Source of the DNA: Actinomycetota bacterium
GTDB lineage: Bacteria; Actinomycetota; Thermoleophilia; Gaiellales; Gaiellaceae
Direction: 5' to 3'
Length of the DNA stretch: 37,872 bases
NCBI GenBank assembly: GCA_900299235.1
Contig: OMIZ01000073.1
Coordinates: 1 to 37,872 of the forward strand
Shown here piece after piece: positions 1 to 37,872 of this stretch; within the stretch, counting starts at the first letter, position 1; each line of letters begins with the position of its first letter. The notes beneath the pieces are model-generated. The model did not search any database and had not been told where the DNA came from. It worked only from the letters and a program-made list of their open reading frames with translations. Position numbers and translations under genes: made by a program.

Positions 1-622
1 AGACGAAGCTCGACACCCCCTTTTGCGACGAGCCGGTCCATCCGGTGAGCGCGCGCGCCTGCTCGCGCACGTCCGTCTCGGTATACGCGCCACGGTCGGC
101 GCCGAGCGTGAACAGCTCCATCAGCTCGCGCCCGTAGTTCTCGTTCGGCTTGCCCTTTGCGTTCTGGTTCCCGTTGAGCCACACGAGCATCGCCGGATCC
201 TGGGTGACACCCGTGAGGAGATCGGCGAATGAGCCGAGCGCGTTCTGACGGAAGAGCTGGTTCTGGTTGAGCATCAGTTGCTGCGACGCAACGCCCGCGT
301 TCGATGTGGCAAACCAGTCGTGCCAGATCAGCGTCATTCGCTCAATCAGCGGCGCCTTTGTACGAACCATGCGATCGAGGAACCACAGGTGATCGTGGCC
401 GAACGCGTCGGCCGGAGCGATCGGTCGACCTTTTTCGTCGACAGGCGCAGGGCCGACAAGGTCGCTTGATGCTGGCTGCACGAGCGACGCCACCGCTGCC
501 TTCAGCCCAAGCTTGGAAAGCGTCTCCGCCTCACCCTCGCGCGCGCCGAAGCCTGCTCGCCAAAGGAGCCGCTCGGCCTGAACCTTGCCGAATACCCCCG
601 AGTAGACCGGTACGGCGGTCAC
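1..622 (-). CDS. DUF1800 family protein, N-terminal part (cut by left edge)
   Basis: The reverse strand reads open from a GTG at 622 to the window edge, about 207 residues without a stop. The N-terminal stretch contains QAERLLWRAGFGA, the middle LIWHDWFATSNAG and MLNQNQLFRQNALG, and the visible end NENYGRELMELFTLG and ARALTGWTG. These are hallmarks of the DUF1800 family, whose members are usually 450-550 residues, so more than half of the protein lies outside. The family's biochemical role is not known. Its genes commonly sit beside a DUF1501 gene, which would be expected off the left edge. The GTG at 622 was chosen because a TANNNT element lies exactly six bases upstream, the leaderless geometry seen elsewhere in this window. 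An in-frame ATG at 664 would add 14 residues and has no convincing ribosome binding site. Confidence 0.88.
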   Translation of the reverse strand, partial: MTAVPVYSGVFGKVQAERLLWRAGFGAREGEAETLSKLGLKAAVASLVQPASSDLVGPAPVDEKGRPIAPADAFGHDHLWFLDRMVRTKAPLIERMTLIWHDWFATSNAGVASQQLMLNQNQLFRQNALGSFADLLTGVTQDPAMLVWLNGNQNAKGKPNENYGRELMELFTLGADRGAYTETDVREQARALTGWTGSSQKGVSSFV

Positions 623-628
623 TGGCCG

Positions 629-634
629 ATCGTA
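629..634 (-). promoter_or_regulatory. Putative -10 element for a leaderless DUF1800 mRNA
   Basis: On the minus strand TACGAT is followed by six bases and then the GTG start at 622. TANNNT six or seven bases before the start codon is the usual signature of leaderless transcripts in actinobacteria. No clear -35 box is visible. The element lies inside the alternative longer reading frame from 664, so it supports the shorter start. Confidence 0.4.
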
Positions 635-734
635 ACGGGTTTCCCGTGTCGGCACTACTCCCATTTCTAGGTAAAGGATTTCCTAAGAATCACGCGAGAG
701 AGGGTGCAGGCTCGACGATCAGCTCTACCATCGT

Positions 735-755
735 GAGGCAGGTTCGAACCGCCTC
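735..755. repeat. Inverted repeat in the 5' region of the small secreted protein gene
   Basis: GAGGC at 735-739 and GCCTC at 751-755 are complementary and enclose the perfect 10-base palindrome GGTTCGAACC (741-750). A TANNNT-like TACCAT lies at 726-731, so the repeat would fall at the transcript 5' end or act as an operator. It sits 10 bases before the AAGGAG ribosome binding site of the gene starting at 777. It resembles a tRNA T-arm only superficially: the arms do not pair in T-arm register and no acceptor or anticodon arm surrounds it. Confidence 0.4.
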
Positions 756-776
756 ATGCAATCCCAAGGAGATCCG

Positions 777-1154
777 ATGCGCCGACTGATCCAGCTCGCC
801 GTTTGCCTCATCGTCCTCGCCATTCCTGCCACGGCCACGGCGACACGTACGAGCGCACCGAACGTCGAGGAGACCGTGCTCGCAAGCGAGCTGAAGTCTC
901 AGATTCAGGCGAAGCTCGGCAAGCAGGTCTCGGGCATGGTCTTCACAACCGTCCACTGCCATCTCCCGACCATCTCCTCACTCAAAGCGACCTGCCAGGC
1001 CCACTGGAAGATCGACAAGGCGCGCGAGGTTGGCATCTACTACGTGAAGGTCACGTACAAGGCTGTGAAGGGCGGCGCCATCTCCGGCTTCACGTGGTCG
1101 ACGACCGGCGTTGCATGTGCCGACGCGAAGACCGGCAAGAAGCTCTCCTGCTGA
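777..1154 (+). CDS. Small secreted protein of unknown function
   Basis: The product has 125 residues. It begins with MRR, a hydrophobic core (LIQLAVCLIVLA) and an ATATA-type cleavage region, which together form a classic Sec signal peptide of about 22 residues. The mature part has three cysteines (in HCHLP, ATCQAHW and VACAD) plus the C-terminal cysteine, which could form two disulfides. The layout recalls the small exported DUF4333-like domain of actinobacteria, but I cannot confirm membership. The start at 777 is set by AAGGAG at 766-771, five bases upstream. An in-frame ATG at 756 lacks such a site. The gene is divergent from the DUF1800 gene and ends one base short of the convergent ABC transporter gene. 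No partner or pathway can be named. Confidence 0.75.
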   Translation: MRRLIQLAVCLIVLAIPATATATRTSAPNVEETVLASELKSQIQAKLGKQVSGMVFTTVHCHLPTISSLKATCQAHWKIDKAREVGIYYVKVTYKAVKGGAISGFTWSTTGVACADAKTGKKLSC

Positions 1155-1155
1155 G

Positions 1156-2982
1156 CTAGACCGCGCTGAGCGTGTCGGCGTCGCGGGCGACAAGCGCGGC
1201 GTACTTGCCGCCGAGAGCGACGAGCTCGTCGTGTGTTCCCAGCTCGGCGATCCGTCCTCCCTCAAGCACGACAATCTGGTCGGCTTCGCGAATCGTTGAG
1301 AGGCGGTGGGCGATCGCGATTGTCGTCCGTCCGCGAACGAGGCCGGCAAGCGCCTCCTGCACAGCCCGTTCGGTTTGCGTGTCGAGCGCCGAGGTCGCCT
1401 CGTCGAGCACGAGGATTGGTGGGTTACGCAGGATCGCGCGGGCAATCGCGATGCGCTGCTTCTCGCCACCCGAGAAGCGGTAGCCCCGCTCGCCCACCTT
1501 CGTCTCGTAGCCGTCCGGGAGCGATGAGATCAGCGCGTGAATCTGGGCCGCCTTCGCCGCCTCCTCGACCTCCTCGTCGCTCGCGTTCGGCTTTGCGAAC
1601 CGGAGATTCTCACGCACGGTTGCGTTGAAGAGGTACGTCTCCTGTGACACGACACCGATCGTGTTAGCGAGCGCGTCAAAGGTCAGTTCGCGAATGTCGA
1701 CACCGTCGACCTTGAGCGAGCCTTCGGTGACGTCGTACAGACGCGACACGAGGTAGCCGAGGGTCGTCTTGCCCGCACCCGTCTCGCCGACGATCGCCGT
1801 CGTCGTGCCGGCCGGAATCGTCAGGTCGATACCCGAGACCGCCCACACACCATCGCCGTAGCGGAACCACACATTCTCGAAGGTGACCTCACCGCGCACC
1901 GTGTCGAGACGCTTCCACCCCTCCTCGATGTCGATCGGCTCGTCGAGATACTCAAAGACGCGGTCGAAGAGCGCGAGTGAGCTCTGAACGTCGATCGAGA
2001 TGCTGAACAGACTTCCGACCGGAGCAAAGAGCCGCGTCTGCAACGTTGTGAACGCGACGAGCGTGCCGATGTCGATCGTCGCGAAACCATGAGCGTCGGC
2101 ATAGCCGCCGAACCAGTAGATCGCAGCCGGCATGATCGCGAACGCCATGCCGATCGAGGACATCATCCAGCGGCCTGCCATCCGGCTTCGCACCTCAAGT
2201 CGCGCGAGGCGCTGCGACTCGCTGTCAAAGCGCTGAGCGAGTTCGCCCGAGCGTCCCATCGTCTTGCCGAGCAAGATGCCCGACACAGACAGCGACTCCT
2301 GCACGAGCGCCGCGATGTCGGCCATCGACTGCTGGCGCACCGAGGTGATCTTTCGGCGCTGGGCACCGACGCGACGCGCCATCACAACGAAGATCGGCAA
2401 GAGGCCGAGGGCAACGAGCGAGAGCCGCCAATCAAGGAGGAACATCGCTACAACCGTGGCGATCACCGTCGTGACGGTCGAGATCACAGAGGTCGCGGTT
2501 GAGGTGAGGACGTTATCGACCCCGCCAATGTCGTTGGCGATCCGGCTCTGGACCTCACCCGTTCGCGTCCGCGTGAAAAAGGCCAGCGACAGCCGTTGGA
2601 GATGCCGGTACACCGACGTGCGCAGGTCGTGCATCACGCTCTGACCCACCTCGGTGGAGATGTAGGACTGGATCACCCCGATGGCGCTCGAGATGATCGA
2701 GATGGCGATCATCCCGCCGACGAGAGCGGAGAGCAGACCCACATGCACACTGGGCGGATGCGTCTTCGTGTCGAAGGCATCGTTCAGGATTGCGCGGAGC
2801 AGAAACGGCGAGACAACCGCGAGGGCAGACGAGAGAACGATCAGTCCGGCGACGGTGCCGAGCTTGCCCCAGTACGCCCGGAAGAGCTTGCCGACGCGGC
2901 GCAGGTTCGCACGACGCACCGCCGGATCGGCAGGACGAACAACCTCTTCGCGCGGTGAGAAGGCTCCTCGAGGACCAGGCAT
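1156..2982 (-). CDS. ABC exporter, fused membrane and ATPase domains (MsbA/LmrA-like half transporter)
   Basis: This 608-residue protein has a type IV ABC exporter membrane domain (six predicted helices, residues ~35-330) followed by a nucleotide-binding domain. The ATPase motifs are complete: Walker A GETGAGKTT near residue 397, signature FSGGEKQR near 502, Walker B ILVLDEATSALD near 520 and the switch histidine in IAHRLST near 555. Such half transporters act as dimers in the cytoplasmic membrane and export lipids, peptides or drugs. The substrate cannot be read from sequence. It is the last gene of the long minus-strand run, 37 bases after the preceding gene. A role in exporting a factor for respiratory assembly is conceivable but speculative. 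Its 3' end abuts the convergent secreted-protein gene, with no room for a terminator. Confidence 0.93.
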   Translation of the reverse strand: MPGPRGAFSPREEVVRPADPAVRRANLRRVGKLFRAYWGKLGTVAGLIVLSSALAVVSPFLLRAILNDAFDTKTHPPSVHVGLLSALVGGMIAISIISSAIGVIQSYISTEVGQSVMHDLRTSVYRHLQRLSLAFFTRTRTGEVQSRIANDIGGVDNVLTSTATSVISTVTTVIATVVAMFLLDWRLSLVALGLLPIFVVMARRVGAQRRKITSVRQQSMADIAALVQESLSVSGILLGKTMGRSGELAQRFDSESQRLARLEVRSRMAGRWMMSSIGMAFAIMPAAIYWFGGYADAHGFATIDIGTLVAFTTLQTRLFAPVGSLFSISIDVQSSLALFDRVFEYLDEPIDIEEGWKRLDTVRGEVTFENVWFRYGDGVWAVSGIDLTIPAGTTTAIVGETGAGKTTLGYLVSRLYDVTEGSLKVDGVDIRELTFDALANTIGVVSQETYLFNATVRENLRFAKPNASDEEVEEAAKAAQIHALISSLPDGYETKVGERGYRFSGGEKQRIAIARAILRNPPILVLDEATSALDTQTERAVQEALAGLVRGRTTIAIAHRLSTIREADQIVVLEGGRIAELGTHDELVALGGKYAALVARDADTLSAV

Positions 2983-3019
2983 CGGCTCTACGGTACCCCG
3001 ATACCTCGGCCTCGCGCGA

Positions 3020-3484
3020 TCACGCGCGGGGGTCTGGCGGCCCCTCCGGTGCGCGGATCAGCCCGCGCGATTCCGCAGTTCCGTGGTACCGGGCCCCGTT
3101 CGGTTCGAGGATCGCTCCGGCAGCAAGCCCGGCGGCGATCTCGTCGGCGACGTAGCGCTCCCGGCCACGCGTCGTCGTCCAAAGGTAGATCTCGCGTTTT
3201 GGCAGGTGCGTCATCGCCTCTACCCGAACGGTGTGCGAGCGCAGACCCTCGGCAACTGCGAACGGGACGGCGACAAACGGCCAGAGCACGCGATTGAGCA
3301 CAACGCGTGGAAGTCCGAAAAGCGGCGCGAACCGTCCGTAGCGCTCACGGTGCATCCGCGCGGGGCGCCGCCACTGTGGTGGTGGCATTCGCGAGACGTA
3401 GATCTCCCACCGCTGCCCGGATGGTCCGTCGACGACGGCGTACGGGCGGAACACGCTCACGCGGTCGACCGGGTTCGAGCCCAC
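3020..3484 (-). CDS. Conserved hypothetical protein, 154 residues
   Basis: I do not recognise a named family. The N-terminal third reads like a small beta-rich unit (FRPYAVVDGPSGQRWEIYVSR), the middle is basic with one hydrophobic patch (VVLNRVLWPFVAVPFAVAEG), and the C-terminal third (REIYLWTTTRGRERYVADEIAAGLAAG) looks like a second alpha/beta unit. There is no signal peptide. The start at 3484 overlaps the end of the MauE-like gene by 28 bases, which suggests translational coupling. A slightly later start is possible. Context places it with a thiol-redox pair, upstream of the ABC exporter. Confidence 0.6.
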   Translation of the reverse strand: MGSNPVDRVSVFRPYAVVDGPSGQRWEIYVSRMPPPQWRRPARMHRERYGRFAPLFGLPRVVLNRVLWPFVAVPFAVAEGLRSHTVRVEAMTHLPKREIYLWTTTRGRERYVADEIAAGLAAGAILEPNGARYHGTAESRGLIRAPEGPPDPRA

Positions 3485-3951
3485 CAGTCAGGCAGCCCGA
3501 AAAGTCGCGCGTCGAGCGACCAGAGACGCGCCGGGGCAACGATCAGCACCACGCCCGGTATGCCAAGCGCGACATCGCGCAGCATCGTCCAGAGGCCAAC
3601 GTGCGACGCCTTCTGCGGCGCGAGCGAACCAAAGCACCCGCAATCGAGGCGCAGCCCGCGCGCCCACGCCTGTCCCTGAGCGATCAAGAAGATCACCATC
3701 AACACCGACGTCACGATGGCCGTCGCCGGCACGAACAGCCCCACGAGGAGGTAGAGACCGACACCGGTCTCAAGAAACGGCAGGCCGTAGGCGAACGGGG
3801 CGACGACCGCGTGCGGGAGCAGGTCGTACTTGGTGACCTGCTCCTTGAAATGCGCAAGATCAGCGAGCTTTGCGATCCCTGCTGTCAGCCAGACAGCTGC
3901 AGCGACCATGCGAATCGCAAAGCCCGCGTACGGCCTGAGCGGCTCAGGCAC
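3457..3951 (-). CDS. MauE/DoxX-like membrane protein, probable thiol-redox partner
   Basis: The protein has 164 residues with four predicted membrane helices: residues ~10-28, the segments around FAYGLPFLETGVGLYLLVGLFV and AIVTSVLMVIFLIAQGQAWARG, and one near the C-terminus. The motif RLDCGCFG after the third helix is the paired-cysteine signature of the MauE/DoxX-related family, which is thought to pass reducing equivalents across the membrane to periplasmic thioredoxin-like proteins. It overlaps the end of the TlpA-like gene just upstream by 8 bases. The pair therefore plausibly forms a membrane electron donor plus extracytoplasmic thioredoxin serving Sco or the CuA cysteines. That client is inference. 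Confidence 0.82.
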   Translation of the reverse strand: MPEPLRPYAGFAIRMVAAAVWLTAGIAKLADLAHFKEQVTKYDLLPHAVVAPFAYGLPFLETGVGLYLLVGLFVPATAIVTSVLMVIFLIAQGQAWARGLRLDCGCFGSLAPQKASHVGLWTMLRDVALGIPGVVLIVAPARLWSLDARLFGLPDWWARTRSTA

Positions 3952-4732
3952 CGGCCGCCTTCAGGAGCTCCTGCTTCAGAAGCGCGGAGGGCTGCTCGCC
4001 GTCGCCGCGCCAGGTGATCTTCCCCTTGGTGTCGACGACATAGAACGTCGGGAAGTACTCGATGCCATACGCCGTTGTCACGGGCCCGGCCGACCCTGGA
4101 CTCTGGAAGTCGCCGGGCTTCGAACTTGGATCGAGCACCGCCGGATACGTCATGCCGAAGTACACGTGGTAGGCATAGACGCTTGGCGCGGTCTCCCCAT
4201 CGGCGTTCACGGCCACGAACGCGACTTTTGATTTGGGGAGCGACTTGTAGAGGGTTTCGAGGTATGGCGCGTTCGCGTCGCAGTGAGGGCACCACGTCGT
4301 GAAGAACTCGACAAGCACGGCCTTGCCGCGGAACGAGGCGAGGCTCACCGAATCGCCAAGTGGTGTCTTCAGATCGAACGCGGGCGCGGTTGCACCAACC
4401 GGTAGCAACGTCGTGCCTGACGGCGGCTGGCCGGCCGACGCTGGCTTATCCTCGACCTGACCGACCCCTGGCTCGATGTTTGGCGCAAACCCGATCTCCT
4501 GCGCAGCCTTCACGAGCGAGGCTGGCGCACTCGCGTCGGAGGCAGAGACCGACGTCGACCTCGCAGGGGTCGTCGAACTCTGCGTCACGATGATCACCCC
4601 GACGACGACCACGAGAGCGATCGCTCCGGCGAGGGTGAGCACGAGAACCTTGCGCTTCATCTCGGCAGCGCGAGCCGTTGGGGGTGCCGGTGTGTTTCGG
4701 CGGTCGGACTTGAGGCGAGATTGCCTACCCAT
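3944..4732 (-). CDS. Membrane-anchored TlpA-like thioredoxin
   Basis: This 262-residue protein has a short basic cytoplasmic N-terminus, a single membrane helix (VLVLTLAGAIALVVVVGVIIV, residues ~28-50) and a low-complexity linker. A redoxin/AhpC-TSA thioredoxin fold starts near residue 110. The active site is WCPHC near residue 148, preceded by VEFFTT. The cis-proline region reads YFPTFYVVD, and the fold ends with a LLKQELL helix. TlpA-type proteins keep extracytoplasmic thiols reduced and help cytochrome c or CuA-site maturation. The gene lies two bases after sco and overlaps the MauE-like gene, which supports a role in reducing Sco or oxidase subunit II. The specific client cannot be proven from sequence. 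Confidence 0.88.
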   Translation of the reverse strand: MGRQSRLKSDRRNTPAPPTARAAEMKRKVLVLTLAGAIALVVVVGVIIVTQSSTTPARSTSVSASDASAPASLVKAAQEIGFAPNIEPGVGQVEDKPASAGQPPSGTTLLPVGATAPAFDLKTPLGDSVSLASFRGKAVLVEFFTTWCPHCDANAPYLETLYKSLPKSKVAFVAVNADGETAPSVYAYHVYFGMTYPAVLDPSSKPGDFQSPGSAGPVTTAYGIEYFPTFYVVDTKGKITWRGDGEQPSALLKQELLKAAGA

Positions 4733-4734
4733 GC

Positions 4735-5319
4735 TCAGGCTCCTTTCGAGAGCTCGGAGAGGTCGTGGAGCACCTGGGCAGCCGTCACGTCGGATCCGTA
4801 GACGGCTCGCTCATGGCCAGAGGCGTCGATCAACAGCTCAAAGGCTGAGTGTGTGACGGTGCCCGAGGATCCAGGTGTGACGGCTACGTGGTAGCCCTTC
4901 CAGACCGGCAGGAGTTCGGCGCGGCTGCCGATCGCGTACGTAAAGCGTGAGACGAGACGATGCACGGTGACGTACTGACGTACGGCACCCGGCGTGTCGT
5001 TCTTCGGATCGACGGAGATCCCAATCACCCTCAACCCAGCATCCTGAGCAGGTGTCTGCTTGAGCGCCTGGTTGAGGTTCTGCGCGATCAGCGGGCAGAC
5101 GTCTGGGCACTTCGTATAGAGGAAGGCGACAACGACCGGATGGCCGAGATAGGAGGCCATCGTGACGGCGTGACCGCGGTCGTCGTGCAGGTTGAAGTTC
5201 GGCGCACTCGGTGGCGGATTGAGCGCAGTGCCTTCGAACACGGGCTTCGCCTTGCTCCCGCAACCCGCAAGAAGCACGACGGTCGTGGCGAGCACGCCGA
5301 GGTACAGAGCGCGCTTCAC
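4735..5319 (-). CDS. sco: Sco1/SenC-type copper chaperone lipoprotein
   Basis: The protein has 194 residues. It starts with a lipoprotein signal peptide ending LLAGC (lipid cysteine 20). The Sco copper site is intact: C71 and C75 in KCPDVCP and H157 in THSAFELL. The surrounding YTKCPDVCP, GISVDPKNDTP and LLPVWKGYHV stretches match the thioredoxin-like Sco fold. Sco proteins deliver copper to, or reduce the cysteines of, the CuA centre of cytochrome oxidase subunit II. CoxB in this window carries that CuA site. The gene overlaps the upstream TPM-like gene by four bases and is followed after two bases by the TlpA-like gene, so the three are surely cotranscribed. The length is normal. Confidence 0.95.
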   Translation of the reverse strand: MKRALYLGVLATTVVLLAGCGSKAKPVFEGTALNPPPSAPNFNLHDDRGHAVTMASYLGHPVVVAFLYTKCPDVCPLIAQNLNQALKQTPAQDAGLRVIGISVDPKNDTPGAVRQYVTVHRLVSRFTYAIGSRAELLPVWKGYHVAVTPGSSGTVTHSAFELLIDASGHERAVYGSDVTAAQVLHDLSELSKGA

Positions 5320-5966
5320 GTGCCACCCCCAGCACGTCGTCGCCGCACCACGACCCCACCCATCACGAGTGCGGCGAGCAGTAGCGCACCACCAGCGATC
5401 ACCAATCTGTCGCGGGTCGTGTGCGAGCCGCCGGGCGAGCCGCCCGATGCCGAGAGCGTCAGGCCGTGTGCCGCAGCAACTGCCTGCACCGCGCCCGACG
5501 CAGCCTGCACGAGTGTTGCCCCGTCGGCGGACGAGGGTGGCTGGAGCTTCGCAATCGCGGCGGTATCTGCCGCTGGCACACCCTTGACCGAGTAGATCCC
5601 AAAGCCGGATGGCATGACCACGATCAGCTCGCGCTTCATGTAATAGAAGAGCTCCTGTGCGAGGAAGTGCGCGTACGTCTGCGGCTTCCCAAAGAGGCTC
5701 GGCACGGCGCCAAGGTCGTAGCGGGTTCCGATCACGGCGACCTTCAGCTGCAGGCCTTGCTTCGCAGCACTCGCGACGAGCCCCTTGAGCGCGTCGGTGT
5801 CCGCCTTGTCGATCTTGAGATCGAAGGGCAGGAAGACATCGGAGCCGAGCAGATAGTCGCTCGCCGGGTCGCCGTCTGATCGCGCGACGCCTGGTAGAGC
5901 GAGACTGCAGGCCACGACAGTGGTGAGCAGCGCCAGGGTTGTGAGCAGATGTCTAGCCAAGTGCAC
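5316..5966 (-). CDS. Secreted, C-terminally anchored protein with TPM-like domain
   Basis: From the GTG at 5966 the product has 216 residues: a signal peptide (LLTTLALLTTVVACSLALPG), a soluble domain, a Ser/Gly-rich linker and a C-terminal helix (LVIAGGALLLAALVMGGVVV) followed by basic residues. The soluble part has features of the TPM/YgcG domain: an alpha-helix followed by LKVAVIGTRYDLG, then a later FYYMKRELIVVMPSGFGIY strand pair. TPM proteins include thylakoid phosphatases and PSII-assembly factors. The role here is unknown. An upstream in-frame start at 6014 is possible but would overlap the small membrane ORF by 62 bases. The position inside the copper cluster, coupled to sco, suggests a part in oxidase biogenesis. 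Confidence 0.72.
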   Translation of the reverse strand: MHLARHLLTTLALLTTVVACSLALPGVARSDGDPASDYLLGSDVFLPFDLKIDKADTDALKGLVASAAKQGLQLKVAVIGTRYDLGAVPSLFGKPQTYAHFLAQELFYYMKRELIVVMPSGFGIYSVKGVPAADTAAIAKLQPPSSADGATLVQAASGAVQAVAAAHGLTLSASGGSPGGSHTTRDRLVIAGGALLLAALVMGGVVVRRRRAGGGT

Positions 5967-6060
5967 TCCGAAGCAGCGCCACGGCGACAATAAGTGCGAT
6001 CGCCCCCGCGCCAAGCGCGACGATACCGGCCACCAGCATGGCTCCGACGCGGCCGGTCAT
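5953..6060 (-). CDS. 35-residue single-span membrane protein
   Basis: A short open frame starts with ATG at 6060, sharing TGATG with the stop of the CopC-CopD gene, and ends with TAG at 5953. The product begins MTGRVGAML and is almost entirely one hydrophobic helix (VAGIVALGAGAIALIVAVALL), ending RSALG. Start-stop coupling to the preceding gene, the overlap with the next start and the clean membrane-helix composition argue for a real small protein. It may stabilise or regulate the CopD-like channel or the oxidase. It is below the length most gene finders accept, so it is probably unannotated in relatives. Confidence 0.55.
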   Translation of the reverse strand: MTGRVGAMLVAGIVALGAGAIALIVAVALLRSALG

Positions 6061-7775
6061 CAGCCACCCGCTCTGTCGACGATGAAGGCTTCGAACGGCG
6101 TACCGCCCGCTGGTGTGATCGTGAAGTCGAGGCCCCAGTGGCCAACCATCACGAGCGCCGGCGCAGACCGTGTGTACACCCCCGGCGACGATTCGGTGAG
6201 GGCGTACTGCTGCTGCCCCATCTCCATGTCGAGCATGTCGAACGCAAGCTTGACACTTGCACCGCGCACCGGGGTGCCGTTGCGCGAGAGTGCGATCGAG
6301 AAGTCGTTCGGTACTGCGGCGCGGTTCGGGCCGACGCGTAGCGTGATCGTGTAGCCCGCCGATCTCACGGTGTTTGTCACCTGACCTGGGCCGACACGAG
6401 CAAGCGCCTTCGATTCGAGAGCGAGTGCCTTCGCAGGTGGGGCCAAGCTGGTCAACACCGCAGCTGCGAGCACCGCCCCCACCACCACGACCGCCTCTCC
6501 GCCGACGAGGCGCCGCAGCAGGTGGAGCTCTCCTCCGACGTGCTGCATCGCGAGTCGCGGACGAACCTTGAGGAGGTTGACCGCCGCTGCAACGAGCGCG
6601 AGCGCAACGAGCGCGCCCTTGACGATGATCGTCTGACCATACGAGGTCTGCCACAGCGCCCCGAGTGTTGGCAGGTGGAGGATCGATGCCCACACCCCAC
6701 TCGCAAGCAGCGCCGCAACGGAGATAAGCGCGACGGTTGAGAAGCGCGGGACGACGACGGCGAGTCCTTCCCGCCGAGAGTCGGCCGGCATCACGCGGTA
6801 GAGCACGAGGAGTCCAACGAGGCCACCAAGCCACACCGCCGCGGTCGCAAGGTGGAGCCAGTCGAGGGCTAGCGCGAGCCCACGTGGCGCCGTCTGGGCT
6901 GCATGGCCGGCAGCGCCCGGTACGAGCAGCACGGCAAAGACCGCGAGCGCAACACCCGTTGTCGCGAGCAGCTCCGCCACCGTCCGCTGCGACCGCCCAG
7001 CCCGATCGACCCACAGTGCCGCAGCTGCCGCCACGGCAAAGAGCGCAGTGCAGGCCTCGAGGTCAAGAAACGAACGCCCGAAAGCCGATGCGTGGATGAG
7101 CGGCAGCACGGCCCCGACATCGAATGCGGAACGCAGCGCAAAGCGCGCGGTCGCGATGTCGACATACAACGGCGTCGCAATCAACGCAGCTGCGGTCACG
7201 ATCCAGAACGCGACCTCGATCTGTCGCAGCGAGAGCTCCGGGATGCGGGTCACGACCGGACGCACGAGAACGAGTCGAAACGCAAGCAGACCGATTGCAA
7301 GCAGCACGGTCAGAAACACCGCGAACCGGAAGCCCACAAGCCCGGGGGTCGCGACCGATTCTGAGACCGACGGCACCGCAAATTGTGGGGCCGGGCCAGG
7401 GTTCGGCCCGACCGCGAAGGTGAACGCACCGCGGACCGGGTGGCCGTCGGCGGAGATCGCCCGCCAGTAGACGAGGTACCACCCTTCGCCTACATGCCTG
7501 ATCGGCACGACGATCGTCCGGGGGTCGGTCGCCGACCGCGCAGGCTTGCCAGCAACCTCCTGCGTGCCTTGCGCGTCGGTCACCGAGATGATCGCGAAGC
7601 GCGGCTCAACTACCTCGTTGTAGGTGAGCTGCACCGAGGTCGGAGCGACCTCGACGAGCCCACTCGCTGACGGCACAGTGCGCACGAGGTACGCGTGCGC
7701 CGATGCGGCGAGCGGGCACGCCAGAGCGACCGCACACGCGGCGACCGATGCTGCGATGCGACCACGTCGGGTCAT
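6060..7775 (-). CDS. CopC-CopD-YtkA fusion, copper uptake/resistance membrane protein
   Basis: This 571-residue protein joins three modules. Residues 1-125 are a CopC domain behind a signal peptide. The N-terminal copper histidine (H27, in SAHAYLV) and the second conserved site (H112, in SADGHPVRGAFTFAVG) are present. Residues ~150-450 are a CopD-type membrane domain with about eight helices, including the LDWLHLATAAVWLGGLVGL helix typical of CopD. The C-terminal ~110 residues (from VTNTVRSAGYTITLRVGPN to VDRAGG) form a beta-sandwich resembling YtkA-like domains, with a DMLDMEMG methionine cluster that could bind Cu(I). CopC binds periplasmic copper and CopD is thought to move it inward. The gene overlaps ycnI by four bases. 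CopC-CopD fusions are common in actinobacteria, whereas the extra C-terminal domain is less usual. Confidence 0.92.
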   Translation of the reverse strand: MTRRGRIAASVAACAVALACPLAASAHAYLVRTVPSASGLVEVAPTSVQLTYNEVVEPRFAIISVTDAQGTQEVAGKPARSATDPRTIVVPIRHVGEGWYLVYWRAISADGHPVRGAFTFAVGPNPGPAPQFAVPSVSESVATPGLVGFRFAVFLTVLLAIGLLAFRLVLVRPVVTRIPELSLRQIEVAFWIVTAAALIATPLYVDIATARFALRSAFDVGAVLPLIHASAFGRSFLDLEACTALFAVAAAAALWVDRAGRSQRTVAELLATTGVALAVFAVLLVPGAAGHAAQTAPRGLALALDWLHLATAAVWLGGLVGLLVLYRVMPADSRREGLAVVVPRFSTVALISVAALLASGVWASILHLPTLGALWQTSYGQTIIVKGALVALALVAAAVNLLKVRPRLAMQHVGGELHLLRRLVGGEAVVVVGAVLAAAVLTSLAPPAKALALESKALARVGPGQVTNTVRSAGYTITLRVGPNRAAVPNDFSIALSRNGTPVRGASVKLAFDMLDMEMGQQQYALTESSPGVYTRSAPALVMVGHWGLDFTITPAGGTPFEAFIVDRAGG

Positions 7776-8359
7776 GCGAGCGAGCGCCCTCCCCGCGAGA
7801 CGAGTGCGAGCGCCCCTGCGATCAGTCCGAGCGCACCAAGGACGATTGCGACGTAGTCGAGCGTCGAGCTTGAGCTACCGCCGCCAAACGACGAGACCGC
7901 GGTCACGACGGGGGCCGGGTCGTCGGAGCCTTCAGCGCCGTTCCAATCAACGACGGTGCCGTCGGAATAGGTCTGCTCGACCTGGAAGGTGTACTTGCCT
8001 GTTCCCGCGGTGGCTGCGAGGAAGCCGAAGACGGAATCCTCCTCGGTTGGTACGGCACCACCCGTCCACGTCACCTTCTGGACGACGGTCTCCTCGCCCG
8101 AGCCGGTCGCCTGAACATCCCGCTTCCATCCGGGTGCAGGCTGGAACGAATCGATCGAGAAGCCGTTTGGGACGGTCAACACGATTTTCGTCGTCGTCGC
8201 GCCGTCCTTCTCTGTAGGAACGGCGAGCGTGAAGTACTCGAGCACCTTTGCCTGGGCGGTGACGGGGCTGAGCACGGCGTGCGCGGAAGCCGCAGCGGCA
8301 GCAACGAGCGCTGTCGCAACGACGGCAAGCAGTACGGACGTGCGTGGGACAGCGCTCAT
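7772..8359 (-). CDS. ycnI: YcnI-like (DUF1775) copper-binding protein
   Basis: From the ATG at 8359 the product has 195 residues: a signal peptide ending ASA, then a mature N-terminal histidine (HAVLSPV, H27) as in the YcnI/DUF1775 family. In that family the exposed histidine and a conserved tryptophan form a Cu(II) site. A fitting tryptophan occurs in DWNGAEGSDDPAPVV. The C-terminus has a membrane helix (LDYVAIVLGALGLIAGALAL) and a basic tail, so the domain is anchored outside the cell. The start is set by AGGAG (complement of 8368-8372) with eight bases of spacing. In-frame ATGs further upstream, including one overlapping the previous stop at 8377, are less well placed. The gene overlaps the CopC-CopD fusion downstream by four bases. 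Confidence 0.9.
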   Translation of the reverse strand: MSAVPRTSVLLAVVATALVAAAAASAHAVLSPVTAQAKVLEYFTLAVPTEKDGATTTKIVLTVPNGFSIDSFQPAPGWKRDVQATGSGEETVVQKVTWTGGAVPTEEDSVFGFLAATAGTGKYTFQVEQTYSDGTVVDWNGAEGSDDPAPVVTAVSSFGGGSSSSTLDYVAIVLGALGLIAGALALVSRGGRSLA

Positions 8360-8373
8360 CAAGCGAGCTCCTC

Positions 8374-9234
8374 TCATGACGCGACGGGAATAGTGAAGGG
8401 GACGGTCAGCACCCGACCATTGATCTGGCATTGCAGGAACAGCCGCCAGGTACCCCCGGCGGGAACAAGCACACCGACGTCAAGGACGCCAGGAGTCGTT
8501 TGCTTTCCGGTGACGTTCGCGCCGCCGAGAATCGACGTACAGCCCTGCGCCCCCGGCGCACACACATGCGTGTGGAAGTAGTCGAGCGAGCCTTTGCGGA
8601 AGAAGATCGCGTGCGCGAGCGCCCCGAGCCACGGCTGGATCGCCGCCGGCTTTCCATCCGGCGCGGTAACGGAGATCTTCAGGTAGCCGGCCTCGATCGC
8701 CTTCAGCTTCCCGGCACTCGCCATCGTGAAGCGGTATCCGTCCTGTGTAACGGCGCCACCCGGTGCCGGAAGGGCGACAGGGGCGTAGGAACCGCGGACG
8801 GTGATCGTGCGGAAGAGCTGGAAGTTCGGCTGAACGGTGGCGTCCGCGGGATAGACGTCGACCACAACGCGATACCGGCCAGGCGCCGGGAACGTCACCG
8901 GCAACGACAGCTTGCCGTCGGCGCCAACCGGTGGATGGACGTGAATCAGATAGCCAAGGTCTGAGCGAACGAAGATCAGATGGACGCCCGTGTGGGGCCC
9001 TGGGCCAGTCTTGAACGTCGTCAGCAGCGTTCCATCAGGCTGCTCGATGCCGAAGCTGATCGTTGTAGGCGTCTTCACGCTCGCGATCACCGTCGGTGTG
9101 AAGTTGGCGAGCTTGTAGGTCTTCGCCGCACCGATCGTCGGGAACGACGTCGACGACGATCCGCCGCAGCCTGTGAGCACGATCGCGGCGATCACCGCAC
9201 TGCCGACAACGAGAAGGTGGCGTCGGAGCATCAC
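8374..9234 (-). CDS. Exported lipoprotein with histidine-rich motifs, probable copper-cluster component
   Basis: The 286-residue product has a lipoprotein signal peptide ending VLTGC (lipid cysteine 23) and a Gly/Ser linker. It appears to carry two beta-sandwich domains: residues ~40-145 with HTGVHLIFVRSDLGYLIHVHPP, and ~155-286 with LAHAIFFRKGSLDYFHTHVCAPG. The HVHPP and HTHVC motifs look like metal sites, and both halves resemble YtkA-like or copper-associated immunoglobulin-like folds that recur near CopC and Sco genes. No enzyme motif is visible. The gene overlaps its upstream neighbour by four bases and is followed after 14 bases by ycnI. A function as an extracytoplasmic copper binder or donor is inference. 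Confidence 0.75.
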   Translation of the reverse strand: MMLRRHLLVVGSAVIAAIVLTGCGGSSSTSFPTIGAAKTYKLANFTPTVIASVKTPTTISFGIEQPDGTLLTTFKTGPGPHTGVHLIFVRSDLGYLIHVHPPVGADGKLSLPVTFPAPGRYRVVVDVYPADATVQPNFQLFRTITVRGSYAPVALPAPGGAVTQDGYRFTMASAGKLKAIEAGYLKISVTAPDGKPAAIQPWLGALAHAIFFRKGSLDYFHTHVCAPGAQGCTSILGGANVTGKQTTPGVLDVGVLVPAGGTWRLFLQCQINGRVLTVPFTIPVAS

Positions 9235-9722
9235 GATCCTTTCGGGAAGAGGAAGAAGCGGTGGGGCGGAATCGTCGGACCAACCTCAACAACGATCTCT
9301 GCGTTCGGCGTCAGTGCGACCGTGACCGGATTGCCAGCCATGCGGCGGCCAGCGACGTAGACGCGGACATTCCCCGGGAAGGAGAGGAGTCGGTTCGGCG
9401 TGAGCCGCTCGCCCCAAACACGGAAGAGATCACCGAGCGTCGCGTGGCGGCGGGCAACGTCGACGATCCCGCCCGGAGCAGTCGTCCGTATGTCGCCAGT
9501 GCACCCTGCGTCGCCACGCCCGATACCAGCGGGGACGACAATCACCTTCCCCTGGGCGAAGAGCTCAAGGTGGATTCGGTACGCCGACATTGCACGGTCG
9601 CAAATGAGTGCTGGCGCGGCTGCCCGATGGGCGGCCGGCCGGAAGCGCGCGCCCGGTCCGATCGGCACCGGAACGACCGAGGGATCTCCGCCGAGAGCGG
9701 CTGCTGCAACAAGCGCGATCAT
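9231..9722 (-). CDS. Secreted small protein of unknown function, copper cluster
   Basis: The protein has 163 residues. The N-terminus (MIALVAAAALGGDPS) is a short hydrophobic leader, then a compact domain contains RIHLELFAQGKVIVVPAGIG, a lone CTGDI and LGDLFRVWGERLT. The last ~60 residues form a beta-rich tail (VRVYVAGRRMAGNPVTVAL and IVVEVGP). Exported actinobacterial proteins with an 'HxHL..F..G....PAGIG' plus 'LGDFFxVWG' layout seem to form a family without a named function, and this copy keeps one of the two usual histidines. The ATG at 9722 overlaps the previous stop by four bases, so translation is coupled. Context points to copper or oxidase assembly. Confidence 0.7.
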   Translation of the reverse strand: MIALVAAAALGGDPSVVPVPIGPGARFRPAAHRAAAPALICDRAMSAYRIHLELFAQGKVIVVPAGIGRGDAGCTGDIRTTAPGGIVDVARRHATLGDLFRVWGERLTPNRLLSFPGNVRVYVAGRRMAGNPVTVALTPNAEIVVEVGPTIPPHRFFLFPKGS

Positions 9723-10696
9723 GCGCGGCCCCGCTTCCGCTGTCCCGTCCCGGTCGGGCGAGCCGCCCGCTGCGGGTCACCGGAGTCGGGTGCGAGGCTC
9801 AGCAACGCGGAGATGAGCCCGCCTGCAATCGCCACAGCGCACGCAACGCGCGCCGCACTGCCGGGCAATGCCGAGATCACCGCGCCGTGCCAGTACACCG
9901 GGAGCGACCCGAGCGACGCAGCAACCGCGATCGCGCCAATCACACCCGCGACGTGGACGCGTCGCCGCCCCTTTGAGCGAACGAGGATGACGGCGAGCAC
10001 GGCGCCAATCACGATGCCTGACCCGATTTGCAGCCACCCGATGCCGCCGGTCGGTGCGTCGCGGGCAGCGAACGTTGTGACGGCGAGGAGCGCGGCCGCA
10101 CCACCCACGATCCCGAGCACCACGGTCAGCGGGTCACGGAGGTCACGGCGACGGATGCCGACCCCCGTGCCAATTCCAACGGCCGCGATGACCGCAGTGA
10201 ACCAGAGCAGCGTCGCTGGACGCTTCACACGCACGAAGCTGCCGCCGACACTTCCCGCCACCCCGTTGACCTCAACGGGGATCGCGAAGCGTACGGCTGG
10301 CCCGGTGACACTGCTCGGAGGTGGCTGAAGGCGGTGCTCGTGCCACGCCACCGTACGACCGTGGGAGAGCCGCACCCAACCAGTACGACCCGGCGCGATC
10401 ACCTTGTCGGCCGTCGCCGTCGGTGATGACGCGTTGACCCACACGCCGGCGGCGTCGATGCGCAAGAGCGGCTCGCGCAAGACGCCACGCACGAGAACGA
10501 CGACACCCGGGTCGGCCCGCACCTGGAGCGAGCGGTCGCCGTCAAGGATGCGCAGATGGACGCCCGTGAGAAGCGCGCTCGGTCGATCAAGCGTGAGCCG
10601 ATAGTCGAGCGCCACCGTTGGCGTCCGTCCATGCGCAAGCGCCGACGGTGCCCCAACGAGCATCGCAATCCCGGCGATGAGGAGCGCTCTGCGCAC
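9719..10696 (-). CDS. Membrane protein with exported beta-rich N-terminal domain
   Basis: The 325-residue product has a signal peptide ending ALAHG, so an N-terminal histidine is exposed much as in CopC and YcnI. An exported domain of ~130 residues follows, containing the WHEHRLQPP motif, then about five membrane helices from residue ~165 to 300 and a basic C-terminal tail. It does not match a named family that I can recall. The exposed histidine and the HEH motif would fit a copper site. It could pair with the lipoproteins beside it in the way CopC pairs with CopD. It lies two bases after the upstream gene and overlaps the next by four bases. Confidence 0.7.
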   Translation of the reverse strand: MRRALLIAGIAMLVGAPSALAHGRTPTVALDYRLTLDRPSALLTGVHLRILDGDRSLQVRADPGVVVLVRGVLREPLLRIDAAGVWVNASSPTATADKVIAPGRTGWVRLSHGRTVAWHEHRLQPPPSSVTGPAVRFAIPVEVNGVAGSVGGSFVRVKRPATLLWFTAVIAAVGIGTGVGIRRRDLRDPLTVVLGIVGGAAALLAVTTFAARDAPTGGIGWLQIGSGIVIGAVLAVILVRSKGRRRVHVAGVIGAIAVAASLGSLPVYWHGAVISALPGSAARVACAVAIAGGLISALLSLAPDSGDPQRAARPTGTGQRKRGRA

Positions 10697-10698
10697 CC

Positions 10699-11190
10699 CT
10701 ACTTGGCGACGAAGTGGAACACGGTCTCTTCTGCACCGACAGCCACCGCGACCGTGTAGGCGTGTCCGAGGTGAAGGTCGACGTTGTTGCCGAAGTGGAT
10801 GTCGGAGGCCGGGGCGCCGACGCCCTGCATCTTGACGACGGTGATCACATCAGACAGCGCCTTCGTCGTTCGATCGGCGACCGCGATCTTCGGTGTCAGG
10901 TTCGTGATCGCCTTACCGGTTGCACGCGAGGTGATGTGCACCTCCAGGTGACGGACCGCCCCACCCATTCCAGAGCTCATGTCCATCGCCATCGAACCGC
11001 CGATCATCACTTCGCCGCTCTTCAGATGCTTCGCCTTGACCTCGGCCGGGGTGAACATCGTCTCCTTCGGTCCGAGCGTGAGCGAGATCGCATAGGAAGC
11101 GGTCTTCTGGGTGACCGGGGCGCCAGCGAAGGCGGGGCCGATCAGGCTGAGCGCGCCAAGAACGGCGGCTGCACAGGCAACGTTGCGCAT
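10699..11190 (-). CDS. Exported Met/His-rich protein, probable periplasmic-type metal binder
   Basis: From the ATG at 11190 the protein has 163 residues: a signal peptide (CAAAVLGALSLIGPAFA) and one beta-sandwich domain. A methionine-rich stretch (MIGGSMAMDMSSGMGG) and histidines in RHLEVHITS, SDIHFGNNVDLHLGH and VFHFVAK could ligate copper. The closing part recalls the P19/Tp34 and YtkA-like folds (IHFGNNV followed by a HAYTVAVAV strand). The start is fixed by AAGGAG (complement of 11198-11203) seven bases upstream. Reading on to 11349 would add an unlikely 53 residues. It is the second gene of the minus-strand copper run, two bases ahead of the 325-residue membrane protein. Confidence 0.78.
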   Translation of the reverse strand: MRNVACAAAVLGALSLIGPAFAGAPVTQKTASYAISLTLGPKETMFTPAEVKAKHLKSGEVMIGGSMAMDMSSGMGGAVRHLEVHITSRATGKAITNLTPKIAVADRTTKALSDVITVVKMQGVGAPASDIHFGNNVDLHLGHAYTVAVAVGAEETVFHFVAK

Positions 11191-11269
11191 GAAGAAACTC
11201 CTTTGGGTCGAGTGAATGAGGGTGGCCGACGATCGGCCCACTGCGGCCCGTAGCGGAGCGAACGCCCGG

Positions 11270-11875
11270 CTAGGCCGCGAAGGTGCGGCGAACTGGCGGG
11301 CCGCGACCCTGCCAGACAAAGGCGAGGCCGCGCATCCGTACAGACCCAAGCGACGGCCGCACGGCCGGCACGGAGGCTACGAACACGCGCGAGCCGAGGA
11401 TCGAAGCGGCAAACTCGACAAGGTCGTCGGCGACCCCGACGCAGGCTGCGACGACGGCGCTGAAGAACAGCGATAGCGGAATCGCCCACCAGCCGCCGTG
11501 CCCAAAGACCCCGGCGACACCAGACGGATGACCGGTTGCGAAGAGCTCCTCGAGGAGCTCCTGCGCAACGTAGAGCGCAAGCAGCGCTGCCGCAGCCAGC
11601 ACCCAGACAGCAACGAAGGCCCGGCGGGCCGGCACCGCATGGCCGTGCAGACCGGCCGAGATGCGCACGATCAGGCCACCCACAGCGAAGGCGAGCAGCA
11701 CCCCAAGCCAGGGCGCAAGCGAGTTCACGTAGCCGTGGCCTTGAGCGGCGAGCGCCTGCTCTGCCGACGACCCGTAGGCGAAGAGGTAGCGCAGCTGATG
11801 GACTGCGAACGCAGCGAGCGGCAGCAGCAAGAGGCCGCGACCTGCAAGAACACCGCGTGCGCGCCGGAGCGGCAT
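11270..11875 (-). CDS. Integral membrane protein of unknown function, first gene of the copper-cluster operon
   Basis: The product has 201 residues and four clear membrane helices (LLLLPLAAFAVHQLRYLFAYG; LAPWLGVLLAFAVGGLIV; RAFVAVWVLAAAALLALYVAQ; WWAIPLSLFFSAVVAACVGVA). Its C-terminus, MRGLAFVWQGRGPPVRRTFAA, recalls the short GRxPP tail of DUF2946-like proteins that accompany copper genes. A histidine in the first helix and an acidic QELLEEL segment face the helix ends. The ATG at 11875 lies six bases after TACGCT, fitting a leaderless transcript, so this is probably the operon head. A 79-base gap separates it from the next gene. Confidence 0.68.
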   Translation of the reverse strand: MPLRRARGVLAGRGLLLLPLAAFAVHQLRYLFAYGSSAEQALAAQGHGYVNSLAPWLGVLLAFAVGGLIVRISAGLHGHAVPARRAFVAVWVLAAAALLALYVAQELLEELFATGHPSGVAGVFGHGGWWAIPLSLFFSAVVAACVGVADDLVEFAASILGSRVFVASVPAVRPSLGSVRMRGLAFVWQGRGPPVRRTFAA

Positions 11876-11881
11876 GTCAGA

Positions 11882-11905
11882 AGCGTAGCCGCAGGCCCCG
11901 GGGCC
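11882..11905 (-). promoter_or_regulatory. Putative promoter and palindromic operator of the copper-cluster operon
   Basis: On the minus strand TACGCT (11887-11882) is followed by six bases and the ATG at 11875, the leaderless -10 geometry. Just upstream, at about -19 to -30, lies the perfect 12-base palindrome GGCCCCGGGGCC (11894-11905), between the -10 and where a -35 box would be. A dyad in the spacer is the usual place for MerR/CueR-type operators, and a CCCC/GGGG core also recalls CsoR-type sites. The match to either consensus is not convincing. No regulator gene of these families is in the window. Confidence 0.42.
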
Positions 11906-11913
11906 CGACTCCG

Positions 11914-11930
11914 AGAAAACCCGAAGGGTT
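11914..11930 (-). terminator. Weak intrinsic terminator after the flavoprotein gene
   Basis: Beginning inside the stop codon of the flavoprotein gene, the minus strand reads AACCC-TTC-GGGTT and then TTCTC, a five-pair hairpin followed by a short pyrimidine run with TTTT. It separates the glycan genes from the copper-cluster promoter. The stem is short, so termination may be partial. Confidence 0.38.
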
Positions 11931-13461
11931 AGTGCCGAGTGGCCGCAGCCGGCGTGCCCGAGGTGGGATCCTCGTCTTCTGCCGCAGCATCGAGTTCAGC
12001 CTGCAGTGCGGGGGTGACCGGCGCCGCGCGATAGGGCTGCTCGTCGACCTCGTCGGTCTCGTGGTAGACGCTCTCCGCGTTGACCTCCCAGATGTCGTGG
12101 TGGGCACCTGCAAGCAGGTTGTCCACCGCACGCATCGCCGTGAGCATCGAATGATCGGAGTTGTTGTACCGATGGAGTCCGTTTCGTCCGACCTGCTGGA
12201 GGTTCTCAATCGTGTCGAGCCAGCCGCGGATCGTGTCGACGCGGCTCGCGTAGTCGACGTCGTAGATCGGGTAGGCCTTCGGCACGCGCGTCACGAAGCC
12301 GCGCTCAACCTTCTCCTTGCTGCAAAGGCCGAGCTTCTCGAGCTCGGTCGCGGCGAGTTCGACGAGCGCGTCGTCGTCGCTGTCCCAGAGATCGTCGCCC
12401 TCGAAGCAGAAGTACTCGAGGCCAACACACGCCTTCGTCGGGTCGGGAACCATCCACGGACTCCACGAGCGGTAGTTCTGGATGCGGCCGACCTGCACCG
12501 CCGGCTCGTGGATATAGATCCAGTTGTCCGGGAAGAGATCCTCACCATCAACAACGAGCGCAACGGTCAGGAAGTCGCGGTAGCGGAGTCCACGAGCGGC
12601 CTCAAGTACCTCAGCCGGCGCAGCTGGGCTGGCCATCGCAACGATCGCACGGAGCGGCAACGACGAGATCACAAAGTCGGGATTCTCGTACGTCGCGGTT
12701 GGCGTCTTCACCGCAACGACCTTGCCAGCCTTGATCTCGACGCTCGTTACCGGCGACTCAAGCAGCACCCCGCCATGAGCCTGCTCGATCGCCCCCGCCA
12801 TCGCGTCCCACATCTGGCCCGGCCCGAAGCGCGGGTAGTTGAACTCGCCGATCAGGCTCTTGACCTTGTTGCCCTTGTTGCCGAAGAACGCAGCCTTTGC
12901 GGCTGAGAAGAACGACAGACCCTTGATGCGCTGGGCCGCCCACTCCGCACGGATCTCGGTCGTCGAAACACCCCACACCTTCTCGGTGTAGGACTTGAAG
13001 AAGAGCTGAAAGAGTCGGCGCCCAAAGCGATTTGACACCCAATCTTCAAACGACTCCTCTCGTCGCTTGGGCAGCAGCGCAGCACGCGCATACGACGCGA
13101 TGCAGCGCGTCAGCTCAATCGGCCCGAGCTTCTTGATCACGTCGGGACCGCGCAGCGGGTAGTCGAGGTAGCGGTTGTTCCAGTAGATACGCGACATGCG
13201 CGGCCGCTTCAGGAACTCGTCGCCAAGCACCTCGTGCCACAGGGTGTCGACCTCAACCGACTTCGTGAAGAAGCGATGCCCACCGAGGTCGAAGCGGTAG
13301 CCGTCACGCTCAACGGTCTTTGCGAGGCCGCCGATCTGATCCTCGGCTTCGAGGACGGTGACGTTGCGACCGACCTTCGTCAGGAGGTACGCCGCAGTCA
13401 AGCCAGCTGGCCCGCCGCCAAGGACGACGGTGCGTCCTGCCTGTGTGGAGTGGTCGTTCAT
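11929..13461 (-). CDS. UDP-galactopyranose-mutase-like FAD-dependent oxidoreductase
   Basis: This 510-residue flavoprotein of the amine-oxidase/protoporphyrinogen-oxidase superfamily has the FAD dinucleotide fold at the start (VVLGGGPAGLTAAYLL, then the ribose-binding glutamate in VLEAEDQIGGLAKT). The GGHRFF motif and the long RIYWNNRYLDYPLRG segment follow. The C-terminal FAD contact region is GRNGLHRYNNSDHSMLTAMRAVDN. Members with this layout occur in cell-surface glycan clusters and are annotated only as NAD(P)/FAD-dependent oxidoreductases. A mutase or sugar-oxidising role is possible. The last ~40 residues are an Ala/Glu/Pro-rich tail. The gene overlaps the upstream GT39-like gene by four bases, so the two probably act on the same envelope glycan or lipid-linked sugar. 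Confidence 0.88.
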   Translation of the reverse strand: MNDHSTQAGRTVVLGGGPAGLTAAYLLTKVGRNVTVLEAEDQIGGLAKTVERDGYRFDLGGHRFFTKSVEVDTLWHEVLGDEFLKRPRMSRIYWNNRYLDYPLRGPDVIKKLGPIELTRCIASYARAALLPKRREESFEDWVSNRFGRRLFQLFFKSYTEKVWGVSTTEIRAEWAAQRIKGLSFFSAAKAAFFGNKGNKVKSLIGEFNYPRFGPGQMWDAMAGAIEQAHGGVLLESPVTSVEIKAGKVVAVKTPTATYENPDFVISSLPLRAIVAMASPAAPAEVLEAARGLRYRDFLTVALVVDGEDLFPDNWIYIHEPAVQVGRIQNYRSWSPWMVPDPTKACVGLEYFCFEGDDLWDSDDDALVELAATELEKLGLCSKEKVERGFVTRVPKAYPIYDVDYASRVDTIRGWLDTIENLQQVGRNGLHRYNNSDHSMLTAMRAVDNLLAGAHHDIWEVNAESVYHETDEVDEQPYRAAPVTPALQAELDAAAEDEDPTSGTPAAATRH

Positions 13462-15050
13462 CTCGATGTGTTGCCCTGCGCCGCGGCACGGATGCTAGAC
13501 GAACGGACGAAAATGAACGCCTGGAGCGGCTTCCAGTAGTTCTTCTTCGTGGCGATCTCGTCGCTTCGAACAACGGTGACCTGCCGGAAGCGCCGATCGG
13601 CGCTGATCGCCGCAAGCCAGCGGTTTGACGTGGTGTAGACGAGCTTTGTCCAGGGCGCGTCCCACGCGTGGTAATCACGGAAGACCGGCGCGACGACGGC
13701 GAACCGTTGACCGGGAGGGAGCTGCGCCAGCAACGCAATGTCGGCCGCGGGAGTTGCCGCCTTGAGCCGCTTCAGCGCGTCACGCCAATCCATCACCCGC
13801 GGGTCGGCGACTGGGCCAAGTGTCGTTGCGTAACGAAAACCCGGGCCGAAGTAGTAACGAAGCACCGGTGTCTGCTCCGGATGGGTTGTGAGGATCAGAT
13901 CGCCGGGTCGGAGCAGCGGTGTGGTTGCGGCGGCAATGGCCTTCGCGTTCGACTTCTCGTCTTTGACCGAAAAGCCACCCCAGAGAAAGAGGATGAGAAT
14001 GAACGAGACGAGCCCAGGGCGACCGACCTTCACGAAGCCCACCGCGGCAAGCAGCAGCAGTGGCCCGACGATTACCCCCAGGTAACGACCCGTCCAGGCA
14101 GGGGTGAACTGGGAGCCCGTCCACGCAACGAGGATCGTCACAGCGATCGCAAGGGCGAGGAGCCGAATAGTGCTTCGCTGAGCCCCGCCCCCTCGCATCA
14201 CGATCGCGAGACCTGCGCAGCCAGCAACGGCGAACGCCATCAGCGGCCCGTCTCCCGCAAGCACGGCGCCTGGCGCAAGCACGAGAGCGTGCAGATTTGG
14301 ACTCGTCGTCCAAGGGGCGCCGGTATGGGCCGCCTGCTTCAGCAGCGTGGGTAGCCACGGCACGTAGATCACTCCCGCGCCAAGCGCTACCAGCAGACCA
14401 TCCCACCGCAGGCGATCGCGGGCGAGCGCAACGGTGGCTACGCCCAGCCCGATCGCAAGGAAGAGCCCCCAGTTGTGCGTCAGCGCAACGAGATCAATGG
14501 AGATCGCGAGTACGGGCAGCCAGCGGCGACGGCTGAGCACGATCCCACGGATGTACGCACCCGTGATGAGGAACGACAGCGCTGCGGCGAGCGTGTACAT
14601 CCGCGTCTCTTGGCCGTAGTAGGTGAGGTAGGGATCAAGCGCAGCGAGCGTTGCGCAGACGATGCCCACCGCGCGACTGAACACCGGACGGCCAACCCAG
14701 TACGCCAACGGAACGCACGCCAACGAGAAGAGGAGCGACAGTGCGTGGGTGGCCCGCTCCGAATCGCCAAAGAGCGCGATCCAGACGTGCAGCAGCATGT
14801 AGTAGAGCGGGGGTGCACCGTCTTGATGGAGCACGTGAGGGATCGACGAGAGCGCGTGGTGGGCGATACCGACCGAGATCCCTTCATCGATCCAGAACGA
14901 CCCGCCGAGCGCGGTCGTCCGCACGCCAACGGAAATTGCGACGAGCAACACGATGAGCGCGACGGCCTGAACACCGCTTGTCTCGAGGACGCCAAGATTT
15001 TCGGCGCCGATCCGTGAGAGGAGCGCTCGCAGGGCCCGACGGCTCAGCAT
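13458..15050 (-). CDS. GT39-like integral membrane glycosyltransferase
   Basis: The 530-residue protein has about ten to twelve membrane helices in its first ~380 residues. After the first helix it carries the acidic FWIDEGISVGIAHH motif and then QDGAPPLYYMLLHVW, which match the catalytic first loop (W-DE and PPLYY) of the GT39/ArnT superfamily using polyprenyl-phosphate sugars. The last ~150 residues form a soluble domain outside the membrane. It most likely transfers a sugar to a surface polymer or protein. Donor and acceptor are unknown. Its stop overlaps the flavoprotein start by four bases. The ATG at 15050 has no strong ribosome binding site, so the exact start is less certain. Confidence 0.88.
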   Translation of the reverse strand: MLSRRALRALLSRIGAENLGVLETSGVQAVALIVLLVAISVGVRTTALGGSFWIDEGISVGIAHHALSSIPHVLHQDGAPPLYYMLLHVWIALFGDSERATHALSLLFSLACVPLAYWVGRPVFSRAVGIVCATLAALDPYLTYYGQETRMYTLAAALSFLITGAYIRGIVLSRRRWLPVLAISIDLVALTHNWGLFLAIGLGVATVALARDRLRWDGLLVALGAGVIYVPWLPTLLKQAAHTGAPWTTSPNLHALVLAPGAVLAGDGPLMAFAVAGCAGLAIVMRGGGAQRSTIRLLALAIAVTILVAWTGSQFTPAWTGRYLGVIVGPLLLLAAVGFVKVGRPGLVSFILILFLWGGFSVKDEKSNAKAIAAATTPLLRPGDLILTTHPEQTPVLRYYFGPGFRYATTLGPVADPRVMDWRDALKRLKAATPAADIALLAQLPPGQRFAVVAPVFRDYHAWDAPWTKLVYTTSNRWLAAISADRRFRQVTVVRSDEIATKKNYWKPLQAFIFVRSSSIRAAAQGNTSR

Positions 15051-15086
15051 GCGTTGCCCGCACCGTCGAGCTCGGCGCCCATCCTG

Positions 15087-15395
15087 TTAGCCCTGCTGGG
15101 GAAACGCCGCGTGTGAAGCCTTCGACGTCAAACTCGCGACGACAGGCTTGCCGTTAACGGTGCACGCGACATCAACAGACTCGTTCTTGCGATACGTCCC
15201 GGCAATGCCGAGAAAGATCGAGAGCCAACGCAACTTGCTGAGCTTGCCTTCCTCGGCAAGCTCGCGCGGGAAGACGAGCGCCGCGTCTCGGTCGACCGTG
15301 TAGTCGGACCCCTCCGTCTGCAGCACCCCATTCACGTACACATCGAACGGGCGGCTCACGTACTCGGGCAGCTCTAGGCGCGTCGTTCCCTCCAC
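15087..15395 (-). CDS. Small conserved protein of unknown function, divergent from coxB
   Basis: From a GTG at 15395 the product has 102 residues. It contains LELPEYVSRPFDVYVNGVLQTEGSDY-type beta-strands, then LRWLSIFLGIAGTYRKNESVDV and a final strand pair ending before SKASHAAFPQQG. I have no family name for it. The 'FxVxVNG' and 'GxYxxNDSV' patterns suggest a small beta-sandwich. There is no signal peptide. The start lies in an inverted repeat shared with the coxB start, nine bases from its first possible ATG, so the two genes may be co-regulated. Reading further upstream would run through coxB antisense and was not accepted. Confidence 0.62.
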   Translation of the reverse strand: MEGTTRLELPEYVSRPFDVYVNGVLQTEGSDYTVDRDAALVFPRELAEEGKLSKLRWLSIFLGIAGTYRKNESVDVACTVNGKPVVASLTSKASHAAFPQQG

Positions 15396-15420
15396 GCCTA
15401 TACGATGCCAAATGGCGTGG
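15392..15420. repeat. Inverted repeat spanning the divergent start codons before coxB
   Basis: CCACGCC (15392-15398) and GGCGTGG (15414-15420) are perfect inverted repeats 15 bases apart. The left arm contains the GTG start of the minus-strand gene and the right arm an in-frame GTG (15417) that could start coxB. The spacer holds TATACGAT, a -10-like sequence for the plus strand. The symmetry could be an operator for a dimeric regulator or a chance effect of two genes starting with GTGG. Confidence 0.35.
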
Positions 15421-16403
15421 GTCGGAGAGCTGCCGTAGTCGCATTCGCAGTAGTCGCGGTCCTGCTGGTGCCCGCTACGACAGCGTTTGCGGGAAACGGC
15501 GGACTGCTGCCTTTGCCTGCTCACTCACCGAATGCACACCGCATTCGTGACGCATACGTGTTCGTGACGATCTTCGCCGCGATCATCTTCGTGATCGTTG
15601 AAGGCGCGCTCCTCGTGCTGATTACGCGCTACCGCCGTGGCAAGCGCTCTCGGTACCAGGAAGGGCCGCAGATCCACGGCTCGACACGGCTCGAAATCCT
15701 CTGGACCGTCGTGCCCGTGATCATGCTCGCCGCGATCGGCGGCTACGTCTTCTACAAGCTTCCGGGCATCAGCGATGCGCCGCCTGCGGCCGCTGCAAAC
15801 GAGACGACGATTACGGTCGAAGGGCACCAGTTCTACTGGCTCTTCAAGTACCCGAATGGTGCGGTCTCGATCGGCACGATGATCGCCCCCGCCGGCGAGG
15901 TCGTGCACGAAGACATCACCGCGCCGGCGACCGACGTCAACCACAGCTGGTGGGTTCCAGAGCTCGGCGGTAAGACCGATGCGATTCCCGGTCAGGTCAA
16001 CCACACGTGGTTCCAGGCGCCCGTCGGCTCCTACGTCGCACGCTGCGCTGAACTCTGCGGCATCCAGCACGCCCTGATGGACGCGACGGTCAAGGTCGTC
16101 CCTCGAGCGGAGTACGAGGCGTTCATCGCCGCCCGTGCAGCTGCGCCGGGGAGCACCGAGGTCGGCAAGGAGGAGTGGCTCAACGTCTGCTCGTCATGCC
16201 ATCGCCTGTCAGAGACCTACGTTGGGCCTGCGCTCGGCGGCAACCCGCTGCTGCGCGATCGAGCCGGCATCACCAACTTGCTCCGCCACGGCCTGCGCCA
16301 GATGCCCGCGGTGGGCGCGACGTGGTCGGAAGATCAGATCGACGCCTTGATCCACTACACCTCCACCTTCCCAAAGCAGAAGGCCAATGGCTTCCGGAGC
16401 TGA
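15405..16403 (+). CDS. coxB: Cytochrome c oxidase subunit II with fused cytochrome c domain (caa3-type)
   Basis: The 332-residue subunit has a signal peptide, two membrane helices (residues ~45-70 and ~90-115) and the CuA cupredoxin domain. CuA ligands are H180 (VNHSWWVP), C214 and C218 (CAELC), H222 and M225 (QHALM). A cytochrome c domain follows, with heme site C262-S-S-C265-H266 and a candidate axial methionine M300 (RQMPAVG). This makes the enzyme caa3-like, able to take electrons from its own heme c. The ATG at 15405 is used here, but a GTG at 15417 fits the promoter-like spacer better. Neither has a Shine-Dalgarno site. The end overlaps coxA by 17 bases. Copper loading probably depends on the Sco and redoxin genes of the adjacent cluster. 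Confidence 0.96.
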   Translation: MPNGVGRRAAVVAFAVVAVLLVPATTAFAGNGGLLPLPAHSPNAHRIRDAYVFVTIFAAIIFVIVEGALLVLITRYRRGKRSRYQEGPQIHGSTRLEILWTVVPVIMLAAIGGYVFYKLPGISDAPPAAAANETTITVEGHQFYWLFKYPNGAVSIGTMIAPAGEVVHEDITAPATDVNHSWWVPELGGKTDAIPGQVNHTWFQAPVGSYVARCAELCGIQHALMDATVKVVPRAEYEAFIAARAAAPGSTEVGKEEWLNVCSSCHRLSETYVGPALGGNPLLRDRAGITNLLRHGLRQMPAVGATWSEDQIDALIHYTSTFPKQKANGFRS

Positions 16404-18045
16404 GCACCTGCCGACGGTGGTGCGGCCACGCTACGAGTCCGACTGGCGGGCAGGCCGGATCACGGCCTGGCTGACCACCGTCGACCACAAGCGCATCGGC
16501 CTGCTCTACATCTGGACGACGCTCGGCTTCTTTGCGTTTGGCGGCATCCTCGCGCTCCTGATGCGCACGCAGCTCGCGACGCCGAACGAGAACTTCCTGA
16601 CCCGCAGCGCCTACAACCAGGTGCTCACGATCCACGGCACGACGATGATCTTCCTCGTCATCGTCCCGATCCTCGCGGGCTTCGGCAACTTCCTCGTGCC
16701 GCTGATGATTGGTGCGCGCGACATGGCGTTCCCCCGCCTGAACGCGCTCTCGTACTGGCTCTTTCTGCTCGGAGGAGTGGTGCTGCTCTCGAGCTTCTGG
16801 GCGGGACACGGCGCCGCCGCGGCGGGCTGGACGTCGTACGTTCCACTCTCAACGCTCCACATGCCCGGCCACGGCGAGGATTTCTGGATCCTCGGCCTCC
16901 ACATCCTTTCGATCTCGTCACTCGTTGGGGCGATCAACTTCATCGTGACGATCCACAACATGCGCACTTCAGGCATGACCTGGACGCGCATCCCGCTCTT
17001 TGTGTGGGCGATGCTGACCTACGCGTGGCTGCTTGTGATCGTGCTGCCGACGCTCTCAGCCGGCCTCACGATGATGCTGCTCGATCGCCAGTGGGGCACG
17101 CACTTCTTCGACCCGGCTCACGGTGGCAGCCCAATCCTGTACCAGCACGTCTTCTGGTTCTTCGGGCATCCCGAGGTCTACATCATGATCCTGCCCGCGA
17201 TGGGGATCGTGTCCGAGACCATTCCCGTGTTCTCGCGGAAGCCGATCTTCGGGTACAAGGCCGTCGCGTACTCGACAGCCGGCATCGCGTTCTTCTCGCT
17301 GCTCGTCTGGGCGCACCACATGTTCTCGGTTGGCCTGCCGATTGGCCTCGACGCGTTCTTCATGCTGAGCTCGATGGTGATCGCCGTTCCGACCGGCGTG
17401 AAGATCTTCAACTGGCTCGCGACGCTGTGGCGCGGAAACATTTCGTTCGACACACCGATGCTCTGGTCGATCGGCTTCATCGGCGTGTTCACGCTCGGTG
17501 GCCTCTCGGGCATCTTCCTCGCCGCCTTCCCGATTGACTGGCAGCTCACCGACACGTACTTCGTCGTCGCGCACCTCCACTACGTCCTGTTTGGTGGCTC
17601 GATCTTCGCGGTCTTTGGCGGCCTCTACTACTGGTGGCCGAAGATGTTTGGTCGGCTACTCAACGAGCGGCTCGGCAAGCTCCACTTCGCTCTCGTGCTG
17701 ATCGGCTTCAACGCGACGTTCCTGCCGCAGCACTTCCTGGGTCTGCTTGGGATGCCGCGGCGCGTCTACACCTACGAGTCGGGCGGAATCTGGGAGGTCT
17801 ACAACGTGATCTCAACGGTCGGCTCATTCGTGATGGCGCTTGGCATGCTCGTCTTTGTCCTGAACGTGATCGTCACGGCTCGTTCTGGCCGCCGCGCATC
17901 GAACGATCCGTGGCAGGCCGACACGCTCGAGTGGTACACGACGTCCCCACCACCAGCGTGGAACTTCGACCGCCTGCCGTACATTTCCAATGCCCGACCA
18001 TTGCGCGACGTGCGGCGGCGTTTGGAGGCTGAGCGGTGGAAGTAA
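16387..18045 (+). CDS. coxA: Cytochrome c oxidase subunit I (heme-copper oxidase, A family)
   Basis: The 552-residue protein has the twelve-helix heme-copper oxidase core. Ligands are H83 (TIHGT) and H398 for the low-spin heme, H261, H310 and H311 for CuB, and H396 for heme a3 (AHLHYVL). GHPEVY supplies E263 of the D-channel and the tyrosine that crosslinks to the CuB histidine, which identifies an A1-type oxidase. It reduces O2 to water and pumps protons in the cytoplasmic membrane. The start at 16387 lies inside the coxB 3' end, with AGAAGG four bases upstream. The soluble C-terminal tail after residue ~490 is short. Unlike many subunits I of caa3 enzymes, it is not fused to subunit III, and no subunit III gene follows. 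Confidence 0.97.
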   Translation: MASGAEHLPTVVRPRYESDWRAGRITAWLTTVDHKRIGLLYIWTTLGFFAFGGILALLMRTQLATPNENFLTRSAYNQVLTIHGTTMIFLVIVPILAGFGNFLVPLMIGARDMAFPRLNALSYWLFLLGGVVLLSSFWAGHGAAAAGWTSYVPLSTLHMPGHGEDFWILGLHILSISSLVGAINFIVTIHNMRTSGMTWTRIPLFVWAMLTYAWLLVIVLPTLSAGLTMMLLDRQWGTHFFDPAHGGSPILYQHVFWFFGHPEVYIMILPAMGIVSETIPVFSRKPIFGYKAVAYSTAGIAFFSLLVWAHHMFSVGLPIGLDAFFMLSSMVIAVPTGVKIFNWLATLWRGNISFDTPMLWSIGFIGVFTLGGLSGIFLAAFPIDWQLTDTYFVVAHLHYVLFGGSIFAVFGGLYYWWPKMFGRLLNERLGKLHFALVLIGFNATFLPQHFLGLLGMPRRVYTYESGGIWEVYNVISTVGSFVMALGMLVFVLNVIVTARSGRRASNDPWQADTLEWYTTSPPPAWNFDRLPYISNARPLRDVRRRLEAERWK

Positions 18046-18065
18046 GAATAGATAACGGAGGTGGG

Positions 18066-19244
18066 GTGGAACTCTTTGGTCGCCTGACTGCGCTCTTCGC
18101 AGTCGGAGCCACGGGTCTTGCCGTCATCTCGGGCGCGGCAGATTGGGGAACCACGCATCGCGTGCTCGCTGCCGTGGCGCTCCCTCCGCTTGCCGCGCTG
18201 GTGATCATCGCCTGGATTTCCGCCCGTCGCCTTCTACCCGGCGCGGTCTTTGCGCTCGTCACGTTCGGTCTCGCGGCATTGCTTACGACGCGCAGCATTC
18301 ACCTCGCCGCAGCGTCTGTTGCGTTCGCGGCGACGGTCTGGGTCAGCGCCCAGGCGTTCCGTCGGGGCCACAAGGCGGTGTACGGCACGGTCGCTGACTA
18401 CGTTGAGCTGACCAAGCCGCGCGTGATGAGCCTGCTCCTCCTTACCGGTGCTGCCGCCACATTCGTTGGGGCAGGCGGCGTTCCAAAGGCGAGCGTCTTC
18501 GTGCTGACCATGGTTGGGCTCGCGCTTGCGTGCGGCGGCTCGGGTGCGTTGAACCACTATCTCGACCGCGACATCGATCCACTGATGGGCGACCGCACGG
18601 CAGCGCGACCAGTTGCTGCAGGACGTGTGTCACCCGAGTCGGCCCTTGAGTTCGGGCTCGCGCTCTCGGCCCTCTCGTGGGTGCTGCTCGATGCGCTTGT
18701 GAACCTGCCGACCGCGACCCTGGCTCTCGCTGGCAACCTCTTCTACGTCTTTGTCTACACGCGGTGGTTGAAGCGCTCGACGCCGCAGAACATCGTGATC
18801 GGTGGCGCCGCAGGTGCAGTACCGCCGCTTGTCGGCTACGCCGGAACCGCCGGTCACCTCGGTTCCGCCGCGATCGTGATGTTCCTGATCGTGTTCATCT
18901 GGACGCCGCCCCACTTCTGGGCGCTCGCGCTGATGATCAAGGAGCACTACGCAGCAGCAAACGTGCCGATGCTCCCCGTTGCGAAGGGCGACGAGGAGAC
19001 GACGCGCCAGATCGTGCGGTACTCCTGGGTCATGCTCGCACTGACGCTCGTCCCGGTTGCGTTTGGCGTATTCGGATGGGTGTACGGAGCCCTCGCGCTC
19101 TTGCTGGGCGCGATCTTCATGGTCTACGCCGTGAAGCTGCGGCGTAATCCGATTCGCGAGCGCGCAGTCAGCCTCTTCCACTATTCGATGCTCTACCTCG
19201 CGCTGCTCTTCGTCGCGATGGCGATCGATGCGGTGGTTCTGTGA
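18066..19244 (+). CDS. ctaB: Protoheme IX farnesyltransferase (heme O synthase) with an extra N-terminal membrane domain
   Basis: From a GTG at 18066, preceded by GGAGGT at 18057-18062, the product has 392 residues. A GTG at 18036 would add ten residues. Residues ~115-392 are a UbiA-type prenyltransferase with the prenyl-diphosphate motif N163-HYLD167-RDID171 and the second motif region around WTPPHFWALAL. It converts heme B to heme O for the oxidase. Residues 1-105 are an additional four-helix membrane unit not found in typical CtaB (about 290-300 residues). Its THRVLAAVALPPL and SIHLAAASVAFA helices each carry a histidine and resemble half of CtaA/COX15, so this may be a degenerate heme A synthase half. 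The small protein gene downstream shares GTGA with its stop. Confidence 0.93.
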   Translation: MELFGRLTALFAVGATGLAVISGAADWGTTHRVLAAVALPPLAALVIIAWISARRLLPGAVFALVTFGLAALLTTRSIHLAAASVAFAATVWVSAQAFRRGHKAVYGTVADYVELTKPRVMSLLLLTGAAATFVGAGGVPKASVFVLTMVGLALACGGSGALNHYLDRDIDPLMGDRTAARPVAAGRVSPESALEFGLALSALSWVLLDALVNLPTATLALAGNLFYVFVYTRWLKRSTPQNIVIGGAAGAVPPLVGYAGTAGHLGSAAIVMFLIVFIWTPPHFWALALMIKEHYAAANVPMLPVAKGDEETTRQIVRYSWVMLALTLVPVAFGVFGWVYGALALLLGAIFMVYAVKLRRNPIRERAVSLFHYSMLYLALLFVAMAIDAVVL

Positions 19245-19396
19245 GCCAGGCTCCCGACTCGTTGCACGATCCGGTTGAGACCACTCCCGAGCTCGACCGC
19301 AAGAACATCCGGTTTGGCCTGGGTCTCTTCGCGCTGTTCCTCGTGCTCTTCGGAGGAACGTTCGGCGTTGGCCTCACCTACCTCTGGCTCTCCTAG
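19241..19396 (+). CDS. 51-residue single-span membrane protein, probable oxidase accessory
   Basis: A GTG at 19241 overlaps the ctaB stop (GTGA) and opens a frame of 51 codons ending with TAG at 19394-19396. The product has a polar, acidic N-terminus (SQAPDSLHDPVETTPELDRKN) and one C-terminal membrane helix (FGLGLFALFLVLFGGTFGVGLTYLWLS). The coupling, composition and place at the end of coxB-coxA-ctaB suggest a small structural subunit (subunit IV-like) or an assembly factor. Short proteins of this shape commonly trail oxidase operons. I cannot assign it to a named family. Confidence 0.65.
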   Translation: MSQAPDSLHDPVETTPELDRKNIRFGLGLFALFLVLFGGTFGVGLTYLWLS

Positions 19397-19421
19397 CTCG
19401 GCCGGCGGGTAGATCCCGACC

Positions 19422-20570
19422 ATGGCCGATCCGATCCCGCCTGGCATCTTCATCACCGAGGTTCCGGCGGCCCGTCCGATCCCTGCGGGAAGGCGACTCG
19501 CAGTCAAGGATCTCTTCGACACCGCCGGTGTTCGTACGACGTACGGCTCCGCCGTCTTTGCCGAGCATGTGCCGACAACGTCGGCGTCCGCCGTGCTCGC
19601 GCTCGAAGCCGCGGGCTACGTGACGGTCGGAAAGACCAACCTGCACGAGTTCGCATACGGCATCACCTCACAGAACGACCACTACGGCACGGTGCCGAAC
19701 CCTGCCGCACCTGGTCGGTCGACAGGTGGGTCGAGCGGCGGTTCAGCGGCAGCGCTCGCGGGCGGGTACGCCGACCTAGCGCTCGGTACCGACACGGGGG
19801 GCTCGATCCGGATCCCCGCGGCGTGTTGTGCGATCGTCGGGTTCAAGCCCACGTTCGGACTCGTCTCGATGGACGGGGTCTTTCCACTCGCTCCAAGCTT
19901 CGACCACGCAGGCCCGATGGCTCGAGACGTTGCAGGCTGCCAGGAGGCGATGCGCATCCTGTGCCCGGGCCAGTCGTTCGACGCGACGGTCGAGGCCGGC
20001 ACGCTCAGCGTTGCGCTCGCCTGGTCCGCCCTTGCAGATCCCCTCGTGCAGGCACGCGTTGAAGCGGCCGCTGCGCTGCTCGGGCCCGTCACCCCAGTGG
20101 ACTTCCCGGAACCGACCGGAACCCTCCCCGCATTTCAGCAAGAGATCGCCGACGTGCACCGCGACCTCTATGCCGAGTTCGGAGAGCTCTACGGCGAGTC
20201 GATCGGCATCAAGATCGAGCGGTGCCTCAACGTCACCGAGGCGGAAGCGAGCATCGCACGCACGACGCGCGCGCAGTACGCCGAGGATGCACTCGCGGCG
20301 ATTGCTGGATTTGACGTGCTGGTAACGCCAACGCTCGCATTCGTCGCGCCTCCGGCCGATTCCGACGAGCTCGAGATTCGCGACAGCGTCGTTCGCTTCA
20401 CCTATCCGTTCGACGTTCTCGGCTGGCCAACGATCGCGCTCCCGTGTGGCCCTGCGACCGATGGCCTGTCCGCATCGATCCAGATCGCCGGCCGACCGGG
20501 CGACGACGCACGGGTCCTTGCCGCCGCAACTGCGCTCGAAGCGGCGCTCTCCGCTACCGTCGCGCCATGA
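19422..20570 (+). CDS. Amidase signature family hydrolase
   Basis: The 382-residue protein has the Ser-cisSer-Lys triad regions of the amidase signature family: the lysine in [11 protein letters not shown] near residue 29, the glycine/serine-rich [16 protein letters not shown] segment near 100, and the nucleophile region [12 protein letters not shown] near 125. The C-terminal third carries [15 protein letters not shown]. At 382 residues it is shorter than GatA (about 480), and no gatC or gatB is present, so a stand-alone amide or ester hydrolase of unknown substrate is more likely. The start has TAGATC six bases upstream, close to but not matching the TANNNT pattern, so it may have its own promoter. 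It overlaps hisN by four bases. Confidence 0.88.
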
Positions 20571-21316
20571 GCATCGAAGCCGACCTTCGCTTCGCGCACG
20601 ACCTCGCCGACGCGGCAGATGCGATCACGCTCCCACGCTTTCGTGCAACCGACCTGCGTGTCGAGACAAAGCCGGACCTGACACCCGTCTCGGAGTCTGA
20701 CAAGGGGGCCGAAGAGGCGATCCGGCGGCTCGTCACTGCCTCGGGGCGCCGCGAGGGGGTGTTTGGCGAGGAGTTCGGGGACGACGGCGAGGACGCCCGC
20801 CGCTGGATCGTTGATCCGATCGACGGCACCCGGAACTACGTGCGCGGTGTTCCCGTGTGGGCGACACTGCTTGCTCTCGAGGTCGAAGGTGAGCTACAGG
20901 TTGCCGTCGTATCGGCGCCGGCCCTCGGTCAGCGGTGGTGGGCATCGCGCGGAGCTGGCACCTTCGCCAATGGCGAGCTCTGCCACGTCTCGCACGTCGC
21001 ACGCCTCGAAGACGCCGTCTCGTCGACGACGTCGCCGAGCGATATGACCGACACCTGGCGGGCGGTGACTGCTCGTACGTGGACAGAACGAGGCTTCGGC
21101 GATTTCTGGCAGCACTGCCTGGTCGCCCAGGGCGCGGTGGACTTCGCCGGTGAGCGCGAGCTCGCCCTCTGGGACTTCGCTGCCGTACAGCTCCTCGTCG
21201 AGGAGGCAGGTGGCCGCTGCACGACGCTCACAGGGGAGCCAACGGCGCATCGCCAATCGTTCCTCAGCTCGAACGGCTCGATCCACGAGCTCGTCGTAGC
21301 CGAGCTCGCGGGCTAG
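20567..21316 (+). CDS. hisN: Inositol-monophosphatase-family phosphatase, probably histidinol-phosphatase
   Basis: The 249-residue protein has the metal-binding motifs of the Mg-dependent IMPase superfamily: GEEFGDDG (acidic residues), WIVDPIDGTRNYVRG (D83, D86) and WDFAAVQLLVEEAGG with the third aspartate. The SESDKGAEEAIRRL motif and overall length match the HisN-type histidinol-phosphatases of actinobacteria (L-histidinol phosphate to histidinol). Inositol-phosphatase activity cannot be excluded from sequence. No other histidine genes are in the window. The ATG at 20567 overlaps the amidase stop (ATGA). Its TAG stop shares a palindromic CTAG with the stop of the convergent opcA gene. Confidence 0.87.
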   Translation: MSIEADLRFAHDLADAADAITLPRFRATDLRVETKPDLTPVSESDKGAEEAIRRLVTASGRREGVFGEEFGDDGEDARRWIVDPIDGTRNYVRGVPVWATLLALEVEGELQVAVVSAPALGQRWWASRGAGTFANGELCHVSHVARLEDAVSSTTSPSDMTDTWRAVTARTWTERGFGDFWQHCLVAQGAVDFAGERELALWDFAAVQLLVEEAGGRCTTLTGEPTAHRQSFLSSNGSIHELVVAELAG

Positions 21317-22191
21317 GCGCCGAGCACAGGTTCGGTCGCGCGAACGGCGGCCTCGTACACCGAATCGCGTCCGTAACGATCAAGCTCCGCCGACAGCCGA
21401 TCGCTCGGTGTGACCGCAAAGATGCGTGGCGCCGGAATCGGGATGCCATCGAGCGACACGCTGAGCTCGGCGGCCTGTGTCACCGCACGGACGCCACGTT
21501 CAAGACGGTCGACTAGCCACCCGCGCAGGAGCTCCGCCTCCGCGAGCGGGCCTGCGATACGAATCTCCTGATCGCGGATCTCGGGCCAATATCCGGCCAG
21601 TGCACGCCGCCACTCAAGCGTTCGCGCCCAGGCGATGTCGGAAAGCGCCGTCCGGTCGAACTCCTCGCGCAACTCGGTCGGACGCAACTCATCCCACTCA
21701 CCGGTGTCGACCACAACACGATCGGCGACACCAACGAGTTGGCGCCACTGCCTGCCACCGAAATCGGGACGGCCGCGCCAGCGCAGAAACACTGGCAGGT
21801 CGGAGATCAAGAGCGGCAGCACAATCGAGGCGGGAGCAAGCGATGTGGCTCCGCGCAGCGTGAGCGAGATCACCTCGGAGTAGACGGCGTGCTGCCCTGC
21901 AGCGAACGAGCGAAGCGCGAGGTCGGCGTCGATCCCGGTCTCGGCCGAGGGCAAAGGCGTGAGGATGAGTGTGCGAGAGGGGTGACGCTCAGCGAGACCC
22001 TGCAGCGTCTCCTCGGCAGCGTCACGCCATTCGCTCGGCACCCAGGCGATGTGCGTGAGCACGCTCGTGCGCAGGTGCATCGAGCCGGCACTTGCTGTCG
22101 ACCCGTTGCGCAGGCGCTGAAGCTCGCGCTCGATGTCGCGAACCGTGACGTTCGTGCCAGTCCACGTGTCGTGATGAAGCAGCGTCTTCAC
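21313..22191 (-). CDS. opcA: Glucose-6-phosphate dehydrogenase assembly protein OpcA
   Basis: The 292-residue protein has the OpcA features: an N-terminal MHLRTSVLTHIAWVPS segment, a central LPLLISDLPVFLRWRGRP (the conserved 'DLP-LWWRG' type motif) and VVVDTGEWDE, then a C-terminal beta-rich domain. OpcA is an allosteric activator and redox-linked assembly factor of the G6PD encoded immediately upstream (zwf), as known from cyanobacteria and actinobacteria. It is the last gene of the pentose-phosphate operon, 14 bases after zwf. Its 3' end overlaps hisN by four bases tail to tail. The length is normal. Confidence 0.92.
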   Translation of the reverse strand: MKTLLHHDTWTGTNVTVRDIERELQRLRNGSTASAGSMHLRTSVLTHIAWVPSEWRDAAEETLQGLAERHPSRTLILTPLPSAETGIDADLALRSFAAGQHAVYSEVISLTLRGATSLAPASIVLPLLISDLPVFLRWRGRPDFGGRQWRQLVGVADRVVVDTGEWDELRPTELREEFDRTALSDIAWARTLEWRRALAGYWPEIRDQEIRIAGPLAEAELLRGWLVDRLERGVRAVTQAAELSVSLDGIPIPAPRIFAVTPSDRLSAELDRYGRDSVYEAAVRATEPVLGA

Positions 22192-22205
22192 TGCGCCGAC
22201 AACCC

Positions 22206-23713
<1,508 letters not shown>

Positions 23714-23717
<4 letters not shown>

Positions 23718-24598
23718 GCACCCGTCCCTTCGTTCGACTTCACCGCATGGCCGCCGAACTGCGCCCGCAGCGCAGCGTTGACCTTGGCTGCGAACGCCTC
23801 TTCCTCACGCGAGGCAAAACGTGCGAAGAGTGCGGCCGAGATCACGGGAACGGGAACGTCCTCTGCGATCGCTTCAGCGACCGTCCAACGCCCTTCACCG
23901 GAATCCTCGACGAACCCTCTAATCCGCTCGAGCCCTGAGCCCTCCTGCTCAAACGCGTCGTGTAGCAGTTCGAGGAGCCAGGAGCGGACAACGGAGCCGT
24001 AGCGCCAGATTCCGGCAACCTCCTGCAGATCAAAATCGAACTCCGACTTGCGCAACACCTCGAATCCCTCGGCGTAGGCCTGCATCAGGCCGTACTCGAT
24101 GCCGTTGTGGACCATCTTCGCGAAGTGGCCCGCACCCGCCGCGCCGACGTGGGCGTAGCCATCGACTGGTGCGAGATCGCGGAAGATCGGCTCGGCGATC
24201 TCGACAGCGGCGTTCTCGCCGCCGACCATCAGGCAGTACCCGTTGTCGAGACCCCATACCCCGCCCGAGACGCCAGCGTCGATGAACGCGACTCCCTGCT
24301 CCGCTGCTCGTGCAGCACGCCGCTGCGAGTCGCGGAAGTTCGAGTTGCCGCCATCGATCACGATGTCGCCTACCTCGGCGGCCGCAAGCACCGCGCCGAA
24401 GGTCGACTCGGTGATCTCGCCCGCTGGAACCATCATCCAGAAGATCCGCGGGCTCGCGAGCTGCGTCGCGAGCTCGGCGACCGAGCCTGCGGTCGAATCG
24501 ACCTGCGGGTCATACGTCGCGACGTCGTGCCCAGCGCGCCGGAGGCGCTCGGCCATCCGGGCACCCATACGTCCAAGACCGATCATGCCGAGCTTCAC
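23714..24598 (-). CDS. gnd: 6-phosphogluconate dehydrogenase, short (GndA/YqeC-like) type
   Basis: The 294-residue enzyme is the short form of 6-phosphogluconate dehydrogenase (the long form has about 470). The Rossmann motif is GLGRMGARMAERL. The second strand ends ATYDPQ with an aspartate, where NADP enzymes carry Asn-Arg, so NAD preference is likely (inference). IDGGNSNFRDS, DAGVSGGVWGL and the catalytic GHFAKMVHNGIEYG (K161, N165) are intact. It converts 6-phosphogluconate to ribulose 5-phosphate and CO2. It overlaps pgi and zwf by four bases on either side, in pathway order with its neighbours. Confidence 0.95.
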
Positions 24599-25977
24599 GA
24601 GACCTCCTCGAGGTCGCGGAGGCGAACACGCACGACTCTGCGGCCGCGCTCCTTGAGGGATGCGAAATCGCCCGCTGCCTGGGCGCGAATCAGGCGGCCG
24701 AAGCCGAATGGCATGCCAGGGATTGGCAGCTCCTCGCCAACCTCATCGATCACCTGAATAAAGAGACCCGAGTTCGGCCCACCCTTGTGGAGCTGCCCGG
24801 TCGAGTGCAGATAGCGAGGGCCGATGCCGACGGTGGGGACACAGCCGGTGCGCGCCTCAAGCTCTCGGGCGACCGCCCAGAGGCGCTCGGTCGCGGCCGG
24901 TGTTGGGTCGATGAAGCCCTGGATCGCGATGTAATCCCCTGACGTCGCCTGCTCGGCGATCTCGGCGAGCGAACCCTCGCTCTCAAGCGCTGCGTCGCCC
25001 GCCTTCAGCACCTCGTTCGTCCGATCCTTCGCCGCCTGCACATCGGGCTGGTCGAACGGGTTGATGCCAAGCAGCGCTCCTGCAACTGCCGTGGCGAACT
25101 CCCACTTGAAGAACTCCTGGCCAAGGTCGTACGGATCAGCGATGTCGACGGTGTGGAGCTGCCGATCGGCGCCGGCTCCGGAAACACCGGGCGCCGGAAT
25201 GAGACCTTTGCCGTGCTTGCCTGTCGATTCGGCGAGCAGCTGCTCAACCCAGAGACCGAACGAGCCGGCGTTGCCGTCGATGCAGATCTTGTCGCGCCCG
25301 GCGTGCCAGCCCTCGCCAAGCGCAAGCCCAAGGGCGAGCGCCGGGTTGCCGGTCACGCCCCGTGTTGCGTCCGACATCTCGCGCGTTCGCGCAAGCAGCC
25401 GACCGACATCCATTCCCATCAACGCGGCAGGTACGAGGCCGAAAGGTGAGAGCGCCGAGTAGCGTCCGCCGATCGTCGGCTCGCCGGAGATCACCGCTCG
25501 AAATCCGCGCTCGCGCCCCAGACGTTCGAGGTCGGAGCCAGGATCGGTGATCGCGATCCATGTGTCGCCCTTCGGAGCGCGCGACCAGAAGTACTCAGCG
25601 TGCGCGCGTGTCTCAAGTGTCGTGCCGGATTTCGACGCTACGACAAAGAGCGTGCGACCTGGATCGATTCGCGCCTCAAGCTCGCGAATCGCTCGAGGGT
25701 GTGTCGTGTCGAGGACGTGGAACCGGTCGGCCTGCATCGCAACACGAAGCACTTCGGGAGCAAGCGATGAGCCGCCCATGCCGAGCAAGACGATGTCGTC
25801 GGTGAGACCTGCGACGCCATCGACGAGCTCCGCAAGCGTCTCGACCTCCTGCTCACCGCGCCTCGGCTCATCGAGCCAGCCGAGCCAGCGACCCTCATCT
25901 CGGCCCGTCCAGAGCATTGGGTCGCGCGCCCAGATGCGTTCGACAATCTCTTCGGGAGCCAGGAACCCGTCGGTCAC
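24595..25977 (-). CDS. pgi: Glucose-6-phosphate isomerase (divergent actinobacterial type)
   Basis: The 460-residue protein has the SIS-fold motifs of phosphoglucose isomerase: LLGMGGSSLAPEV, VASKSGTTLETRAHAEYF (phosphate-binding SKSGTT), TIGGRYSALSPFGLVPAAL with the conserved arginine, and a C-terminal HKGGPNSGLFIQ. Such proteins are close to the isomerase half of actinobacterial transaldolase-isomerase fusions. Here the two are separate genes overlapping by four bases (tal upstream), which fits an ancestral split or a resolved fusion. It interconverts glucose 6-phosphate and fructose 6-phosphate, connecting transaldolase output back to zwf. Confidence 0.93.
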   Translation of the reverse strand: MTDGFLAPEEIVERIWARDPMLWTGRDEGRWLGWLDEPRRGEQEVETLAELVDGVAGLTDDIVLLGMGGSSLAPEVLRVAMQADRFHVLDTTHPRAIRELEARIDPGRTLFVVASKSGTTLETRAHAEYFWSRAPKGDTWIAITDPGSDLERLGRERGFRAVISGEPTIGGRYSALSPFGLVPAALMGMDVGRLLARTREMSDATRGVTGNPALALGLALGEGWHAGRDKICIDGNAGSFGLWVEQLLAESTGKHGKGLIPAPGVSGAGADRQLHTVDIADPYDLGQEFFKWEFATAVAGALLGINPFDQPDVQAAKDRTNEVLKAGDAALESEGSLAEIAEQATSGDYIAIQGFIDPTPAATERLWAVARELEARTGCVPTVGIGPRYLHSTGQLHKGGPNSGLFIQVIDEVGEELPIPGMPFGFGRLIRAQAAGDFASLKERGRRVVRVRLRDLEEVS

Positions 25978-27074
25978 GCGGGCGAGAGCTCTCTGCGCCG
26001 GTCGCCAATGACGGCGAGAAGCGCGTCGAAGGCGTCGGCGAACTTCTTGACGCCCTCGTCTTCCAACAGCTGAGTCACATCAGCGATGTCGACGTCGGCG
26101 CGGGCGATCGCCGCGAAGAGCGCATCGGCCTCATCCCAGCCTTCAGAGACCGTGGTGCCTCGCACCACTCCGTGATCCTCGAATGCGTCGATCGTTTCGA
26201 TCGGCATGGTGTTCACCGTCTGCGGCCCAACAAGCTCTTCGACGTACATCGTGTCGCGATACGCCGGATTCTTGGTTGAGGTCGACGCCCACAACGGACG
26301 CTGCGGGGCGGCGCCTTGCGCCGCGAGGGCCTGCCAGCGCGCGCCCTCCGAGACCTCAACGAAATGGCGATATGCGAGCTTCGCGTTCGCGATGCCGAGC
26401 TGGCCTGCGAGCTCTGAATGGTCGACACGTTCGAGTCGTCGATCGGCCTCGGTATCGACGCGACTGATGAAGAACGAGGCGACTGAGCGAAGTGACGCTG
26501 GGTTGCCGCCTGCTTCGACGAGTCGTTCGAGACCGCGAATGTACGCCTCGAGAACAGCCGCGTAGCGCTCGAGCGAGAAGATCAACGTGACGTTGATGGA
26601 GATCCCACGAGCGATCGACTCTTCGATCGCCGGCAGCCCTTCAATCGTCGCGGGGATCTTGACCATCAGGTTCGGCCGCGCTACACGCTCTGCGAGATCA
26701 GCGGCCTGCCGCGCTGTTCCCTCGGTGTCGTGTGCGAGGCCCGGGTCGACTTCGAGCGACACGAACCCGTCATTCCCAGCAGTCGCGTCGAAGACTGGGC
26801 GCATGACGTCGCAGGCTGCCTGCACATCGTCGATCGCAAGCGCAAAGAAGGCGGCGCGATCGTCAACACCTGTCGCCAGAACCTCTGCGAGCTGCACGTC
26901 ATACGCGTCGGAACCAGAGATTGCAGCCTGGAAGATCGCGGGGTTCGACGTCAGCCCGGTCACCCCATGGTGCGCGACGAGATCAGCGAGGCGCCCCGAC
27001 GAAACGAACTCGCGCGACAGGAGGTCGACCCAAACCGACTGTCCGTGATCCGCAAGAGCTGTGAGCCGTGACAT
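25974..27074 (-). CDS. tal: Transaldolase
   Basis: The 366-residue enzyme starts at the ATG at 27074, set by AAGGTGG (complement of 27080-27086) five bases upstream. A GTG at 27083 would add three residues. Motifs are SVWVDLLSREFV (conserved aspartate), GLTSNPAIFQAA, and the Schiff-base lysine K139 in NLMVKIPATIEGLPAIEE, plus LWASTSTKNPAY. It transfers a dihydroxyacetone unit between sedoheptulose 7-phosphate and glyceraldehyde 3-phosphate in the non-oxidative pentose phosphate pathway. It is probably the first gene of the tal-pgi-gnd-zwf-opcA unit, with a 104-base gap to rpiB upstream that could hold a promoter. No transketolase gene is in the window. Confidence 0.96.
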   Translation of the reverse strand: MSRLTALADHGQSVWVDLLSREFVSSGRLADLVAHHGVTGLTSNPAIFQAAISGSDAYDVQLAEVLATGVDDRAAFFALAIDDVQAACDVMRPVFDATAGNDGFVSLEVDPGLAHDTEGTARQAADLAERVARPNLMVKIPATIEGLPAIEESIARGISINVTLIFSLERYAAVLEAYIRGLERLVEAGGNPASLRSVASFFISRVDTEADRRLERVDHSELAGQLGIANAKLAYRHFVEVSEGARWQALAAQGAAPQRPLWASTSTKNPAYRDTMYVEELVGPQTVNTMPIETIDAFEDHGVVRGTTVSEGWDEADALFAAIARADVDIADVTQLLEDEGVKKFADAFDALLAVIGDRRRELSPA

Positions 27075-27178
27075 ACCTACCACCTTCTTCGTGTACGGGG
27101 ACTCTCTCGGGTTAACGACGGGATGCTCGCCAACGTTCCCGCTTCTGCCGCCTCATCGCCCGCTTCGCACGCTGACGA

Positions 27179-27628
27179 TCATGTGCCGAGCCGTCGCTCC
27201 ATCGCCGCGACCTTGTCGAGGCGAGCGACGTATCGCTCGCCACCATCGAACGTGGCAGAGAGGAACGTGGCAACGAGCTCACGTGCGACCGATGGGCCGA
27301 CGATCTCTGACCCGAGGCAGAGCACGTTCAGGTCGTCGTGTTCGACACCCTGATGCGCGCTGTAGGGGTCATGGCAGATCGCTGCGCGCACTCCAGTGAG
27401 CTTGCACGCCGCGATCGATGCGCCGACACCGGACCCACAAACGAGAATGCCGCGCTCAGCGTCGCCGCGCTGGATCGCCTCACCAACCTCACGAGCCTTG
27501 TCGGGATAGTCGACCCGAACCTCGTCGTTGTGCGTGCCGAAATCGATCACATCGTGGCCGGCGAGCACCTCCAACACAGCCTCACGCAGGTGGACTCCGC
27601 GATGGTCAAACGCAACAGCGATCTTCAC
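27179..27628 (-). CDS. rpiB: Ribose-5-phosphate isomerase B
   Basis: From the GTG at 27628 the product has 149 residues, the usual RpiB length. The RpiB/LacAB motifs are FDHRG near the start, DYPDKAREVGEAI, CGSGVGASIAACK with active-site C64, ICHDPYSA with H86, and EHDDLNVLCLGSEIVG. It interconverts ribose 5-phosphate and ribulose 5-phosphate, completing the pathway encoded downstream. The start is supported by AGGGAG (complement of 27636-27641) seven bases upstream. Reading back to 27676 would add an untypical 16 residues. The upstream 114-base gap holds a GCCGCA-TGAT-TGCGGC hairpin (27659-27674) and no gene. Confidence 0.94.
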   Translation of the reverse strand: MKIAVAFDHRGVHLREAVLEVLAGHDVIDFGTHNDEVRVDYPDKAREVGEAIQRGDAERGILVCGSGVGASIAACKLTGVRAAICHDPYSAHQGVEHDDLNVLCLGSEIVGPSVARELVATFLSATFDGGERYVARLDKVAAMERRLGT

Positions 27629-27742
27629 GTGCTCACTCCCTCGTCGAAAAGTGCAGTCGCCGCATGATTGCGGCATCTGCTCTCGTTTCGACGATACCCG
27701 CAGAGTCCTGCCTGAGACCGGAAATCCGGGGTTACGGCCTGG

Positions 27743-29614
27743 TCACAGGGGGATGACAACACGGAAGCACGTGCCGTCTCCGACCTTCGACCGAACGGTG
27801 ATCGAGCCCCCGTGCGCTTCGGCGATCGCACGGGCGATCGCAAGGCCAAGCCCCGTACCCGGAATTGCCTGGCTCGTTGCCGTCGACGAACGGAAGAAGC
27901 GCGAGAAGAGCCGCTCCTGCTCTGCCTCGGGGATGCCGATACCGGTGTCTTCGATCTCAAGCACACCGTCTTCGCCATCGATAAAGACGCGTGCTTCAAC
28001 TTTGCCGCCGCTCGGCGTGAACTTGAGCGCGTTCGACAGGAGGTTCGCAGTGACCTGGGCGAGCCGCTCCTTGTCACCGCGCACCGCGACACCCTTCGGC
28101 TCGTTGCACACAAACGTCAGATCGATGTCTTTCGAGCGGGCGAGGGCCGACGACGATTCGATCGAGTCGGTGACGACCTCGTCGAGGCGTACGCCATCCT
28201 CGAGGTGCAGCTGCAGTCCGCTTGCATCGAGGCGAGCAACGAAGAGCAGGTCGCCAACGAGACGCTGCAGGCGCTCCGAGCTGCGGTAGACGATGCCCAG
28301 AAAGCGCGACTGTTCAGGCGTCAGGCCACCGGCCTCGCCCTCGCGGAGCATCTCCAGGAAACCCATCATCGACGTGAGGGGCGTGCGAAGCTCGTGTGAC
28401 ACCGTCGCGACGAACTCGTCCTTGAGTCGATCGAGCTCGCGCTCCTGCGTCACCTCGCGCAGCGTCCAGATCCGGCCGAGCAGCTCGCCGTTGTCGGTAC
28501 GCACCGGGGCGGTGAACTCGACGAAGACCCGGTACGGATCGAGAAACTCAAACTCGTCAGCCGACGGCTCGTCGGGATGCGTACGGAGGCGCTCCATCAG
28601 CTCCTGGAAGTTCTCCGGGTCGCGGAGCTTCTCGCGCGCCGAGAGCAACTGCTCGACGACGTTGCCGCCTTCCTCAAGGCCAAGCTCGTCGACGAACCGC
28701 TGCAGCGGGCGGTTGACGATCTGGATGTTCCCCTCAAGATCGGTGAGCGCGATACCGTCGACGGTCGAGTCGAGCACGCCGCGGAGCACTGTGGTGAGCC
28801 GCGCGAGGTCCTTGTTCTGACCGGCAAGCTCTTCCTGCGCCGTCTCGATCGACTCCGCCATTCGGTTGAAGTTGCGACCCAGCTCACCGATCTCGTCTCG
28901 GCCTCCTTCGCCGACGCGCTCGCTGAGGTCGCCCGCCGCGAGGCGCTGGGTGGCCGATGCGACACGGCGAATCGGCCCAACGACGCGCCGCGCAACGTAG
29001 ACGCCGAAGACCGCGATCAGCAGCAACGAGCTCCCGAGGCCAAACGCGCCGAGCGCGATCGCGTAGGTCTCCTGACGATCGGCGCGCTTGCGCAACGCAT
29101 CTGACTGCTTCTGCTCAGCTGCGACAAAAGCGTCGAACTGGCGCCGTAGCCGGTCGACCTTCTGCTCGCCAACCCCCGTGATGACAAGCGCACGCGCCTT
29201 CGCAGGGTTCTCGGCGGCCGTGAGGATGACGAGGTCGGCCCACGTAACCTCGTAATCCTTAATGCCCGCGATGATGTTCTTCGCGCGCCGCGCCTGGGTC
29301 GGGTTCGACTTGACGAGCTTCTGCAGGTTGGCGGCGATCTCGGGGAAGGCGGCGTTCGCGTTCTGCCACGGCTTGAGGTAGACGCCGTGGTGACTGATCA
29401 CGTAGCCACGCGCTCCTGTCTGCAGGTCGAGAACGAGCTTTTCGAGCTTGTTCGCGGTCGCAATGACCTCTTCCGAGTGACGCTCGGTGCGCGATTGCGA
29501 ACGCAGGTTCACGATCGCAACGATCAGAATGACGAAGGCAGCGCCAATGAGCGCGGCAAGGCCTGCGCTGGCGAAGAACATTCTCCTGCGAAGTCCGTGC
29601 CGCATACGCTCCAT
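27743..29614 (-). CDS. Membrane-bound hybrid-input histidine kinase (CHASE3-HAMP-PAS-HisKA-HATPase)
   Basis: The 623-residue kinase has a membrane helix at ~12-35, a CHASE3-like extracytoplasmic helical domain (LDLQTGARGYVISHHGVYLKPW) to ~180, a second helix at ~188-210, HAMP (~212-265), a coiled linker, a PAS domain (~275-395) and the transmitter core. The phosphoacceptor is H407 in VSHELRTPL. The ATPase boxes are LLSNALKFTPSGG, IEDTGIGIP and GTGLGLAIARAIAEAHGG. No response regulator is adjacent, so its partner must be encoded elsewhere. The signal is unknown. The gene is divergent from the ABC-F gene with 17 bases between start codons. Confidence 0.93.
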   Translation of the reverse strand: MERMRHGLRRRMFFASAGLAALIGAAFVILIVAIVNLRSQSRTERHSEEVIATANKLEKLVLDLQTGARGYVISHHGVYLKPWQNANAAFPEIAANLQKLVKSNPTQARRAKNIIAGIKDYEVTWADLVILTAAENPAKARALVITGVGEQKVDRLRRQFDAFVAAEQKQSDALRKRADRQETYAIALGAFGLGSSLLLIAVFGVYVARRVVGPIRRVASATQRLAAGDLSERVGEGGRDEIGELGRNFNRMAESIETAQEELAGQNKDLARLTTVLRGVLDSTVDGIALTDLEGNIQIVNRPLQRFVDELGLEEGGNVVEQLLSAREKLRDPENFQELMERLRTHPDEPSADEFEFLDPYRVFVEFTAPVRTDNGELLGRIWTLREVTQERELDRLKDEFVATVSHELRTPLTSMMGFLEMLREGEAGGLTPEQSRFLGIVYRSSERLQRLVGDLLFVARLDASGLQLHLEDGVRLDEVVTDSIESSSALARSKDIDLTFVCNEPKGVAVRGDKERLAQVTANLLSNALKFTPSGGKVEARVFIDGEDGVLEIEDTGIGIPEAEQERLFSRFFRSSTATSQAIPGTGLGLAIARAIAEAHGGSITVRSKVGDGTCFRVVIPL

Positions 29615-29631
29615 TGTGGCGGCTAAACGCT

Positions 29632-31494
<1,863 letters not shown>

Positions 31495-31504
31495 ACCGGG
31501 CGCA

Positions 31505-31795
31505 TTAGGTCTCGAGTGGAGCCATCGTGAGGCCCTTTGCCTCGAGCTCCGCGTGGTACAGCTCGGCAAGCTCGCGATGTCCCGACCAGACGATCGCCTG
31601 GCCTGACGCGTGGATCTGGTTCGCAAACTTCATGCCCCGCTCGTAATCGACGCCGGGGATCGTCTGGGCGAGGGCGAACGCAACGCCCTCAAACGTGTTG
31701 TGGTCGTCGTTCAGGACGATCACGCGCCACGCCGCACCGAGGCCCGTGCCGCTCCCTGTATCAAGCCGCTCACGTGGCGGGCTCGCGGTGCTCAC
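31505..31795 (-). CDS. clpS: ATP-dependent Clp protease adaptor ClpS
   Basis: The 96-residue protein has a disordered N-terminal ~20 residues, then the ClpS core: WRVIVLNDDHNTFEGV (the NDDxNT signature), a helix with FANQIHASGQAIVWSG and the closing RELAELYHAELEAKGLT. ClpS binds N-degron substrates and hands them to the ClpA/ClpC unfoldase. The asparagine-aspartate pair lining the substrate pocket is present. It overlaps the pdtaR stop by four bases (31792-31795), so it is probably translated from the pdtaR transcript. Confidence 0.92.
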   Translation of the reverse strand: MSTASPPRERLDTGSGTGLGAAWRVIVLNDDHNTFEGVAFALAQTIPGVDYERGMKFANQIHASGQAIVWSGHRELAELYHAELEAKGLTMAPLET

Positions 31796-32361
31796 GACAC
31801 CTCCAGCGTCGCGATCACAGCTTCCGCGATCACACGCAACGGTCGCCCCGACACCTGGCTCGCCTTCCGCAGACGCGCGAAGGCATCGGCCTCGGTCAGC
31901 TTCTCCTTCTCCATCAGCAGTCCCTTGGCGCGCTCGATCGCCTTCCGCGCGACGAGCGCCTCGTTCAGCGAGTCGACCTCGCTGCGAACGGCCGCAAGCT
32001 CCTCGTACCGCGCACGCGCGGCCTCGATCGCCGGAACGACATCCTGCTCCCGAAACGGTTTCACCAGGTAGCCGAACACACCCACCTCAACTGCGCGTGC
32101 CACGAGATCGGGCTGGCCAAACGCGGTGAGCATGACAACCGGGATCGGCCGCGCCTCGAGAATCCGTCGGGCCGCCTCAATGCCATCAAGCCGCGGCATC
32201 TTCACATCCATGACGGCGAGATCGGGCTCCAGCTCAGCGGCAAGCGCGACAGCCTCCTCGCCATCACGGGCCTCGCCAACGACCTCGTAGCCGGCCTTTT
32301 CAAGCAGCCCGCGCAGGTCAAGGCGAATGATCGTCTCGTCCTCGGCAATCAGAATGCGCAC
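31792..32361 (-). CDS. pdtaR: Response regulator with ANTAR RNA-binding output domain (PdtaR-like)
   Basis: From the GTG at 32361 the product has 189 residues. The receiver domain has acidic residues in AEDETIIR, the phosphoacceptor D52 (VMDVKMPRLDG), a threonine in MLTAF and the lysine in YLVKPF. After a short coiled coil comes an ANTAR domain (~125-185: ERAKGLLMEKEKLTEADAFARLRKAS). ANTAR proteins bind paired RNA hairpins and prevent transcription termination. The partner kinase is almost certainly PdtaS at 32718-34151. A TACACT element six bases before the GTG supports a leaderless mRNA and this start. clpS follows with a four-base overlap. A structured terminator-bearing leader, a possible target, precedes glnII in this window. 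Confidence 0.93.
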   Translation of the reverse strand: MRILIAEDETIIRLDLRGLLEKAGYEVVGEARDGEEAVALAAELEPDLAVMDVKMPRLDGIEAARRILEARPIPVVMLTAFGQPDLVARAVEVGVFGYLVKPFREQDVVPAIEAARARYEELAAVRSEVDSLNEALVARKAIERAKGLLMEKEKLTEADAFARLRKASQVSGRPLRVIAEAVIATLEVS

Positions 32362-32367
32362 CGCAGA

Positions 32368-32373
32368 AGTGTA
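32368..32373 (-). promoter_or_regulatory. Putative -10 element for leaderless pdtaR-clpS mRNA
   Basis: The minus strand has TACACT, then six bases, then the GTG at 32361. No Shine-Dalgarno site is present. No TTGAC-like -35 box is evident in the 76-base divergent gap, which is shared with the IscA-like gene on the other strand. Confidence 0.42.
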
Positions 32374-32425
32374 GGAGCGACCAGCCGCCCCCGCGCACCA
32401 CACGCGCGCCAACCCCGTGCTCCGC

Positions 32426-32431
32426 TAGGGT
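32426..32431 (+). promoter_or_regulatory. Putative -10 element for leaderless IscA-like gene mRNA
   Basis: TAGGGT is followed by six bases and the ATG at 32438. The geometry is identical to the other leaderless starts here. No Shine-Dalgarno site precedes the ATG. Confidence 0.42.
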
Positions 32432-32437
32432 GGCCCA

Positions 32438-32713
32438 ATGCTTGAACTCACAGACGAAGCCGTCGAGTCACTCCGCCCCATCTGCGAGGACGGTGGCGGC
32501 CTCCGCTTCACCGCGATCGACGAGGGCGACGACGAGGCCGAGATCCAGGTGGACGAAGCCGACGGCCCTGCCGACGGCGACGTCGTCGTCGAACGTGACG
32601 GCGCCCGGGTCTTCCTCGATCCCGCAGCCGCTGAGCTGCTCGACGACCAGATCCTGGACGTGGAAGCCCATGGCGACCACTTCCACTTCGGTTTCCTGCC
32701 CCAGGGCGAGTAG
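32438..32713 (+). CDS. Small IscA/HesB-fold protein lacking the canonical cysteines
   Basis: The 91-residue acidic protein begins MLELTDEAVESLRPIC and carries ARVFLDPAAAELLDDQILDV and HFHFGFLP, the strand-helix pattern of the HesB/IscA A-type fold (compare 'VFVDP-S---LDG--LDY' and 'F-F-NP'). The three iron-sulfur-ligating cysteines of A-type carriers are absent. Only C16, in the first helix, remains. It is therefore unlikely to carry a conventional cluster and may be a regulatory or degenerate relative. It lies between the two genes of the PdtaS/PdtaR system, divergent from pdtaR and convergent with pdtaS (four bases apart). Confidence 0.68.
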   Translation: MLELTDEAVESLRPICEDGGGLRFTAIDEGDDEAEIQVDEADGPADGDVVVERDGARVFLDPAAAELLDDQILDVEAHGDHFHFGFLPQGE

Positions 32714-32717
32714 GGCG

Positions 32718-34151
32718 CTAGCCCAACGGGAACCGGACTTCGGCGCGCATCCCCGCGTCGCCTGAGCCCGTGCCCGAAATGAACTCGAGGGTGCCACGCA
32801 ACTCGTCACGCACGAGCGCCTTGACGATCGACAGGCCCGTGCCGTCGACCTGATCGGCGGGAAGGCCAGGCCCGTCGTCTGAGACCGTGAGGAGCGCCTC
32901 GGCCGACTCCCCGTCGGCAGAGAGATCGACCCGGATGTGCGGGCCGCCATGCTCAATTGCGTTGCCAAGGAGCTCCGAGAAGACGAGCGCCAGCGACGTC
33001 GCCCGCTGGCCGGCCAGATAGACCTTCGCGAGGTTCGCCTCGACCTCACGACCCGCGCCAACGCCCTGCACGAGCGTCGCACGCAACCGCTCAAGCAGCT
33101 CCGACAGATCGGCGTCATCGTCGCGTCGCTCGGTCAATACCTCATGCACCGCTGCGATCGCGAGGATCCGATTGACGGAGTCTTCCAACGCCTTACGGGC
33201 ATCGACACCGGGCTGCCGTGCCTGCAGCCGCAGCAGTGACGCGACGGTCTGCAGGTTGTTCTTCACGCGGTGATGGATCTCTTGTGCGAGCACCCCGCGA
33301 AGGACCGCGCGACCATGCTCAAGGGCGACTGCCGCGTGCTGCGCGATCGAAGCGAGCATCTCTTCGTCGTCGTCGCTAAACGGCGTCGCGCGATCGGCAA
33401 CAAGCTCACCGATCGTTCGACCACGCCACCGCAAGGGCGAGCGGATCGCGTACGCGTCAGCTTTCCCTTCGGGCCACGCGATCTTGCCGTCCTCAAGCAC
33501 AAGAGCGGCTCCCGTGGCTGACAGCGCATCCATCGTTGTCTTCACGACCGCCTCAAGGGACTCCTCGAGATAGAGCGATTCGGACACCGCTTCCGAGATG
33601 CGGGCAAGTGCTTCGAGCTCCTGCACCCGGCGTTGCGCCTCGGCATAGAGCTTCGCGTGTTCGATCGACTGCGCCACCTGCGCTGCGATCGCGAGCAGAA
33701 GCTCGATCTCATCGTCGGTGAAGGTGTAGGCGGTCTTTGTGCGGACGTTGAGCGCACCTTCAAGCCGCTCACCACGAGCCAGGATTGGCACGGCGAGGAT
33801 CGACTCGTACTCATCCTCGGGCAGGTTCGGGAAGTTCTTGAACCGAGGGTCGAGGTGCGCCTGCGTCGCAATCATCACAGGGCCCCGCTGCGCAGCAGCC
33901 GAGCCGGTGATCCCTTCACCTGGCCGCATGCGCGGACGGTGCGTCATCTCGTCCACGCTTGTGCCGTGCGTGGCCCGCAACACGAGCTCGCCCGCACGAT
34001 CGTCGTAGAGGTACACGAAGCACGCGTCAGCATGCAGAGCGTTCGCCACCTTGGATGCAACCTGCGACAACACCTCCTCGAGATCGAGGGTTGAGTTGAC
34101 CGCCTCGATCGTCTCGGTCAACAGCCGCAGGTGTCGCTCGCGAACATCCAT
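32718..34151 (-). CDS. pdtaS: Cytoplasmic sensor histidine kinase, GAF plus PAS-like domains and HisKA_2 transmitter (PdtaS-like)
   Basis: From the ATG at 34151 the product has 477 residues and no membrane helix. The N-terminal GAF domain (~5-165) contains DACFVYLYDDRAGELVLRAT and GITGSAAAQRGPVMI. A second, smaller GAF/PAS-like domain spans ~185-275. The transmitter has EIHHRVKNNLQTVASLLRLQAR with phosphoacceptor H294, the HisKA_2/HWE-type signature, and an ATPase domain (ELLGNAIEHGG, VSDDGPGLP, GTGLSIVKALV). This is the architecture of mycobacterial PdtaS, which phosphorylates the ANTAR regulator PdtaR. Both partners are here, separated by one convergent gene. PdtaS has been reported to respond to copper and nitric oxide in mycobacteria. 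Whether that applies here is unknown. Reading back to 34655 would run antisense through two genes and is rejected. Confidence 0.93.
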   Translation of the reverse strand: MDVRERHLRLLTETIEAVNSTLDLEEVLSQVASKVANALHADACFVYLYDDRAGELVLRATHGTSVDEMTHRPRMRPGEGITGSAAAQRGPVMIATQAHLDPRFKNFPNLPEDEYESILAVPILARGERLEGALNVRTKTAYTFTDDEIELLLAIAAQVAQSIEHAKLYAEAQRRVQELEALARISEAVSESLYLEESLEAVVKTTMDALSATGAALVLEDGKIAWPEGKADAYAIRSPLRWRGRTIGELVADRATPFSDDDEEMLASIAQHAAVALEHGRAVLRGVLAQEIHHRVKNNLQTVASLLRLQARQPGVDARKALEDSVNRILAIAAVHEVLTERRDDDADLSELLERLRATLVQGVGAGREVEANLAKVYLAGQRATSLALVFSELLGNAIEHGGPHIRVDLSADGESAEALLTVSDDGPGLPADQVDGTGLSIVKALVRDELRGTLEFISGTGSGDAGMRAEVRFPLG

Positions 34152-34160
34152 CCGTACCGA

Positions 34161-34170
34161 AGCGTACGCT
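34161..34170. promoter_or_regulatory. Palindromic back-to-back -10 element between pdtaS and a membrane protein gene
   Basis: AGCGTACGCT is a perfect palindrome and gives TACGCT, a TANNNT -10 match, on both strands. On the plus strand it lies eight bases before the GTG at 34179, and on the minus strand nine bases before the ATG at 34151. Both mRNAs would have leaders of only a few bases. The whole intergenic space is 27 bases, so this symmetric element is the natural candidate for a bidirectional promoter. Confidence 0.42.
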
Positions 34171-34178
34171 GCCCCTTC

Positions 34179-34658
34179 GTGATCGTCGCGTACGAATGGA
34201 TCCTTGCCCTGCACGTCACCGGGGCATTCCTCTTTCTCGGAGGCGGAGTGCTTGCCGCGATCGTCAGCCTGCTCGCACGCAACCAGTCGAAGCCAAGCGA
34301 GATCGCAGCACTCCTCGGCATCGCACGAATCGCCGTACCGCTCGTCGGCCTCGGTGCACTCCTCACGCTCGCCTTCGGCCTCTGCCTCGCCACGCGAGGT
34401 CATGAGTTCCGGCTGAGCGCACCCTGGGTGATCGCCGCGATCATCCTGTGGGTGGCAGCGATGGCAGCCGGTGGCATCGGCGGCAAAGCCGACAAGGAAA
34501 CGCGTCTCCTCGCCGAGCGCCTCGCGAGCGAAGGCGACCAGCCAAGCAGCGAGCTCGACGCCCGGCTGCGCGACACCAGGAACCTCGTCCTTTCTTGGGG
34601 AAGCGGCGTCCTCGTCATCGTCATCCTCGCCCTGATGGTCTGGAAGCCCGGCCAATGA
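34179..34658 (+). CDS. Small integral membrane protein, DUF2269-like
   Basis: From the GTG at 34179 the product has 159 residues and four membrane helices (EWILALHVTGAFLFLGGGVLAAIV; IAVPLVGLGALLTLAFGLCLA; PWVIAAIILWVAAMAAGGIGG; LVLSWGSGVLVIVILALMVW). A cytoplasmic helix, ADKETRLLAERLASEGD, lies between the third and fourth. The first helix with its conserved histidine (LHVTGAFLFLGG) matches the DUF2269 type. The function is unknown, though the histidine pattern would allow heme or copper binding. It is followed by a similar, shorter gene with a four-base overlap, so the two probably form a heterodimer. Confidence 0.7.
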   Translation: MIVAYEWILALHVTGAFLFLGGGVLAAIVSLLARNQSKPSEIAALLGIARIAVPLVGLGALLTLAFGLCLATRGHEFRLSAPWVIAAIILWVAAMAAGGIGGKADKETRLLAERLASEGDQPSSELDARLRDTRNLVLSWGSGVLVIVILALMVWKPGQ

Positions 34659-35083
34659 ACGAGAAGCTCCCCGTCTTCATCCACGTCCTCACCGCGACCC
34701 TGCTCTTCGGCGCGGTGCTGACGGCGCTCATCCTCTCCCGCGCAGGCACCGGGGGAAGGCATCCCGAGCTTTTCGCCCGCGCGACGTTCCGCTCGCTCCT
34801 TCTCGTCGCACTTCCCTCCTGGCTCCTGCTGATCATCTTCGGCATCTGGGCACAGCACAAAGAGGACGTCCCCGACAACGAGCGCTGGCTCAAGATCGGC
34901 GCCTCGATCGGCACCGGCACCGTGCTCGTGCTGCTCGCAGCCGTCGGTGCCGCCTACGCCTGGACGAAGGCACCACGCGGCCCCTGGCAGTCACGAGCCG
35001 TGATGTTCCTGACGCTCGCCTACATCGTCGCCCTCGCGGCCGCCTTGTGGGTCATGTCGGCGAAGCCCGGCGCTCCTTCTTAA
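34655..35083 (+). CDS. Small integral membrane protein, partner of the preceding DUF2269-like protein
   Basis: The ATG at 34655 overlaps the previous stop (ATGA). The 142-residue product again begins with a helix carrying a conserved histidine (VFIHVLTATLLFGAVLTALI). Three more helices follow, around LLLVALPSWLLLIIFGIWAQ, GTVLVLLAAVGAAYAW and VMFLTLAYIVALAAALWVM. The parallel layout suggests duplication and divergence from the neighbour. No catalytic motif is visible. A large hairpin region follows the stop. Confidence 0.7.
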   Translation: MNEKLPVFIHVLTATLLFGAVLTALILSRAGTGGRHPELFARATFRSLLLVALPSWLLLIIFGIWAQHKEDVPDNERWLKIGASIGTGTVLVLLAAVGAAYAWTKAPRGPWQSRAVMFLTLAYIVALAAALWVMSAKPGAPS

Positions 35084-35085
35084 CG

Positions 35086-35149
35086 GGGGATCGGCGACAC
35101 ATGGTCTTGTGTCGCCATGAATCGCCGAGCCCCCTCTTGGATTCAAGAG
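35086..35149 (+). terminator. Tandem hairpin region after the membrane-protein pair, probable terminator
   Basis: GGCGACACA (35093-35101) pairs perfectly with TGTGTCGCC (35108-35116) around a six-base loop. A competing longer pairing joins 35086-35097 with 35122-35133 (GGGG-TCGGCGA with TCGCCGA-CCCC, one mismatch). A second hairpin follows, CTCTTG (35134-35139) with CAAGAG (35144-35149). There is no T-run, as is common for high-GC terminators. The rest of the 142-base gap to the next gene holds only that gene's promoter-like TAGCGT. Confidence 0.48.
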
Positions 35150-35212
35150 CAAGAGCACATCGCACTCGCAAAATGCTTACCGGTTGAAGGGGTTTTCCAT
35201 GCAATCGGGAAC

Positions 35213-35218
35213 TAGCGT
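35213..35218 (+). promoter_or_regulatory. Putative -10 element for leaderless PRC-barrel gene mRNA
   Basis: TAGCGT is followed by seven bases and a GTG at 35226. This decides the start of the gene: upstream in-frame TTG (35184) and ATG (35199) codons precede the element and would not be on the transcript. No good -35 box is seen. Confidence 0.4.
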
Positions 35219-35225
35219 TCCAACC

Positions 35226-35480
35226 GTGAGCGCCATGGCAATCGATCTCCGCCGTACCGCCGGCTTCCTCGTCGCTGATGCGCGCGGCCGTGTTGTCGGC
35301 AAGGTCGAGGCGCCGATGTATGGCTCCTCACCGAACACACCTGATGCGCTCGCTGTCCGCTCCGGCTTCCTGCCGCGACGGCTGCGTCTCGTGCCTGCCG
35401 AGTCGATCGAGCAGATCGACGACGGCACGCGTGTGATCGGCCTGCGCGTCGAGCGCGAGTCGATTCGCACCTTCCTCTAG
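35226..35480 (+). CDS. PRC-barrel-like small protein
   Basis: From the GTG at 35226 the product has 84 residues. AMAIDLRRTAGFLVADARGRVVGKVEAPMYG resembles the first half of a PRC-barrel ('G--V-D--G--VGKV' pattern). LVPAESIEQIDDGTRVIGLRVERESIRTFL matches the second ('V----I--ID-----V-L'). PRC-barrels occur in RimM, photosynthetic reaction centre H subunits and many short actinobacterial proteins of unknown function. There is no signal peptide or membrane helix. It is a single gene, preceded by its own promoter-like element and followed by the glnII promoter. Confidence 0.68.
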   Translation: MSAMAIDLRRTAGFLVADARGRVVGKVEAPMYGSSPNTPDALAVRSGFLPRRLRLVPAESIEQIDDGTRVIGLRVERESIRTFL

Positions 35481-35523
35481 GCGACCACCGAAATCAGGGT
35501 GTCTACGGCCTCAACGGTCGTAT

Positions 35524-35553
35524 TTGACGGCCCCGACGGACCCCCTATACCCT
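35524..35553 (+). promoter_or_regulatory. Putative sigma-70-type promoter of the glnII leader
   Basis: TTGACG (35524-35529) serves as -35. TACCCT (35548-35553, 18-base spacer) or TATACC (35546-35551, 16-base spacer) serves as -10. Transcription would begin near 35560, immediately before the first leader hairpin. This is the best-formed promoter in the window. Confidence 0.6.
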
Positions 35554-35560
35554 TCCCGCA

Positions 35561-35632
35561 GGATCGTCCGTTAGAAACGGACATCCGAGGCGACGAAGCC
35601 TGATGACCCGAAAGGGGAGTCAGGCTTTTTTG
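35561..35632 (+). ncRNA. Structured glnII leader RNA: candidate attenuator, riboswitch or ANTAR target
   Basis: The first hairpin (35561-35586) pairs GGAT with ATCC and, beyond one bulged C, GTCCGTT with AACGGAC around an AGA loop. A second hairpin pairs AGGC (35588-35591) with GCCT (35598-35601) around the six-base loop GACGAA. The GCCT arm is also part of the 5' arm of the terminator at 35597-35632, so hairpin two and the terminator exclude each other. Two hairpins, the second overlapping a terminator, is the arrangement bound by ANTAR antiterminators. However, the loops fit the known A1/G4 hexaloop consensus only partly (G1, G4), and the first hairpin lacks a hexaloop. It does not match the glnA glutamine riboswitch consensus as I know it. 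An independent small RNA of about 72 bases is also possible. Confidence 0.6.
35597..35632 (+). terminator. Strong intrinsic terminator upstream of glnII
   Basis: AGCCTGA (35597-35603) pairs with TCAGGCT (35620-35626). Above an asymmetric internal loop, CCC pairs with GGG around a GAAA tetraloop. Six T residues follow (35626-35631), and a second run TTTTTT (35638-35643). It lies 18 bases before the GGAGGAG ribosome binding site of glnII. Expression of glnII from the upstream promoter must therefore pass it. Confidence 0.78.
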
Positions 35633-35663
35633 TTTGCTTTTTTGGCGACGGGAGGAGATCCGA

Positions 35664-36686
35664 ATGGCGAAGTACAAGCTCGAATACATCTGGCTCGACG
35701 GGTATGAACCCGTTCCGAACCTGCGCAGCAAGACGAAGATTGCGGACTACGACGCCTTCCCGGCGCTCGAGGATCTGCCCGTCTGGAACTTCGACGGCAG
35801 CTCGACGCGTCAGGCCCCAGGCGGCAACTCGGACTGTCTGCTGAAGCCGGTCGCGGCATTCCCCGACCCGGCGCGCGACAACGGCGTGCTCGTGATGTGT
35901 GAGGTCATGAACCCTGATGGCACCCCGCACCCGAGCAACAGCCGCGCAACGATTCCGGACGATCCCGACACGTGGTTCGGATTCGAGCAGGAGTACTTCC
36001 TCTACCAGGATGGCGCTCCGCTCGGCTTCCCCGGCGATGGTGGCTTCCCGCCGCCGCAGGGCGAGTACTACACCGGCGTTGGCTTCAAGAACGTCGGCAA
36101 CATCGCCCGCGAGATCGTCGAGCAGCACATCGACCTCTGCCTTGAAGCAGGGATCAACCACGAGGGCATCAACGCCGAGGTGGCGAAGGGCCAGTGGGAG
36201 TTCCAGATCTTCGGCAAGGGCTCAAAGCGCGCAGCTGACGAGGTGTGGGTCGCCCGTTACCTCCTGCTCCGCCTCTGCGAGACCTACTCGGTCGATGTCA
36301 ACTGGCACTGCAAGCCGCTCGGTGTCGACGTCGACTGGAACGGTTCCGGCATGCACACCAACTTCTCGACGAAGTACCTGCGCGAAGTCGGTGGCAAGGA
36401 CTACTTCGAGGCGCTGATGGCTGCGTTCGACAAGTACAAGGCAGAGCACATTGCCGTGTACGGGCCGGACAACCACCTGCGCCTGACCGGTCTGCATGAG
36501 ACGCAGTCGATCGACAAGTTCAGCTACGGCGTTGCTGACCGTGGCGCGTCGGTTCGCGTCCCGCACAGCTTCGTGAACGACGGCTACAAGGGCTACCTCG
36601 AGGATCGTCGCCCGAACTCGCAGGGTGATCCGTACGCCATCGCCGGTCGCATCATCGAGACCATCTCGACGGTTCCGACCCCGTAG
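35664..36686 (+). CDS. glnII: Glutamine synthetase type II (eukaryotic-like GSII)
   Basis: The 340-residue enzyme is far shorter than type I glutamine synthetase (about 450-470). It has the GSII landmarks: EYIWLDG near the start, LRSKTK, VWNFDGSSTRQAPG, WFGFEQEYFL with catalytic glutamates, the GINHEGINAEVAKGQWEFQI block, NWHCKPL, and NGSGMHTNFSTKYLRE with the substrate histidine. It condenses glutamate and ammonia using ATP. GSII is known from eukaryotes, rhizobia, Frankia and Streptomyces. The ATG at 35664 follows GGAGGAG with six bases of spacing. Transcription is probably controlled by the structured leader and terminator just upstream. Confidence 0.96.
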   Translation: MAKYKLEYIWLDGYEPVPNLRSKTKIADYDAFPALEDLPVWNFDGSSTRQAPGGNSDCLLKPVAAFPDPARDNGVLVMCEVMNPDGTPHPSNSRATIPDDPDTWFGFEQEYFLYQDGAPLGFPGDGGFPPPQGEYYTGVGFKNVGNIAREIVEQHIDLCLEAGINHEGINAEVAKGQWEFQIFGKGSKRAADEVWVARYLLLRLCETYSVDVNWHCKPLGVDVDWNGSGMHTNFSTKYLREVGGKDYFEALMAAFDKYKAEHIAVYGPDNHLRLTGLHETQSIDKFSYGVADRGASVRVPHSFVNDGYKGYLEDRRPNSQGDPYAIAGRIIETISTVPTP

Positions 36687-36712
36687 CGATCACGAACGCT
36701 CCGAACGTCGCC

Positions 36713-37192
36713 TTGGGCGACCTCCGGCCCGAACATTGGCCGGAGGTCGCCCGTATTTACGCCGCGGGGATCGCGACGGGAAACGCGACGTTCGAGACCG
36801 ACGTTCCCTCATGGGAGGCATGGGACGTCTCCCATCTCCAGCAACACCGGTTCGTTGCCATCTCAAGCGACGCAGTGCTCGGCTGGGTTGCGGCAAGCGC
36901 CATCTCCGATCGCTGCGCCTACGCCGGCGTCGTCGAGCACAGCGTGTACGTCGCACCCGAAGCACGCGGCCAGGGGGTTGGGCGACTCCTGCTCGAGGGC
37001 CTGATCGCCTCAACAGAAGCCGCAGGCGTGTGGACGATCCAGTCGGGCATCTTCCCGGAGAACCTCGCATCGCTCGCACTGCACGAACGTGTCGGCTTCC
37101 GTCGCATCGGCACCCGGGAGCGAATCGGACGCCTGAACGGCCAGTGGCGTGACGTCGTCGCGCTTGAGCGCCGCTCGCCGGCAATCGCCTGA
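36713..37192 (+). CDS. GNAT N-acetyltransferase, phosphinothricin-acetyltransferase-like
   Basis: The 159-residue protein has the GNAT fold: an N-terminal RPEHWPEVARIYAAGIATGNATFET stretch (typical of the Pat/Bar/YncA group), the VEHSVYVAPEARGQGVGRLLLEGLI acetyl-CoA loop (R/QxxGxG/A: RGQGVG), and the C-terminal NLASLALHERVGFRRIGTRERIGRLNGQWRDVVALER. Members acetylate phosphinothricin, methionine sulfone or sulfoximine and related amino acids. A glnII neighbour is suggestive, since such compounds inhibit glutamine synthetase, but the substrate is not proven. The start is uncertain: a TTG at 36713 is the only near-N-terminal start codon in frame and lacks a ribosome binding site. The gene begins 26 bases after glnII and may be cotranscribed. 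Confidence 0.87.
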   Translation: MGDLRPEHWPEVARIYAAGIATGNATFETDVPSWEAWDVSHLQQHRFVAISSDAVLGWVAASAISDRCAYAGVVEHSVYVAPEARGQGVGRLLLEGLIASTEAAGVWTIQSGIFPENLASLALHERVGFRRIGTRERIGRLNGQWRDVVALERRSPAIA

Positions 37193-37199
37193 GAACCAC

Positions 37200-37205
37200 T
37201 AGCCT
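37200..37205 (+). promoter_or_regulatory. Putative -10 element for leaderless sulfurtransferase mRNA
   Basis: TAGCCT is followed by six bases and the ATG at 37212, again without a Shine-Dalgarno site. Confidence 0.4.
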
Positions 37206-37211
37206 GCGGGC

Positions 37212-37872
37212 ATGCGCTACCAGTTCGTGGACTGCCGTTGGGCCCTCGACGACCCCTCGCTGGGACGGTCGCAATACCTCGCAGGCCATATTCCCGGTGC
37301 CTCGTTCCTCGATGTTGAGCAGGATCTCTCCGACCCCACCCGCGCTGGCGAGGGCCGCCATCCGCTCCCCACTGCCGAGAAGTTCGCCGCGGTTGCCGGA
37401 CGAGCCGGGATCGATGGCGACACGTTCGTCGTCGCCTACGGATCGATGGCGGGCGCAGAGCGGCTGTGGTGGCTCCTCCGCCACTTTGGACACGACTCCT
37501 GTGGTGTGATCGACCTCGATGCCTGGCGCGGGCCACGTGTAGCCGGCGAGGAAGCGGTTGAGCCGAAAAGGTTCATTCCGGCGGGGCGCAGCGACGACAC
37601 GATCTCTCGCGACGAACTCGCAGGCTCGCTTGACCAGCACGTGATCGTCGACGCCCGCTTGCCGCTGCGCTACCGCGGCGAGCCAAACCCTGTCGACCGC
37701 AATCCTGGACGCATCCCCGGCGCTCTCAATGCGCCCTGGAACGAGCCACTTCCCGAACTTCCCGTCGGCGACATCGTCGCCTACTGCGGCTCGGGCATCA
37801 CAGGCTGCGCCGTCCTGCACAAGCTCCACCTCACAGGTCGCAACGGGCGTCTCTATCCCGGCTCCTGGTCGG
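37212..37872 (+). CDS. Tandem-rhodanese sulfurtransferase (SseA/TST type), cut by right edge
   Basis: The frame is open from the ATG at 37212 to the window end, 220 residues. Two rhodanese domains are visible. The first (FVDCRWALDDPSLGRSQYLAGHIPGA to WLLRHFGH) has a YGSMAGAE loop without cysteine and is structural, as usual in this family. The second (VIVDARLPLRYRGEPNPVDRNPGRIPGALNAPWNE) has the active loop VAYCGSGITG with its catalytic cysteine. The visible end RLYPGSWS matches the conserved 'LYxGSWSEW' near the C-terminus, so only the last few dozen residues at most are missing. It transfers sulfane sulfur from thiosulfate or 3-mercaptopyruvate to cyanide or thiols. Confidence 0.92.
   Translation, partial: MRYQFVDCRWALDDPSLGRSQYLAGHIPGASFLDVEQDLSDPTRAGEGRHPLPTAEKFAAVAGRAGIDGDTFVVAYGSMAGAERLWWLLRHFGHDSCGVIDLDAWRGPRVAGEEAVEPKRFIPAGRSDDTISRDELAGSLDQHVIVDARLPLRYRGEPNPVDRNPGRIPGALNAPWNEPLPELPVGDIVAYCGSGITGCAVLHKLHLTGRNGRLYPGSWS

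Follow-up and report, generated by a model that had tools for sequence, protein, structure and literature searches.

The heme O synthase (CtaB) of Gaiellaceae, a family of the Actinomycetota, begins with about 105 residues that standard CtaB proteins do not have. The reading we favour, with a probability of roughly 0.6, is that these residues form a four-helix bundle derived from the COX15/CtaA superfamily, fused to an ordinary heme O synthase and acting as a heme-holding and/or docking part of it. To our knowledge, it is poorly understood how CtaB hands heme O to CtaA and how the heme then reaches the oxidase. A protein in which one CtaA bundle, with both likely ligands, sits on CtaB, a complete CtaA being encoded elsewhere, would allow the holding or docking part to be studied apart from the chemistry.

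The window, that is, the whole stretch of 37,872 nucleotides that was analysed, lies on contig 73 of a genome of 186 contigs and 2.1 Mb that is 88% complete. Its + strand carries, in this order, ctaC (15405..16403), encoding cytochrome c oxidase subunit II with a C-terminal cytochrome c domain, ctaD (16387..18045), encoding subunit I, and ctaB (18066..19244, TGA stop included), which starts with GTG and encodes 392 amino acids. A GGAGGT sequence at 18057..18062 (+), three bases before the GTG at 18066, is the likely ribosome-binding site; an alternative in-frame GTG at 18036 overlaps ctaD. The identity of the enzyme is given by two NCBIfam equivalog models for heme O synthase, TIGR01473 and NF003349, which cover residues 97-391 and 111-388; they score 353.5 and 315.8 bits against cut-offs of 246 and 210.3. 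A third, NF003348, misses its cut-off of 285 with a score of 188.9. Pfam UbiA covers residues 124-371, and a fold search with CtaB matched UbiA structures, with a best Z of 28.4 over 279 residues. The canonical core, of UbiA fold, lies at 18393..19241 (+), and its residues N163, D167 and D171, which we take to be the first catalytic motif, do not vary among 47 aligned sequences.

Immediately downstream, at 19241-19396 (+), lies an ORF of 51 amino acids with a single predicted helix, whose GTG overlaps the ctaB stop (GTGA). A similar small ORF is found 3' of ctaB in 35 of 52 named loci, usually with 38-58 amino acids (92 in L141), with the motif ELaRkN..G..LF and, mostly, YL..D at the end. The window copy has no Pfam match; our guess is that it probably encodes a small oxidase or assembly peptide.

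The N-terminal residues left over by the heme O synthase models match no Pfam family in the window protein. The extension, consisting of the bundle and a linker, comprises residues 1-109 (18066..18392, +). The initial annotation had described about 105 extra residues in four helices with histidines in THRVLAAV and SIHLAAAS, and AlphaFold2 bears this out: helices are predicted at residues 3-24 (18072..18137), 29-52 (18150..18221), 54-72 (18225..18281) and 76-98, or 76-97 (18291..18359), all on the + strand, with His31 (codon 18156..18158, +) in the first motif and near the outer-side start of helix 2, and His79 (18300..18302, +) in the second and near that of helix 4. The span of 18066-18420 then given for the extension reaches about 10 codons into CtaB proper. 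The four helices precede those of CtaB in a model of the whole window protein, built with 46 relatives (pLDDT 92), and are found again when the bundle is modelled alone (pLDDT 93). The positive charge of the extension is concentrated in the loop that joins helices 2 and 3 and in the stretch following helix 4: among 47 sequences, the inner loops hold 1.87 and 1.38 lysines plus arginines per sequence and the outer ones 0.09 and 0.43. These loop charges put His31, where helix 2 starts, and His79, where helix 4 starts, on the outer side of the membrane, as in CtaA. As to the fold itself, a search with the bundle model returned generic four-helix bundles only (best Z 12.9, for designed proteins), Foldseek gave no match at an E-value of 0.001 or below, and the solved CtaA fold was absent among the structure matches listed.

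The initial annotation had likened the extension to one four-helix half of heme A synthase (CtaA), a likeness now sustained by profile-profile comparison with controls. Fifty-nine CtaA sequences of the phylum were aligned, duplicates (among them L071, a near copy of L070) having been removed beforehand, and the alignment was cut into halves and compared with the extensions by hhalign. Against the CtaA N-half the extensions reach 95.6%, with a score of 52.6 over 98 columns, and against the C-half 85.1%, with a score of 38.1 over 99 columns; these and the following probabilities are pairwise ones, without calibration against a database. In both alignments the two extension histidines fall on CtaA histidines, His31 on that of helix 2 or helix 6 and His79 on that of helix 4 or helix 8. 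CtaAs from outside the family, taken alone, give 96.4% for the N-half and 84.6% for the C-half, in alignments confined to helices 2-4 (75 and 74 columns). Twenty control slices, from CtaB, COX1, COX3, CtaG and cytochrome b561-like proteins, gave at most 1.1% and a score of at most 15.4, with small control profiles (16 sequences for COX1, 8 for CtaG, 7 for COX3, picked by motif, and 25 for the cytochrome b561-like proteins). The best-scoring of 22 reversed profiles reached 0.53%, and three CtaB slices, the reversed CtaA halves, compared with the whole set of extensions or with parts of it, and the cytochrome b561-like profile stayed at or below 1.6%. For cytochrome b561-like proteins (PF01292, 25 sequences) taken by themselves, the probability was 0.15% for the whole profile and at most 1.1% for slices.

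The signal is unevenly spread. The more divergent extensions match the CtaA halves best (96.9% and 95.2%) and the window genus alone matches them least (70.6% for the N-half, 18.6% for the C-half), so that the case for a CtaA half rests on the divergent members of the family. Some divergent extensions (L099, L109) have a longer loop between helices 3 and 4 and a CtaA-like 'Q...GG.V' stretch. In every one of 40 subsamples the N-half scored above the C-half, with means of 50.4 and 38.0, and the halves tie when only the family's own CtaAs are used (32.7 and 32.5); the higher N-half score may simply come from a better conserved N-half profile. The two CtaA halves match one another better than the extension matches either. 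At the level of single sequences, a search for PF02628 (CtaA) found nothing in the window protein and one match, at E = 0.22, in 15 relatives; other Pfam families came ahead for some of the 15, namely EccD in three (best 3.4e-4), TMEM164 (0.0017) and EamA (0.0041), which we take for chance matches between membrane helices. Taken together, the profile comparisons make it very likely that the extension is homologous to one half of CtaA.

When 15 extensions were used as a profile against the PDB, T4 lysozyme (E = 0.027) and a designed repeat protein (0.19) came up, both of which were taken for chance. DUF420, which may be another four-helix ancestor, gave six matches in 80 genomes of the phylum, all below the cut-off, and at least two of the loci inspected, one of them in the source genome, resemble cytochrome oxidase subunit III on visual inspection. 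The weak match in the source genome, at G000:C127:2185-2568 (L212), lies on another contig than ctaB.

His31 and His79 are the only invariant columns across 48 aligned extensions (each 48/48); in a second set of 47, which overlaps the first and shares genomes with it, His31, Leu56 and His79 are invariant, each histidine being present in 47/47. An ORF filter left five of 53 loci (L041, L046, L049, L054 and L101) out of the 48-row alignment, and four of 50 named loci (L141, L149, L153 and L157) were left out of alignments A3 and A5; the named loci are a part of the collection, which holds at least the matches listed. Another histidine, where helix 2 ends on the inner side, occurs in 30 of the 48 extensions; the window protein lacks it. 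The extension is under purifying selection in close pairs: by the Nei-Gojobori method, its dN/dS is 0.057-0.154 in four pairs of relatives, and 0.057 and 0.103 between the window and its two nearest relatives, where dS is near 1.5. Against four more distant relatives the window extension gives 0.23-0.31 at a dS of 1.2-1.4, values that mean little. Between the window and its two nearest relatives, dN is higher for the extension than for the core, which is not so in two of the four pairs of relatives. The initial annotation had named as evidence against its proposal a lack of similarity to CtaA, or histidines lying on opposite sides of the membrane and not conserved; what is found is similarity to CtaA and two conserved histidines on the same side.

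The extension, searched against 299 genomes of the class, is present across the family of the window, and extended CtaB is a trait of Gaiellaceae. A whole-CtaB query finds a match in 77 of 92 genomes of the family; in 70 of these the match reaches the first 15 residues, so that the extension is present, although some are cut further on. The remaining seven are cut by a contig edge (G387, G415, G417, G471, G482, G483 and G487): six of the matches stop within 5 bases of the edge, and that of G471 begins at base 63, with part of the extension present. The extended loci, among the matches listed, include Gaiella sp. FR_16 (L173) and Gaiellaceae bacterium KatS3mg012 (L175). Two genomes that hold an extended ctaB also have a second one without the extension (G475:C124, L300, and G324:C134, L301), from which CtaB is presumably able to work without it. 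Outside the family, the extension occurs in G201 and G375, from other families of the order, in G352, from another family of the class, and in G058 (L006), from another family of the phylum. Since nearly all the extended loci, among the matches listed, come from metagenome-assembled genomes, the odd placements of G058, G352 and L157, the last labelled Acidobacteriota, may be binning errors. G352 combines an extended CtaB (L092) with a CtaA of the Asn type described below (L272), unlike those of its family mates whose CtaA was examined, a combination that may reflect joint transfer or mis-binned contigs.

The initial annotation had also proposed to look for a full-length ctaA in the genome, and one lies on another contig, 72 (G000:C72:11950-12735, L001). 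Across the family, 80 of 91 genomes have a CtaA match above the Pfam cut-off. In CtaAs of this family, and of other families in the class sample, the first helix-2 histidine is replaced by asparagine (E...NR), the other three histidines being kept. The replacement is found in 27 of 29 CtaA rows of the family, L001 included. The exceptions are L062 and L063; further CtaAs of G265 (the source of L062), G111 and G175 also have Asn, and a second CtaA of G348 (the source of L063) was not found within the stretch examined. Asn is also found in the CtaAs of the extended outliers G201, G375 and G352 (L270-L272). The substitution is known: the available text of PMC8239418 gives it as H60N, type 1.3, for Acidimicrobiaceae, and that of PMC12808453 reports Asn in 34% of type 1C heme A synthases. 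A strict link between the extension and this change was considered and rejected: Asn-type CtaA also stands beside unextended CtaB in G078 (L282, L007) and G121 (L289, L013). The asparagine is thus a background feature shared by much of the class sample and does not go exclusively with the extension. We accordingly give little credence to a more elaborate scheme, by which a CtaA half devoid of catalytic activity would have become part of CtaB as its own heme-transfer cytochrome, working in an obligate complex with Asn-type CtaA and with the bundle supplying the lost bis-histidine heme seat.

In the mechanism we propose, the CtaA-derived bundle would stand in frame ahead of an otherwise ordinary heme O synthase, and His31 and His79 would ligate one heme (b or o) within it, in the way that a CtaA half holds heme at its bis-histidine site. 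The bundle would keep heme beside CtaB and/or dock CtaB to CtaA, and poorly soluble heme O would go from enzyme to enzyme, never leaving the complex. For CtaA, the portions available of PMC9145763, PMC8239418 and PMC7327177 describe a C-bundle that holds heme b via two histidines and an N-bundle that takes the substrate. A heme-holding and/or CtaA-docking role is the best reading because the bundle keeps just these ligands, is under selection and is fixed to CtaB. It seems rather likely that the extension binds heme; that its role is heme hand-over or docking is a more tentative proposal, and the heme-delivery module suggested in the initial annotation is a possible role as well.

Docking might also be all that the bundle does. 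The pseudo-half would then pack on full-length CtaA and tether CtaB to it, its histidines serving the fold or a structural heme, without any transfer. Such an arrangement would agree with the likeness of the extension profile to that of one CtaA half, with the separate full-length CtaA of most family genomes and with the formation of a CtaA-CtaB complex, as published in PMC9145763 (in the part of the article available). However, the invariant columns of the 48-row alignment are the two histidines only, with no surface patch, and docking does not need both ligands, so that we consider a purely structural role unlikely.

The origin of the bundle was approached through a CtaB tree of 85 rows, the root of which is arbitrary. 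Thirty extended CtaBs and three unextended ones form a group of 33 (support 100/99), adjoined, through a weak branch (84/47), by four unfused CtaBs of the same class, Thermoleophilia. Of 19 full CtaA-CtaB fusions, 18 fall in another group of 31 (100/99), together with 13 unfused CtaBs. The distribution of the extension on this tree needs three changes, for instance one gain and two losses. From the placement on the tree, and subject to its arbitrary root, it is probable that the extended-CtaB group acquired the bundle near its base, and that the bundle is not a leftover of the full fusions of the phylum. Such fusions are seen in several other families of the phylum (L015, L027, L112, L113, L118, L128 and others), and 18 full-fusion rows of the tree come from genomes of the phylum.

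These data bear on the initial proposal that the extension is a relic of a CtaA-CtaB fusion. The existence of full fusions elsewhere in the phylum, for instance L015, and in Thermomicrobium roseum lends some substance to a fusion that lost one of its halves, the remnant having at most a present role in membrane insertion. That the extension is a relic in decay, however, accords badly with the purifying selection seen in close pairs, with its retention throughout the family and with the two histidines that never vary, and truncation of a fusion is not favoured by the tree, which sets the extended CtaBs apart from the fusions and beside unfused Thermoleophilia CtaBs, albeit through the weak branch and with the root mentioned above. 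We therefore regard a fusion remnant as quite unlikely.

Could the extended CtaB be a second heme A synthase of four-helix type, dimerising via its bundle and making heme A, as archaeal CtaB-fused enzymes may? Its layout is the same as that of two haloarchaeal proteins, the plasmid copies of Halobaculum sp. XH14 and Natrinema zhouii (L290, L291), which served as the archaeal rows of the comparison. A glutamate three residues before the first histidine, which we equated in the present analysis with E57 of the published numbering, is found in one of 47 extensions as against every CtaA row of the compared alignment; the two haloarchaeal bundles also have no such glutamate, so that its absence is not decisive. 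Against this possibility stand the outer loop between helices 1 and 2, of about 4 residues and without a cysteine pair, and the full-length CtaA in the same genome and in most genomes of the family, and we hold it improbable. The extension is not a full heme A synthase, being of half length, without the outer cysteine loop or the conserved glutamate and accompanied by a separate ctaA; the chemistry of heme A synthase has probably been lost from it. An unrelated four-helix membrane bundle that converged on two histidines would fit the weak and mixed single-sequence signal and the generic fold matches, but is hardly probable given scores against the CtaA halves well above those of the 20 control slices, histidines aligned on histidines and a cytochrome b561-like signal of only 0.15-1.1%.

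Compared with known systems, the C-terminal part of the protein is the same throughout as CtaB/Cox10 (TIGR01473, NF003349), and standard CtaB differs in having no bundle of 105 residues ahead of it. With CtaA/COX15 (PF02628), of which a solved relative of the source genome's own CtaA is available (6A2J), the extension shares a four-helix bundle, outer-side histidines on helices 2 and 4 and profile similarity. It differs in its half length, in having neither the cysteine loop nor the conserved glutamate, and in lying below detection by single-sequence searches; the eight-helix, two-bundle layout of bacterial heme A synthases is absent. The full CtaA-CtaB fusions of bacteria (the available text of PMC8239418; L015 and others), among which that of Thermomicrobium roseum (L292) was used for direct comparison, likewise place CtaA-type bundles N-terminal to CtaB in one chain. 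They have two bundles and eight helices, whereas Gaiellaceae CtaB has a single four-helix bundle in frame; they form a separate group on the CtaB tree, and Gaiellaceae have a separate CtaA besides.

The same layout is known from archaea. According to the sections available of PMC12808453, a four-helix type 1A heme A synthase is fused to heme O synthase in Halobacteria, and type 1A is called completely absent from bacteria. As in Gaiellaceae CtaB, a four-helix CtaA half with two histidines lies N-terminal to CtaB; in the archaeal type 1A bundles, unlike in the extension, the outer loop is longer and a cysteine pair is present. In profile comparisons, the two archaeal rows together match the extensions at 23.9% for all of them, 73% for the divergent subset and 0.5% for the window genus, and single archaeal rows match at 0.6% and 6.9%; both haloarchaeal bundles match both CtaA halves better than the extension does. 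In the open-licence titles and abstracts surveyed, and in the accessible parts of PMC12808453, PMC8239418, PMC9145763 and PMC7327177, we found no description of a bacterial form made of a four-helix CtaA half and CtaB. The comparison suggests that the Gaiellaceae layout is a bacterial counterpart of the archaeal one, probably of independent origin, so that a layout said, in the consulted portion of PMC12808453, to be absent from bacteria would have its bacterial representative in this family.
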